Notes under the pieces: generated by a model
What the model was told of the DNA's origin: nothing
Seen by the model: only the letters and a program-made list of their open reading frames with translations
Database searches by the model: none
Program-made: the position numbers and the translations under genes
NCBI GenBank assembly: GCA_021783995.1
Contig: JAJXTH010000012.1
Span: 1 to 57,051 of the forward strand
Length of the DNA stretch: 57,051 bases
Origin: Pseudomonadota bacterium
GTDB lineage: Bacteria > Pseudomonadota > Gammaproteobacteria > Burkholderiales > Gallionellaceae
Direction of reading: 5' to 3'
In this document: in pieces, positions 1-57,051 of the stretch
Position numbering within the stretch: the stretch's first letter is position 1
Layout of the letters: the number at the start of each line of letters is the position of its first letter

Positions 1-131
1 TGTCTTGCGATACGCATCGAATCCACCTACCGACAGTGTCTGCTGTTTCATCTTTCTGCTTTCATTTGAAATGGCCTTGTCCATTAACGCATCAGCCACA
101 GATATGGTGGACTTATTCGGCGTTTCCTTAG
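1..131 (-). mobile_element. End of an IS5-family insertion sequence with the transposase start (cut by window edge)
   Basis: On the minus strand an ATG at 51 opens MKQQTLSVGGFDAYRKT, which matches the typical start of IS5-family transposases, and the frame runs off the left edge of the window. AGAAAG just before the ATG is a usable ribosome site. About 60-80 bases upstream, 109-131 (GGACTTATTCGGCGTTTCCT) resembles the terminal inverted repeat of such elements, so the element probably ends near 131. Only one end is visible, so neither intactness nor target duplication can be judged. Confidence 0.6.
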
Positions 132-151
132 ATTGAATTTCATCCCAAGGT

Positions 152-430
152 CTACGCCTGTGGCATCAGATAATTACTCGCGTCACCGCCCTGCGCCGTT
201 GGAGCCGCCGTATACACATAGCGCAGTTCAGTAATCAGGGTCATCTTGCTTGCAGAACCTGATTGGAAATCAAATCTAGCCCAGGGGCTTCATGCGTCCT
301 TGGATTGGTTCTCAATCTGCAGAGATGAATACGCCATGCCGACCATAATGGCCGTCTGCCAGTCATTGGCAGGATCGGAAAAATGGTATTTGACATCTAG
401 TTCGACATCGCAGGGTTTGGATCGGATGAC
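152..430 (-). pseudogene. Remnant of an outer-membrane-like protein gene
   Basis: One minus-strand frame reads protein-like sequence from about 430 (DVELDVKYHFSDPANDWQTA), meets a TGA at 290-292, and continues in the same frame (ARFDFQSGSASKMTLITELR) to a TAG at 152-154. The alternation of polar and hydrophobic residues suggests beta strands of a porin-like protein, but I do not recognise a family. There is no start codon: the upstream part overlaps the end of the chemoreceptor gene. Its position next to an IS end fits a gene truncated by insertion and then decaying. Confidence 0.35.
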
Positions 431-446
431 CCGAACCCTGTTTCCA

Positions 447-1769
447 TCACTCTTCAAGTGCTTGAGAAAACTTCTGCACTGCATCGACCACCCTGCGCGC
501 CCCGTCGCGGATCTGGTTGATTGCATCGCCCGCGCCGTTGGCGAGGCTAACACCTTCTGCTACCTCCTCCTGGCTTTGCCTCATACTATCTATCACGGCC
601 CTGCTTTCGTTCTGGATCGTCTCGATCATTTTCGTAATTTCGGAAGTTGAACCGCTGGTGCGCTCGGCAAGCTTCCTCACCTCGTCGGCCACAACGGCAA
701 ATCCCCTGCCGCTCTCACCTGCGCGCGCGGCCTCTATCGCTGCATTCAGCGCCAGCAAATTGGTCTGGTCTGCGATTTCTCGAATCGTGTTGACGATGGA
801 AGTGATCTGCTCGGTCTCTTCGCCAAGGTTCTTCACCTGCAACGAGGAGCCTTGCACCTGTCTTGATAGCTCGTGCATCTTTTCGGTTGCCTGCAAAATG
901 ATCTGCTCGCCGCTTGATGCGACTTTCTCCGTTTCCAGGGATATTTCATAAGCCATGCGCGCGCTTTGCGATTCCGCCTGGTGGCGCAGCACCTTCTCCG
1001 TGATATCGGAGGCAAACTTGATGACCTTGTAAGGCACGCCATGCTCGTCCTTGACCGGGTTATAACTCGCCTCCAGCCAAACAGTACGCCCATCCCTTGT
1101 GAGACGCTCGTATTGCCCGGTGAAATAGTCGCCGCGGTTGAGCCTGATCCAGAACTCCCTGTATTCGGGACTCGATGCATATGCCTCGCGACAGAATATC
1201 CTGTGGTGCCTGCCCTTGATTTCATCGGCCCTGTAGCTCATCACCTCGAGAAAATTGGCATTTGCCTCGATCACGTTGCCCTGCATGTCGAACTCGATCA
1301 GCGCCATCGAACGGTCCAGCGCAGAAATCAGATCGCGAAGGGCTGCAGCCTCCTTCACCTGCCTGGTCACGTCGCTTGCGATCTTTAGGACTTTTGCGAC
1401 CTGTCCATTTGCATCGACGACGGGAAAATAGGTCGCCTCCAGCCACACTGCCTCGCCACTCTTTGTCTTTCTCTGAAACTTTCCGTTGAAGGACTGGCCC
1501 TGGCGCAGCCTGTTCCAGAATTCCTGGTATTCAGATGAGCGAGCATATTTTTCATCGCAAAGCGAACTGTGTCGCATTCCCTTGATCTCGTTACCGTTAT
1601 AACCCATCACCTGGCAGAAGACTTCATTTGCCTCGAGTATCGTCCCGTCCATCGAAAATTCGATCACCGCCATGCTGCGCTTAAGGGCTTCGAACACGTT
1701 CTTAAACGATGACAACTCTTGCTGCAGCGCATCGATCTGGGTTTGAAATTTCTTGCTTTGGAAAAACAT
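447..1769 (-). CDS. Soluble PAS-PAS methyl-accepting chemotaxis protein
   Basis: A 440-residue chemoreceptor that would signal to the CheA/CheW array. Two tandem PAS domains (about residues 20-130 and 145-255) share repeated motifs ([14 protein letters not shown] / [14 protein letters not shown]) and PAC-like ends (KIASDVTRQ / KFASDITEK). They are followed by a cytoplasmic MCP signalling domain with the conserved hairpin ([19 protein letters not shown]). No transmembrane segment or HAMP domain is visible, so it is probably cytosolic or array-bound, sensing redox or a small ligand through PAS. No CheR-binding pentapeptide is seen at the C-terminus. The frame opens further upstream, but the ATG at 1769 is preferred because GGAG precedes it at good spacing and the extra 26 residues look non-coding. 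It stands alone, without che genes. Confidence 0.88.
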
Positions 1770-1878
1770 CGTGAGTGCTCCGTGACAATTGGAAAGGCTG
1801 GTGAAGAACATTATCGGCAATAACCCAAAATTCTTAAAACCCGGCACGCCAGACCTGGCTCAGGGAATTCAAGGAGAC

Positions 1879-2070
1879 TTATACCTTGCGCAGACTTTCG
1901 AATTCGGAAGTTGGGGCAGGCCTTGAACACAGGAAGCCCTACACATAGTCGCAACCGAAGGAAAGGAGCAGGTCGCGCTGCACCTCGGTCTCGACACCCT
2001 CGGCGATCGTCCTGATTCCAAGCTTGTCCGCCATCACGATGATGGCACGAAGTAACAGCTGGCCTCCAAA
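1879..2070 (-). pseudogene. Fragment of an EAL-domain (c-di-GMP phosphodiesterase) gene with an internal stop
   Basis: The minus-strand frame reads LLLRAIIVMADKLGIRTIAE, then GVETEVQRDLLLSFGCDYV, a TAG at 1940-1942, and GFLCSRP, ending at a TAA at 1879-1881. This is the C-terminal third of an EAL domain; the family normally has Q before GF, so one C-to-T change (CAG to TAG) explains the stop. Upstream of about 2070 the similarity fades and no start is present. It is the dead remnant of a c-di-GMP phosphodiesterase or GGDEF-EAL protein. Confidence 0.75.
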
Positions 2071-2540
2071 TTGCCTGCCATAAAGCTGCCGTTCACAGGC
2101 AATCGATTTCAGATTGGAGCGACAGTCCGCTTAGGCCGAGCAGTGTGAATTGGCTTTCAGGAAGGCTTCGAAGTATAGCAGCCAATCAAGTGACAACGCA
2201 GCCGGGTGGACGTTAGACCGCAACAGGTTTCATGCTGCCAAATGCGGCCGGATATCAAAAGCGGTCATTGCTATGCAAAAGCACGATCAAGACTGATGCA
2301 ATTCAGTGGCCATCGGTGTGCAATTGCCGGGGTGACCTGACTGTTGGTACGAATCCTTTTCGCTTTGTTTTCGTGCTTTCGACAGACTTTATTTCTCGCC
2401 ATCAACTTTCGACGCATGTTCGGGAAATCCCGAATTTGTCATAAAAGGCTTTAGCTTAATTCTGCAATTCATTGCTTTTTAAGCATATTTATATTATTCA
2501 ATTTTCTTAGCTAAGCCATTGTCTTGTAAAGAAAAAATCC
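2071..2540. other. Gene-free stretch upstream of the dcw promoter, with one palindrome
   Basis: I see no convincing gene here; the one open frame, at 2232-2444, has no ribosome site and no recognisable protein. The second half becomes strongly AT-rich toward the dcw promoter. A perfect inverted repeat, TTCGGG-AAAT-CCCGAA, lies at 2419-2434. It has no U-tract on either side, so it is more likely a protein-binding site or chance than a terminator. Confidence 0.4.
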
Positions 2541-2550
2541 GATTTTTCGC

Positions 2551-2579
2551 TTGACCTGCGCTATTTTTTTCAATATAGT
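2551..2579 (+). promoter_or_regulatory. Sigma70 promoter of the dcw cluster (Pmra)
   Basis: TTGACC at 2551-2556 and TATAGT at 2574-2579 are separated by exactly 17 bp, a near-consensus sigma70 promoter. It lies 40 bp upstream of the mraZ start and is the only strong promoter I see before ftsQ, so it probably drives most of the division and cell-wall operon. Confidence 0.8.
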
Positions 2580-2612
2580 GGGGACTAGTGGTAAAAAGTG
2601 GGTAAAAGTGGG
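2578..2612 (+). promoter_or_regulatory. MraZ operator: four 10-bp-phased GTGG(G/T) repeats
   Basis: GTGGG at 2578-2582, GTGGT at 2588-2592, GTGGG at 2598-2602 and GTGGG at 2608-2612 recur at exact 10-bp steps. MraZ proteins are known to bind direct TGGG repeats spaced about one helical turn in their own promoters. Here the first repeat overlaps the end of the -10 box and the last merges into the mraZ ribosome site, so binding should block both polymerase and possibly translation of long transcripts. Confidence 0.82.
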
Positions 2613-2618
2613 GGTGAG

Positions 2619-3065
2619 ATGTTTCAGGGCGCGGCGCAACTCAATCTGGATGGCAAGGGCAGACTTGCGATACCTGCAAGGTATCGCGACATGCTGCAGG
2701 CCGCCTGCGCAGGCAATCTGGTTTTGACGGCCGATGCGGACGGCTGCCTTCTGATCTATGCGCAGCCCGAATGGTTGCCGATACGCGACAAACTGAACAA
2801 GCTTTCCTCATTCAATCCAAGAAGCCGTGCGCTGCAGCGCCTTCTCGTCGGTCATGCGGAAGATGTCGTGATGGACAGCGCCGGCCGAGTGCTGATTTCA
2901 CCCGTGTTGCGTAACTATGCTGCGCTTGACAAGAGCGTGATGCTGATCGGTCAGGGCAACAAATTCGAGCTTTGGGATGAGGCGAAGTGGCAGGCGCAGC
3001 AGCAGGCCGCACTTGCGCTCATGGGTGGCGAGCTTCCTGCGGAACTCGAAGGGTTTTCGTTGTGA
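2619..3065 (+). CDS. mraZ: Transcriptional regulator MraZ
   Basis: A 148-residue member of the MraZ/AbrB-like family, a DNA-binding repressor of the dcw operon. It has the expected two copies of the swapped-hairpin motif ([15 protein letters not shown] near residues 10-24 and [10 protein letters not shown] near 86-95). A GTG at 2598 in frame would add seven residues, but the ATG at 2619 gives the canonical [15 protein letters not shown] start and follows GGGGGTG. The stop overlaps the rsmH start (GTGA). The phased repeats just upstream are its likely autoregulatory sites. Confidence 0.95.
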
Positions 3066-3997
3066 GCGCGGCGCTCGCACATGAGACCGTTTTGTTGAAT
3101 GAGGCAATCGAGGCGCTCGAGATCAATCCGAATGGCATCTATGTCGACTGCACTTATGGGCGCGGCGGACACAGCGCGGGGATATTGCAGAGGCTTGGTG
3201 AGCATGGGAGGCTGATTGCGCTGGACAGGGATCTGGCTGCGGTATCGCACGGTCGTGCCGTTAACGATACGAGATTTTGCATCATCCACAGCGGGTTTTC
3301 GCGTCTGAACGAGGTTCTTGACGAGCAGGGTGTGGATCTCGTGGACGGTGTGCTGCTGGATCTTGGTGTTTCCTCGCCGCAACTGGACGATGCGGAGCGC
3401 GGCTTCAGTTTCAGATTTGATGCGCCACTGGATATGCGCATGGATGCGAGCCGCGGATTGACTGCGGCGGAATGGCTGGAGAGGGCGGAGGAGACGGAGC
3501 TTGCGGAGGTCATACGTGAATACGGCGAAGAACGGTTTGCTGGGCAGATTGCAAGAGCGATTGTTGCTGCGCGGAAGACGCATCCCGTCAAGACCACGCG
3601 GCAGCTCGTCGAGCTGGTTGGCAAGGCGGTACGTACCCGCGAGCCAGGTAAAAACCCGGCGACGCGCACATTTCAGGCTATACGGATTTATCTCAATCAG
3701 GAACTCGAGGAGCTAGGGCAAGTTCTGCCTCAGTGCGTTTCCAGGCTCAGGTGTGGGGGGCGGCTGGCGGTGATCAGTTTTCATTCTCTGGAGGATCGCA
3801 TCGTCAAGCACTTCATGCGCGACATGGTGCAGGCGGACAGGTTGCCGCGCAATGTGCCGATACGCGAAAGCGAGGTGCCCAGGGGGAAGTTGAGGCTGGT
3901 AGGCCGCGCAGTGCGCGCGGGCGAACAGGAGGTGCAGCGTAATCCCCGTGCGCGCAGCGCGGTGATGCGCGTGGCGGAGCGCATCGATGTGGCATAG
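3062..3997 (+). CDS. rsmH: 16S rRNA (cytosine-1402-N4)-methyltransferase RsmH (MraW)
   Basis: A 311-residue SAM-dependent methyltransferase that modifies C1402 of 16S rRNA in the ribosomal P site. The family signature [13 protein letters not shown] at the N-terminus, the SAM-binding [11 protein letters not shown] and the [14 protein letters not shown] motif are all present. The start is the GTG at 3062, which overlaps the mraZ stop; an in-frame ATG further upstream lies inside mraZ and is unlikely. Its end overlaps ftsL by 11 bp. Full family length and standard dcw position. Confidence 0.95.
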
Positions 3998-4295
3998 CAA
4001 TATCGCAAGAAGCATCCTGCTGGTTCTGGTGGTTGCGGCGGCGTTAAGCGTGGTCGATTCGCAGAATCAGGCGCGCAAGCTGTTCGTGTCGCTGCAGCAG
4101 GAAAAGGAAAAGGCGCACCAGATGGAAGTGGAGTGGGGGCAGTTGCAATTGGAGCAGAGCACGTTGGCGGCGCCTGCACGTGTGGAAAGAATCGCGACGC
4201 AGCAATTGCAGATGCAGCAACCGAAAAAAGAGCAGATCAGATTCATACGCATGGGACAGCTATCATCTAACAGCAGTGGGGCGGACAAGCCATGA
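3987..4295 (+). CDS. ftsL: Cell division protein FtsL
   Basis: A 102-residue bitopic membrane protein: a short cytoplasmic N-terminus, one transmembrane helix (about residues 6-24), then a periplasmic coiled coil ([20 protein letters not shown]) typical of FtsL, which pairs with FtsB and FtsQ to license septal peptidoglycan synthesis. Sequence conservation in this family is low; the call rests on size, topology and position between rsmH and ftsI. It overlaps both neighbours (11 bp and ATGA). Confidence 0.9.
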
Positions 4296-6046
4296 GCTAT
4301 GCGGCGAAAGCGAATGAAGTCGTTGCGGTAAAGCTGCCGGGGTGGCGGGCCACGGTGCTGTTCGCCGCGCTGCTGGCGGGTATGGGGGCGCTGATCGGGC
4401 GTGCGATCTATTTGCAGGGCATACACAATGATTTCCTGCAGGAACAGGGAAATCAGCGTTTCAGTCGTGTGATGGAAGTCAGTGCGCACCGCGGCATGAT
4501 CACGGATAGAAATGGTGCGCCGCTCGCGGTGAGCACGCCAGTAGAGTCGGTGTGGGCCAGCGCCTCCGAAATCAGGCTGAACGATCCTCAGGCCGCAAAG
4601 CTGAATGAAAGGGATCTGAAGAAGCTCGCTAGCGCATTGGGGATGTCCGAGGCTGAAATAAGGCGCCGTCTTTCCGATTCGACTCGAGACTTTGTTTATC
4701 TGAAAAGGCAGATCCCTCCCGAGGAATCGGGCAGGGTTGAAAGCCTAAATCTTCCGGGTATCTTCCTGCAACGCGAATACCGAAGATACTATCCGGAGGG
4801 CGAGGAGTTTGCGCAGGTACTGGGCTTTACGGGTCAGGATGACGTGGGCCAGGAAGGGTTGGAGCTCGAACTGCAGAATCAGCTCGCGGGCAAGGCGGGC
4901 AGCCAGCGCGTGATCAAGGACAGGCGAGGGCATATCGTCGAGGATGCAGGGAGTTTGAATCCGCCCAGGCCGGGAGCGGATATCGCGTTGAGTCTGGACA
5001 GCAGGATGCAGCATCTGGCTTATCGGGAGCTGGCATCTGCGGTGAAGGAACATCAGGCCAAGGCGGGCGCGATCGTGGTGCTCGATGCGAAGAGCGGAGA
5101 GGTGCTCGCACTTGCGGATTACCCGAGCTATAACCCTAACAACAGGTTGAACGTGAGTGCGGAAAAGATGCGCAATCGAGCGGAAACGGACGAGTTCGAG
5201 CCGGGATCGACGATGAAGCCATTCACCATCGGGACTGCGCTGAATCTGGGCAAGGTTACGCCCGGCACGGTGATCAACACCGAAAATGGTGTTTTTACGG
5301 TGGGCAACAGAAAGATACACGACACGCATCCGGAGCCCAGTCTGACTGTTTCTCAGGTGATACAGAAGTCGAGCAACGTGGGCGCATCCAAGATCGCGCT
5401 GTCGCTGAACCCGGACTCGCTCTGGCAGACCTTTCATGCCGCGGGCTTTGGAGCTCACACAGGCAGCAATTTTCCCGGTGAGGCAATAGGCAGGCTGCGC
5501 GACGCAAAAACCTGGAAGCCGATCGAGCAGGCGACCATGTCTTACGGGCACGGTCTTTCAGTCAACCTTGTGCAGCTGGCGCGAGCCTATACGATCTTCG
5601 CGGGTGGCGGAGAGCTGATGCCAGTCTCCATGCTGAAACTCAGTCAGCCGGCGATCGGTCATCAGGTTTTCTCGGGGAAGACGGTCAGTGAATTGCGCTC
5701 CATGCTGGAATCGGTTGTGCTACCCGGTGGCACGGCGCCGCTTGCTCAGGTGGCAGGCTATCGCGTCGCGGGCAAGACAGGAACGGCGCACAAGCTCGAT
5801 GGCGGGCATTACGTCAACCGTTATGTCGCCTCTTTTGTCGGGATGGCCCCTGTTTCCGCGCCGCGTCTGATCGTGGCAGTGATGATAGATGAGCCGAGCG
5901 GCAAGGAGTATTACGGGGGGCAGGTCGCGGCGCCGGTATTTAGCAAGGTGATGAGCGGTGCGTTGCACATGCTGAATGTACCGAACGATGCGCCGCTGGA
6001 CAACGTGTTGCCCCCGCCTTCCGAAATCATCAGGGAGGAAGTGTGA
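4292..6046 (+). CDS. ftsI: Peptidoglycan D,D-transpeptidase FtsI (PBP3)
   Basis: A 584-residue class B penicillin-binding protein that crosslinks septal peptidoglycan with FtsW. It has an N-terminal membrane anchor (about residues 19-41), the PBP dimerisation domain, and a transpeptidase domain with all three active-site motifs: S306-T-M-K309, S360-S-N362 and K495-T-G497. The start overlaps the ftsL stop (ATGA). Full length with no anomalies. Confidence 0.97.
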   Translation: MSYAAKANEVVAVKLPGWRATVLFAALLAGMGALIGRAIYLQGIHNDFLQEQGNQRFSRVMEVSAHRGMITDRNGAPLAVSTPVESVWASASEIRLNDPQAAKLNERDLKKLASALGMSEAEIRRRLSDSTRDFVYLKRQIPPEESGRVESLNLPGIFLQREYRRYYPEGEEFAQVLGFTGQDDVGQEGLELELQNQLAGKAGSQRVIKDRRGHIVEDAGSLNPPRPGADIALSLDSRMQHLAYRELASAVKEHQAKAGAIVVLDAKSGEVLALADYPSYNPNNRLNVSAEKMRNRAETDEFEPGSTMKPFTIGTALNLGKVTPGTVINTENGVFTVGNRKIHDTHPEPSLTVSQVIQKSSNVGASKIALSLNPDSLWQTFHAAGFGAHTGSNFPGEAIGRLRDAKTWKPIEQATMSYGHGLSVNLVQLARAYTIFAGGGELMPVSMLKLSQPAIGHQVFSGKTVSELRSMLESVVLPGGTAPLAQVAGYRVAGKTGTAHKLDGGHYVNRYVASFVGMAPVSAPRLIVAVMIDEPSGKEYYGGQVAAPVFSKVMSGALHMLNVPNDAPLDNVLPPPSEIIREEV

Positions 6047-7572
6047 TGCTGAGTCGGGCGGAGGATGCCGCGCAGATGAAGGAAATTCTGGCATCCGCCA
6101 TGCACTGTCTGCCCATGGGGGCGCGGCTGGTGACGGACAGTAGGCGGGTCAGCGCGGGCGATGCGTTTTTGGCTTATCCGGGCGAAAAGCTGGACGGGCG
6201 CGATCACATTCCGCAGGCGATTGCGCAGGGCGCACGTGCGGTGATCTTTGAGGAAAAAAATTTCGCATGGAATGCGGACTGGAAGGTGCCCAGCCTGGCT
6301 GTGACGGATTTGCGGCACAAGGCCGGATATATCGCGGATGCGGCGTATGGATATCCGTCAGAACACCTGTGGATGGTTGGCGTGACGGGCACCAATGGCA
6401 AGACATCCACCTGTCACTGGATCGCACAGGCATTGGGATTTTCAGGAAGAAAGTGCGCGCTTGTCGGGACGTTGGGCAACGGATTCGCCGGGGCGTTGGA
6501 ACCCAGCGCGAACACGACGCCTGATGCGGTACTTCTGCACGGACTGCTTGCGCAGTATCTGGTTGATGGTGCAGAAGCCGTTGCGATGGAGGTTTCATCG
6601 CATGCGCTGGTGCAGGGGCGCGTCAACGGCGTTCACTTTGACGTGGCGCTCCTGACCAATCTGAGCCGTGATCACCTGGATTACCACGGCGACATGGAAA
6701 GCTATGCTGCAGCAAAGCGCAGGCTGTTCGACTGGAAGTTGCTCAAGCATGCTGTGGTCAACCTGGATGACGCGTTTGGCGCGGAAACGGCGGTTCAGCT
6801 TCTGGAAAGCGAGGTCGAAGTCATAGGCTACGGGCTGACCGATGAGGCATTGCATCTGGCAGAAAAGCACGGCCTGCGCATGGTTTTCGGAAAGCTTCTG
6901 AATATGAGCCCGGAAGGACTGCGCATCGAAGTGTTTTCGAGCTGGGGCATGGGCGTGCTTGAAAGCGCGATGGTGGGGAAATTCAACGCGGCGAATCTGC
7001 TGGGCGTGCTGGCTGTGCTGCTGCTTGGCGATGTCGCCATGAATGAAGCGTTGGGCGCATTGCGGCGCATCCAGCCCGCTTCGGGTCGCATGCAGAAAAT
7101 AGGCAGCGCAGGTCAGCCTGCGGTCATCGTGGATTACGCGCACACACCCGATGCGCTGGAGAAGGTGCTTCTGGCCTTGAGGGAAATGAATGCGGGAACT
7201 GATGGAAAGCTGTACTGCGTTTTTGGTTGCGGCGGCGACCGCGACCGGGGCAAGCGTCCGATGATGGGTAGGATAGCCGAGAAATTTTCAGACTTTTGCA
7301 TCGTCACGAGTGACAATCCCAGGAGCGAAGATCCGGCATCTATCATAGGGGAAGTGACGAGCGAGATGGCGTTGGCAAACCATGAAATCATTGCTGACCG
7401 CGCATCGGCCATCGCATGCGCAATCGGCAAGGCGCGCGCATGCGACACCGTACTCATAGCGGGGAAGGGTCATGAGGACTATCAGGAGATAAGGGGAGAA
7501 AGACTGTCATTCAGCGATGTTGAGGTCGCGAAAGAGGCGCTCGTATCGTGGGTTGCAGGAGGCATCCAATGA
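6046..7572 (+). CDS. murE: UDP-MurNAc-tripeptide synthetase MurE (meso-diaminopimelate adding)
   Basis: A 508-residue ATP-dependent ligase that adds the third residue to UDP-MurNAc-L-Ala-D-Glu. The P-loop TGTNGKTS is near residues 114-121, and DNPRSEDP carries the DNPR motif known to mark meso-diaminopimelate specificity, so a Gram-negative type wall is expected. ATG 6046 lies 8 bp behind GGAGG and overlaps the ftsI stop; a GTG three bases earlier is an alternative. The 3' end overlaps murF (ATGA). Confidence 0.96.
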   Translation: MLSRAEDAAQMKEILASAMHCLPMGARLVTDSRRVSAGDAFLAYPGEKLDGRDHIPQAIAQGARAVIFEEKNFAWNADWKVPSLAVTDLRHKAGYIADAAYGYPSEHLWMVGVTGTNGKTSTCHWIAQALGFSGRKCALVGTLGNGFAGALEPSANTTPDAVLLHGLLAQYLVDGAEAVAMEVSSHALVQGRVNGVHFDVALLTNLSRDHLDYHGDMESYAAAKRRLFDWKLLKHAVVNLDDAFGAETAVQLLESEVEVIGYGLTDEALHLAEKHGLRMVFGKLLNMSPEGLRIEVFSSWGMGVLESAMVGKFNAANLLGVLAVLLLGDVAMNEALGALRRIQPASGRMQKIGSAGQPAVIVDYAHTPDALEKVLLALREMNAGTDGKLYCVFGCGGDRDRGKRPMMGRIAEKFSDFCIVTSDNPRSEDPASIIGEVTSEMALANHEIIADRASAIACAIGKARACDTVLIAGKGHEDYQEIRGERLSFSDVEVAKEALVSWVAGGIQ

Positions 7573-8948
7573 TGAGGCTTGCGCAAGTCGCAGAAGTGCT
7601 GGGTGCCCGCATGACGGGCGCGGATGCTGAATTCATGGCGGTATCCACGGACACGCGCAAGATAGCCAGGGGAGATCTCTTCGTTGCGCTCAAGGGCGAC
7701 CATTTCGATGGCGCGGAATTTGCACTCGAGGCGCTCGAGGCAGGTGCTGCAGCGGTGTTGATGTACCGGGATTCGGGATTCAGGATTCAGGATGCAGGAT
7801 TGCCCATCCTGCTGGTGGATGATGCGCGCCTTGCGCTGGGCAGTCTCGCGGCATACTGGCGCCGCCAGTTTGAAGTCAGTCTGGTCGCGATCACAGGCAG
7901 CAACGGCAAGACCACGGTGAAGGAAATGACGGCCTGCATACTGCGCGCTGCTGCAAATAGCGATGAGGCAGTGCTGGCAACAAGGGGGAATCTGAACAAC
8001 GACATCGGCATGCCGCTGACCCTGTTGCAGTTGAACGAACACCACAAGCATGCAGTGATCGAAATGGGCATGAATCATTTCGGCGAGATAAGTTATCTCA
8101 CGCGCATTGCATTGCCGCAGATCGCGCTGATCAACAACGCAAGCGGCGCACATCTGCAAGGGCTGGGCAGCGTGGAGGGTGTTGCCCGTGCGAAAGGGGA
8201 AATCTTCGAGGGACTGCAAAGTTGCGGTATCGCGATCATCAACGCGGATGACGAACATGCACCGCTATGGCGCAAGCTTGCCGGTTCGCGTACCCGGATC
8301 GAGTTTGGCCTTAACGAAGAGTCCGATGTGAGGGGAACATGGCAGCCTCACGGGTCCGGATTGAACCTCCATGTGAAAACGCCCGGCGGAGAATTCTCTG
8401 TCGCGCTGCAGGTACCCGGGGAACACAACGCGCGCAATGCGCTGGCTGCGGCATCCATAGCTGTCGCGCTGGGAATTCCGGTCGGGATTATCGTCGCAGG
8501 GCTGGAGAGATTTTCCGGCGTGGCAGGTCGAATGCAGAGAAAGCAGGGACGGAACGGCGCAATCGTGATCGACGACACCTATAACGCAAACCCCGCATCC
8601 ATGAGTGCGGCGATCCAGGTGCTCGCAAATGCGGAAGGTCGGCGTGTTCTGGTGCTGGGAGACATGGGAGAGCTTGGCGCAGATGCAGAAGAGATGCATG
8701 CCGAGATCGGCAGGGCTGCAAGAAAGTCAGGCATAGATCGGCTTTATGCGCTGGGAGAGTTGAGCCGCATCGCCGCGCGCGAATTTGGCAGCAACGCGCA
8801 GCACTGCGAGCAGATCGAGGACTTGCAGAACGCGCTGGAAAAAGAATTGCATGCAGGCACTACCGTGCTGATCAAGGGATCGCGCTTCATGAGGATGGAG
8901 CGCGCAGTCGAGTTTTGTATGGAAAAGAAGGAAGAGAGATGCTGCTAG
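7569..8948 (+). CDS. murF: UDP-MurNAc-tripeptide:D-Ala-D-Ala ligase MurF
   Basis: A 459-residue Mur ligase that attaches D-Ala-D-Ala to complete the UDP-MurNAc-pentapeptide. The ATP-binding [13 protein letters not shown] and the ligase motif [11 protein letters not shown] are intact. The start is ATG 7569, which overlaps the murE stop; an earlier in-frame ATG at 7548 lies inside murE. Oddly, residues about 67-79 ([12 protein letters not shown]), in the linker between the substrate and ATPase domains, are encoded by a five-unit heptanucleotide array (7769-7803) that looks like an in-frame insertion. It overlaps mraY by 10 bp. Confidence 0.96.
7769..7803 (+). repeat. Five tandem heptanucleotides inside murF
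   Basis: Units GGATTCG, GGATTCA, GGATTCA, GGATGCA and GGATTGC follow one another without a gap over 35 bp. The reading frame stays open because seven is not a multiple of three and the array cycles through frames without a stop. See the related arrays in murB, ddl and ftsQ. Confidence 0.85.
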
Positions 8949-10024
8949 CCCTGGCGCAATGGCTGTCACAGGATGTCAGGTTTTTCAGCGTGTTCAATTA
9001 CATCACGCTGCGCACCGTGCTTGCGGCGATGACGTCGCTCGTGATCTCTTTCATGGTGGGACCAGCGATGATACGCAAGCTGACGGCCTACAAGATAGGT
9101 CAGTCCGTGCGCACGGACGGACCGCAGACGCACCTGGTCAAGGCGGGCACGCCCACCATGGGCGGCGCGCTGATCCTGACCTCTGTTGCCATCACCACGC
9201 TTTTGTGGGGCGAGTTGCGCAATCACTACGTGTGGGTCGTGCTGTTCACCACGCTGGGCTTTGGTGTGATCGGCTGGGTCGATGATTATCGCAAGGTGGT
9301 GCACAGAAATCCCAAGGGCTTGTCGGCCAAGGCCAAGATGTTCTGGCAATCCGTCATCGCGCTGATCGTCGGCGCTTATCTTTGGCATACCGCAACACTC
9401 CCGGCGGAAACGGAAATGATCGTGCCCTTCATGAAGCTCTGGGTGTTTCCGCTGAGCGCAGCGGCGTTCATCGCTCTGGCCTATTTCGTGATCGTCGGCA
9501 CGAGCAATGCGGTGAACCTGACGGATGGACTGGATGGCCTGGCGATCATGCCGACCGTGATGGTGAGCGGCGCGCTGGCGATATTTTCCTATGTGGCGGG
9601 CAATGCGGTGTTTGCGAAGTATCTGGGGATACCTTACATACCCGGGGCAGGCGAGCTCGCCGTGTTCTGCGGCGGCATAGCCGGCGCGGGACTCGCCTTC
9701 CTGTGGTTCAACGCCTATCCGGCTGAAGTCTTCATGGGCGACGTGGGCGCGCTTGCGCTGGGTGCGGCGCTGGGTGTGGTCGCGATGATCGTGCGCCAGG
9801 AACTCGTGTTGTTCATCATGGGTGGCGTTTTCGTGGTGGAGACACTTTCGGTGGTGATCCAGGTCGCCTCCTTCAAGATCACGGGGAAGCGCGTGTTCAG
9901 GATGGCGCCACTGCACCATCACTATGAACTCAAGGGATGGAAGGAAACGCAGGTGGTGGTGCGCTTCTGGATCATCACGATGCTGCTGGTGCTTCTGGGT
10001 CTGGCAACCCTGAAACTGAGATGA
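8939..10024 (+). CDS. mraY: Phospho-MurNAc-pentapeptide transferase MraY
   Basis: A 361-residue polytopic membrane enzyme (about ten transmembrane helices) that transfers phospho-MurNAc-pentapeptide to undecaprenyl phosphate, forming lipid I. Hallmarks are [13 protein letters not shown], the [10 protein letters not shown] loop with catalytic aspartates, and the histidine-rich [14 protein letters not shown] 8939 follows GGAAGAGAG; an upstream in-frame ATG would lie deeper in murF. It overlaps both murF (10 bp) and murD (ATGA). Confidence 0.97.
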
Positions 10025-11451
10025 AGCAGATGCCCAAAGACACGAAAAACATCCTGCACATGAAGCGCCCGGATGCGACCGGGAAGACGGTGCTTGTGCT
10101 GGGGCTTGGAGAGACCGGATTATCCATGGTGCGCTGGTTTTCAGAAAAGGGTACAAGCTTGCGCATTGCGGACAGCCGTTTGAATCCGCCCGGTCTGGAA
10201 GAGGCGGCGCGACTCGTAAAACCGGAAGAGATCCATTGCGGAGAATTTGACGATGCGCTGCTGGAAGGTGTGGGCATGATCGCGATGAGTCCCGGTGTGC
10301 CCATTGCAGATCCCTTCGTTAGGAAGGCGATGGCATCGGGAGTTCATGTGGTCGGGGATATCGAAATCTTTGCGCAGCATTTGTCGGAAACGGAAAGCCG
10401 GGCACAGGTGATCGCGATCACGGGCTCGAACGGCAAGACCACGGTCACCAGCATGGTTGAATTTCTGTGCAAGGCAGTCGGCAGGAATGCGGTGGCTGCA
10501 GGCAACATCTCTCCTGCAGTGCTCGACGTTGTGATGGATCGCAAGGACAAACAGCCTGAAGTCTGGGCGCTCGAGCTTTCCAGCTTCCAGCTTGAAACGA
10601 CGGAAAGTTTGAGGGCGGATGCGGCTGTCGTGCTCAACATCAGCGAGGACCATTTGGACCGCTATGCAGGCATGGATGAATATGCGGACGCGAAGGAGCG
10701 CATATACCACGGCTGCCGCGTGCAGATATTGAACCGTGACGATGCACGCTGCATGAAGATGATACGGAAAGGTAAGCCATCCATCACATTCGGCCTTTCC
10801 ATGCCAGAAAACGATGCAGACTTCGGCATCGAAAAGGAAGGCGGAGAAATCTGGCTGGTGAGAGGCCGTGAGCGCTTGATCAAAACATCGGAACTGCAGA
10901 TAGCAGGGTTGCACAACGCCGCGAATGCGCAGGCTGCTCTGGCATTGTGCAGCGCGACAGGTCTACCCATGCCAGCGATGCTCGAGGCGCTGAAGCGCTT
11001 CAAGGGTCTTGCGCATCGCGTCGAGTTCGTCACATGCATCAACGATGTGAGTTTTTACGACGATTCCAAGGGAACAAACGTCGGTGCGACAGTCGCAGCG
11101 CTGGAAGGGCTGGGATGCAAATCAGTGTTGATCGCAGGCGGCATTGGCAAGGGCCAGGATTTCTCTCCATTGAAGCCTGCAGTGATGAAACACGCGCGCG
11201 CGGTCGTGCTGATAGGGCAGGATGCGCCGCTGATCGAAGCTGCGTTGAAGGAGTGCTCAGTCCCTGTGCTGCGCGCAAACGACATGAGAGAGGCGGTACT
11301 TGAGGCGACAAGGCAGGCCAGGCCCAAGGATGCGGTTCTGCTTTCACCTGCCTGCGCGAGTTTCGACATGTACAGGAATTATGCGCATCGCGCGGAAGTC
11401 TATGTCGGGGAAGTGCTGAAACTGGACAAGGAGGTCGCATGGCTTCACTAG
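10021..11451 (+). CDS. murD: UDP-MurNAc-L-alanine:D-glutamate ligase MurD
   Basis: A 476-residue Mur ligase that adds D-glutamate to UDP-MurNAc-L-Ala. It shows the N-terminal nucleotide-binding [14 protein letters not shown], the P-loop [13 protein letters not shown] and the C-terminal [23 protein letters not shown] 10021 overlaps the mraY stop (ATGA); an ATG at 10060 is an alternative that would drop 13 variable residues. It overlaps ftsW by 13 bp. Confidence 0.95.
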
Positions 11452-12602
11452 TCAGAACGAGGACGCCGCTGCCTCAGGCGCAGTTCGACAATCTCCTGAT
11501 CTGGGTTTTCATCGCGCTCTTGTCGATAGGTCTTGTGATGGTCTATTCATCCTCCATTGCCACTGCGGAAGGAAGCAAGTTCACCCATCACCAGGCAACC
11601 TATTATCTTGTGCGGCACGGCATGTTCATTTTTGTAGGCGTTCTGGCAGGCGCGTTCGCATTTCAGTTGCCGGTGCAGACCTGGCAGACCTATGCACCCT
11701 ATCTGTTTGGGGCGGGTGCAGCCCTCTTGATTCTGGTTCTGATACCGCATGTGGGGCGTGAAGTGAACGGCAGCCGGCGCTGGCTTTCCCTGATGGTGAT
11801 CAATCTGCAGCCCTCGGAACTGATGAAGCTGTTTTCGGTGTTGTATGCTGCCGATTATGCGGTGCGCAAGGGTGCGATAAAACATCTGTTCGTCAAGGCG
11901 TTCCTGCCGATATTCGGGGTGATGGTGGGGGTGGGATTCCTGCTGCTTCAGGAGCCGGACATGGGTGCATTCGTCGTGATCCTTTCCATCGCGATCGCGA
12001 CGCTTTGGCTGGGCGGCTTCAACGTCAGGATATTCGGCGCGCTGTTGTTGGCACTTCCGTTGGCATTTGCAGCGTTGATCCTGTCCTCCCCATACCGGTT
12101 GCAGCGCGTGATCGGATTCATGAATCCCTGGGCCGACCCCTATGGCAAGGGCTATCAGTTGAGCCATGCACTGATCGCGTTCGGTCGCGGTGAATGGCTG
12201 GGCGTGGGGCTGGGAGGCAGCGTGGAGAAGCTGTTTTATCTGCCGGAGGCTCACACAGATTTCCTGATGGCTGTGATCGCCGAGGAGCTGGGACTGGCTG
12301 GCGTGATATCGGTCGTGCTGCTGTTCGGTCTTCTGGTGATGCGCTCATTCCAGATCGGGCGACATGCTGCTTTTCTGGAACGTAATTTTTCGGCGCTGGT
12401 CGCGCAAGGCATAGGCGTATGGATAGGCGTACAGGCGACGATCAACATCGGCGTGAATATGGGGATACTGCCCACCAAGGGACTGACGCTGCCATTTCTT
12501 AGCTTCGGTGGAAGCGGTGTGGTGATGAACTGCATCGCCGCGGCCATATTGCTCAGGGTCGATTATGAGAATCGACGCATCGCCAGGGGGCTGCCGGTAT
12601 GA
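11439..12602 (+). CDS. ftsW: Septal peptidoglycan glycosyltransferase FtsW (SEDS family)
   Basis: A 387-residue SEDS-family membrane protein with about ten transmembrane helices, the polymerase partner of FtsI at the septum. The conserved loop near the C-terminus, [17 protein letters not shown], and the [12 protein letters not shown] segment are present. ATG 11439 sits 5 bp behind GGAGG and overlaps the end of murD. The stop overlaps murG (ATGA). Confidence 0.96.
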
Positions 12603-13660
12603 GCCGCTCAATCATGATCATGGCGGGCGGCACCGGAGGGCACATATTTCCGGCGCTGGCCGTGGCCGACGTGCTGAAAGCGCAGGACTGGAAGATCACA
12701 TGGCTGGGTGCGCCCGGCAGCATGGAAGCGGAACTCGTGCCCAGACACGGTTACGAGATGGCTTTGGTGCGTTTTTCAGGACTGCGCGGCAAGGGTGTGC
12801 TGCGCAAGCTTCTGCTGCCCTTCAACCTGATGATCGCATTGTGGCAGAGTGCTGTAGCGCTCTTCCGATACAGGCCGGACGTGGTGTTGGGCATGGGCGG
12901 CTACATCACCTTTCCGGGCGGGTTGATGGCGTCACTGCTGCGCTGCCCGCTGGCGATACACGAGCAGAATTCCATCGCGGGATTGAGCAACAGGGTCCTT
13001 GCGCATCTTGCAGGCAAGGTGATGAGCGGATTTCCGGATGTGCTGCCCGGCGCAATCTGGTGCGGCAATCCGGTGCGCAGCCGGATCGAAGCGCTTGATG
13101 AGCCGGAAATGCGCTATGCCGGACGAAAGGGTGCGCTTGAACTGCTGGTGGTGGGGGGCAGCCTGGGCGCGCAGGTCTTGAATGACACGGTGCCTCGCGC
13201 GCTCGCCCAGCTGCCCGCAGATGTCAGGCCCAGGGTATTGCACCAGTCCGGACGCAGCAATCATGCAGCCGTTGTTGCGTTGTACCGCGAGTTGGGCGTC
13301 GAGGCGGACATCAGGCCATTCATCGATGACATGGCTGAGAGCTATGCAAATGCGGACCTGGTGATCTGCAGGGCGGGTGCGCTGACGGTGGCAGAGCTTG
13401 CGGCAGCAGGAGTAGCGAGCTTGCTCGTGCCCTTCCCGTTTGCAGTGGACGATCACCAGACGCATAACGCGCGATTCCTGAGCGATAGAGATGCTGCAAT
13501 ATTGCTTCCTCAATCCGGGCTGACTGCGATGAAGCTCGCGGAGATGCTGATGGGGCTGAGCCGGGAAAAACTTGCGGAGATGGCTTTGAGGGCGCGCAGC
13601 ATGGCAAAGGCGCAGGCCGCAGAATCGGTGGCGGAGATATGCAAGGGGATGGCGGGATGA
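12599..13660 (+). CDS. murG: UDP-GlcNAc:lipid I N-acetylglucosaminyltransferase MurG
   Basis: A 353-residue GT-B glycosyltransferase that converts lipid I to lipid II on the cytoplasmic face of the membrane. It has the N-terminal [12 protein letters not shown] loop, the middle [11 protein letters not shown] loop and the nucleotide-binding [17 protein letters not shown]. The start overlaps ftsW, and the end overlaps murC (ATGA). Confidence 0.96.
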
Positions 13661-15057
13661 GGCACAAGATCAAGCGCATACACTTCGTGGGAATCGGCGG
13701 CTCCGGGATGAATGGCATAGCCGAGGTGATGTACAACCTGGGCTTTGGCGTGAGCGGTTCGGACATTAGCGAAAACGCGGTCACCAGAAGGCTCATCGGA
13801 CTCGGCATGACGGTGAGCATCGGCCACGACGAGAAAAATATCGACGATGCTGACGTGGTGGTAGTGTCGACAGCGGTGAGCAAGGACAATCCCGAGGTGA
13901 CGGCGGCACGCGAGCGTCGCATCCCCGTCGTGCCGCGCGCGATGATGCTGGCAGAGTTGATGAGATTGCGCCAGGGTATTGCTGTGGCAGGCACGCACGG
14001 CAAGACCACGACGACATCTCTTACCGCAAGCGTTCTGGCCAGAGGCGGTTTCGATCCAACTTTCGTGATAGGCGGAAGGCTGAACAGCAGCGGTGCGAAT
14101 GCAAAACTTGGCACAGGGGAATTCATCGTCGTTGAGGCGGACGAATCGGATGCCTCCTTCCTTTATCTGCAGCCGATACTGGCGGTGATCACCAACATCG
14201 ACGCGGATCACATGGAAACCTATGGGCACGATTTCGCCAGGCTCAAGCAGGCATTCGTGGATTTCGTCGAGCACCTCCCCTTTTACGGACGCGCGATGCT
14301 TTGCGTGGACGATGCCAATGTTCGCGAAATCCTGCCCAGAATCACCAAGCCTGTGACGACCTATGGCTTCGACGAGTCGGCACAGATCCGCGCTGTGAAC
14401 GTACGGGCGGCTGGGGGACAGATGCTGTTCACGGCGCAATGCCGCCAGAACGGCACGCCCAAGGATCTTGACATCACCCTCAATCTTGCAGGCAACCACA
14501 ATGTGCTCAATGCGCTCGCCGCAATTTCGATTGCGCTCGAAGTGGGCGTCGCGGATGAGGCGATCGTTGCCGCGCTTCGTGAATTCGAAGGAGTGGATAG
14601 AAGATTGCAGCGCTATGGGGAGATAGCGCTGCCTGAAGGCGGAAGCTTCACGCTTATAGACGATTATGGCCACCATCCTGCGGAGATGGCTGCCACCTTG
14701 AGCGCAGTGCGCGGCGCTTTCCCTGGAAGGCGTTTGCTGCTGGCCTTTCAGCCGCACCGTTACACCAGGACGCGAGACCTGTTCGAGGATTTCGTGAAGA
14801 TACTCTGCAGCGTGGATGTGCTGGTTCTGACGGAGGTGTACGCGGCAGGCGAGACACCTCTGGTGGCGGCGAACGGGCGCGCGATGATGCATGCGCTTCG
14901 CCTGGCCGGACAGAGCGAGGCGGTGTTCGTCGAGAACATCGCAGACATGCCGGCGGTCGTGATGCAGCAGGCGAGAAACGCGGACGTTGTGCTGACGATG
15001 GGGGCGGGATCCATAGGCAATGTGCCCGCGATGATCAAACAGATGGCCAAGTCATGA
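13657..15057 (+). CDS. murC: UDP-MurNAc:L-alanine ligase MurC
   Basis: A 466-residue Mur ligase that starts the stem peptide. It has the N-terminal [13 protein letters not shown], the P-loop [12 protein letters not shown] and the [13 protein letters not shown] motif. ATG 13657 overlaps the murG stop; the longer frame beginning at 13639 lies within murG. Full family length, and the end overlaps murB (ATGA). Confidence 0.96.
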
Positions 15058-16136
15058 ACATGATGACAGAAGACAGACAATTGAAGACAGGAAACAGCAT
15101 TGCCGCTTTTCGGCAAGCTGTCGATTCGGGCCTGGCCAGGCTGACCGGTATTCAGTCCTCAGTTCTCAGCCCTCTGCCTTCTGGCTTGCGCGGGAGCCTG
15201 AAGCTCGACGAGCCGATGAGCCGTCATACCAGCTGGCGCGCCGGCGGTGTTGCAGAAAGGTTCTATCAGCCCGCCGATCTCGATGATCTGCGCGCATTTA
15301 TGCAGAGCCTGCCTGCTGGCGAGCCGATCGTGACTGTTGGGCTGGGCAGCAATCTGCTGGTGAGAGACGGGGGTATAAAGGGCACTGTCATCTTGTTGCA
15401 CGGCGCGCTTCGCGAATTGCGCCTTGCGGAAAACGGATCGATCTATGTGCAGGCCGGCGTACCAGGCGCAAAACTTGCGCGTTTTGCCGCCATGCATGAC
15501 ATGAGCGGCGCCGAATTCTTTGCCGGCATACCGGGAACGGTGGGCGGCATGCTGGCGATGAACGCAGGGTGCTATGGCAATGAGACCTGGAACTGCATAC
15601 AAGAGGTCGAAATTGTGACGAGACTGGGCGAGCTTCTGCTGCGCAGGCCTGAAGAGTATGAGATCGGCTATCGTCATGTCGAAAGAATTGAGGCACGGGG
15701 GGAGAGGAGCGCGCGCGCGTCCCCCACAGGCAAAGTTGAGGACATTACCTCAAACCTCGAGCCTCAATACCATGAGCTGTTTGCGGGTGCGCGGATGAGA
15801 TTCGCCCCGGGAAATGGCGATGAAGCGAGAAGGAAAATCAAGGAGCTGCTCGGCAAGCGGATTGCAAGCCAGCCATTGAATCTGCCCAATGCGGGCTCGG
15901 TGTTTCGCAATCCTCAAGACGATCATGCTGCCAGGCTGATCGAACTAACCGGTCTGAAGGGCAAGAGGATAGGCGGAGCAGAGGTGTCCGAGAAACATGC
16001 AAACTTCATCGTCAACAGGGGGGGGGCAAAGGCGAAGGATATCGAGGAGCTGATTTCCCTGGTGCAACGCGAAGTGAAAGAGAAAACGGGCGTGCTGCTG
16101 CACCCCGAAGTGAGAATTGTCGGCGAGCACGAATAA
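15054..16136 (+). CDS. murB: UDP-N-acetylenolpyruvylglucosamine reductase MurB with heptad-derived insertions
   Basis: A 360-residue FAD enzyme that reduces UDP-GlcNAc-enolpyruvate to UDP-MurNAc. The catalytic core is intact: [45 protein letters not shown] and [11 protein letters not shown]. Two parts are unusual. The first ~42 residues before [11 protein letters not shown] are an extension carrying two heptanucleotide arrays (15066-15100, 15150-15184), and about 25 extra residues lie between GYRHVER and LFAGARMRF, ending in a third array (15745-15772). Core motifs outside these parts look normal, so the protein is probably functional. The start overlaps murC; a later start cannot be excluded, but no better ribosome site is seen. 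The stop overlaps the ddl start (TAATG). Confidence 0.92.
15066..15100 (+). repeat. Heptanucleotide array at the 5' end of murB
   Basis: ACAGAAG, ACAGACA, ATTGAAG, ACAGGAA and ACAGCAT run in tandem over 35 bp within the first codons of murB. The unit is close to the reverse complement of the CTTCTGG/CCTCAGT type found 50 bp further on. Confidence 0.75.
15150..15184 (+). repeat. Second heptanucleotide array in the murB N-terminal extension
   Basis: ATTCAGT, CCTCAGT, TCTCAGC, CCTCTGC and CTTCTGG in tandem, again five units and 35 bp, immediately before the conserved MurB core begins. Confidence 0.75.
15745..15772 (+). repeat. Third heptanucleotide array in murB
   Basis: TTACCTC, AAACCTC, GAGCCTC and AATACCA in tandem; the shared core is (A/G)CCTC every seven bases. 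It codes for part of the extra loop after GYRHVER. Confidence 0.6.
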
Positions 16137-17077
16137 TGAACAGACAGAATTCTGAATCCCCAGTCTTCAATCCCGCTTCCTTCGGCAAGGTTGCGGTGCT
16201 TTTCGGCGGACGATCTGCAGAGCGCGAAGTTTCACTCAAAAGCGGAGCTGCAGTGCTAGCAGCGCTTCAAAGAAGCGGCGTGGATGCGCATGCATTCGAT
16301 CCTGCGGAGCGCAGCTTGCAGGAACTTGTGAACGATCGCTACGATCGTGCGTTCATCGCGCTGCACGGACGCTTCGGCGAGGATGGCACGGTTCAGGGCG
16401 CACTTGAGCTCATGGGCATGCCCTACACGGGAAGCGGCGTGATGGCTTCGGCTCTGGGGATGGACAAGTGGCGCAGCAAACTCGTATGGCAGGCGGGAGG
16501 CCTGCCTGTCCCTGAATATCTGATGCTGGAGGAGAGCAGCAAGGATGTCGTCGAAAAACTGGGGCTCCCGCTCTTCGTCAAACCTGCAAACGAAGGCTCG
16601 AGTGTCGGCATAACCAAGGTCAAGAACAAGGATGATCTGTCGCAAGCCTACCTGCATGCCGCCCAATACGACAGGCTGGTGATCGCGGAGCGCTATATCG
16701 GGGGCGGGGAATTTACCGTTGCGATACTGGGTGACAAGGCGCTGCCCGTGATCAGGATAGAGCCTGCCTCCGAATTCTATGACTATGAGGCGAAGTATCT
16801 GCGCAACGATACGCGCTACCTGTGCCCATCCGGGCTCGATGCTGAAATGGAAGGTGAGATGCAGCGGCTTGCCGAGAGGGCATTTGCGCTGATAGGCGCG
16901 CAGGGCTGGGGACGAGTGGATTTTCTGATGAGCGAAACAGGGCAGCCCTACGTGCTGGAGATCAACACATCGCCTGGCATGACGGATCACAGCCTCATGC
17001 CGATGGCTGCGCGAAATGCAGGAATCGGTTTTGAAGAGCTGGTGCTGCGCGTATTGGAGCTTGCCCATGTGGGATAA
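16136..17077 (+). CDS. ddl: D-alanine--D-alanine ligase
   Basis: A 313-residue ATP-grasp enzyme that makes the D-Ala-D-Ala used by Mur[21 protein letters not shown] opens the conserved part, and [23 protein letters not shown] and [17 protein letters not shown] are intact. The first ~13 residues ([13 protein letters not shown]) precede the usual start of the family and are encoded by a heptanucleotide array (16139-16173). Alternative starts after the array lack an ATG, so the extension is probably translated. It overlaps murB by one base and ftsQ by 11 bp. Confidence 0.95.
16139..16173 (+). repeat. Heptanucleotide array at the 5' end of ddl
   Basis: AACAGAC, AGAATTC, TGAATCC, CCAGTCT and TCAATCC run in tandem over 35 bp directly after the ddl start codon. 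Units are degenerate, but the 7-bp period and array length match those in murF and murB. Confidence 0.6.
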
Positions 17078-17801
17078 CGCGTCCCTGCTCGCAAGGATCG
17101 CAAATTTCCTGCTGGGGCTGAGCGCTCTCGCCATCCTGTACGGGACGGTGCATTACATCGTGCATCTGCCAGCGCTGTTGCCGGTGAAGACGGTGAGGCT
17201 GGCGAATACGCCTGAGCGCATATCGGATGCCGTGGTGCTTGAAGTGGTAAGACGTGGTGTGCAGGGAAATTTCCTGACGGTGAACATAGAAAAGCTCAGG
17301 GTTGCGTTACAGGCGGTACCCTGGGTTAAAAGCGTCAGCATAAGTCGCCAATTTCCGGACAGCCTGGTGCTGAAGATAGAAGAGCATCAGCCGGTGGCGC
17401 GCTGGAACGATGATGCACTGGTGGACAAGCAGGGCGAGGTCTTCGTTGCTGAAACATCCATGCAGCTTCCGAGATTCATAGGGATAGACGGCAGCTCTGC
17501 GGAAGTGCTGGACGAGTACGGAAAGTTCAGCGAACAGCTTGCAGTGCTTAATCTGAAGGTGTCGCAGATCGTGTTTTCCGCAAGGCATGCGTGGCAGCTT
17601 GGCTTGAGCAACGGCACGGTGGTCGAGCTGGGTCGGGAGGCGCTGCAGGAACGAGTGGAAAGGTTCGTGGCCTATCGGAAGAGCATGGATGATGCGGCGA
17701 AGATGGGCGATGGAAAGCAGAAGGCAGAAGGCCAGGAAGTGGTGGACATGCGTTACCGGCATGGATTCGCGGTGAGGGTGATAGGAAAGGCGGAAGGATG
17801 A
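17067..17801 (+). CDS. ftsQ: Cell division protein FtsQ
   Basis: A 244-residue bitopic membrane protein with one transmembrane helix (about residues 11-33), a POTRA domain ([19 protein letters not shown] onward, with [20 protein letters not shown]) and the FtsQ domain, which binds FtsB/FtsL. ATG 17067 overlaps the ddl stop. Near the C-terminus, residues about 215-227 ([12 protein letters not shown]) are encoded by a heptanucleotide array (17712-17739) that enlarges a loop before the conserved [10 protein letters not shown] strand. Confidence 0.93.
17712..17739 (+). repeat. Heptanucleotide array in ftsQ
   Basis: GGAAAGC, AGAAGGC, AGAAGGC and CAGGAAG in tandem over 28 bp, in frame, encoding a hydrophilic loop. 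Confidence 0.65.
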
Positions 17802-17868
17802 ACGAAGCGAATGTCAACGACAGAGCAGGGAAAACCTTGATTCTGTCTTCCGGAACGGAGCGTACGCA

Positions 17869-19092
17869 ATGAGCAGAAACAAGGAAACGAAGAACCTAGT
17901 GGTGGGGCTCGATATAGGCACGTCGAAGATCGTGGCGATCGTCGGCGAGGTCAAGGCCGACGGTGCGCTTGAAGTCATCGGCATGGGCATGCATGACTCA
18001 TCAGGGATGAAAAAGGGCATGGTGGTGAACATCGAGGCGACGGTGGGCGCGATACAGCGTGCGCTGGAAGAAGCGGAGCTGATGGCCGACTGCAAGATCA
18101 CTTCGGTGCATACCGGCATCGCAGGCAGCCATATACGCAGCTCGAACTCGCGCGGCATGGTGAAGATCAAGGACAAGGAAGTGACGCAGGCCGACATAGA
18201 GCGCGTGCTCGAGACCGCAAGCTCCATCAGCCTGCCTGCCGACCAGCAGACGTTGCATGTGCTGGAACAGACCTTCAGCATAGACGGGCAGGACGGCATC
18301 AAGAAGCCGCTGGGCATGAGCGGGATGAGGCTGGACGTCGAGGTTCACATCGTGACTGGAGCCGAGGCGGCGGTGCAGAACATCATGAAGTGCATACATC
18401 GCTGCGGTCTCGAAGTGAACGAGCTGATACTGCAGCCTCTGGCATCGAGCCGGGCGGTGCTGGCCGACGACGAGATGGATCTGGGCGTATGCCTAGTGGA
18501 CATAGGGGGCGGCACGACGGATATCGCAGTGTTTACCGGCGGATCGATACGCCATACCGCGGTGATTCCGATCGCGGGAGACCAGATCACCAATGACATC
18601 GCGATGGCCTTGCGCACGCCAACGCAGGATGCGGAGGACATCAAGATAAGGCACGGCTGCGCACTCCGCCAGCTGGCGGATGACGGATCCATCGAGGTGC
18701 CTGGGGTCGGCGAGCGCGGCCCGCGCATGTTGTCCAGACAGACGCTTTCAGAGGTGATAGAGCCGCGCGTCGAGGAACTCTATTCGCTGGTGCAGGCGGA
18801 GCTCAGGCGCAGCGGGTTCGACGACCTGCTCTCTTCAGGCATCGTGATCACAGGTGGCAGCAGCGCAATGCAGGGTATGGTCGAGCTGGGCGAGGAGATA
18901 TTCCACCTGCCTGTGAGGCTCGGCATACCCAGATATGTAGGTGGGCTTTCGGAAGTGGTGAAGACCCCGCGCATGGCGACCGGGGTCGGGCTGCTGCTTT
19001 ACGCGCTTGATTATCACAGGCGCAACGAGGAGACGCGCCAGCAATCGAATTCGTTCAAGGATCTTTTGGCAAAAATGAAGTCGTTGTTTTAG
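17869..19092 (+). CDS. ftsA: Cell division protein FtsA
   Basis: A 407-residue actin-like ATPase that tethers FtsZ to the membrane and recruits later division proteins. Nucleotide-binding motifs VGLDIGTSKIVAIVGE and VDIGGGTTDIAVF are present, with the FtsA-specific 1C domain between them, and the C-terminus ends in an amphipathic membrane helix (FKDLLAKMKSLF). Unlike its upstream neighbours it does not overlap: a 67-bp gap separates it from ftsQ, with GGAG ahead of ATG 17869. Confidence 0.97.
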   Translation: MSRNKETKNLVVGLDIGTSKIVAIVGEVKADGALEVIGMGMHDSSGMKKGMVVNIEATVGAIQRALEEAELMADCKITSVHTGIAGSHIRSSNSRGMVKIKDKEVTQADIERVLETASSISLPADQQTLHVLEQTFSIDGQDGIKKPLGMSGMRLDVEVHIVTGAEAAVQNIMKCIHRCGLEVNELILQPLASSRAVLADDEMDLGVCLVDIGGGTTDIAVFTGGSIRHTAVIPIAGDQITNDIAMALRTPTQDAEDIKIRHGCALRQLADDGSIEVPGVGERGPRMLSRQTLSEVIEPRVEELYSLVQAELRRSGFDDLLSSGIVITGGSSAMQGMVELGEEIFHLPVRLGIPRYVGGLSEVVKTPRMATGVGLLLYALDYHRRNEETRQQSNSFKDLLAKMKSLF

Positions 19093-19149
19093 TTTGATGG
19101 ATGGTCATGTTCTGGCCGGGTTGAATTTTGTTACGTTAAGGGGGTAGCG

Positions 19150-20313
19150 ATGTTTGAAATCATGGAAGCACAATCTCAGGATGCAGTCATCAAGGTGATC
19201 GGTGTGGGCGGGTGCGGCGGCAATGCCGTCGATCACATGATCGATCAGGGCGTGCAGGGCGTCGAGTTCATCGTGATCAACACGGATGCGCAGGCGTTAA
19301 ACCGCAGCAAGGCGCGCACGCAGTTGCAGATAGGCGCGGCGATCACGAAGGGACTGGGTGCTGGCGCAAAGCCTTCCGTTGGCAAAGCAGCAGCCGAGGA
19401 AGATCGCGAGCGCATCAAGGAGCTGATCGATGGCGCTAACATGGTGTTCATCACGGCAGGGATGGGCGGCGGGACAGGTACGGGTGCTGCGCCCATCGTC
19501 GCGCAGATCGCGCGCGAGATGAATATCCTGACCGTCGCGGTGGTCACCAAGCCCTTCGTCTATGAAGGCAACAGGATGCGTTATGCCGCAGAAGGCATCA
19601 AGGCACTGCACGAGCATGTGGATTCCCTGATCATCGTGCCCAATGCCAAGCTGATGGAAGTTCTGGGCAAGGATGTCACCGTGCCTGAAGCGTTCAAGGC
19701 AGCGAATGGCGTATTGCAGGGTGCGGTGGCAGGAATCGCGGAAGTCATCAACGTGCCAGGGCTCATCAACGTGGACTTTGCGGACGTGCGCACGGTGATG
19801 TCGGAAAACGGCATGGCGATGATGGGATCCGCGATTGCATCCGGGCCGGATCGCGCAAAAATTGCCGCAGAGCGCGCGATCGCAAGCCCCCTGCTTGAGG
19901 ATGTGGATATGACGGGTGCGCGCGGCGTCCTTGTCAACATCACTTCATCGAGCTCTCTCAAGGTGAGCGAGATGGAAGACGTGATGGCCTGCGTGCAGTT
20001 TGCCGCAGAAGAGGCGACGGTGATACTGGGTTCCGTATTCGACGAGTCCATGGGCAGCGAGTTGCGCGTGACCGTGGTTGCGACCGGGCTGGGCGGACCG
20101 CTGGAGCGCAAGATGGCCAAGCCCGAAGTGGTGTATGTGGACCAGGACTACAAGAGGACAGGCACGCACGATCAGCCGGTGGGCGTCAACTACGGTGAAC
20201 TCGAGATGCCGACCATCATGCGCACAGGCCGCCGCGCCGCAGTGGATGCGATGGAGAAATCGGGCATGGATACCTATGATATTCCTTCGTTCCTGCGCAA
20301 ACAGGCGGACTGA
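19150..20313 (+). CDS. ftsZ: Cell division GTPase FtsZ
   Basis: A 387-residue tubulin homologue forming the Z ring. The GTP-binding signature GGGTGTGAAP, the N-terminal VGGCGGNAVDHM and the C-terminal conserved peptide YDIPSFLRKQ, which binds FtsA, are all seen. A 57-bp gap with a GGGGG ribosome site precedes the ATG at 19150, consistent with higher or separate expression; I cannot place a confident promoter there. It faces anmK with only 14 bp between stops. Confidence 0.98.
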   Translation: MFEIMEAQSQDAVIKVIGVGGCGGNAVDHMIDQGVQGVEFIVINTDAQALNRSKARTQLQIGAAITKGLGAGAKPSVGKAAAEEDRERIKELIDGANMVFITAGMGGGTGTGAAPIVAQIAREMNILTVAVVTKPFVYEGNRMRYAAEGIKALHEHVDSLIIVPNAKLMEVLGKDVTVPEAFKAANGVLQGAVAGIAEVINVPGLINVDFADVRTVMSENGMAMMGSAIASGPDRAKIAAERAIASPLLEDVDMTGARGVLVNITSSSSLKVSEMEDVMACVQFAAEEATVILGSVFDESMGSELRVTVVATGLGGPLERKMAKPEVVYVDQDYKRTGTHDQPVGVNYGELEMPTIMRTGRRAAVDAMEKSGMDTYDIPSFLRKQAD

Positions 20314-20327
20314 GGGAGGCGCGCGAA

Positions 20328-21407
20328 TCAGACTTTGTGGATCGCGCCCAGTATGCAGGGGTGATTTGCGCCGGTGACTTGAGGCAGATTCGCGGTGTGT
20401 CCCAGAAGATTCTGTCTTGCGAGCCACGCAAAGGCAATGGCTTCTAGATAGTCGCCATCGACGTCAAGCGCATCGGTGGTTCTGATGCTGCGACGGGGTA
20501 ACAGGGCGCAAAGCGCGCGGCGCAATGCGCCGTTGTGAGCGCCTCCTCCGCACAGGTAGATTTCCTGAGCCCCATCGACGGCCTCGGCGATGGTCGTCGC
20601 GGTTAGCATCAGCAAGGTGGCCTGGACGTCTTCCGGGGCATCGTCCTGATGCAGATGGTTTTCCAGCCAGGCCATGTTGAAAAGATCGCGCCCGCTGCTC
20701 TTGGGAGGAGGAAGGCCGAAGTAGGGTTCTGCAAGCAGGCTTTCGAGCAGCCGAGGCAAGACCTTCCCGCTTTCCGCCCATGCGCCATCTGCGTCATGCG
20801 GTTTCTGCAGGTGCCTCATGCACCAGGCATCCATCAGCATGTTGCCAGGGCCACAGTCATACCCTGTCGCAACGTGTCCGGGGGCGAGGTCGGTCAGGTT
20901 GCTGATGCCGCCGATGTTCACAATTGCGCGGTGTATGTCGGGATGGCGAAATATTTTCTCGTGGAAGGCGGGAACCAATGGCGCTCCCTGGCCGCCAGCT
21001 GCAATGTCTCGGGACCGAAAATCACTGACCACGGTGATGCCGGTAAGTTCGGCAAGCAGCGCGGCATTGCCTATCTGCAGCGTGTATCCCGCGTCCGGGC
21101 GGTGGCGTATGGTCTGGCCGTGACAGCCTATTGCCGCGACCTGTTCCGGGCGACAGGTGTTCTGTTCGAGCAGAGTGCGGACGACGATCGCATACTGGCG
21201 GGCCAGATGGCTGGAGACCAGCTGGGTGCGGTGCAACTCGTCGTGCGTTGGATGCTGGAGTTCAAGTACGGAACGCTTCAACGCATCTTCATAGGGCATG
21301 AAGAACTTGCCTGCAACGAACGGATGGTCATGTTCGAACTCAACCAGAACGGCATCTATGCCGTCCAGGCTGGTGCCCGACATCAGTCCGATGTAACGCT
21401 CAGTCAA
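20328..21407 (-). CDS. anmK: Anhydro-N-acetylmuramic acid kinase
   Basis: A 359-residue sugar kinase that phosphorylates and opens 1,6-anhydro-MurNAc from recycled peptidoglycan, giving MurNAc-6-phosphate. The family start YIGLMSGTSLDGIDAVLVEF, the AIGCHGQTIRH motif, DCGPGNMLMDAW and the C-terminal LCGGGAHNG are present. It overlaps the end of the M23 peptidase gene by 8 bp, so the two are probably cotranscribed as a murein turnover pair next to the dcw cluster. Confidence 0.95.
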   Translation of the reverse strand: MTERYIGLMSGTSLDGIDAVLVEFEHDHPFVAGKFFMPYEDALKRSVLELQHPTHDELHRTQLVSSHLARQYAIVVRTLLEQNTCRPEQVAAIGCHGQTIRHRPDAGYTLQIGNAALLAELTGITVVSDFRSRDIAAGGQGAPLVPAFHEKIFRHPDIHRAIVNIGGISNLTDLAPGHVATGYDCGPGNMLMDAWCMRHLQKPHDADGAWAESGKVLPRLLESLLAEPYFGLPPPKSSGRDLFNMAWLENHLHQDDAPEDVQATLLMLTATTIAEAVDGAQEIYLCGGGAHNGALRRALCALLPRRSIRTTDALDVDGDYLEAIAFAWLARQNLLGHTANLPQVTGANHPCILGAIHKV

Positions 21408-22698
21408 GTTTTGCGAGGTTGGTGTTGCGAAGTTGATTCAGGCTCGCGATGAATTTGTTGGCCAGCGCCCTGAATGCGACCCGGTTTGCGCCGCTGATGG
21501 GCCGTGCATTGGGAAGCGCAACTTTCATCGGGTCGTGTTGCTGTCCGTTGACCCTGAACTCGTAGTGCAGATGCGGGCCGGTCGCAAGCCCCGACATGCC
21601 GACATAACCGATCACGTCTCCCTGTCTTATGTGCTCACCCTTGTGCAATCCCTTGGGGAATCGTGAGAGATGCCCGTACACGGTCGACAGATTGCCCTGG
21701 TGCTGCAGGATAACGACGTTGCCGTAACCGCTTTGCGTGCCTTTGAATTCGACCGTGCCGTCCGCTGTCGCTTTCGCAGGCGTGCCCATGGGTGCTGCGA
21801 AATCCACTCCCTTGTGTGCGCGCCACTTGTTCAATATGGGGTGAAAGCGTGCCATCGTGAAGCCTGAGCTGATGCGCGAGAAAGCGATCGGCGAGCGCAG
21901 AAAGGCTTTCTTGAGGCTCTGGCCTTCCGGCGTGTAGTAGTCGCCGTGAGTCGCATCAGTCTGGAAGCGCACGGCGCGGTATGCCTGGCCGCGGTTGATG
22001 AATTCGGCCGCCTGGATCTGACCTATCTTGACCAGCGCGCCATTGCTGTAGGTTGTCTCGTAAACCACGGTGAATCTGTCGCCGCGTCTCAAGTCGTGGT
22101 GGAAATCGATGTCGCCATCGAAAATTTCCGTCAACTGGTTGGCAGCCGTTTCTGGCAGGCCTGCCGCGTCGGTGGCTGCGTAGAGGCTGCCCTTGATTTC
22201 CCCGGTGCGCACGAACAGGCGTTTTTCAAGCTGGGGTGCGGTGGTCTTGAGGGTGAAGGAGTCGCCCTGCCTCCTGACGACCACCTGATCGCCCTGCTTG
22301 TCCAGATAACTCAGCGATAGCAGCGCGCCATTGGCATCCGTCTCGGCCTGGATTTCGTGGCCTACGGGCAAATTGCGGAAAGGTTTCGCATCCTGGCTGT
22401 TGCGCAAGTAGCTGCTGGCCGAGTTGTCCCTGATGTTGAGCCTTAGCATAAGCGCGGCGACGGTGTCGCCAGGTTGCACGCGCTCGGTGTGCCAGAAGGT
22501 GGTTGCATCGGTTGCCACGGATGGGGCAGAGGGGAGGGCAAGCTTCTCGATCGTGACGTTTCCGCTATTGAGCCCCAGACTTCCGGAAGGAACGAGTCCG
22601 AATGCGGTCAACACGCCCAGCAAAGGCATCGTGGACATCGTGACGAACCAGCGCAGCTTTTTTTTGCGCTCTTGGTTGAGCATGTTTTGCGTTAACAT
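21400..22698 (-). CDS. M23-family murein DD-endopeptidase (MepM-like)
   Basis: A 432-residue envelope protein with an N-terminal membrane anchor (WFVTMSTMPLLGVLTAFGLV), a LysM/opacity-like region (VQPGDTVAALMLRLNI) and a C-terminal LytM/M23 zinc peptidase domain with HKGVDFAAP and HLHYEF, the metal-binding residues of active enzymes. It probably cleaves crosslinks to allow wall expansion. Start 22698 is chosen because GGAG lies 8 bp upstream; an in-frame ATG 24 bases earlier lacks this. Divergent from tyrS. Confidence 0.92.
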   Translation of the reverse strand: MLTQNMLNQERKKKLRWFVTMSTMPLLGVLTAFGLVPSGSLGLNSGNVTIEKLALPSAPSVATDATTFWHTERVQPGDTVAALMLRLNIRDNSASSYLRNSQDAKPFRNLPVGHEIQAETDANGALLSLSYLDKQGDQVVVRRQGDSFTLKTTAPQLEKRLFVRTGEIKGSLYAATDAAGLPETAANQLTEIFDGDIDFHHDLRRGDRFTVVYETTYSNGALVKIGQIQAAEFINRGQAYRAVRFQTDATHGDYYTPEGQSLKKAFLRSPIAFSRISSGFTMARFHPILNKWRAHKGVDFAAPMGTPAKATADGTVEFKGTQSGYGNVVILQHQGNLSTVYGHLSRFPKGLHKGEHIRQGDVIGYVGMSGLATGPHLHYEFRVNGQQHDPMKVALPNARPISGANRVAFRALANKFIASLNQLRNTNLAKLD

Positions 22699-22883
22699 TA
22701 GAGGTCTCCGTGTGAGCCGCACGGGCTTTTTATCGGGATCGAATGCGCACTCTAGCAGAAACCGTGTATTACTTAAAGGTTAAACTGATAATCGGTAGGG
22801 AAACGCCTAGCATGGTTTTTTATTCCGACGGGCGGCATGAAGGCGCGGATGAACGGAAATGATTTTTTGAACTGGATGGAAGA

Positions 22884-24083
22884 ATGAATGAAGTGAATGA
22901 GGTGCTGAATACGATAAAGCGCGGCGCAGACGAGATCCTGATCGAGGCCGAGCTGAAGCAGAAACTTGCATTGGGGCGGCCGCTGCGCATCAAGGCAGGT
23001 TTTGATCCCACTGCGCCTGACCTGCATCTGGGCCATACCGTCTTGCTGAACAAGATGCGCCAGTTTCAGGAGATGGGGCACCATGTGCTGTTCCTGATCG
23101 GCGATTTCACCGGCATGATAGGCGATCCGACCGGCAAGAATGCCACGCGCCCTCCGCTGTCGCGCGAACAGGTGCTGGAAAATGCGCAGTCCTATCGCGA
23201 CCAGGTTTTCAAGGTGCTGGATTCAGAAAGGACCGAGATCGTGTTCAATTCGGCCTGGATGGATAAATTCAGCGCGGTGGACCTGATCCGCCTTGCTGCA
23301 ACCCACACCGTTGCTCAGATGCTGGAGCGCGACGATTTCTCCAAGCGCTACAAAGGCGGCCAGCCGATAGCGATACATGAATTCATCTACCCGCTGGTGC
23401 AGGGTTACGATTCGGTCGCGCTCAAGGCGGATGTCGAGCTGGGAGGCACGGACCAGAAGTTCAACCTGCTGATGGGGCGCGAATTGCAGAGACATTTTGG
23501 CCAGCCTGCGCAATGCATATTGACCATGCCTCTACTGGAGGGGCTGGACGGCGTGAACAAGATGTCCAAGTCACTTGGAAACTACGTGGGCATCACGGAC
23601 AGGCCTCAGGACATGTTCGGAAAGCTGATGTCGATTTCAGACGAGCTCATGTGGCGCTATCTCGAACTCCTGTCTTTCAGGAGTTCGGGCGAAATCGCGA
23701 AATGGCGCGCAGAGGTGGACGAGGGGCGAAATCCGCGCGACATCAAGGTGCTTTTCGCAAAGGAGATCGTTGCGCGCTTCCATGCGCAAAGGGATGCAGA
23801 CGATGCTCTGGCCGAATTCGAGGCGCGATTCCGTCGCGGCGCATTACCCGATGAAATGCCGGAACTGTCGGTGCAGGCCGTCGATGGCGGGATTTCAATA
23901 GCGCATCTGCTGAAGCAGTCGAATCTGGTCGAAAGCACGTCGGAAGCGATGCGCATGATCAAGCAGGACGCGGTCAAGCTCGATGGGGAGCGCGTGAGCG
24001 ACAAGGACCTTTCGGTTAAGGCGGGTAGCGTGGTGGTCGCGCAGGTGGGCAAGCGCAAGTTTGCAAGAATCACGGTGAGTTGA
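22884..24083 (+). CDS. tyrS: Tyrosyl-tRNA synthetase
   Basis: A 399-residue class I synthetase. The HIGH-like signature is DLHLGHT and the KMSKS loop is intact ([14 protein letters not shown]); the tyrosine pocket and a C-terminal S4 RNA-binding domain (from about residue 335) follow. The sequence around [20 protein letters not shown] places it with the TyrZ-like bacterial subtype. It is divergent from the M23 gene with a 185-bp intergenic region that should hold both promoters. Confidence 0.95.
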
Positions 24084-24092
24084 AAATATGGG

Positions 24093-24121
24093 TTGTGATG
24101 CGGCATCGCATTTGCTAGAAT
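24093..24121 (+). promoter_or_regulatory. Sigma70 promoter of the rpsU-yqeY-dnaG-rpoD operon
   Basis: TTGTGA at 24093-24098 and TAGAAT at 24116-24121 with a 17-bp spacer, 36 bp upstream of rpsU, directly after the tyrS stop. Confidence 0.65.
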
Positions 24122-24157
24122 CGCGCCCTCAATTTTTTGGTAAAAGGTAGTTCGTAG

Positions 24158-24370
24158 ATGACAACCGTACGAGTTAAAGAGAATGAGCCGTTTGAGGTCG
24201 CCATGCGCCGTTTCAAGCGTTCCGTGGAAAAGACCGGGCTGCTGACCGATTTGCGCGCGCGCGAATTTTACGAGAAGCCGACTGCCGAGCGTAAGCGCAA
24301 GCTGGCTGCGGCAGTCAAGCGCCACTACAAACGTTTGCGCAGCCAGACCCTGCCTCCCAAGCTTTATTGA
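24158..24370 (+). CDS. rpsU: 30S ribosomal protein S21
   Basis: A 70-residue basic protein of the small subunit platform. The family motif [22 protein letters not shown] is present and the length is exact. It is the first gene of the macromolecular synthesis operon (translation, replication priming, transcription). Confidence 0.97.
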
Positions 24371-24387
24371 TCCGGCCTTGCGGGCGC

Positions 24388-24834
24388 ATGTGCCTCAGGC
24401 AGAAAATCACCGATGACATGAAGGCCGCGATGCGCGCCAAGGAAACGGCGCGTCTCTCGGCTATTCGTCTTTTGCTCGCGGCGATCAAGCAGCGCGAGGT
24501 CGATGAACGCATCGAACTCGCGGATGCCGACATCCTGGCCATCATCGAGAAGATGAACAAGCAGCGGCGCGATTCGATAAGCCAGTACGAGGCGGCTGCC
24601 CGGCATGATCTCGCCGATGCCGAAAAATTCGAGATGAGCGTGCTCGCAGAATACATGCCCAGGCAGCTCGACGACGCGGAAATTGCCGCAGCGGTGGACG
24701 AGGCCATTGCCTCTGTCGGCGCCAACGGCCCGCAGGACATGGGCAAGGTGATGGGTTATATCAAGCCGAAGCTGGCAGGTGTTGCAGACATGGGTCGCGT
24801 CTCCGCGTTGATCAAGGCGCGCCTGTCTATTTGA
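24388..24834 (+). CDS. GatB/YqeY domain protein
   Basis: A 148-residue protein of the YqeY family, related to the tRNA-binding tail of GatB; its precise job is unknown. Motifs ITDDMKAAMRAKETARLSAI and MGKVMGYIKPKLAGVADMG are typical. The ATG at 24388 matches the usual start; an upstream in-frame ATG at 24367 overlaps the rpsU stop and is less likely. Ribosome site is weak, suggesting coupling to rpsU. Confidence 0.9.
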   Translation: MCLRQKITDDMKAAMRAKETARLSAIRLLLAAIKQREVDERIELADADILAIIEKMNKQRRDSISQYEAAARHDLADAEKFEMSVLAEYMPRQLDDAEIAAAVDEAIASVGANGPQDMGKVMGYIKPKLAGVADMGRVSALIKARLSI

Positions 24835-24877
24835 ATCTGCCGGCAGATCATGCTGGTTCCGATCGCGGGGCGCTGAC

Positions 24878-26596
24878 ATGATTCCAAGAAGTTTCATCCA
24901 GGATCTTTTAAACCGCCTAGACATCGTGGATGTGATCGAGCGGCATGTGCCCTTGAAAAAAGCGGGCGTCAACTACGTCGCATGCTGTCCTTTCCACAGC
25001 GAGAAATCCCCCTCCTTTACCGTAAGCCAGGCCAAGCAGTTCTATCACTGCTTCGGATGCGGCGCGCACGGCACGGCCATCAGCTTCGTGATGGAGCATC
25101 TGGGGCTGGGGTTTGTCGAAGCTGTCGAGGAACTCGCGAAAAGCGTAGGCATGCAAGTGCCGCACGAGCGATCGAGCGAGAATTTCCAGAAGGTGGCGCC
25201 CGATCTCTATGAGGTGATGCAGGTTGCCACGCGTTATTACAGGGAGCAACTGAAACTCTCCCGGCGGGCGATCGAATATCTCAAGGGACGCGGATTGAGC
25301 GGCGAGATTGCGGCAAGGTACGCGATAGGCTACGCGCCTGATGGATGGCAGAACCTGTCCGCTGTTTTCCCGGATTATCAAGGTGCGTCGCTCGAGGAAA
25401 CCGGGCTTGTTATCAGCTCGGATAATGACAAGCGGTATGACAGATTTCGCGACCGCATCATGTTTCCCATCATCAACCAGCGCAATCAGGTGATAGGATT
25501 TGGCGGGCGCGTGCTGGACAGGGGCGAGCCCAAATATCTCAATTCGCCGGAGACTGCACTTTTCGAGAAGGGGCATGAACTCTACGGACTTTTCCAGGCG
25601 CAGAAATCGATCAGGGCAAAACAGCGCGTGCTGGTCGTCGAGGGTTACATGGATGTGGTGGCGCTGGCGCAGCATGGCGTCGAATACGCGGTCGCCACGC
25701 TGGGTACGGCGACCACACCCTATCACATTCAGAAGCTCATGCGCCTTTCCGAACAGATCGTTTTCTGTTTCGACGGGGACAAGGCGGGGCAGAAAGCAGC
25801 CTGGCGTGCGCTCGAGAACGCGCTGCCGCACCTGCAGGACGGCAAGCGCGTGAATTTCCTGTTCCTGCCCGTGGAGCATGATCCTGACAGCTTTGTGCGC
25901 GAATTCGGAAGGGATGCTTTTGAAAGAGAGCTTGGGCAATCCCTGCCCTTGTCCGAATATCTGCTCTCCGAGATCGGCAGAGGACTCGATCTGAGCACGC
26001 AGGAGGGGCGCAGCCAACTTCTCCATCGCGCGCGTCCGCTCTTGTCTGCGATCACCTCGCCGGTTGCATCGCTGCTGTTGCGCAAGAAGGTGGCCGAGCT
26101 TGCGGGCATCAGCCAGGAAGAGCTCGAGACGCTGTTCGAAATCAAGTCGGTTGCGCATGTTCCTCGCCCGGCCTTGAAAAAAGCGACGCGAACCCCATTT
26201 CCGGTTCAGCGCCTGCTCCTGCAATGCCTGATTGCAAAGCCTGCCCTAGCGAGTAGCCTTCCCTCGGACTGGCATGGGGAAGGTGCTGAGGGCGATGCGA
26301 TCGCCGCCTTGCTGCTCGTATTGCGGGAAGCCGATTTCGCAGTGAGCAGCCCTGCGCTGATGCAGATGTTCGAAGGAACGATACATGCAAGGATTTTGTC
26401 TCAAGCCGAAGCTGACATGCTGGACTGGGGTGCGTCGTTCGATGTTGATGCGGAATTTGCAGGACTTATGAGCCGCCTTGACGACGGACATAGGCGCGAG
26501 CGGTTCATGGCATTGCAGGGCAGGGTCGCGCAGGGTGGCCTGCCCAGTCTGAGCAGCGAGGAACGTGAGGAATACCTGAGTCTTTTGCGGCGCTAG
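24878..26596 (+). CDS. dnaG: DNA primase
   Basis: A 572-residue primase. The N-terminal zinc-binding domain ([12 protein letters not shown] ... FYHCFGCG), the Toprim domain with [13 protein letters not shown] and FCFDGDKAG, and a C-terminal helicase-binding region are in the usual order and at the usual length. It lies 43 bp after yqeY and 83 bp before rpoD. Confidence 0.97.
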
Positions 26597-26679
26597 TCAA
26601 AGGACAGGAAAGATTTGACGCATTCGGGTATAATGGTACGATTTTCCACGACCCTTTCGGGTCTTACGCAACTGGAAAC

Positions 26680-28662
26680 ATGATTATGGCAACAATCAAG
26701 AAGAGTAAGAAAAAACAGGAAAAGGCGGACGACATCATCGAGCTGCCATTGGCCGACATGCAGCATGACATCGAGGCAAGGCGCACCAGCCTGAAGGCTT
26801 TGATCGTACTGGGCAAGGAACGCGGTTACCTGACTTACGCAGAGATCAATGACCATTTGCCGGACATGCTCGAGGTCGAGCAGATCGAAAGCGTGGCCAG
26901 CATGATCAACGACATGGGCATACGCGTGTGCGACGTCGCACCCGATGCGGAAGCGCTGATCATGACGGATGCGGCTCCCGCAGTGGCAGACGACGACGCC
27001 GCGGAAGAGGCGGAGGCCGCTCTGTCCACGGTGGACTCGGAGTTCGGTCGCACCACGGACCCTGTGCGCATGTACATGCGCGAAATGGGCACGGTCGATC
27101 TTCTGACGCGCGAGAAGGAAATCGAGATCGCCAAGCGCATCGAGGAAGGACAGCGCAACATGATACAGGCCATCTCGGCCTGCCCCGTGACGATCGCGGA
27201 AATTCTGGCGATCGCGGCAAAAATTGAGAGCGACGAGATACGCGTCAATGAGCTGATCGACGGATTCGTGGAGATCGAACTGGAAGACGAGTCCGGGCTT
27301 CAAGGCGGAGAGGATCAGGATCAGGAAGGCGATGAGGAAGGCGACGAGTCTTCTGAAGATACCGACGCCGGCGTGGACGAAGAGAGCGACGAGGATGAGG
27401 ACGCGCTCGCCGCTGCATCGGCTGCCGCCGCGGCGGCCGATCTCGCGCAACTCAAGGTGGATGCGCTGTCGCGATTCGCGGTGATCGCGGATCTCTTCAA
27501 CAAGATGGGCCGTGCCTATGAGAAGTACGGTTACTTAAGCAAGCAGTACAACACCTATCAAGCGGGCATCACCGAAGAGCTGATGGCTTTCCGCTTCACC
27601 GCCAAGCAGGTCGATGCGCTCTGCAATACCATGCGCGGTCTGGTCGAGGAGATACGCGAGAACGAGCGCGGTATACAGGATATCTGCGTGACCAAGAGCA
27701 AGATGCCGCGCGCGCATTTCATCAAGAGCTTCATCGGCCGCGAGGTTGACATGAGCTGGCTGGAGCAGGAGATCAAGGCAAGCAAGCCATACAGCGAACT
27801 GCTGCAGCGTTACCAGCATGCGATCATCGAGAAGCAGCAGAATCTCGTGAACATGCAAAAGCGTGTCGGCTTGCCGATTAGCGACCTGAAGGAGATCAAT
27901 CGCCGCATGACCAACGGCGAAGCGCGTTCGCATCGCGCCAAGCGCGACATGATAGAGGCCAACCTGCGTCTGGTGATCTCGATCGCGAAGAAATACACCA
28001 ACCGCGGCCTGCAGTTCCTGGACCTGATCCAGGAAGGCAACATCGGGCTGATGAAGGCGGTCGACAAGTTCGAATACCGTCGCGGCTACAAGTTCTCGAC
28101 CTATGCGACATGGTGGATACGTCAGGCGATCACGCGTTCGATCGCGGATCAGGCGCGCACCATCCGCATCCCGGTGCATATGATAGAGACCATCAACAAG
28201 ATGAACCGCATCTCGCGCCAGATACTGCAGGAGACGGGGCAGGAGGCGGACGCGGCGACGCTGGCCTTGAAGATGGAGATGTCCGAAGACAAGATCCACA
28301 AGATACTGAAGATCGCGAAGGAACCGATATCGATGGAGACGCCGGTCGGCGACGACGACGACTCACATCTCGGGGACTTCATCGAGGACTCGAATACCAC
28401 CGTTCCGGTCGATGCGGCTGTATACGAGAGCCTGCGCAGCGCAACTTCTGATATACTGGATAGCTTGACGCAGCGTGAAGCCAAAGTGTTGCGCATGCGT
28501 TTCGGCATCGAGATGAATACCGACCACACACTGGAGGAGGTCGGCAAGCAGTTCGATGTGACGCGCGAGCGCATACGCCAGATCGAAGCCAAGGCGTTGC
28601 GCAAGTTGCGCCATCCGTCGCGATCCGAAAAGCTGAAGAGCTTCCTGGACAGCGAAGGCTGA
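26680..28662 (+). CDS. rpoD: RNA polymerase sigma factor RpoD (sigma70)
   Basis: A 660-residue primary sigma factor. Region 1.1 at the N-terminus, a long acidic non-conserved stretch (about residues 205-245, rich in E, D and S), region 2 ([20 protein letters not shown]) and region 4 with the helix-turn-helix ([20 protein letters not shown]) are intact. ATG 26680 or the ATG six bases later may be used. The 5' leader contains a small hairpin, GACCC-TTTC-GGGTC, near 26648-26661. Confidence 0.97.
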
Positions 28663-28669
28663 AAGTTTC

Positions 28670-28746
28670 GGGCCCTTAGCTCAGTTGGTTAGAGCAGAGG
28701 ACTCATAATCCTTTGGTCCGCGGTTCAAGTCCGCGAGGGCCCACCA
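28670..28746 (+). tRNA. tRNA with CAT anticodon (probably Ile2, possibly Met)
   Basis: A 77-base cloverleaf with encoded CCA: acceptor GGGCCCT pairs with AGGGCCC, the D-arm is AGCTCAGTTGGTTAGAGC, the anticodon loop ACTCATAATC centres on CAT, and the T-arm is GCGGTTCAAGTCCGC. The body (variable loop CTTTGGTC, A73) is more like the lysidine-modified isoleucine tRNA than elongator methionine tRNA, but sequence alone does not settle it. It lies 7 bp after rpoD and is probably cotranscribed. Confidence 0.93.
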
Positions 28747-28755
28747 AATAAAACA

Positions 28756-28787
28756 AGCACTTAGGATAAAACCCTGGGTGCTTTTTT
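28756..28787 (+). terminator. Rho-independent terminator after the rpoD-tRNA unit
   Basis: AGCACTTAGG pairs (with G-U) to CCTGGGTGCT around a short A-rich loop, followed by six T. It ends the rpsU-rpoD-tRNA transcription unit. Confidence 0.85.
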
Positions 28788-29018
28788 ATTGCGCGGGACA
28801 CTGGCGGTTCAATCCCAAAAAAAATCTGTCCCGCTGGTCTTTGCCATCCAGCCAAGCTCAGAAAAGGCCATTTTTAGCTTACCTCATCCATAATCAATGT
28901 GGATCGGCTGGACGCGACCGATTTACTGCTGTGGGCTCACAGTAATCTGGCATAAAAATGGAAGAAATTTTTCAATAGTAGTCGTCAGTTCACCGATTTA
29001 TTAGTAAATGAAAAAAAT
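28788..29018. other. AT-rich intergenic stretch at the island's left side
   Basis: No gene seen. An 8-bp inverted repeat, GCGGGACA (28793-28800) and TGTCCCGC (28827-28834), encloses 26 bases and may be a remnant of a mobile-element end. Base composition turns distinctly AT-rich toward hipB, marking the change from core chromosome to island. A second imperfect palindrome, ATTTA-4-TAAAT, is at 28996-29009. Confidence 0.4.
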
Positions 29019-29078
29019 TTATCGATAAGTTGTATATCGCCGTGACAACGTGCACAATGGAAACAAAATTATCTATAA
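29019..29078 (+). promoter_or_regulatory. Candidate hipBA promoter flanked by two HipB-type operators
   Basis: TTATCGATAAG at 29019-29029 and TTATCTATAAG at 29069-29079 share TTATCNATAAG and start exactly 50 bp apart, about five helical turns. Between them lies a weak promoter, TTGTAT (29030-29035), 17 bp, CACAAT (29053-29058). The right copy abuts the hipB ribosome site (AAGGAT). HipB proteins are known to autoregulate through paired palindromes; the assignment here is inference. Confidence 0.55.
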
Positions 29079-29087
29079 GGATCGAAT

Positions 29088-29363
29088 ATGATTTTCGTCA
29101 AATCTCCATTGGCGTTAGGCTCACTTTTAAGAGGAACTCGCACTGCCATGAATATTCCAGCAGCTGATATGGCTGCCATGGTAAAAACAACTCCTGTTAC
29201 TTTACGACGATTGGAGCAAGGTAAACCTACAACCGCTATATCTACATTGTTCAAGCTGCTTGATGAGCTTGGCTTGGAGTTGTACGTATCGGCCCCGCCG
29301 GGAATCGTGCTCAGGGATCCAAATGAACAATCTCAAACACCCCGGACAAGAGTTAGGACATGA
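29088..29363 (+). CDS. hipB: HipB-like antitoxin (XRE-family regulator)
   Basis: A 91-residue protein with a Cro/CI helix-turn-helix: LGSLLRGTRTAMNIPAADMA followed by VTLRRLEQGKPTTAISTLFK. Such proteins neutralise HipA and repress the operon. The C-terminal tail (residues 75-91) is charged and probably disordered. It overlaps hipA by four bases (ATGA). The AT-rich codon use differs from the dcw and rpoD genes. Confidence 0.85.
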   Translation: MIFVKSPLALGSLLRGTRTAMNIPAADMAAMVKTTPVTLRRLEQGKPTTAISTLFKLLDELGLELYVSAPPGIVLRDPNEQSQTPRTRVRT

Positions 29364-30643
29364 ATCGTGAACTTGACGTTCTGATTGACCAAAACCGTAT
29401 TGGCCGACTCTTTGAGAATACAGGGATATGGTCATTCGAATATGAGGCAACCTGGATAAAAAATGGGTATCCGCTCGCGCCTGGTTTGCCATTGCAAGAA
29501 GCTCGAATCATAGATTCAGCCTCTGTTCGTTCAGTACAATGGTTCTTTGATAACCTCCTGCCGGAAGAAATGGCGCGGGCCAAATTGATGGCTACGCTTC
29601 CGAAAGGTGAGTGGGATGCTTGGAGCCTACTTGAGCGATTTGGAAGCGAATCGGCAGGTGCATTGACACTACTAAAGCCAGGTAACAGTCTGGCTGCACC
29701 TGAACTTCTACCGTTATCAAATGAACATCTGCAAGCACGCATTGATGCTATGCCCCGTACTCCACTGGGGGCGAGTGCCCCCAAAAAGATGTCTCTTGCT
29801 GGGGCTCAAGAAAAGTTACCTGTAGTTATGGATTCAAAAGGAAATTTATTTGACCCAATAGGATCTCAAATATCAACACATATTTTAAAACCTGATGTAT
29901 TAAACGAGCATTACCCACAAAGCGCAGTTAATGAATGGTACTGCGCACGTGTAGCTCAGGAATTGAAATTACCGGTTCCACTGGTCTGTCTGAAATATGT
30001 CCCGTCCTGCGTCTATTTAATTGAGCGGTTCGATCGTCAAAAGGAAAACGATATACTGCGTCGACTGCATACGCTGGATGCCGCTCAACTTTTAAATTTC
30101 GCTGCTGGATCTAAGTACACAAAATCAGGTGTTGATGCGCTCAAAGATATAATCGGACTTTGTAGAGCGAAAGCGCAGACGCGCATAGCCTTATTCCGCT
30201 GGACGACGTTCAATATATTAATTGGGAATGGGGATGCGCACTTAAAAAATCTGTCCCTTTTTGTTAGCCAAAAAGGATATTCCTTGGCACCGCACTATGA
30301 TTTAGTCAGTACAGTATCTTGGGCACGACCTGAATTAGTGGGACCGAATGAACCTCAGTGGCCAAATATCGAACTTTCATTCCCGATTGGTGGGGCTGGA
30401 AAATTTGGAGAAATTCGGTGTGAGCATCTATTTAAATTCGCAGACGAAATTGGACTGCCACGGACAAGCGCATCACGTGAATTGAGTCGCCTAATTGAAA
30501 ACATAGAGGGTGCCGCGGATAAGGTTATGAATGAGTTTGAGAAATTAACCGTGCCAGATAACATAAAAGCAGGTCAATTACGTATGTTACGGGCTATTCG
30601 ACATTTGCCGATAAGCGCCATGAAAAAACAACTCGCCTGTTAA
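29360..30643 (+). CDS. hipA: HipA-like serine/threonine kinase toxin
   Basis: A 427-residue HipA-family kinase; characterised members phosphorylate glutamyl-tRNA synthetase or related targets and cause dormancy. The N-terminal subdomain (GRLFENTGIWSFEYEATW), the activation/ATP region (SLAGAQEKLPVVMDSKGN) and the catalytic loop (GNGDAHLKNLSLF) followed by LAPHYDLVST are intact. The length matches E. coli HipA (about 440). Whether this copy is toxic or targets another protein cannot be read from the sequence. The pair sits immediately upstream of a Wadjet system. Confidence 0.88.
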   Translation: MNRELDVLIDQNRIGRLFENTGIWSFEYEATWIKNGYPLAPGLPLQEARIIDSASVRSVQWFFDNLLPEEMARAKLMATLPKGEWDAWSLLERFGSESAGALTLLKPGNSLAAPELLPLSNEHLQARIDAMPRTPLGASAPKKMSLAGAQEKLPVVMDSKGNLFDPIGSQISTHILKPDVLNEHYPQSAVNEWYCARVAQELKLPVPLVCLKYVPSCVYLIERFDRQKENDILRRLHTLDAAQLLNFAAGSKYTKSGVDALKDIIGLCRAKAQTRIALFRWTTFNILIGNGDAHLKNLSLFVSQKGYSLAPHYDLVSTVSWARPELVGPNEPQWPNIELSFPIGGAGKFGEIRCEHLFKFADEIGLPRTSASRELSRLIENIEGAADKVMNEFEKLTVPDNIKAGQLRMLRAIRHLPISAMKKQLAC

Positions 30644-30667
30644 ATTTAAACCCAGATTGTTCATTAG

Positions 30668-30902
30668 CAACCTGCTGAAAAATCCACACATTCGCTGATG
30701 GTAGTAAAATTGCGCCATTGTATGAAACGGGGTAATGGCAATGCGAGGAATAGACATTCAGCCGAGAGACTTGTTCAGTTACATACAACTGGAACAGCGC
30801 GTACCGAGCAAGCATCCGCTGTGCGCGATTCGCAAGCTGGTAGATGTTGCTCTCAACGAAATCGCCAAAGCGTTGGTAAGGTTAAATGGATTGCTGAAAT
30901 AA
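30668..30902 (+). pseudogene. Truncated transposase fragment (DUF772 / IS5-IS1182 type)
   Basis: From ATG 30741 the frame reads MRGIDIQPRDLFSYIQLEQR and VPSKHPLCAIRKLVDVALNE, the standard start of a DUF772-type transposase. It then departs from the family and stops at a TAA (30900-30902) after 53 residues. CCTGCTGAAAAATCC at 30669-30683 resembles the terminal repeat of such elements. The rest of the element is missing. Confidence 0.7.
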
Positions 30903-30921
30903 CGGACGATGATGTACAGGC

Positions 30922-31044
30922 ATGAGCAAAAGCAAACCATCGCAGGTTATTAGGAAAAAGGAGGTATTCATCGTCCCTTCATCAGCGGCTGGGTACCTGA
31001 CCTTTGTCGCGGCCAGCGGCCGGTCTGCCCTCGGCGAGAAATAG
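30922..31044 (+). pseudogene. N-terminal fragment resembling a RhuM/KilA-N type protein
   Basis: ATG 30922 opens a 40-codon frame that includes SSAAGYLTFVAASG, a segment I associate with the N-terminus of RhuM-family proteins often found with restriction and defence genes. The frame ends at a TAG at 31042-31044, just before jetA. The region is made of abutting broken genes and looks like a recombination scar. Family assignment is from memory of the motif and is tentative. Confidence 0.4.
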
Positions 31045-31048
31045 AGCT

Positions 31049-32503
31049 ATGTCTCTCGACTTCGCTACTCTTGATGTTTTGCGCACTCACCACCCCGCGT
31101 GGAGGCTGTTGCGTTCGGACCATGCGGCGTTGCTGGCGAGTTTTTTGTACCGCGAGTTCGTCTCACCCAATGTGCGCGTGATGGCGGCGGCGGATTTGGC
31201 AGAGGCGCTGGAAGATGAGCTGTACGCCCTGCGCTTGCACCTGGGGGAAAGCGCCTTCCCCAAGCCCGCACTGGAGTATCTGAATGATTGGGCTGCGCCC
31301 GACAAGGGCTGGCTGCGCAAGTTCTATCGCCCCGGCACGGACGAGGCTCAGTTCGATTTAACGCCCGCCACTGAAAAGGCAATTGCCTGGTTGGCGCAAC
31401 TCAGTGAGCGGCAGTTCGTGGGCACCGAATCGCGCTTGCTCACGCTATTTGACCTGTTAAAGCAGATGAGCGAGGGCAGCGAGGCCGATCCGGCCAAGCG
31501 CATTGCCGACCTACACAAAAAACGCGATGACATCGATACCGAGATCTCACGGGTGCTGTCTGGTGATATGACGTTGTTGGACGATACGGCGTTGAAGGAT
31601 CGTTTTCAGCAGTTCATGCAAGGAGCGCGCGAACTGCTGTCTGACTTCCGCGAGGTAGAGTACAACTTCCGCCAGTTGGACCGGCGCGTGCGCGAGCGCA
31701 TTGCCCTGTGGGAAGGCAGCAAGGGCGCTCTGCTGGAAGACATCATGGGCGAGCGAGATGCGATTGCCGATTCCGACCAAGGCAAGAGCTTTCGCGCGTT
31801 CTGGGATTTTCTGTTGTCCAGCCGTCGGCAGGAAGAATTGACCGAGTTGCTGGAACGTGTGTTGGTTTTGCCCGCTGTGGCTGACTTGAACCCGGATATC
31901 CGCACGCGCCGCGTGCACTACGACTGGATGGAAGCCGGCGAGCACACGCAGCGCACGGTCGCTGCTTTATCGCAACAGCTGCGCCGATTTCTGGATGACC
32001 AGGCCTGGCTGGAGAATCGCCGTATCATGGACATTTTGCACGGCATCGAGAGCAAGGCGCTAGCACTGCGTAATGCGCAACCTGCCGGCAATGTGATGGA
32101 GATGGCCGAGGCTCGCGCCAATATCGAGTTGGCGATGGAGCGCCACTTGTACACACCTGCCGTCAAGCCGGTGATTGCCGACCTGGCCTTGCAGACAGGC
32201 GACGAAGACATCGACCCTTCGGCGTTGTTCGATCAGGTGGTGCTCGACAAGGCACGGCTCACCCGCCATATCCGCAACGCCCTGCAGGATCGGGCGCAGA
32301 TCACCCTGAACGAACTGGTGGCCAGCCAGCCCTTGCAACAGGGACTGGCCGAGTTGGTGGCCTATCTGCAACTGGGCAGTGAGACCTTTGATGCCGTGGT
32401 GGATGAGGACACAATCGAGTCCATTCGATGGCAGACAGTGGCCACGGACGGCCAGGTAATCACCCGCAGCGCGAGGTTGCCGCGCGTGATTTTCATGCAC
32501 TGA
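31049..32503 (+). CDS. jetA: Wadjet anti-plasmid system protein JetA (DUF3375, kleisin)
   Basis: A 484-residue DUF3375 protein, the MukF-like kleisin of a type I Wadjet complex that recognises and cleaves circular plasmid DNA. The N-terminal LRTHHPAWRLLRSDHAALLASFL with FLYREFV and the helical middle part are characteristic. The ATG at 31049 is preferred over an in-frame ATG at 31004, which lies in the upstream fragment. No clear promoter is seen directly upstream. It is the first of four contiguous genes in the order A-B-C-D. Confidence 0.92.
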   Translation: MSLDFATLDVLRTHHPAWRLLRSDHAALLASFLYREFVSPNVRVMAAADLAEALEDELYALRLHLGESAFPKPALEYLNDWAAPDKGWLRKFYRPGTDEAQFDLTPATEKAIAWLAQLSERQFVGTESRLLTLFDLLKQMSEGSEADPAKRIADLHKKRDDIDTEISRVLSGDMTLLDDTALKDRFQQFMQGARELLSDFREVEYNFRQLDRRVRERIALWEGSKGALLEDIMGERDAIADSDQGKSFRAFWDFLLSSRRQEELTELLERVLVLPAVADLNPDIRTRRVHYDWMEAGEHTQRTVAALSQQLRRFLDDQAWLENRRIMDILHGIESKALALRNAQPAGNVMEMAEARANIELAMERHLYTPAVKPVIADLALQTGDEDIDPSALFDQVVLDKARLTRHIRNALQDRAQITLNELVASQPLQQGLAELVAYLQLGSETFDAVVDEDTIESIRWQTVATDGQVITRSARLPRVIFMH

Positions 32504-32523
32504 GCAGGAGCTAAAGACAAGAA

Positions 32524-33189
32524 ATGGAAGAAGAATTTTCGAATATGCCGCCGATAGTAGCGCCAGCGGCAGATTTGTCGGTGCTGCTGATCAGCTTGTT
32601 AAAGAGTGTGCTTTACCGTGACGACGACGAAAGATTATGGGCGGCGTTGTTGAATCTGCAAGCGCGAGTGCGTGACTATGTGGCGGTGTTGAATCTTGAT
32701 TTGGTGCTGGATGAGGCGGAAGGTTATGCCTTTCTGAAAAGCCGTCCCGAGCCAGCCGACGATGATACTTCCCCGCGTTTGCCGCGTCTGGTGGCGCGCC
32801 GAGCGTTGTCTTTCGCTGTGAGTTTGCTGCTCGCCTTGCTGCGCAAGAAACTGGCGGAGTTCGATGCGGGGGGCGGCGATACCCGGCTGGTGCTCTCCCG
32901 CGACGACATCGTCGAGTTGGTACGGGTGTTCCTTCCCGACGGCCCGAATGAAGCCAAACTGATTGACCAAATTGAAACCACGATCAACAAGGTGGCCGAG
33001 TTGGGCTTCCTGCAGAAGCTCAAGCCTGCAAGCGGGGCTGCGGCCGGGCCCGCCAGTTACGAGGTGCGTCGCATCCTGAAGGCCTTTGTCGACGCTCAAT
33101 GGCTGGCTGAATTCGATGCGCGACTGGCAGTTTACCATTCTCAACTGGCTGGTGTGGCTCTTGTCAAGGAGGGAATCGGGCATGAATGA
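32524..33189 (+). CDS. jetB: Wadjet protein JetB (DUF4194, KITE/MukE-like)
   Basis: A 221-residue DUF4194 protein that would act as the KITE subunit bridging kleisin JetA and the SMC JetC. Winged-helix-like segments [20 protein letters not shown] and [20 protein letters not shown] are visible, with the conserved [19 protein letters not shown] near the C-terminus. It starts 20 bp after jetA and overlaps jetC by 8 bp. Confidence 0.92.
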
Positions 33190-36100
33190 TCTGCAATCAT
33201 TGGGCCTAGACTTCTGTGCTGATGACGCACTGGCGGGCTTTCGCCTGACCCGTTTGGAGGTATTCAACTGGGGTACCTTCGACGGCCGAGTCTGGACGCT
33301 GCAGCTCGATGGCAAAAATGGCCTGCTCACGGGCGATATCGGCTCGGGAAAATCCACCCTGGTGGATGCCATTACCACCCTGTTGGTGCCAGCCAACCGG
33401 ATCGCCTACAACAAGGCTGCAGGTGCCGACAGCAAGGAAAGAACGCTGCGTTCCTATGTGCTCGGGCATTACAAATCCGAGCGCAATGAGGTCACTGGCG
33501 CCGCCAAGCCGGTGAGCTTGCGCGACCACAACAGCTACTCCGTCATTCTGGGTTTGTTCCACAACGCGGGCTATGACCAGACGGTGACACTGGCTCAAGT
33601 ATTCTGGATGAAAGACGCGCAGGGACAACCAGCGCGCTTTTTTCTGGGTGCGGAGCGTGCGCTATCGATTGCCGTTGATTTCGCTCATTTCGGATCAGAC
33701 ATAGCCCAACTGCGCAAGAAACTGCGCGGGCTGGGGGCTGAATTGCACGACAGTTTCCCGCCCTATGCGGCATGGTTTCGTCGGCGCTTTGGCATTGAAA
33801 ACGATCAGGCCCTGGAATTGTTTCACCAGACGGTGTCGATGAAGTCCGTGGGCAACCTGACTGACTTCGTGCGCAGCCATATGCTTGAACCTTTCGAAGT
33901 TGCCACGCGCCTGCAAGCCTTGATCGGTCATTTCGATGATCTCAACCGTGCCCATCAGGCAGTGCTGAAAACCCAGCAGCAAGTTGAATTGCTCACACCA
34001 TTGATTGCTGACTGCGGCCGCCACAGTGCATTGGTGGCTGAGGTCGAGAGTTTGCGTAGCTGCCGGGATAGTCTGCGCCCCCATTTCGCTGAACTGAAGC
34101 TCGGGCTTATCGGAAAGCGGCTGGGTTCGCTGGCGGAGGAATGGGAGCGGGTGGATGCCCAGGTACAAAAACTAGATGCTGTGCATGAGGCGCAAGGCCA
34201 GCAAGTTGATGATCTGAAGCAGGCCATCAACGACAACGGCGGAGACCGACTGGAACGCCTTTCCGTCGAAATTCGCAAGAAAGAGCAATTGCGGGATACG
34301 CGTAAAGCCAAGGCCAGTCGCTATGGTGAGCTTGCCACCGTACTGAGCGAGCCGCAGGCAACAGATGCCACCACATTCTCCGCACAGCATGGCAAATATC
34401 GACGCTTGCGAGAGGAAGCACGCAACCGCGATGCCGATCTGCAAAACGCCCTCACTGAACACAGCGTGATCCTTCGCCAAGGCAAGCAGGAACATGACCA
34501 ATTGAATGGCGAAATCGAGAGCCTCAAGCGTCGGTGCAGCAACATCGATGACCAGCAGATCCAGATCCGTGCCGCAATGTGTGCAGCGCTGGGCTTGAAC
34601 GTCGATGACATGCCGTTTGCGGGTGAGTTGATCCAGGTACGTGACGATGAGCGCGACTGGGAAGGCGCTGCCGAACGCTTGTTGCGCGGCTTCGGTCTGG
34701 CGCTGCTGGTACCCGATGCGCATTACAAGGCCGTGGCCGAATGGGTGGATGGCGCCCATCTGTATGGCCGCCTGGTGTACTTCCATGTGCGATCACGCAA
34801 GTCCGCTGAACTGCCTGACCTACACCGTGACTCCCTGGTTCGCAAGCTGGCCATCAAGCCTGACTCTCCGCACTACGATTGGCTGGAACGCGAACTTGCC
34901 CATCGGTTTGACGTGGCCTGCTGCGCTTTGCCCGAGCAGTTCCGCCGCGAAACGCGTGCCATCACCCGCGCGGGCCAGATCAAGGACCCGAGCGGACGGC
35001 ATGAAAAAGACGACCGCCACCGCATCGATGATCGCAGCCGCTATGTGCTTGGCTGGAGCAACAGTGCCAAGATTGCAACACTGGAGGGCAAGCGCCGCCT
35101 GCTTGAAACACGGCTTGGTGACATTGGGAGCCAGATCGGTGAAATACAGAAAGAGCGTGATGGGTTGGCAAGCCGCCTTGATGCGCTGACCCGGCTTGAA
35201 GAATTTACGACGTTCGATGAGCTGGATTGGACCAGCGTCGCTACCGATATTGCACAACTGGTGGATGAGCTCAGGCATCTGGAGTCAGCGTCGGATGTCC
35301 TCAAGCAGTTGAACGAAAATCTGCGCGAGTTGCAAAAGGCGCAGAAGCAAACCGGGGAAGATCTGCAAGGCGCGAGAGAAAAGCGGGCCAAGGTGGAACA
35401 GCGCCGCTCGGACGCGCAGGAACTTCGTCTGCAAACCGAGATGCAGCTTCAAGGGGCTGTCGTGGACCACGCTCTGGTTGCAAAACTCGAATCCATGCGC
35501 ACCGAAGCATTGGGCGAACACCAACTCACGGTTGAGTCCTGCGACAACCGCGAGCAGGATGTGCGCGCATGGCTGCAGCGCAAAATTGACGGCGTGGATG
35601 AAAAGATTCGCAATCTTGCTGCCAGGATCATCAAGGCCATGGTTTCCTTCAAGGAGACGTTCAAGCTCGAGACAGCCGAGATGGACGCCAGCCTTGAGGC
35701 AGCCTTTGAGTATGAAAATCTGCTGATGCAATTGAATCGCGACGACCTGCCACGTTTTGTTGAGCGGTTCAAGGAACTGCTCAACGTCAACACGATCAAC
35801 GAAATCGCCAATTTCAACGCCCAACTCGCCCGCGAGCGTGAAACCATCAAGGAGCGCATCGCCCACATCAACAAATCTCTGGGGGAGATCGACTACAACC
35901 CAGGCCGCTACATCGTGCTGGAATCTCAGGCCAGCCCCGACGCCGAAATCCGCGACTTTCAGCAGGAATTGCGCGCTTGCACCGAGGGCGCTGTCACAGG
36001 GTCGGACGATGTCCAGTATTCCGAGGCAAAGTTCCTGCAGGTCAAGGCCATCATCGACCGCTTCCGTGGCCGCGAAGGTTTGTCCGAACAGGATCGCCGC

Positions 36101-36574
36101 TGGACGGCCAAGGTCACCGATGTGCGCAACTGGTTTCTATTCGCCGCCAGCGAGCGCTGGCGCGTGGACAACAGCGAGCACGAGCATTATTCAGACTCCG
36201 GCGGCAAGTCGGGTGGGCAAAAAGAGAAGCTGGCATACACCATTCTGGCAGCCAGTCTGGCGTATCAGTTCGGCATGGAATGGGGTGCAGTCCGTTCCCG
36301 TTCATTCCGCTTCGTGGTTATCGATGAGGCATTCGGGCGGGGTTCAGATGAATCCGCCCAGTACGGCCTGAAGTTGTTCCGACAACTCAACCTGCAACTG
36401 CTGATCGTGACGCCGCTGCAAAAAATCCACATCATCGAACCCTACGTTTCCAGTGTCGGTTTCGTCCATAACGAGGGCGGGCGGGCCTCTAAGCTGCGTA
36501 ATCTTTCCATTGAGGAATACCGGGCGCAGAAGGCCTTGATGCCTATCCAATCTGCGCGGGAGTCTGAGCAGTGA
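33182..36574 (+). CDS. jetC: Wadjet protein JetC (SMC-like ATPase)
   Basis: A 1130-residue SMC-type ATPase, the motor of the complex. The Walker A motif GDIGSGKST is at residues 51-59, long coiled coils flank a central hinge, and the C-terminal head has the signature [15 protein letters not shown] and Walker [15 protein letters not shown] 33182 overlaps the end of jetB and gives the expected start ([16 protein letters not shown]); a longer frame from 33086 lies inside jetB. The stop overlaps jetD. No frameshift or missing motif, so the ATPase should be active. Confidence 0.95.
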
Positions 36575-37830
36575 CATGGACCGGCCCGAAGGAATTGAAG
36601 GCGCAGTTGTCGCGGCTTTGGGAGCGCGGCGAACTGCTGCAAGACGCGGTGACGGGCAATGTGCGTTTTCCTTTACGGTTGTCGCTCAAACTTCCAAGCT
36701 CTGCGGACATCGCGGATCGTTTTAACGAGGTTCGTACATGGGCCGCCGAATTGGCCTCGACGAACTCAGTCCGTGTGGAGTGGCATGAGCTTCGACACCG
36801 CGTCCAGGGGACGCAAAAATTACCGGCCTCTGTATGGGTCGAGACGCTGGGAGATGCGTTGGCATGGCTGGGCAAGCGCAAAGATTGGGATCGTTTCTCG
36901 GCTCAAGTTTCCGCTACTCGGCAGACGCATCCTGCCTTGCTGCCTTGGCTCGAAAGGCGCCCCGTGCAGGCACTGGATCTGGCCGCAGAATGGCCGCAAT
37001 TGCTGGCCGTAGTGACGTGGCTTGTCGATCATCCGCGCCCAGGTATTTACCTGCGCCAAGTAGACTTGCCGGGCGTACACAGCAAATTCATCGAAGCACA
37101 TCGCGGCGTGCTGGCTGAGTTGCTGGATTTGGCATTGCCTGCCGACGCAGTGGACATCAGAAAAACCGGTATCAGCCAGTTTTCTGCTCGATATGGATTT
37201 TTGGAAAAACCGACGCGCATCCGCTTTCGCGTGCTTGATCCAGCAATTCAGATCGTGTCGGGCTCTACACACCCTGACATGACACTGGATGCCGATAGCT
37301 TTGGTCGCCTGGAGCTTGCCGTGCAGCGTATATTCATCACTGAAAACGAGACCAACTTCCTGGCATTTCCTCCTGTGCGTGATGCCATCGTGATTTTTGG
37401 CGCAGGTTACGGTTGGGATGCATTGGCGCGGAGTCATTGGCTGAAGAACTGCTCGATCCATTACTGGGGCGATATCGATACGCATGGCTTTGGCATTCTG
37501 GACCAACTGCGAGGGCACTTTGATCACGTGGTTTCGCTCTTGATGGACAGAGCGACTCTAGATGCGCATGCTGCCATTTGGGGAAGTGAGGACAAGCCCC
37601 TTCGCGTGGATTTGCACCGGTTAACTGCAGAGGAGCGCGCGCTCTACGACGACCTGCGCGACAACCGCATTCGCGCTGGACTGCGGCTGGAGCAGGAACA
37701 TATCGGCTTCCACTGGCTTGTTCATTGCCTTGAACAGATCCTCAACGGATCCATCGAACCCCGCCCGGCAACAGGGGGCCATTTTTTGGTTGCGAATTTT
37801 CAGGGCAGCTATCAGAATCGCGGCATATGA
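36571..37830 (+). CDS. jetD: Wadjet protein JetD (DUF3322/DUF2220 Toprim nuclease)
   Basis: A 419-residue nuclease subunit that cuts plasmid DNA after loop extrusion. The N-terminal DUF3322 part begins [20 protein letters not shown]. The C-terminal DUF2220 Toprim fold shows the acidic set E258/E260 ([11 protein letters not shown]) and D301/D303 ([11 protein letters not shown]), and a conserved RLEQE near 372-376. The start is a GTG overlapping the jetC stop. The normal family end is reached near residue 390 ([14 protein letters not shown]); the last ~28 residues ([12 protein letters not shown] onward) look unlike the family and seem to be read-through into flanking DNA after loss of the original stop. 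Confidence 0.92.
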
Positions 37831-38183
37831 CGAAGGATGCAAAGATGAAAAGCGATCAGGAAATACAGGAAGAGCTGCAAGCTCGCGAACGGGTGAGCAG
37901 AAGCAGCCTTGAATGCGAGTGTGGTTACAAAGGCAGGATGGGGTTGCTCGGGACAAAAAAGACGCCAGGGCTTGTGCTTGCCGAACGCATCATATATTCG
38001 AGCATTGCGCTGTTTTTCTTCGCCTCCTATTTCGCAGAGAATCAGGCGCTCGCCTTCACGATACGCATGGTGATTCCGGCGCTGGTCTTCGTGCTCTTCA
38101 TCTACACCGAGCAGAAGTTGAAGACCCACACCTATGCGTGCCCGAACTGCAGCGCGGCAATAATCTCGCGCGGCGCCAAATAG
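37827..38183 (+). CDS. Small membrane protein with two zinc-ribbon-like cysteine pairs
   Basis: A 118-residue protein that I do not recognise. Around two transmembrane helices (about residues 51-70 and 76-94) there is an N-terminal CECGYKG and a C-terminal CPNCSAA, so the two cysteine pairs could form one zinc site on the same side of the membrane. It has a charged N-terminus. The start may be the ATG at 37827, which overlaps the jetD stop, or the ATG at 37845. It lies tail-to-tail with the exporter gene (2 bp apart). Confidence 0.65.
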   Translation: MTKDAKMKSDQEIQEELQARERVSRSSLECECGYKGRMGLLGTKKTPGLVLAERIIYSSIALFFFASYFAENQALAFTIRMVIPALVFVLFIYTEQKLKTHTYACPNCSAAIISRGAK

Positions 38184-38185
38184 CA

Positions 38186-39739
38186 TCATTCGATTGGCTG
38201 GTCCACGACGCGGTGTATGCTGATGGGAGGAATGCGGCGCACGAGATAGAACGAGAGTGCGAGCAGTCCGGCGATCATCCATTGGCTGCCGTGTATCGCA
38301 TCGATCAGCGCATCGCGCGCACCTGTTAGCAGCGTGTTCGCGTCGAGTCCAGCATTCGCGATGAATCTTGCGGCCTTCGCGCGATCGACCAGTATCTGCG
38401 GATCGGCCAGCCAGGAAGACCACTGCGCTGAGCGATGAAGTTCCAGCATCGCGTACATCCTTGCGGCATAGAGATTCGAGATCAATGCGCCTGCCAGCGC
38501 AGTGCCCATCATGTTGCCGACCATGCGCATGCTTTGCAGCATTGCGGTCGCGACGCCGAGCTGCGTGCGCGGGATGCTGTATTGCGCCATCAACGTCAGA
38601 TTGGGCAAAAGCATGCCCAGACCAAGCCCTCCGGTGATCATCGTGAGTGCAATTGCGCCATGCGATGTGGAGGGTGAGGTCTGGGTCAGCGCAAGCGTCG
38701 ACATGAGAAAGAGCCCAAGACCGACATGGAGCAGCGCATTGGGGGCTTGCAGCTTCGTCACGATGCGCCCGTTCACGATGCTGCCCACGGTGATGAAGAC
38801 TGCAAGCGGGGTGACCAGAAGGCCCGCCTCGTTGGGCATAAGTCCGAATCCACCCTGGAAAAGCAGAGGCGCGTAGTACAAAATCGCAAACATGCAGAAA
38901 CCCATCGTGACAGCCAGCGTGAAGAGCGGACCCAGTGCGCGATGGGTGAACATTGCAAGCGGAAAAAGCGGATTTGCGCAGCGTTTTTCCCAGAATAACA
39001 GCGCGGCGACGGAGAGCAAGGCTGAAAGTCCCAGCGCGAAAAGCAGGAAAACAGGCTTGTGCTGGGGCAGCCATTCGGTGAGAAGCTGCAGGCTGCCAAG
39101 CGCTGTCGCGATCAGAAGGGCGCCTATCCAGTCCATACGGGAGGGAGGGCGATCTGAATGGCGGATTCTGGGCAGAAAAAACCAGACGAAGACGAGGCTT
39201 GCAACGCCGACTGGAAGATTGACGAAGAACACCCAGCGCCATCCCCAGTACTGCGCGAGATAGCCTCCGAGAGTAGGACCTATCGCATTGGCCAGGCCGA
39301 AAGCCGTGCTGAAAAGGATTTGCCAGCGCAAACGCTCGCGGGCTTCCGGGAACAGATCAGGCACCGAGGCGAAAGAGGTGGCAACCAGCATGCCGCCGCC
39401 TATGCCCTGCAATGCCCGAGCCAAAACGAGCTGCAGCATGCTCTCTGCGATGCCGCACAGCATGGATGCCAGCGTGAAAAGCACGATCGCGGCGACCACG
39501 AAGGGTTTTCTGCTATGCTCGTCGCCCAGTTTTCCGAAGACCGGCACCGTGATGACGGATGTCAGAAGATAGGCTGTTCCGACCCACGCATAGAGGTCGA
39601 AACCGTTGAGCTCGGCGACCACGGTGGGCAGTGCCGTGCCGATCACGGTCTGGTCGAGCGCTACCATGATGAGCACGAAGCAAAGCCCCAGCATGGCCAG
39701 AAGGTTCTGCTGAAAAGTGCGTTCCATGGTTTTCTTCAT
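38186..39739 (-). CDS. DHA2-family (EmrB/QacA) multidrug efflux MFS transporter
   Basis: A 517-residue integral membrane protein with the 14-helix DHA2 layout. Motif LDQTVIGTALPTVVAEL in the first helix is the family D1-type signature, WRWVFFVNLPVG is the conserved helix 5-6 segment, and GKLGDEHSRKP is the MFS A motif. It should export drugs or other hydrophobic compounds with proton antiport. The start is uncertain: ATGs at 39763, 39739 and 39727 are possible; 39739 has a GGGAAA ahead of it. No EmrA-type partner is adjacent. Divergent from the xdhC-like gene. Confidence 0.87.
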   Translation of the reverse strand: MKKTMERTFQQNLLAMLGLCFVLIMVALDQTVIGTALPTVVAELNGFDLYAWVGTAYLLTSVITVPVFGKLGDEHSRKPFVVAAIVLFTLASMLCGIAESMLQLVLARALQGIGGGMLVATSFASVPDLFPEARERLRWQILFSTAFGLANAIGPTLGGYLAQYWGWRWVFFVNLPVGVASLVFVWFFLPRIRHSDRPPSRMDWIGALLIATALGSLQLLTEWLPQHKPVFLLFALGLSALLSVAALLFWEKRCANPLFPLAMFTHRALGPLFTLAVTMGFCMFAILYYAPLLFQGGFGLMPNEAGLLVTPLAVFITVGSIVNGRIVTKLQAPNALLHVGLGLFLMSTLALTQTSPSTSHGAIALTMITGGLGLGMLLPNLTLMAQYSIPRTQLGVATAMLQSMRMVGNMMGTALAGALISNLYAARMYAMLELHRSAQWSSWLADPQILVDRAKAARFIANAGLDANTLLTGARDALIDAIHGSQWMIAGLLALSFYLVRRIPPISIHRVVDQPIE

Positions 39740-39848
39740 CGGTTTCCCGTTTTTCGTTTCCATGAGATTATGCCACCGCAGGCTGGGTGAAACGCTATTG
39801 ATTTTAGGTTGCGCAAGGGGCATGCTTGCAAATTCAAATGAGGGGGCC

Positions 39849-40814
39849 ATGGACAGCGTTGACATTGCAGTGCTGACAAGCTTGAAGGACTGGCAGGGCG
39901 TTGAATTGCCGTGCTGGCTCGCAACCGTGGTGGAAACATTCGGCTCCAGCCCGCGTCCGGCGGGATCCATGCTCGCCTTGCGTTCAGATGGGCTGATGGT
40001 GGGGTCTGTCTCGGGAGGGTGCGTCGAAGATGATCTGCTTTTGCGCGCAAAGGAAGACAGATTCCATACCGGCAGGGCGGAGATCCTTTCCTATGGTGTC
40101 ACGCGTGAGGAAGCGCTGCGCTTTTCCTTGCCCTGCGGTGGCGCATTGCGCCTCGTGATAGAGCCTGTGCGCAACGCCGAATGGGTGGGAAAAATCCTGC
40201 AAGCCGCCAATGCGCGAAAAAAAGTTGTGCGCACATTGCATCTCGATACATTGAAGGTTGAGCTTTCCGATGATGCGGGAGGCTTTGAATTCGATGGTTG
40301 CATCATGAGGGTCATGCATGGTCCTCGTATGCGCATGCTGGTCATAGGCGCAAACCAGACAGCCGCCTATCTCGCGCGCATGGCCCAGTCGCTGGACTAT
40401 CATGTGCATGTCTGCGATCCCAGAGCAGAGATGCAGAGGACATGGGATGTGCCGGGCACGGTGCTGACCGGCGAGATGCCCGACGATGCGGTGCTGGCGC
40501 TCAATGCCGATGAAGATACCGCAGTCATCGCGTTGACCCATGATCCCAAACTGGATGACATGGCGCTGATCGAGGCGCTAAAATCCAGTGCGTTCTATGT
40601 GGGTGCTGTTGGCTCCAGTGCCAACAATGCCAAGCGCCGCGAAAGGCTGGCATTGTTCGACCTCTCGAAGGAAGAGATCGAAAGACTGCACGGGCCGGTT
40701 GGTTTGTCCATAGGTAGCCGAACGCCCCCTGAAATTGCCGTATCCATACTTGCCCATCTGATTTCGGTCAGGGCGAGCACCGTTCAATCCGTCGTCAAGG
40801 AGGCATGTTCATGA
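39849..40814 (+). CDS. XdhC/CoxI-family molybdenum cofactor maturation protein
   Basis: A 321-residue XdhC-type protein, which binds molybdenum cofactor, promotes its sulfuration and inserts it into xanthine-dehydrogenase-family enzymes. The N-terminal XdhC_CoxI domain shows GSSPRPAGSML and SVSGGCVEDD; the C-terminal Rossmann domain shows MLVIGANQTAAYLARM. ATG 39849 follows GGGGG. It overlaps the downstream iron-sulfur subunit gene (ATGA), so it probably matures that enzyme. Confidence 0.88.
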   Translation: MDSVDIAVLTSLKDWQGVELPCWLATVVETFGSSPRPAGSMLALRSDGLMVGSVSGGCVEDDLLLRAKEDRFHTGRAEILSYGVTREEALRFSLPCGGALRLVIEPVRNAEWVGKILQAANARKKVVRTLHLDTLKVELSDDAGGFEFDGCIMRVMHGPRMRMLVIGANQTAAYLARMAQSLDYHVHVCDPRAEMQRTWDVPGTVLTGEMPDDAVLALNADEDTAVIALTHDPKLDDMALIEALKSSAFYVGAVGSSANNAKRRERLALFDLSKEEIERLHGPVGLSIGSRTPPEIAVSILAHLISVRASTVQSVVKEACS

Positions 40815-41269
40815 TTTCTTTTTATCTCAACGGCAAGGAAACGAAGGTCGATGCGGATCCTGGCACGCCGCTGCTCTGGGTGTTGCGCGACCATCTGCAG
40901 ATGACAGGCACGAAATACGGTTGCGGCATCGCGCAGTGCGGCGCTTGCACCGTGCATCTGGATGGACGCGCAATCCGCTCCTGCGTGACGCCGCTTTCGA
41001 TGGCGAGTGGCAAAAAGATCACGACGATAGAGGGGATTGCAGATACGGCTCTGGGCAAAAAGGTGCAGGAAGCATGGAATGAAGTGGATGTGCCGCAGTG
41101 CGGGTACTGCCAGTCAGGGCAGATCATGGCGGCTGCCGCGCTGCTTCATGAGCATCCGCATCCGAGCGATTCGCAGATCACGGATGCAATGGACGGCATA
41201 ATCTGCCGCTGCGGCACCTATAACCGCATACACTCGGCGATCAAGCTTGCATCTGGAGGTGGAAAATGA
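40811..41269 (+). CDS. [2Fe-2S] subunit of a xanthine-dehydrogenase-family oxidoreductase (IorA-like)
   Basis: A 152-residue small subunit. The plant-type ferredoxin cluster is CGIAQCGACTVHLDG with a later C, and the C-terminal cluster is CGYCQSGQIM ... CRCGTYNR; together they wire electrons from the molybdenum site. It most resembles the alpha subunit of isoquinoline 1-oxidoreductase and related aldehyde dehydrogenases. ATG 40811 lies 8 bp behind AGGAGG; an ATG at 40805 is too close. It overlaps both neighbours. Confidence 0.93.
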   Translation: MISFYLNGKETKVDADPGTPLLWVLRDHLQMTGTKYGCGIAQCGACTVHLDGRAIRSCVTPLSMASGKKITTIEGIADTALGKKVQEAWNEVDVPQCGYCQSGQIMAAAALLHEHPHPSDSQITDAMDGIICRCGTYNRIHSAIKLASGGGK

Positions 41270-43410
41270 ACGTGACGCGCAGGAAATTCCTGAAGGATAC
41301 GGCGGCATTGATGGGGGGGCTTGTGATCGGCTTTTATCTGCCTTCAAGGGGCAGGGCCTATGCGGCTGATCTTTCGCCTGCAAAATATCCGCCGGATGCC
41401 TTCATACACATTGCACCCGACGACCAGATCACCATCATCGTCAACAAGTCGGAGATGGGGCAAGGCGTGTATACCTCGCTGCCCATGCTTATCAACGAGG
41501 AACTCGAAGCAGACTGGAACAGGATAGGTGTCGAATCCGCGCCTGTTGCCGCGGTTTACAACCACACCCACATGCCCATGCAGCTCACGGGAGGAAGCTC
41601 CAGCGTCTCATCATCATGGGATCAGATGCGCAGCGTGGGCGCTGTCGCAAGAACGCTCCTGGTGCGCGCTGCGGCCGAACAATGGGGCGTGCCGGAAGCC
41701 GAGTGCCACGTGGAGAACGGCCATGTGATGCACGCGAAGAGCGGAAGAAATTCGAGTTACGGAAAACTTGCGGATGCGGCGGCCAGGTTGCCCCTTCCAG
41801 ACAGGGTTGAATTGAAAGAGCCCAAGGATTTCAAGCTTATCGGCAAGCCGACCAGGAGGCTCGATACGCCTGCCAAGACCGATGGCAGCGCCAAGTTTGG
41901 CCTGGATGTGTATCTGCCTGGCATGCTGACCGTATTGGTCGCGCGCAGCCCCGTGTTCGGCGGAAAGGTGAAGAGCTACAACGCGGACGATGCAAGGAAG
42001 CAGCGAGGTGTTCACGGAATATATCAGGTGCCCACGGGGATTGCGGTGGCGGCCGATGGTTTCTGGACTGCAAAGACCGCGCGCGATCTGCTGCAGATCG
42101 AATGGGATGAGGGTGATGGGGCCAGGCTTTCCACGCCGGAGATGTTCGCCGAATATCTGGAGCTTGCGAAGAGGCCGGGGCTTGTGGCGCGTCATGACGG
42201 CGATCTAGTGCAGGGTTTGAAATCCGCGCACAGGACGGTGAGTGCGGAATATGAAGTGCCTTATCTCGCGCACGCCGCGATGGAGCCCCTCAACGTGGTG
42301 GTCGATCTGAAGCCGGACCATTGCGTTATCTGGACAGGAACACAGGCGCAGACCATGGACCGCGCCGCTGCTGCGAGGGTTGCGGGGCTGAAGCCCGAGC
42401 AGGTGGAGATACACACGACTTTTCTGGGCGGTGGATTTGGCAGGCGCGCCAATCCGAGATCGGATTTCGTCACCGAGGCCGTGCAGGTGGCGATGGCCGT
42501 CGGCAAGCCAGTCAAGGTGGTGTGGACCAGGGAAGACGACATGCAGGGAGGAAACTACCGGCCCATGTGGGCAGACCGCATCGAGGCCGGGATAGACAAG
42601 GACGGGAAGCCTCTTGCATGGAAGCACACCATCGTCGGCCAGTCCATCATAGAGGGCACGCCCTTCGCGGCATTCATGGTCCACGGAGGGATAGATGCGA
42701 CGTCCGTCGAAGGGGCGGCGACCATTCCCTATCTGATCCCGAATCTCGAGGTCGGCCTGCACAGCCCGAAGAACGAGGTTCCCGTGCAGTGGTGGCGTTC
42801 TGTCGGCCATTCGCATACGGCATTCGTGGTTGAGACCATGATGGACGATCTTGCTCAACTGGCGGGCCGCGACCCTGTCACCTACAGGCTGGCCTTTCTG
42901 CCAGCCGATTCTCGCTACAGGGGGGTGCTGAAGCTGGCTGCCGACAAGTCGGACTGGGGAGGGAAGCTTCCTGCAGGACACGCACACGGCGTTGCGGTGC
43001 ATCAGTCCTTCGACAGCTTCGTTGCCCATGTCGCCGAAGTCTCGCTTGAAGACGGCAGGTTACGCGTGCACCGCGTGGTGTCCGCAGTGGACTGCGGCAT
43101 GGTGGTCAACCCTGACGGTGTGCGTCAGCAGATCGAAAGCGCGATCGTCTACGGTCTTTCGGCCGCACTGCACGGCGAGATCACGCTGGACAAGGGGCGC
43201 GTGGTGCAGTCGAATTTCAACGATTATCCGCCGCTCCGGTTTTCCGAAATGCCAAAGATAGACGTGCACATCGTAAAAAGCAGCATGCCTCCATCGGGCA
43301 TAGGTGAGCCTGGCACGCCGCCTATTGCGCCCGCTGTGGCCAATGCGGTGTTTGCGCTGACCGGAAAGCGTTTGAGGCGCATGCCTTTCGGGCAGGAAAG
43401 CCTTGCCTGA
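41266..43410 (+). CDS. Molybdopterin-binding subunit of a xanthine-dehydrogenase-family oxidoreductase (IorB-like)
   Basis: A 714-residue large subunit that binds molybdopterin (probably the cytosine dinucleotide form) and catalyses hydroxylation or aldehyde oxidation; the substrate is unknown. The N-terminus VTRRKFLKDTAALMGG is a twin-arginine signal, so the enzyme is likely exported to the periplasm with its small subunit riding along. Cofactor-binding segments LTGGSSSVSSSWDQMR, FLGGGFGRRANPRSDF and GIGEPGTPPIAPAVANA are present. No FAD subunit is nearby; electrons would go to a cytochrome or quinone as in IorAB-type enzymes. Confidence 0.92.
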   Translation: MNVTRRKFLKDTAALMGGLVIGFYLPSRGRAYAADLSPAKYPPDAFIHIAPDDQITIIVNKSEMGQGVYTSLPMLINEELEADWNRIGVESAPVAAVYNHTHMPMQLTGGSSSVSSSWDQMRSVGAVARTLLVRAAAEQWGVPEAECHVENGHVMHAKSGRNSSYGKLADAAARLPLPDRVELKEPKDFKLIGKPTRRLDTPAKTDGSAKFGLDVYLPGMLTVLVARSPVFGGKVKSYNADDARKQRGVHGIYQVPTGIAVAADGFWTAKTARDLLQIEWDEGDGARLSTPEMFAEYLELAKRPGLVARHDGDLVQGLKSAHRTVSAEYEVPYLAHAAMEPLNVVVDLKPDHCVIWTGTQAQTMDRAAAARVAGLKPEQVEIHTTFLGGGFGRRANPRSDFVTEAVQVAMAVGKPVKVVWTREDDMQGGNYRPMWADRIEAGIDKDGKPLAWKHTIVGQSIIEGTPFAAFMVHGGIDATSVEGAATIPYLIPNLEVGLHSPKNEVPVQWWRSVGHSHTAFVVETMMDDLAQLAGRDPVTYRLAFLPADSRYRGVLKLAADKSDWGGKLPAGHAHGVAVHQSFDSFVAHVAEVSLEDGRLRVHRVVSAVDCGMVVNPDGVRQQIESAIVYGLSAALHGEITLDKGRVVQSNFNDYPPLRFSEMPKIDVHIVKSSMPPSGIGEPGTPPIAPAVANAVFALTGKRLRRMPFGQESLA

Positions 43411-43987
43411 TTCAATAGCAGCTGTCGTACTGGCCGCCGGGTTTTCCCGCCGCTTCGGCTCTGACAAGCTGCTTCATCCAGTGGCGCTTGACGGCAGGGC
43501 GATGCCGCTTGCGGCGCTGAGCCTTCAGCCGTGGCTCGAAATTTTCGACAATGTCTGTGTGGTTGCTAGGCCAGGAATGGAGACACAGGCAGTCAGCGAT
43601 GCGCTGGGCAGTGATGCGCGGCGGCTCCATTGGGAAGTCTGCGAGGATGCCGATCAGGGCATGGCCGCGAGCCTTGCCTGCGGCGTGCGCGCGTATGCCG
43701 GTGCGGCTGGCTGGCTGATCGGGCTTGCAGACATGCCTTTTATTCCGGCAAGCGCCATCGCGGGCGTGAAGGATGCGCTCGTCAACGGCGCGCTTCTTGC
43801 AGCGCCTTCAAGATGTGGCAGGCATGGCCACCCTGTTGGTTTCTCTTCGCGTTACCGGGATGAACTGCTTGCGCTTAAAGGTGACCGCGGCGCGCGTCAC
43901 ATCCTGGAGCGCGATCAAGTTGCTGAGGTGGAGGCCGAAAATGATGGGATCTTTGCAGACATAGACAGGCCTGGAGACCTGAAATGA
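43403..43987 (+). CDS. MobA-like nucleotidyltransferase (MocA-type molybdenum cofactor cytidylyltransferase)
   Basis: A 194-residue NTP transferase with the signature AAVVLAAGFSRRFGSDKLL and metal-binding LIGLADMPFI. By analogy with MocA it would add CMP to molybdopterin to make the MCD cofactor used by this enzyme family. The start is a TTG at 43403, overlapping the end of the large subunit gene. It completes a four-gene cassette of maturation factor, two subunits and cofactor enzyme. It faces dacB with one base between stops. Confidence 0.85.
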   Translation: MPDSIAAVVLAAGFSRRFGSDKLLHPVALDGRAMPLAALSLQPWLEIFDNVCVVARPGMETQAVSDALGSDARRLHWEVCEDADQGMAASLACGVRAYAGAAGWLIGLADMPFIPASAIAGVKDALVNGALLAAPSRCGRHGHPVGFSSRYRDELLALKGDRGARHILERDQVAEVEAENDGIFADIDRPGDLK

Positions 43988-43988
43988 A

Positions 43989-45356
43989 CTAGCGCTTCTC
44001 GAGCCAAGAGATCAGCGCGTCCTGCGCCTTTTTGCCGTATTTCGCATTGGGGTGGTTGATGATGAAGACCATGATCCAGCGTTTTCCGTCTGCGGCATGC
44101 ACATATCCCGCGATGGACTTCACGTTATCCAGCGTCCCCGTCTTGAGATGCGCATGCCCTGCGATCGCGTCTCCGTTGAAGCGCTTTCTGACTGTGCCGT
44201 CGATCCCCAGTATCGGCAGAGAAGCCTCGAATTCGGAAGAATAGGGGCTTTGTTCAGCGCGAACCAGTATGTCAGCGAGATGTTCCGCGCTTATCCTGGC
44301 GCTGCGCGACAGTCCTGCTCCGTTTTCGATTGAGAGCTCGGGGAAGCCCGACCATTGCCTGATTGCCAGAATGCTGCTGTCTGGGTTTTTCTGATCTGCG
44401 CTTCCCAGCGTGAGGAAGAGCTGCTTTGCCATCGTGTTGTTGCTGAACTTGTTGATGTCGCGGATGACCTCGGACAGCGGCGGAGAATAATGCGTGGAAA
44501 ACACGGGCTGATTCGGGGGCGCTGAGCCCATGCGAACTGTGCCCGATATTCTTCCGCCGAGCTCCAGCCAAAGCACTTTGAACACCGCGAAGAAATAGTC
44601 CCTGTGCGGCAGGAGGGAGAAATAGTCCTGCTGCTCTCCGCAGTTTGACGGAATGCTGCCTTCGATCACGATGTTGCGGTCTTCGAGACTCGCGTGGTAG
44701 GCGTCTTCGCCGTTGCATGGAAGGTTTTCAGACGTCGTGACACGGTCGACGAGTCTGTAACCGTAGAGATCGGGCTCCAGCAATGCTGTGGTGTTCTTGC
44801 CTTCGGGATCGAGCTTGAGGTGTAGCGCGTTGAAGTTCAGAAGCAGTGCATCAGGCCCCACGTTGTAGGCTCGATCAGGCCTGTTGTCGAATGCTGCCGG
44901 ATCGTAGTGGTCGTCTTCAAAGAAGCTGTCGTCCAGCACGATGTCGCCGCGTATCTCCACAAGCCCGCGCTGGCGCAGTTCGCGCAGCCAGAGCCAGAAG
45001 GCCTCGAGCGTGAGCTTGGGGTCGCCATAACCCTTGAATATCAGGTTGCCTTGAAGGATTCCGTTTCTGAGAGGGCCATCGAGATAGGCTTCCGTCTTCC
45101 AGCGGTAGGCCGGCCCCAGCATCTCGAGCCCCGCAAAAGTGGTGAGCAGTTTCATCGTCGAGGCCGGGTTCATCGGGATATCCGGATTCAGGCTGATGAC
45201 CGGTGCATCGCTTCCCGCCCTGCGCACAACTATCGCAACTGAACTCAGCGGAATGCCATCCTTCCTTAACTCGTTGCGTACTGAATCGGGCAGCCCCGCA
45301 GCGCTGGCGTCGAGGGCAAGTGCGAGCAGGATTAAAAAAAATATTATTGTTTTCAT
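43989..45356 (-). CDS. dacB: D-alanyl-D-alanine carboxypeptidase/endopeptidase (PBP4, DacB)
   Basis: A 455-residue periplasmic class C penicillin-binding protein that trims pentapeptides and hydrolyses crosslinks. A signal peptide (residues 1-20, cleaved near ASAAG) precedes the catalytic motifs S67-T-M-K (PASTMKLLTT), SNN (INKFSNNTMAK) and KTG (HLKTGTLDNVKSIAGY). It overlaps bioA by four bases, an unusual pairing of unrelated pathways. Confidence 0.93.
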   Translation of the reverse strand: MKTIIFFLILLALALDASAAGLPDSVRNELRKDGIPLSSVAIVVRRAGSDAPVISLNPDIPMNPASTMKLLTTFAGLEMLGPAYRWKTEAYLDGPLRNGILQGNLIFKGYGDPKLTLEAFWLWLRELRQRGLVEIRGDIVLDDSFFEDDHYDPAAFDNRPDRAYNVGPDALLLNFNALHLKLDPEGKNTTALLEPDLYGYRLVDRVTTSENLPCNGEDAYHASLEDRNIVIEGSIPSNCGEQQDYFSLLPHRDYFFAVFKVLWLELGGRISGTVRMGSAPPNQPVFSTHYSPPLSEVIRDINKFSNNTMAKQLFLTLGSADQKNPDSSILAIRQWSGFPELSIENGAGLSRSARISAEHLADILVRAEQSPYSSEFEASLPILGIDGTVRKRFNGDAIAGHAHLKTGTLDNVKSIAGYVHAADGKRWIMVFIINHPNAKYGKKAQDALISWLEKR

Positions 45357-46681
45357 GCGAGCGCTTCCACGACGAGCATCGTGCGCTCGACCAGGAGCTG
45401 CATTTCCTCATCATCGACGACATAGGGCGGCATGAAGTAAACGGTGCTGCCCATGGGGCGCAGCAACAGCTCGTGCTGCAATCCCATCTGGAAACAGCGC
45501 TGTGGAAAATTGTCCAGCCGTGAGTCGACTTCGAATGCCCAGATCATGCCTGTGTTGCGCCAGTTTCTGACTGCGGGCATTCCCCGCAATGGTTCGGAAA
45601 TGCGATTCAGGTATTCGGCCTTGCGCCGATTGGCGTTCAATACATCGTCCTGCAAGAAGATGTCCAGCGTTGCGAGCGCTGCGCGGCAGGCAAGCGGATT
45701 GCCGGTGTAGGAATGCGAGTGCAGAAATCCGCGCGCCGAGTTGTCGTCGTAGAATGCATGGTAGATTTCATCTTTTGTCATCACGACGGACAAGGGGAGA
45801 TAGCCGCCGGTGATGCCCTTGGAAAGCAGCAGGAAATCAGGAGAGATCCTGCCTTGTTCGCAGGCGAACATCGTCCCGGTTCTTCCCATGCCGACTGCGA
45901 TTTCGTCGGCGATCAAGTGCACGCCGTAGCGGTCGCATATCTGGCGCGCGAGCGTGAGATAGATGGGGTGGTGCACCGCCATGCCCGCAGCGCCCTGCAC
46001 CAGGGGCTCTATGATGAAGGCTGCAATCTTTTCGTGATGGCGCTGTAGGTGATCGTCAAGCATTGCGGCGCAGCGCTTCGCAAAGTCCTCAAAGGATTCG
46101 CCCGGAGCGGCAAGGCGGGTATCCGGGCTTTCTACGGTTGCCTGCTGCGAGATCAGCGCGCCGTAGGCGTCGCGGAAAAGGGTGACATCGGTGACTGAAA
46201 GCGCGCCCAGCGTTTCGCCGTGGTAGCTGTTCTTGAGGCTGATGAACTGTGTCTTGGCTGGCTTCCCCATGTTGCGCCAGTAGTGTGCACTCATCTTGAG
46301 CGCGATCTCGGTGGCCGATGCGCCATCCGAACCGTAGAAGCAGTGGCCCAGGCCGGCTGGCGCAATCCCGCGCAACCGTTCCGAGAGTTCGATCACGGGT
46401 TCGTGGGTGAAGCCGGCGAGCATCGCATGCTCCAGCCTTTCGAGCTGGTCCTTCAGCGCCGCATTGATGCGCGGATTGCAATGGCCGAAGAGGTTCACCC
46501 ACCATGAGCTCACCGCGTCCAGATACCTGTTGCCCTCGAAATCGTAAAGCCAGACGCCTTTTCCGCATTCAAGCGGAATCAGCGGAAAAGTTTCATACTG
46601 TTTCATCTGCGAGCAGGGGTGCCAGACGGATGAAAGGGAACGGTGTATCAGTTCGGCGTTGTTTTGGGCGTGATTCTGCAT
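45353..46681 (-). CDS. bioA: Adenosylmethionine-8-amino-7-oxononanoate aminotransferase BioA
   Basis: A 442-residue PLP-dependent class III aminotransferase that makes 7,8-diaminopelargonate in biotin synthesis. Motifs: VWHPCSQMKQYETFPLIPL, DAVSSWWVNLFGHCNPRIN, YGSDGASATEIALKM, the PLP-binding LIADEIAVGMGRTG and the lysine in LLSKGITGGYLPLS. No other bio gene is in the window. It is the first gene of a bioA-dacB unit on the minus strand, divergent from the flavoprotein gene with a 187-bp gap. Confidence 0.95.
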   Translation of the reverse strand: MQNHAQNNAELIHRSLSSVWHPCSQMKQYETFPLIPLECGKGVWLYDFEGNRYLDAVSSWWVNLFGHCNPRINAALKDQLERLEHAMLAGFTHEPVIELSERLRGIAPAGLGHCFYGSDGASATEIALKMSAHYWRNMGKPAKTQFISLKNSYHGETLGALSVTDVTLFRDAYGALISQQATVESPDTRLAAPGESFEDFAKRCAAMLDDHLQRHHEKIAAFIIEPLVQGAAGMAVHHPIYLTLARQICDRYGVHLIADEIAVGMGRTGTMFACEQGRISPDFLLLSKGITGGYLPLSVVMTKDEIYHAFYDDNSARGFLHSHSYTGNPLACRAALATLDIFLQDDVLNANRRKAEYLNRISEPLRGMPAVRNWRNTGMIWAFEVDSRLDNFPQRCFQMGLQHELLLRPMGSTVYFMPPYVVDDEEMQLLVERTMLVVEALA

Positions 46682-46868
46682 CGGCGGATAATAACGAATT
46701 TGCGACCCGCAAGGAAACCCATGGGGGAGTAACTTTCGATTTTAGCCCATACCATACTTTGGATTGCTGCTTTTTGCTTTAAGTATTGCGCCAGTTGTGG
46801 CATCCTTCGCATCTTGTGAAATTGTATCGTCCGCATGCGTTTTGGGCGATAGTCGGAGGATGGCGGTA

Positions 46869-48119
46869 ATGAAGTGTGTAGATGATTTTCGTCTGCGGTT
46901 TGGCAAGCGCGAGCTGGTGCCGATCGTGATTGGCGGTATGGGTGTGGATATTTCCACTGCCGAGCTGGCGCTGGAAGCAGCCCGCCTGGGCGGCATCGGG
47001 CATATCTCCGACGCGATGCTGCCGACCGTGACGGACAGGCGCTACAAGACGAAGTTCGTCAGCGACAAGCAGAAGCAGTACAAGCTCAACATCAAGCAGG
47101 TGGACAAGTCCATAGTTCAGTTCGATTTGGCGCAGGTCGCTGAAGCGACCAGGCTGCATGTCGGGAAAACCATGGAGGCCAAGAGTGGCGAGGGCATGAT
47201 CTTCGTCAACTGCATGGAGAAGCTCACGATGAATGCGCCGCGCGAAACCCTGAGAGTAAGGCTGAACGGCGCGCTCGATGCCGGCATAGACGGCATCACG
47301 CTGAGCGCGGGCCTGCACCTGGGCTCTTTCGAGATGATGAAGGACAACCCGCGCTTTCGCGACGCGAAGCTCGGCATCATCGTCTCCTCGCTGCGAGCAC
47401 TGATTCTTTTTCTGCGCAAGACTTCAAGGCTGGACCGCCTGCCGGACTTCATCGTGGTCGAAGGTCCGCTGGCGGGCGGTCATCTCGGTTTCGGCATGGA
47501 CTGGGCGAAATACGATCTGCACACCATCATCGCCGAAATCATCGCGCACCTGAAGGTCGAGCATCTGGACATACCGGTGATCGCGGCGGGAGGCATCTTC
47601 ACCGGAACCGATGCGACGGGGTTTCTCGAGCAGGGATCTGCGGCCGTCCAGGTGGCGACGCGCTTCACGGTCGCCAGGGAATGCGGCATTCCCGAAAAGG
47701 TGCAGCAGGAATACTTTAAGGCGACAGAGGAGCAGATGGTGGTCAACACCACTTCCCCTACCGGATACCCGATGCGCATGATCAGCACCAGCCCTTCGAT
47801 AGGATCGGGGATACGCCCCAACTGCGAGGCTTACGGCTATCTTCTGGACGGCAACGGGGGCTGCGCCTATATCGACGCCTACAACAAGGTCGTGGCCGAA
47901 AACCCGGACGAGAAGAAGATCGCGGTGTTTGAAAAGACCTGCCTTTGCACGCACATGCGCAACTACGACTGCTGGACCTGCGGCCACTACACCTATCGGC
48001 TGAAGGACACCACGCATCGAAACGAGGATGGCACATACCAGATACTCTCGGCGGAACACATCTTCCGCGATTACCAGTACAGTCGGGACAACCGGGTGGC
48101 TCTGCCGCCGAAAAAATAA
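46869..48119 (+). CDS. Nitronate-monooxygenase-like flavoprotein with a C-terminal cysteine cluster
   Basis: A 416-residue TIM-barrel FMN protein of the nitronate monooxygenase/2-nitropropane dioxygenase superfamily. VPIVIGGMGVDISTAELA begins the barrel, VVEGPLAGGHLGFGMDW carries the conserved histidine, and VIAAGGIFTGTDATGFLEQG binds phosphate of FMN. The C-terminal 60 residues hold CxC-x7-CxxC (C358, C360, C368, C371), which could bind a metal and is not part of the basic fold. ATG 46869 is chosen because GGAGG lies 9 bp upstream; the in-frame ATG at 46860 is too near. Natural substrate unknown. Confidence 0.82.
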   Translation: MKCVDDFRLRFGKRELVPIVIGGMGVDISTAELALEAARLGGIGHISDAMLPTVTDRRYKTKFVSDKQKQYKLNIKQVDKSIVQFDLAQVAEATRLHVGKTMEAKSGEGMIFVNCMEKLTMNAPRETLRVRLNGALDAGIDGITLSAGLHLGSFEMMKDNPRFRDAKLGIIVSSLRALILFLRKTSRLDRLPDFIVVEGPLAGGHLGFGMDWAKYDLHTIIAEIIAHLKVEHLDIPVIAAGGIFTGTDATGFLEQGSAAVQVATRFTVARECGIPEKVQQEYFKATEEQMVVNTTSPTGYPMRMISTSPSIGSGIRPNCEAYGYLLDGNGGCAYIDAYNKVVAENPDEKKIAVFEKTCLCTHMRNYDCWTCGHYTYRLKDTTHRNEDGTYQILSAEHIFRDYQYSRDNRVALPPKK

Positions 48120-48133
48120 ATTTCACTTTCGGG

Positions 48134-48160
48134 CTTGAAAACCTGGTTGGCCGTCCCCAT
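48134..48160 (+). promoter_or_regulatory. Sigma32 heat-shock promoter of groESL
   Basis: CTTGAAA (48134-48140), a 14-bp spacer, then CCCCAT (48155-48160): a near-perfect match to the RpoH consensus CTTGAAA-N13-15-CCCCAT. It lies 73 bp upstream of groES. No CIRCE element (TTAGCACTC-N9-GAGTGCTAA) is present, so control is probably by RpoH alone. Confidence 0.88.
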
Positions 48161-48232
48161 AGTAACGGCCAGCGGGCAAGACCTGCCTCTAGTATTTAAT
48201 CCAACTCATTATTGATTCAGGAGAAACCTAGT

Positions 48233-50199
<1,967 letters not shown>

Positions 50200-50223
50200 T
50201 CGGAGGCTTCGATTGATCCTGCA

Positions 50224-50247
50224 AACCCCGCGAAAGCGGGGTTTTTT
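50224..50247 (+). terminator. Rho-independent terminator of groESL
   Basis: AACCCCGC-GAAA-GCGGGGTT followed by T residues, 25 bp after groEL. A strong stem with a GAAA tetraloop. Confidence 0.95.
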
Positions 50248-50248
50248 A

Positions 50249-50276
50249 TTGCTGTTCTTTGGAAAGTCGGTATAAT
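50249..50276 (+). promoter_or_regulatory. Promoter of the tRNA-Phe gene
   Basis: TTGCTG (50249-50254), 16-bp spacer, perfect TATAAT (50271-50276) followed by a GC-rich GCGCGG discriminator, typical of stable RNA promoters. It lies 48 bp upstream of the tRNA. Confidence 0.75.
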
Positions 50277-50324
50277 GCGCGGCTCTCAAGCTTGAAAGTA
50301 TTTTTTTCAGGTCTTATAAAGCAT

Positions 50325-50400
50325 GGCCTGGTAGCTCAGTCGGTAGAGCAGAGGATTGAAAATCCTTGTGTCGGTGGTTCGATTCCGCCCCGGGCCACCA
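50325..50400 (+). tRNA. tRNA-Phe (GAA)
   Basis: A 76-base cloverleaf with encoded CCA: acceptor GGCCTGG/CCGGGCC, D-arm AGCTCAGTCGGTAGAGC, anticodon loop ATTGAAAATC centred on GAA, T-arm GGTGGTTCGATTCCGCC. Confidence 0.96.
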
Positions 50401-50415
50401 AATAAAATAAACAGT

Positions 50416-50443
50416 TAGCCCCGTTCAAAAGACTGGGCTTTTT
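50416..50443 (+). terminator. Terminator after tRNA-Phe
   Basis: AGCCC pairs with GGGCT around a 13-base loop, followed by TTTTTG. A weak-stem rho-independent terminator directly after the tRNA. Confidence 0.6.
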
Positions 50444-50486
50444 GTTTTCCGGCGCTTGTGCTTTGCCTGGATGCCATTCTCCTGCA

Positions 50487-50710
50487 TCAATCGTTCCCGC
50501 GCTCCTTATCTGCAGGGTAACCTCGTGCCCGTAATTCGCGGATCTTGCGCGAACTGCCGTACGCATCTTTGAATTTAGAATGGATGCTCTGGAACAGCGC
50601 CAGCATCTGTGCATCCGTCAGGCGTTGCCGAGCAGGTTTGCCACCACGCTTCCATGATCGATAGCCACTCTCGCTGACATCCAGAATCGCACACATCTCG
50701 CCCAGCCCGA
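50487..50710 (-). pseudogene. Fragment of an IS3-family transposase (OrfB, N-terminal part)
   Basis: The minus frame from 50696 reads MCAILDVSESGYRSWKRG and DAYGSSRKIRELRARGY, the HTH_21 region of IS3-family OrfB. Directly after RARGYPADKER it leaves the family and stops; the rve catalytic domain is missing. The upstream side also has no OrfA. A dead IS3 remnant at the 3' side of tRNA-Phe. Confidence 0.75.
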
Positions 50711-50928
50711 AGTTTCGGCGTTACCACCTTGCCGCCAGCACTATTTAATTTCCCGGCATCCGCTGCCTTGACCCTATTTGCTATTTGGCCATGTCAAAAA
50801 ATTTTACACCTGATCTACCTACCTACCTACCTACCTACCTACCTGCCTTGCTGCCGATATATGTCGTTGATAGTAAAATAGTTTATTTCGGATGTAGTAT
50901 GATTGGCATGACTTATGCTTAAGATTAT
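50711..50928. other. Gene-free stretch with a repeated motif and a (CTAC)7 array
   Basis: No gene is visible. TGTCAAAAAATTTTACACC at 50792-50810 recurs with one change at 54333-54351. (CTAC)7 at 50815-50842 is a tetranucleotide array with no reading frame across it. The right part (from about 50850) is AT-rich and was originally continuous with 53446 onward, the upstream region of the PEP-CTERM gene, before the ISL3 insertion. Confidence 0.6.
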
Positions 50929-50968
50929 GGGTATCCGGATTATCGGGTGGATTGAGCCTTGATTTGGG

Positions 50969-52324
50969 TTAGAACTTGCCTGAGTCGAAAGCATGCTCCA
51001 GTGTGGATAGGTCGGTTCCAAGATTTGCAACGCGAGTTCTGATTTGTGTCTCATACTCATCGCTCATAGGAGTCGCAAGGCACATGTATCGAGCCGTTGC
51101 CACATCCTCGAATCGCTGTTTCCGGACGCGAACCTTCTCTTGGACTTTAACTCGTTTCTGGAGCATGTCGGTGTATAGCACCTTGGCCCGCAGCCGCTCA
51201 AAAGTGTAGCCCCGCCCATTGCGATAAACCTCCCTGACCTTAGCATTGAAGCTCTCGGTGAAGGCGTTTGTTACTCGCTGGTCATCGAAATAATTGAGAA
51301 TGTACGGCTTCCAGTTTCGGAAAGCGGTCTTCACGGCTCGGAATGGCTTGGAAAGCTCCTTCGGAATCGTGCTCTCCCAATGCAGATATTCGCCCCATGC
51401 TTCTTCAGGCGTCTCGACTTCATAGATGAAATACAGGCGCTCTTTGAGATCGTAGGCAGTGGCCAGCAAGGGGAAATTGTTAAGCCAGCCAGTCACAGTC
51501 AGATATTGCTCATCAGTCAGGTCGTCTCGACGTTTTTCAAATAGTTTGTGCGCTCGCTTGAGACCAAGGCCGGCACCGTTATTACTCTCCTTGGCAATCT
51601 TTCTCCGAACGATATCGAAAGCGGCGTTGGCTTTGCTCACGACATGAAACTTATCTACGACGATCTTGGTGTTTGGAAGAACCTCTTGTACGGCTCGGCG
51701 ATACCCAGACCACATATCAATGGCGCAATGGGTAATTCTCTCCTTGTCTGGCAGAGTGTTGAGAAAAGTAACGACAGAGGATGTGTAGCGATCAGGCAGC
51801 ATGTCTATCAGGGAGCGACCATGCAGATTGGTGAAGATGGCACGAAAACGCTTCAACTTGATTTCGTCTATACCCAGCCAGATGGGTGTTTCGCGCTTGT
51901 ACTGCTTTTCCAACTCGGCGACATATTCATCGAATACATTGCGAACTGTTTTCTCGTCAACCTTCACCTGCTTTGCAATTTCAGCATAGGTGTATTCGAG
52001 GGCTTGACGGCCAACCCATTTCGCCAGCCGCAAAGTCATCTCGCGTCCAGCATCCACTTCCGGCACTGCTGCGGTGAAAGTCTTATTGCAAGAGCGGCAC
52101 TTCAGGCGAGGTACATCCAGGTGAATTGCAACCGCCTTGCCATGAGATGGGATGTCGCGGATTACAAGGGTTCGCCAAGCGTGGCTGACGATATTGTTGG
52201 AACTGTCACAGTTCGGACAGCACCGGACGATTTCTATTGGTGATGCCTTGATGTGGTATTCATCGTTCGTTTCCTTGAAATCCAGCACGGTCAGGCCCGG
52301 CAGATTCAGGATATTTACTGGCAT
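50969..52324 (-). CDS. ISL3-family transposase
   Basis: A 451-residue transposase. The N-terminal zinc-binding module has CCPNCDSSNN and CRSCNKTF, followed by a helix-turn-helix (YTYAEIAKQVKVDEKTVRNVF) and the DDE_Tnp_ISL3 domain with WLGIDEIKLK, HCAIDMWSGYRRAV and VTNAFTESFNAKVRE supplying the acidic residues. Full length and uninterrupted, so probably active. It ends 40 bp inside the left terminal repeat. Confidence 0.95.
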   Translation of the reverse strand: MPVNILNLPGLTVLDFKETNDEYHIKASPIEIVRCCPNCDSSNNIVSHAWRTLVIRDIPSHGKAVAIHLDVPRLKCRSCNKTFTAAVPEVDAGREMTLRLAKWVGRQALEYTYAEIAKQVKVDEKTVRNVFDEYVAELEKQYKRETPIWLGIDEIKLKRFRAIFTNLHGRSLIDMLPDRYTSSVVTFLNTLPDKERITHCAIDMWSGYRRAVQEVLPNTKIVVDKFHVVSKANAAFDIVRRKIAKESNNGAGLGLKRAHKLFEKRRDDLTDEQYLTVTGWLNNFPLLATAYDLKERLYFIYEVETPEEAWGEYLHWESTIPKELSKPFRAVKTAFRNWKPYILNYFDDQRVTNAFTESFNAKVREVYRNGRGYTFERLRAKVLYTDMLQKRVKVQEKVRVRKQRFEDVATARYMCLATPMSDEYETQIRTRVANLGTDLSTLEHAFDSGKF

Positions 52325-52345
52325 CGAGCGTATTCCAGAAAGTAA

Positions 52346-52373
52346 CCCCCCGGCATCAATGATGCACGGGGGG
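52346..52373 (-). terminator. Hairpin between higA and the transposase gene
   Basis: CCCCCC and GGGGGG enclose an inner GCATC-AAT-GATGC stem: a very stable nested hairpin. On the minus strand it lies 31 bp after the higA stop and is followed by GGGGGGTTACTTTC, so it probably ends higBA transcription and insulates the transposase gene. Confidence 0.65.
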
Positions 52374-52403
52374 ATTGTTTATCGAAGCCTTCAAGAACAA
52401 GGT

Positions 52404-52688
52404 TCAAACACTAGCATGCAGTTTTACGCCTAATGCATGCGTAACTTTCAAAATAGTGTCAAAGCTTGGAACTCGCTCCCCAGAAAGGGACTTGTACAGG
52501 CTCTCGCGAGAAAGCCCTGATTTCTCGGCGACTTGAGCCATGCCTTGAGCGCGAGCAATATCTCCGAGAGCCTTGGCAATGAATGTTGCGTCACCATCAG
52601 ATTCTTCGATGCAAGCATCCAGATACATCGCCATTTCTTCCGGCGTGCGAAGATGTTCCGCCACGTCGTAACGTGTTGTTGTGATCAT
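52404..52688 (-). CDS. higA: HigA-like antitoxin (addiction module antidote, XRE family)
   Basis: A 94-residue antidote of the COG3636 type: an N-terminal toxin-binding part (TRYDVAEHLRTPEEMAMYLD) and a helix-turn-helix (MAQVAEKSGLSRESLYKSLS) ending in TILKVTHALGVKLHA. ATG 52688 overlaps the toxin stop and has GGAGAT ahead of it. Toxin-first order, as in other hig loci. Passenger of the ISL3 element. Confidence 0.9.
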   Translation of the reverse strand: MITTTRYDVAEHLRTPEEMAMYLDACIEESDGDATFIAKALGDIARAQGMAQVAEKSGLSRESLYKSLSGERVPSFDTILKVTHALGVKLHASV

Positions 52689-52990
52689 TTTTCGATCTCC
52701 TTTAACTTTGAGGCCAAATCCAGCGCCGTTTTAATATCTGCTGATTGAGATTGCTTATCGCCACCTGCAAGAAGGATAATTAACACTTCGCCGCGTTTGG
52801 CGTAATAGACTCGATAACCGGGCCCATAGTCGATGCGCATTTCAGAAACACCAGCACCAATTGGTTTTACATCACCTGCATTGCCAGCCCTGAGTCTTTC
52901 AACTCTGGCCAGGATTCGCATCCGCGCTCGCATGTCGCGAAGCCCGTCAATCCAGTTGGCATATTTCTCTGTTTTGCGAATTTCGACCAT
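52685..52990 (-). CDS. higB: HigB/RelE-superfamily toxin (addiction module killer protein)
   Basis: A 101-residue toxin of the RelE/ParE superfamily (COG3657 type): MVEIRKTEKYANWIDGLRDM, ARILARVERLRAGNAGDVK and SEMRIDYGPGYRVYYAKRG are characteristic. Members cleave mRNA on ribosomes or poison gyrase; which applies here is unknown. The frame opens upstream to 53032, but a consensus promoter sits inside that stretch and the family begins at MVEIRKT, so ATG 52990 is chosen; the transcript may be nearly leaderless. Confidence 0.88.
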   Translation of the reverse strand: MVEIRKTEKYANWIDGLRDMRARMRILARVERLRAGNAGDVKPIGAGVSEMRIDYGPGYRVYYAKRGEVLIILLAGGDKQSQSADIKTALDLASKLKEIEK

Positions 52991-52995
52991 GGACA

Positions 52996-53023
52996 ATTGT
53001 AGCCTACTGGCTACGCCTGTCAA
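52996..53023 (-). promoter_or_regulatory. higBA promoter with a palindromic operator in its spacer
   Basis: On the minus strand TTGACA (53023-53018), 16 bp, TACAAT (53001-52996): near-consensus sigma70. The perfect palindrome GTAGCC-TACT-GGCTAC at 52999-53014 fills the spacer and overlaps the -10 box. HigA is expected to bind it and repress. The predicted transcription start is within a few bases of the toxin ATG. Confidence 0.8.
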
Positions 53024-53032
53024 GTTCTTCAT

Positions 53033-53357
53033 ATAGTTCCTATATTGATATGCGGAATACCCATGCAGGTATTTATTTCCCGCAAGGGTTGATGAATGAC
53101 GCGATTCATTGCGCCTGTTTGAAATGCCATTTACGCATGGCGACGATCTTCCTCACGAAGAGGAGAAATCTTGAGCAATAAAAATGCTCGCGATTCCGCT
53201 CAACAAGCGCAATCGTGAACGTTCTATGGGCGTATTGATGGATTTGGTCTTGCAGATGCCCGGAGGCTGGTTGGAATGCTCTGTGTCTTTTACGCCCGAA
53301 GCGGCAGGCACTGGTGATTATAGCTACCCAGAAAGTTCGGTCAAGCTGGCGTCATAC
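53033..53357. other. Right-hand non-coding part of the ISL3 element
   Basis: Between higB and the internal repeat no gene is convincing. A frame at 53184-53384 (+) codes for 66 residues but has no good ribosome site and I do not recognise it; it also runs through the internal inverted repeat. The segment may be flanking DNA captured from an earlier host site. Confidence 0.4.
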
Positions 53358-53376
53358 ATCCACCCGATAATCCGGA
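53358..53376. repeat. Internal inverted copy of the ISL3 terminal repeat
   Basis: ATCCACCCGATAATCCGGA here is the exact reverse complement of 50934-50952 inside the left end. The outermost five bases differ (GTCTG instead of TACCC), so this copy is probably a former, now disabled right end. Confidence 0.8.
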
Positions 53377-53461
53377 GTCTGTAATTGCTGTCAGTTCAGA
53401 TGGAATGCGCCTCATCCACCGTTTAATCCGGATACCCAAGATTATTCTTGAGTTTTTGGTA

Positions 53462-53485
53462 GATGTCTACAATTTTTTTCGATCG
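53462..53485 (+). promoter_or_regulatory. Conserved A/T-tract element before the PEP-CTERM gene
   Basis: GTCTACAATTTTTTTCGAT (53466-53484) resembles, in the same sense, the reverse complement of the motif found at 50792-50810 and 54333-54351 (GGTGTAAAATTTTTYGACA). PEP-CTERM genes are reported to share conserved upstream elements; assigning this one to that class is inference. Confidence 0.4.
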
Positions 53486-53501
53486 TGATCAAGGGGAGAT
53501 G

Positions 53502-54281
53502 ATGAAGAAGCGGTGGATGGCGGGCGGCCTGGTGGCTGCGAGTATTTTCGGAATGAGTACGGCGCAGGCGAGCCTGGTTTCGGTGGGGACGGGACTAGTT
53601 TACGACAACGTGGCGAACGTGACCTGGAGTTCGGATGCGAATCTGTTCGGCACCATGGCTGGAAACATGGGTTACATGAACCTGGTGAATTCGATCATTG
53701 CTGCGGTGCCTACCGTGCACGATACACCTAACAGTTTAGATACCCCACCCAATACCGGCAATTACAACCTGAGTTCGGGCGATTTCAATTCGGCCAGCAG
53801 TGGTTGGATGGACTGGTGGGGCGGCCTGGGTTTTGTCGGCTATTTGAACACGTTGAATAATGGTGCCGGTTATTTGAACCACAAAACCTGGGAACTGCCG
53901 ACGACCTATACTCAGACCTGTACTGGCTATTGCGCCAACAGCATGCTGGGGGAACTGTTCTACACGGGCCTGGGCGGGACGGCTGGACAATCCATCACCA
54001 CCTTCCATAACTCCAGCTATAATCTGTTCACGAACGTGCAGAATGACTGGTACTGGTCCGGGGAGTACACGTCCAATCCCGGCGGCGCGTGGCTCTTCAT
54101 TCCCGCCTACGGCCTCCAGGACGTGGCCTACAAGTTCAGCAACTACCCCTACTTGTGGGCCGTGCTTCCCGGCAATGCCACCGCTGTGCCCGGGAGTGGC
54201 AGCACAGTACCGGAGCCAGCTACTCTGACGTTGATAGGCTTGGGTCTTGCCGGATTGGGCGCGATGCGGCGGCGTGGGTGA
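53502..54281 (+). CDS. PEP-CTERM sorting-domain protein (DUF1566/Lcl-like, lectin-fold)
   Basis: A 259-residue secreted protein. Signal peptide residues 1-22 (cleaved near TAQAS), a middle domain with VYDNVANVTWSSDANL, KTWELPTTY and WYWSGEYTSNPGGAWLF, which is the pattern of DUF1566/Lcl domains, and a C-terminal PEP-CTERM signal (VPEPATLTLIGLGLAGLGAM then RRR). It should be processed by an exosortase, which is not in this window, and end up at the surface or in exopolysaccharide. ATG 53502 follows GGGGAG at good spacing. The ISL3 element sits 64 bp upstream and has displaced its upstream region. Confidence 0.9.
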   Translation: MKKRWMAGGLVAASIFGMSTAQASLVSVGTGLVYDNVANVTWSSDANLFGTMAGNMGYMNLVNSIIAAVPTVHDTPNSLDTPPNTGNYNLSSGDFNSASSGWMDWWGGLGFVGYLNTLNNGAGYLNHKTWELPTTYTQTCTGYCANSMLGELFYTGLGGTAGQSITTFHNSSYNLFTNVQNDWYWSGEYTSNPGGAWLFIPAYGLQDVAYKFSNYPYLWAVLPGNATAVPGSGSTVPEPATLTLIGLGLAGLGAMRRRG

Positions 54282-54309
54282 TGGGGTCATTCGGGTGATT
54301 TGATCCGGT

Positions 54310-54329
54310 GCAGGGGGCTGGCCCCCTGC
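54310..54329 (+). terminator. Stable hairpin after the PEP-CTERM gene
   Basis: GCAGGGGGC-TG-GCCCCCTGC forms a very stable stem 28 bp after the stop. No T tract follows, so it may act as an mRNA 3' stabiliser or partial terminator. Confidence 0.5.
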
Positions 54330-54332
54330 GCT

Positions 54333-54351
54333 TGTCGAAAAATTTTACACC
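54333..54351. repeat. Second copy of the TGTCRAAAAATTTTACACC motif
   Basis: TGTCGAAAAATTTTACACC, identical to 50792-50810 except for one A/G position, lies 6 bp before the Avd-like start codon. Confidence 0.7.
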
Positions 54352-54357
54352 GGACTC

Positions 54358-54411
54358 ATGGCGCGTTACGAGCATTTGCCGATCTACAAGGCGGCGCTGG
54401 ATGCGGCGGTG
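54358..54411 (+). pseudogene. N-terminal fragment of a DGR accessory protein (Avd-like)
   Basis: MARYEHLPIYKAALDAAV at the start of this frame matches the N-terminus of Avd four-helix-bundle proteins, the accessory partner of diversity-generating-retroelement reverse transcriptases. After 18 codons the sequence leaves the family and reads low-complexity GC-rich residues to a stop at 54651. No reverse transcriptase gene is in the window. I read this as the remains of a DGR. Confidence 0.5.
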
Positions 54412-54595
54412 CAAGGGGGCCTGAATTCCGCTACATCGTGCGGCGGGAGCGTGCCGAGAACACCATTGTGCGCCCGTTCCGCCCGGGGTTCCGGGCATGA
54501 TGATACAGGGCGGGATACCCGCGAGGGATTCCCAACCGGTGCGGCTGCCACTGCGGAACAGATGCCGGCAGCCGAAAGTGGACGGGTCAGATACG
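54412..54595. other. GC-rich junk between the Avd fragment and the lectin-like tail
   Basis: No intact gene. Several short frames exist; one ends in RPFRPGFRA at 54500, which I cannot assign. The segment looks like joined deletion endpoints. Confidence 0.35.
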
Positions 54596-54656
54596 GTCCG
54601 TGGTCTGGTCCGGTACGGAGTACACGGCTAATCCCAACAACGCGTGTGTAAGAATT
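54596..54656 (+). pseudogene. Tail fragment of a second DUF1566/lectin-fold protein
   Basis: TGGTCTGG then, after a 4-base shift, TEYTANPNNACVRIF and a TAA. This parallels WYWSGEYTSNPGGAWLFI in the PEP-CTERM protein 550 bp upstream. The GG(T)CCGG duplication next to WSG breaks the frame. It is a relic of a homologous gene. Confidence 0.5.
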
Positions 54657-54666
54657 TTTATGTAAG

Positions 54667-54717
54667 CGGTCATTTGGCAGGAAACTGCCGTACCTTAGCA
54701 ATGAGAGGAAATGACCG
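54667..54717. repeat. Nested inverted repeats with a GAAA tetraloop
   Basis: An outer pair CGGTCATTT (54667-54675) / AAATGACCG (54709-54717) encloses an inner hairpin GGCAG-GAAA-CTGCC (54676-54689). A GC-rich hairpin with a GAAA-type loop just downstream of a lectin-like gene end is what DGR target sites carry; a simple cruciform is the alternative. Confidence 0.55.
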
Positions 54718-54750
54718 GACCCAAAGTTGGCAGTATTTCCGATATGCAAG

Positions 54751-54780
54751 GGCAGAGCGCGACTTGCGCCGTGCTCTGCC
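54751..54780. terminator. Hairpin downstream of ompW, possibly bidirectional
   Basis: GGCAGAGC pairs with GCTCTGCC across a 14-base loop, 29 bp beyond the ompW stop. T-rich sequence follows on the plus side; the minus side has only a weak T run. Confidence 0.55.
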
Positions 54781-54808
54781 TTTCCTCTCTTGTTGTGTTT
54801 TCCTGCTG

Positions 54809-55408
54809 TCAGAATTTCCAGCCTATGCCCATGCCGATCAAAAGCGGATCCAGTGTCAGCCTGCCAACAGTGGCGCCGCTTGCCGCTGACGAGATCGTGG
54901 TCTTCATGTAAACCTTCTTGATGTCGACGTTGAAGACCATGTTGGTTGAAAATGGGATATCGAAGCCTGCCTGCAATGCGCCGCCCGTGCTGCTGTTGCT
55001 GGAGTTCAGCGCTCCGCCGGCCAGGCTTACGCTGGAAAAGTTCGTATAGTTGATGCCAGCGCCCACATAGGGCCTGAAGGAAGGGCTGTCAGGCATGAAG
55101 TGATATTGGAGCGTCAAGGTCGGGGGCAAGGCCTTCAATGATCCGACATTGGGATTGACGGTAATTTTCTGAGGATATGTGAGAACCAGTTCCGTTGCGA
55201 TGTTCTTGGTGAAGAAATAGCTGAGATCTACTTCTGGTATGGTCTTGTTTGCAGCGTTAACGCCGGCAAGCGCTGGCGTGTCGACACTGTTGTGAAAATC
55301 GATATCGACTGCCCTGACCCTGACGAGCATGTCGCCGGAGTCGGCATGCGCGCTTGATGCCAAGAACAATGCGCTGGTCAGCGCCCCAACGGCCGTAAGC
55401 TTCTTCAT
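54809..55408 (-). CDS. ompW: Outer membrane protein OmpW
   Basis: A 199-residue eight-stranded beta-barrel of the OmpW family, which forms a narrow hydrophobic channel. Signal peptide residues 1-22 (SSAHADSG cleavage), then VRVRAVDIDFHNS, PEVDLSYFFTKNIATELVLT, PPTLTLQYHF, RPYVGAGINYTNF and the C-terminal LLIGMGIGWKF ending in F, as needed for BAM recognition. Full length. Preceded by an FNR box, in line with the known anaerobic control of ompW elsewhere. Confidence 0.93.
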   Translation of the reverse strand: MKKLTAVGALTSALFLASSAHADSGDMLVRVRAVDIDFHNSVDTPALAGVNAANKTIPEVDLSYFFTKNIATELVLTYPQKITVNPNVGSLKALPPTLTLQYHFMPDSPSFRPYVGAGINYTNFSSVSLAGGALNSSNSSTGGALQAGFDIPFSTNMVFNVDIKKVYMKTTISSAASGATVGRLTLDPLLIGMGIGWKF

Positions 55409-55448
55409 AGTTTCTCCCTGTATGGTTGTTTTGGTACTGCAGTTGTGG

Positions 55449-55490
55449 AATATAGCAATGCTTTGATATTCCGGATTTGATCTGCATCAA
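55449..55490 (-). promoter_or_regulatory. FNR/ANR-activated ompW promoter
   Basis: TTGATCTGCATCAA at 55477-55490 is a perfect FNR consensus (TTGAT-N4-ATCAA). On the minus strand a -10 TATATT lies at 55454-55449; with a start near 55442 the box is centred at about -41.5, the classical class II activator position. Confidence 0.85.
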
Positions 55491-55574
55491 ATGCTCTGGA
55501 TCAGTTTGTGAATTTCATCGGTTGATAGCATGCCATGCAGAAGTTATGCTAAACCCTCTTGTCGAGGGGCAGTG

Positions 55575-56819
55575 ATGGGTAATATGACGGATGTTCGAGC
55601 AGAAGAGACCGAACGCAAACTGAGTCGAATGAAGTGGGCGGCCACGGGGCTGCTTGTGTTGGCGGCGGGCCTTTATGTTGTCGGGAAACTGATGGTGTGG
55701 GATTATCTTTCGGCCTTTTCGGGGGCTGCCATGATAGGCGCGCTGGCGGACTGGTTCGCGGTAGTGGCGCTTTTCCGTCACCCGTTGGGCATGCCGATTC
55801 CCCACACCGCTATCGTCACGAGGAACAAGCGGAGCGTCGCAAACGGCCTGGCGGATTTCGTGGTGTTGCAATTCCTGAGCGCGGAAGCCATAGAGGAAAA
55901 ATTCGGACACTTTGACGCGGCAGCGCATCTTGCAGATTGGCTGCCGAAGAACAGGAAAAAGGTGGCCGGCTATCTCGGCATCGCGATGGGGCATGGTGTG
56001 AAGGCGATGGACGACAGGCGCATACACGACTTCATTGCAGAGGCGGCCAGAAAGAGGCTTCAGGAAATCGATCTTTCAGGATTCGTCGCAGGCGGCCTCG
56101 AATTGCTCACACAAGACAGGCGACACAGAAAAATTCTTTACAGCGGGTTGAACCGTTTTGCGGATTATCTGGAGGATCCGGAGAATGCGGAAAGAGTGGC
56201 TGCGTTCATCAAAGGGTGGAGCGAAAATGCATTCGTGCAGAGCATGATAGAGCCCTTTGTGCCAGCGATACGGTCGGCCGTCGTAAACAGGCTGCGTGCG
56301 GCCGCCGAAGATCAGGGTGGTCGGCTTTATGCGGAATTCGATGCGCTGGTGGATGCCTACATATCCAGACTTCAGGATGATCCATCGCTCAAAGAGAGCC
56401 TGTCGCAAAAGAAGGAATCGCTGCTTTATCATCCCGAGTTTGCAAGGCAGGTCGAGTCGCTTTGGAATCAATTCAGGGACTGGGTGGTCCTTGACTTGTC
56501 TCATCCAGACTCCGCGATCTCTGAACGCATGGTGAAGATGGTGATCGAGATCGAAGATCATCTCGCAGAAAACGAGGAATTCCGTTCATGGGTCAACGGA
56601 CAGATAAGGGAAACGCTTGCCAGGCTGGTAAATGCCAACAAGGGCCAGTTGGGTGATCTGATACGCGAGCAGCTCGTCAAATGGGACGATCGCTACATGG
56701 TCGAAAAGCTTGAGCTTTATCTCGGGCGTGACCTTCAGTACATACGCATCAACGGAACGCTGGTCGGCGGCCTTTTCGGTCTTCTGATCTACGGATTAAC
56801 AAAGCTGGTGGAGGGATAG
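55575..56819 (+). CDS. DUF445 family membrane protein
   Basis: A 414-residue protein of the DUF445 family (YjiN/YheB type), function unknown. Two N-terminal transmembrane helices (about residues 22-40 and 45-65, ending ALADWFAVVALFRHPLG) precede a long helical, mostly cytosolic or periplasmic domain, and another hydrophobic segment closes the protein (TLVGGLFGLLIYGLTKLV). The family signature IPHTAIVTRNKRSVANGLADFV is clear. ATG 55575 follows GGGG; an ATG at 55584 is possible. Single gene, divergent from ompW. Confidence 0.9.
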   Translation: MGNMTDVRAEETERKLSRMKWAATGLLVLAAGLYVVGKLMVWDYLSAFSGAAMIGALADWFAVVALFRHPLGMPIPHTAIVTRNKRSVANGLADFVVLQFLSAEAIEEKFGHFDAAAHLADWLPKNRKKVAGYLGIAMGHGVKAMDDRRIHDFIAEAARKRLQEIDLSGFVAGGLELLTQDRRHRKILYSGLNRFADYLEDPENAERVAAFIKGWSENAFVQSMIEPFVPAIRSAVVNRLRAAAEDQGGRLYAEFDALVDAYISRLQDDPSLKESLSQKKESLLYHPEFARQVESLWNQFRDWVVLDLSHPDSAISERMVKMVIEIEDHLAENEEFRSWVNGQIRETLARLVNANKGQLGDLIREQLVKWDDRYMVEKLELYLGRDLQYIRINGTLVGGLFGLLIYGLTKLVEG

Positions 56820-56863
56820 TTTTTGCCGGTGGCATGTGGGCGTAACGCAGATTTGCCGTCTTT

Positions 56864-57007
56864 CTACACCCGACCTGATGGATATTCAAGCACGGGCTCT
56901 TGAAGAGAGCTTGCCATATCAGACCACTGCTGTCCAAAATAGCCGAATCCGAATGAATTCCCCCTTGATCTGATGCGGGTTCTGGACGGGTTGTTGTGGT
57001 TTTCCAA
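56864..57007 (-). CDS. Possible small protein (47 residues, TTG start)
   Basis: A TTG at 57007 stands 7 bp after a perfect AGGAGG (57020-57015 on the minus strand) and opens 47 codons to a TAG at 56864-56866. The product begins with ENHNNPSRTRIRSRGNSF, rich in Asn, Arg and Ser, with aromatic GFGYFGQQW. I do not recognise it. The strong ribosome site is the main support. Confidence 0.35.
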   Translation of the reverse strand: MENHNNPSRTRIRSRGNSFGFGYFGQQWSDMASSLQEPVLEYPSGRV

Positions 57008-57051
57008 GATCGTGCCTCCTTGTGCTGTCCAAGATCAAGCGAAGGCCAGGC

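Follow-up and report, generated by a model that had tools for sequence, protein, structure and literature searches.

The window, a stretch of 57,051 nucleotides from a member of the Gallionellaceae, contains at positions 50929-53437 a complete 2509-bp insertion element of the ISL3 family, whose ends enclose a transposase gene and a toxin-antitoxin (TA) pair (Table 1). The transposase scores 289 bits against the NCBIfam equivalog model NF033550 (cut-off 180), which places it in the ISL3 family, and its three Pfam domains all lie above cut-off; of the five open reading frames of the element that were tested, only this one and the two of the TA pair gave proteins exceeding a family cut-off. The left end, GGGTATCCGGATTA, is mirrored by its inverse at the right boundary, the arms 50928-50952 and 53414-53438 being 88% complementary, and the perfect target-site duplication described in the initial annotation is indeed present as an exact copy of AAGATTAT on either side.

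Table 1. Features of the ISL3 element and its immediate flanks in the window.
Feature	Position	Strand	Evidence or remark
Target-site duplication, left copy AAGATTAT	50921..50928	.	exact 8 bp
Transposase-side terminal inverted repeat, tip GGGTA + core TCCGGATTATCGGGTGGAT	50929..50952	(+)	boundary identical in second copy
ISL3-family transposase, 451 aa (Zn ribbon, HTH, DDE_Tnp_ISL3)	50969..52324	(-)	Pfam PF14690, PF13542, PF01610
GC-rich, stable hairpin in the antitoxin-transposase intergenic region	52346..52373	(-)	-22.7 kcal/mol, z -3.85
Antitoxin, 94 aa, HI1420 type	52404..52688	(-)	TIGR02684 122.8 bits, cut-off 53.7; PF21716
Toxin, RelE/ParE family, HI1419 type	52685..53032	(-)	TIGR02683 132.6 bits, cut-off 62.85; PF05973 (Gp49)
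Candidate TA promoter TTGACA-16-TACAAT	52996..53023	(-)	pattern match
Palindrome GTAGCC-N4-GGCTAC, possible antitoxin operator	52999-53014		within promoter-like region; exact copy at TA in L004, L005
Second promoter-like site TTGACC-16-TATAAT, facing TA genes	53317..53344	(-)	pattern match only
Core-only subterminal repeat	53358..53376	(-)	56 bp inward of the outer repeat; probably an accessory binding site for the transposase
Cargo-side terminal inverted repeat (true right end)	53414..53437	(-)	end matches second copy
Target-site duplication, right copy AAGATTAT	53438..53445	.	exact 8 bp

A second copy of the unit lies at another site in a genome of the same genus, 99.88% identical over 2510 bp and bounded by the same two ends, with a different 8-bp duplication, GAAATTTC. 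The terminal inverted repeats and 8-bp target duplication characteristic of the ISL3 family are thus seen in two insertions, and the occurrence of identical ends with different duplications indicates that the unit has moved and is no chance arrangement. In this respect the initial annotation, an ISL3 element with TA genes inside its ends, is supported. Joining the flanks of the second copy with a single duplication yields, as a reconstruction of the empty site, an open stretch of 231 codons. The right flank of the window insertion was found in two of the 100 other genomes searched, L111 (G046) and a locus in G126; L111, the better match, has no left flank in the available stretch, so that the empty-site argument rests on the second copy.

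The cargo-side end contains an additional repeat. Over 19 bp, positions 50934-50952 are the exact inverse of 53358-53376. This inner copy sits 61 bp inward of the right end, as originally noted, and lacks the five-base tip. The interpretation attached to it was that of two alternative right ends, the element having formerly ended at 53376, lost the tip and taken up a more distant repeat. In favour of such a fossil end, the inner repeat matches the opposite end at 19/19 positions and the outer one at only 16/19, but comparison with relatives makes this history highly improbable. Of 22 distinct ISL3 elements, 21 have a core repeat that lacks the five terminal bases, set 54-56 bp inward of the cargo-side end, a constant spacing despite differing cargo and transposases down to 38% identical to that of the window, although several of the 22 are closely related to each other (e.g. 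L033 and L034); L022 and L080 were dropped from this test as duplicates, and L085 was retained and is negative. The tip is missing from the inner sites (mean match 1.2/5 over 21 elements vs 4.4/5 between true ends), and in the eight clade members compared the spacer is not conserved (33% vs 72-75% for the repeats). Nor did copies ending at the inner repeat emerge among the 22 insertions with an exact duplication, where the outer repeat gave the best end. We therefore rejected the fossil-end model. The cargo-side end of these elements has two core repeats 54-56 bp apart with the terminal tip on the outer one only, and the inner repeat looks like a conserved core-only site. The asymmetry of the ends is not absolute, as L027, L033 and L034 have weak matches (12-13/19) at 55-56 bp on their transposase side as well. 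Such a two-site end explains apparent 'double ends' and is definable enough to be used in annotation of these ISL3 elements.

The TA pair had been annotated as higBA; its position inside the element holds, its type does not. Both proteins exceed the cut-offs of the HI1419/HI1420 type II models (TIGR02683/TIGR02684), and the genes are adjacent and overlapping with the toxin first, as in that type. The classical HigB toxin domain (PF09907), by contrast, is absent from the window toxin, which matches only Gp49 (PF05973) up to an E-value of 0.1. The TIGR02683 match covers toxin residues 17-109, and translation probably starts at Met15 (52990). PF09907 is present in the relative L024, whose antitoxin matches HigA among solved structures in a sequence search (E 0.001). 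The same kind of search gave no match for the window antitoxin, and for the toxin two designed ankyrin proteins, which were dismissed.

At the DNA level the pair is 86-90% identical to copies in L004-L006 that have no transposase within 1.5 kb, and the region just before the toxin is common to the window pair and these IS-free copies. The pair was probably captured from a chromosome together with its control region. HI1419-like toxins occur in 42 of the 101 genomes searched, the window's own included, so material for capture is common, which we count against our preferred explanation. The promoter-like matches are little more frequent in the element than in shuffled sequences (5 found vs 2.8 expected, sd 1.9). 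The hairpin preceding the transposase gene, not among the terminators in a pattern scan, also lies downstream of the TA genes in L005, one of the three IS-free copies; in the window it could end most TA transcripts ahead of the transposase gene. There may also be a promoter inside the antitoxin gene, a point against transcription of the transposase gene from the TA promoter.

In order to place the cargo in context we compared related elements. Within the window's own transposase clade (clade A), 9 of the 11 distinct elements have a TA pair immediately next to their transposase gene; these pairs represent six different pairings and five Pfam toxin families. The pair is co-directional with the transposase in eight of the nine and divergent in L027. 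The gaps to the transposase start measure about 3, 7, 16, 16, 18, 22, 55 and 79 bp, six of the eight being so short that they leave too little room for a usual intergenic promoter. For this count we merged the rows L023/L024, L025/L026/L028, L032-L034, L007/L039/L051/L085, L038/L083 and L050/L084, treated L001, L003, L022, L036 and L037 as the window's element, dropped L030 (32 residues at a contig edge) and scored as a TA miss L049, which is without a recognisable cargo-side end and may be truncated. The underlying tree has 39 rows; it omits the duplicates or near-duplicates L026, L036, L037, L039, L044, L047, L048, L051, L064, L068, L070-L072, L074, L078 and L080, the broken or cut L007, L027-L030 and L073, and L045 with its short upstream flank.

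In the sister group (n=19), 15 elements carry MNT/HEPN, Fic, AbiEii or restriction/methylase cargo, and 11 of the 19 rows have cargo that is of TA type by family. In other members the genes preceding the transposase are restriction, metal-related or unassigned ones; the gene tables of the plasmids are incomplete. The TA pair of the window's element is hence not a one-off, since in relatives that slot houses TA pairs of other families, and the variety of pairs in one place suggests that the cargo of such elements is exchangeable. The HigB of L024 is 98-99% identical to those of L032-L034 and its HigA 97.6-98.4% identical to those of L033/L034, yet the L024 and L033 transposases are only 57% identical overall; the similarity continues into the N-terminal part of the transposase (73% identity for residues 1-145 vs 48% for residues 146-450). 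In L084 (G844), a complete element with ends and duplication, no TA pair was found, which means that TA genes are not required for movement. L081 has a TA pair about 2 kb beyond the element end and thus outside it.

Taken together, the explanation we favour, with a probability of roughly 0.7, is an ISL3 element whose TA pair occupies a cargo slot and acts both through addiction and by feeding the transposase gene from the TA promoter. The slot, between the cargo-side end and the transposase gene, would have received the pair from a chromosome, and the transposase would bind both cargo-side core repeats but cleave at the tipped repeat alone. Under repression by the antitoxin, the TA promoter would drive expression of both TA genes and, where transcripts pass the hairpin, of the transposase gene as well. 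After loss of the element, for example by excision as a circle, decay of the antitoxin would poison the cell, so that loss would be selected against; a fall in antitoxin would simultaneously raise transposase expression. Most likely, then, the pair addicts the cell to the element while its promoter also serves the transposase gene; stabilisation by addiction, as suggested in the initial annotation, is plausible.

The same genes could be a mere passenger, neutral or useful to the host, and their position the sole slot in which insertion is tolerated. The complete TA-free L084 and the members with restriction, metal-related or unassigned genes fit this, but TA pairs in 9 of 11 clade members, in six pairings, are in our judgement unlike a random sample of genes, and the 11 TA-type rows of the sister group point the same way; we regard a pure passenger as unlikely. 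A benefit to the host through abortive infection or action against competitors, instead of addiction for the element, is a somewhat doubtful reading. Among the cargo of related elements are genes for restriction endonucleases, a methylase, Fic, AbiEii, MNT/HEPN and a reverse transcriptase, which are also known from phage defence, but defence alone leaves unexplained why TA and transposase genes are so closely coupled. A TA pair already in place, with the IS arriving later around it or next to it, has in its favour the close copies without a detectable IS in L004, L005 and L006. For the window copy this is already refuted, as the pair lies within both ends and is carried in the 99.88% identical unit at a second site; it applies at most to the origin of the captured pair.

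More tentatively, and in our view with the odds somewhat against it, addiction might be a standard, exchangeable part of the transposition machinery in one ISL3 lineage. The slot upstream of the transposase would have received one TA module after another (and in the sister group MNT/HEPN, Fic, AbiEii or restriction genes too), with recombination between elements accounting for some of the exchange. Each module would bring an autoregulated promoter, the antitoxin level gating both killing on loss and transposase expression, and the asymmetric, spaced core sites would order assembly of the transposition complex.

That TA genes can be integrated into a transposition module has been published for Tn3-family transposons: Lima-Mendez et al. 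(2020, PMC7157771) describe several TA families, repeatedly acquired, adjoining the transposition genes and in some arrangements co-directional with tnpA, and propose addiction and promoter coupling. The ISL3 element likewise has TA genes of several families beside the transposition gene among its relatives, but it has another transposase family, and no Tn3 transposase with resolvase was identified in it. Its pre-toxin region, with promoter-like site and palindrome, is shared with TA pairs outside any IS, which bears on a question left open by that paper. HI1419/HI1420-type pairs outside transposons belong to the same two protein families as the pair studied here, which differs in lying inside a transposing element. 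Among the papers listed in literature searches, no title or abstract opening described ISL3 elements with TA genes, and nothing came up on the ISL3 family together with subterminal repeats. A second transposase family exchanging several kinds of TA in one slot would show convergence, and with such short elements and gaps of a few bases, control of transposition by the TA promoter is directly testable.

Within the ISL3 family, ISPpu12 and ISPst9 resemble the window's element in combining an ISL3 transposase with adjoining cargo genes. Circle formation is reported for ISPst9, as cited in PMC3812183, and the cargo of ISPpu12a comprises a regulator, a metal antiporter and a signal peptidase, in contrast to the window's element with no TA named in the passages of PMC4133298 consulted. 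L108, probably ISPpu12-like as judged from its cargo and not by direct comparison, has a subterminal repeat at +56. Of four distant ISL3 loci, which were hand-picked and do not amount to a formal control, one (L123) has a gene annotated 'putative holin-like toxin' on the downstream side of its transposase. Four scans of viral contigs returned one relative, L049, and 45 phage records contained matches, all below 60% identity.

The ISL3-family unit in the window is a genuine, recently mobile element carrying a toxin-antitoxin (TA) pair. Its ends, the AAGATTAT duplication, the 25-bp terminal arms (88% complementary) and a 19-bp exact inner copy are all present where the initial annotation had placed them. 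The minus-strand genes follow the order toxin, antitoxin, transposase, and the transposase scores above the curated cut-off for the ISL3 family. A TA pair does lie inside the element, but the name higBA that it had been given is only loosely right, because its proteins fall in the HI1419/HI1420 families and not in HigB_toxin. The toxin probably starts at Met15, since the family model match begins at residue 17 and, in relatives, many homologues have no alignment before residues 13-17. The window's own genome, a 54-contig draft, yielded one full copy. A second copy in a genome of the same genus (L003, which we judged to be the same contig as L022, JAJZTF010000010.1) is 99.88% identical over 2510 bp, has the same two ends, and is bordered on both sides by GAAATTTC within flanks unlike those of the window; the TA pair thus moves with the element. 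Joined with a single duplication, the flanks of this copy give an open stretch of 231 codons, in which we take 27 residues to be an EAL-domain motif. An element of the neighbouring transposase clade (the sister group) was also found at two sites, on plasmids L079 and L080, with differing duplications.

Positions of features in the window element, its surroundings and related loci
Feature	Locus	Position	Strand
ISL3-family unit, 2509 bp	window	50929-53437	
Transposase-side (left) end	window	50929-50952	
Cargo-side (right) end	window	53414-53437	
Inner copy (subterminal repeat)	window	53358-53376	
Probable toxin start, Met15	window	52990	-
IS3-family transposase fragment adjoining the insertion (NF033516, 31.9 bits, under the cut-off of 160)	window	50487-50696	-
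CTAC tetranucleotide repeat run immediately left of the insertion	window	50815-50845	
Additional HI1419-like toxin homologue, own genome	G000:C38	12312-12563	
Additional HI1419-like toxin homologue, own genome	G000:C21	626-862	
Mosaic: HigBA and transposase gene start common with L033, rest of transposase different	L024	3154-4431	
Mosaic: counterpart of L024	L033	4168-5431	
Insertion splitting the transposase gene of the MqsRA-carrying element; two ORFs, by eye one similar to a serine recombinase and the other TnpB-like	L029	about 4850-7150	
5.8-kb ISL3 element, exact 8-bp duplication; carries HigBA and, on the other strand, eleven small hypothetical genes	L034	590-6405	
Fic-cargo ISL3 element between a short cas1 gene and Tn3 transposase/cas9 (Acidovorax plasmid)	L080	1027-5446	

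Relatives were drawn from plasmids, genome contigs, viral contigs and whole genomes. A maximum-likelihood tree built from 39 transposases places the window enzyme inside an 11-row clade (clade A, support 100/100). With broken-gene members included and near-identical copies merged, this clade holds 11 distinct elements, a number that equals that of its tree rows by coincidence, and nine of these have a TA pair directly adjoining the transposase gene, co-directional with it in 8 of the 9 and with gaps of about 3-79 bp. Six pairings and five Pfam toxin families are represented (the window and L031 toxins are both Gp49): HI1419/HI1420 in the window, HigBA (L023/L024; L025/L026/L028; L007/L085; L032-L034), Gp49/HTH_37 (L031), ParE with a ribbon-helix-helix antitoxin (L038), MqsRA (L029) and PrlF-YhaV (L027). 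For L032 the annotation gives the toxin only, and the L024 antitoxin, which has no Pfam or NCBIfam match, was named HigA from a weak match to a solved HigA. The window, L024, L031 and L038 toxins gave no BLASTP match to one another at E 0.001; most of the five toxin families belong to the wide RelE/ParE superfamily. L084/L050 is complete, lacks a TA pair and has a KfrA-like gene in its place, while L049 has neither a TA pair nor a recognisable cargo-side end. The refilling of the TA slot by different modules within one ISL3 clade is a broader pattern and the more interesting result of this analysis; no report of it was found among the literature matches listed, a search that did not cover specialist databases. 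There is also evidence for the swapping of a cassette between elements: L024 and L033 share 99% identity in HigB and 97.6% in HigA, yet their transposases are 57% identical overall, and the shared stretch reaches past the transposase start (73% for the N-terminal residues 1-145, against 48% for the remainder).

As HI1419-like toxins are common (42 of the 101 genomes searched, own included), capture of the window pair from a chromosome would be the simpler direction. Close TA pairs with 86-90% DNA identity occur in L004, L005 and L006, where no transposase or end motif was detected within 1.5 kb of the pair. The sequence upstream of the toxin, with the exact palindrome GTAGCC-N4-GGCTAC, is common to the window, L004 and L005; the palindrome is also exact in L008 and L017 and overlaps a promoter-like TTGACA-16-TACAAT (pattern match). 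Since IS-free copies share the upstream sequence and the palindrome, the window pair probably arrived with its own control region. Of L004, L005 and L006, L005 alone has the window's hairpin 3' of the antitoxin.

The inner copy had been interpreted as a former right end, lost when the element adopted a more distant one. A scan of 47 loci gave 22 insertions whose 8-bp duplication is exact; L029 and L031, which have recognisable ends without an exact duplication, were added and L022 and L080 removed as duplicates, giving 22 distinct elements. In 21 of them a core repeat is present at 54-56 bp from the cargo-side end, ranking in the top 3.5% of offset windows, and in 10 of those 21 it does not hold a clear single best offset. 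The sole negative, L085, has a stop codon in its transposase gene. At offset 56 on the cargo side the averaged score is 11.6/19 versus an overall mean of 5.2 (sd of column means 0.6); on the transposase side averaged scores peak at 7.6 (offset 34), with single weak matches (12-13/19) at 55-56 bp in L027, L033 and L034. Across the 21 elements the 5-base tip of the inner sites matches at 1.2/5, roughly chance, versus 4.4/5 between the two true ends, and mean pairwise identity among eight clade A elements is 72% for the outer core, 75% for the inner core and 33% for the spacer. Conserved spacing, a tip at chance and an unconserved spacer are at odds with a decayed former end, and the idea of a lost and replaced end fails. 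The inner repeat looks instead like a putative accessory transposase-binding site; because the elements are related, these data speak for conservation and not for independent origin. In the sister group, 10 of the 11 elements tested (L035, L079, L081, L086, L087, L090, L093, L094, L096, L101) show one more core-like repeat, at 100-102 bp from the cargo-side end.

For Tn3 transposons, the addiction and promoter ideas given below have already been proposed (PMC7157771, in whose main text the word ISL3 does not appear). We regard the unit at two sites, the recurrence of TA pairs in the slot, the exchange of one cassette and the conserved subterminal site as established. Beyond these, the TA promoter may also drive the transposase gene, most plausibly in relatives with a gap below 25 bp (6/8). 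In the window, a stable hairpin between the antitoxin and transposase genes, which is not among the sites of a terminator scan, may restrict such read-through. Judged by its family membership, the TA pair would addict the host to the element. An excised circle, as reported for the ISL3 element ISPst9 (cited in PMC3812183), would be a possible route of element loss.

Outside clade A, an annotated TA gene lay upstream within 2.5 kb in 0/4 distant plasmid ISL3 loci (24-37% identity), a small contrast. No TA pair was recognised in the nine tree rows belonging to neither clade A nor the sister group; L046 among them carries a type I restriction gene and L065 a reverse transcriptase, and the others have genes that are unassigned or, judged by eye, metal-related. 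The sister group comprises 19 rows, and its limits are not firm because its support is 90/98. Its cargo, scored upstream of the transposase and not always the adjacent gene, is MNT/HEPN in five rows (L035, L055, L056, L057, L066), Fic-domain in five (L053 and L061, at or just below the Pfam cut-off; L054; L063; L079, from record annotation), restriction or methylase in four (L041; L059; L058/L078 and L077, from record annotation, the L058 piece itself having no Pfam match), unassigned in two (L062, L081), a Cas2-like small protein under cut-off in two (L040, L060) and AbiEii in one (L067).
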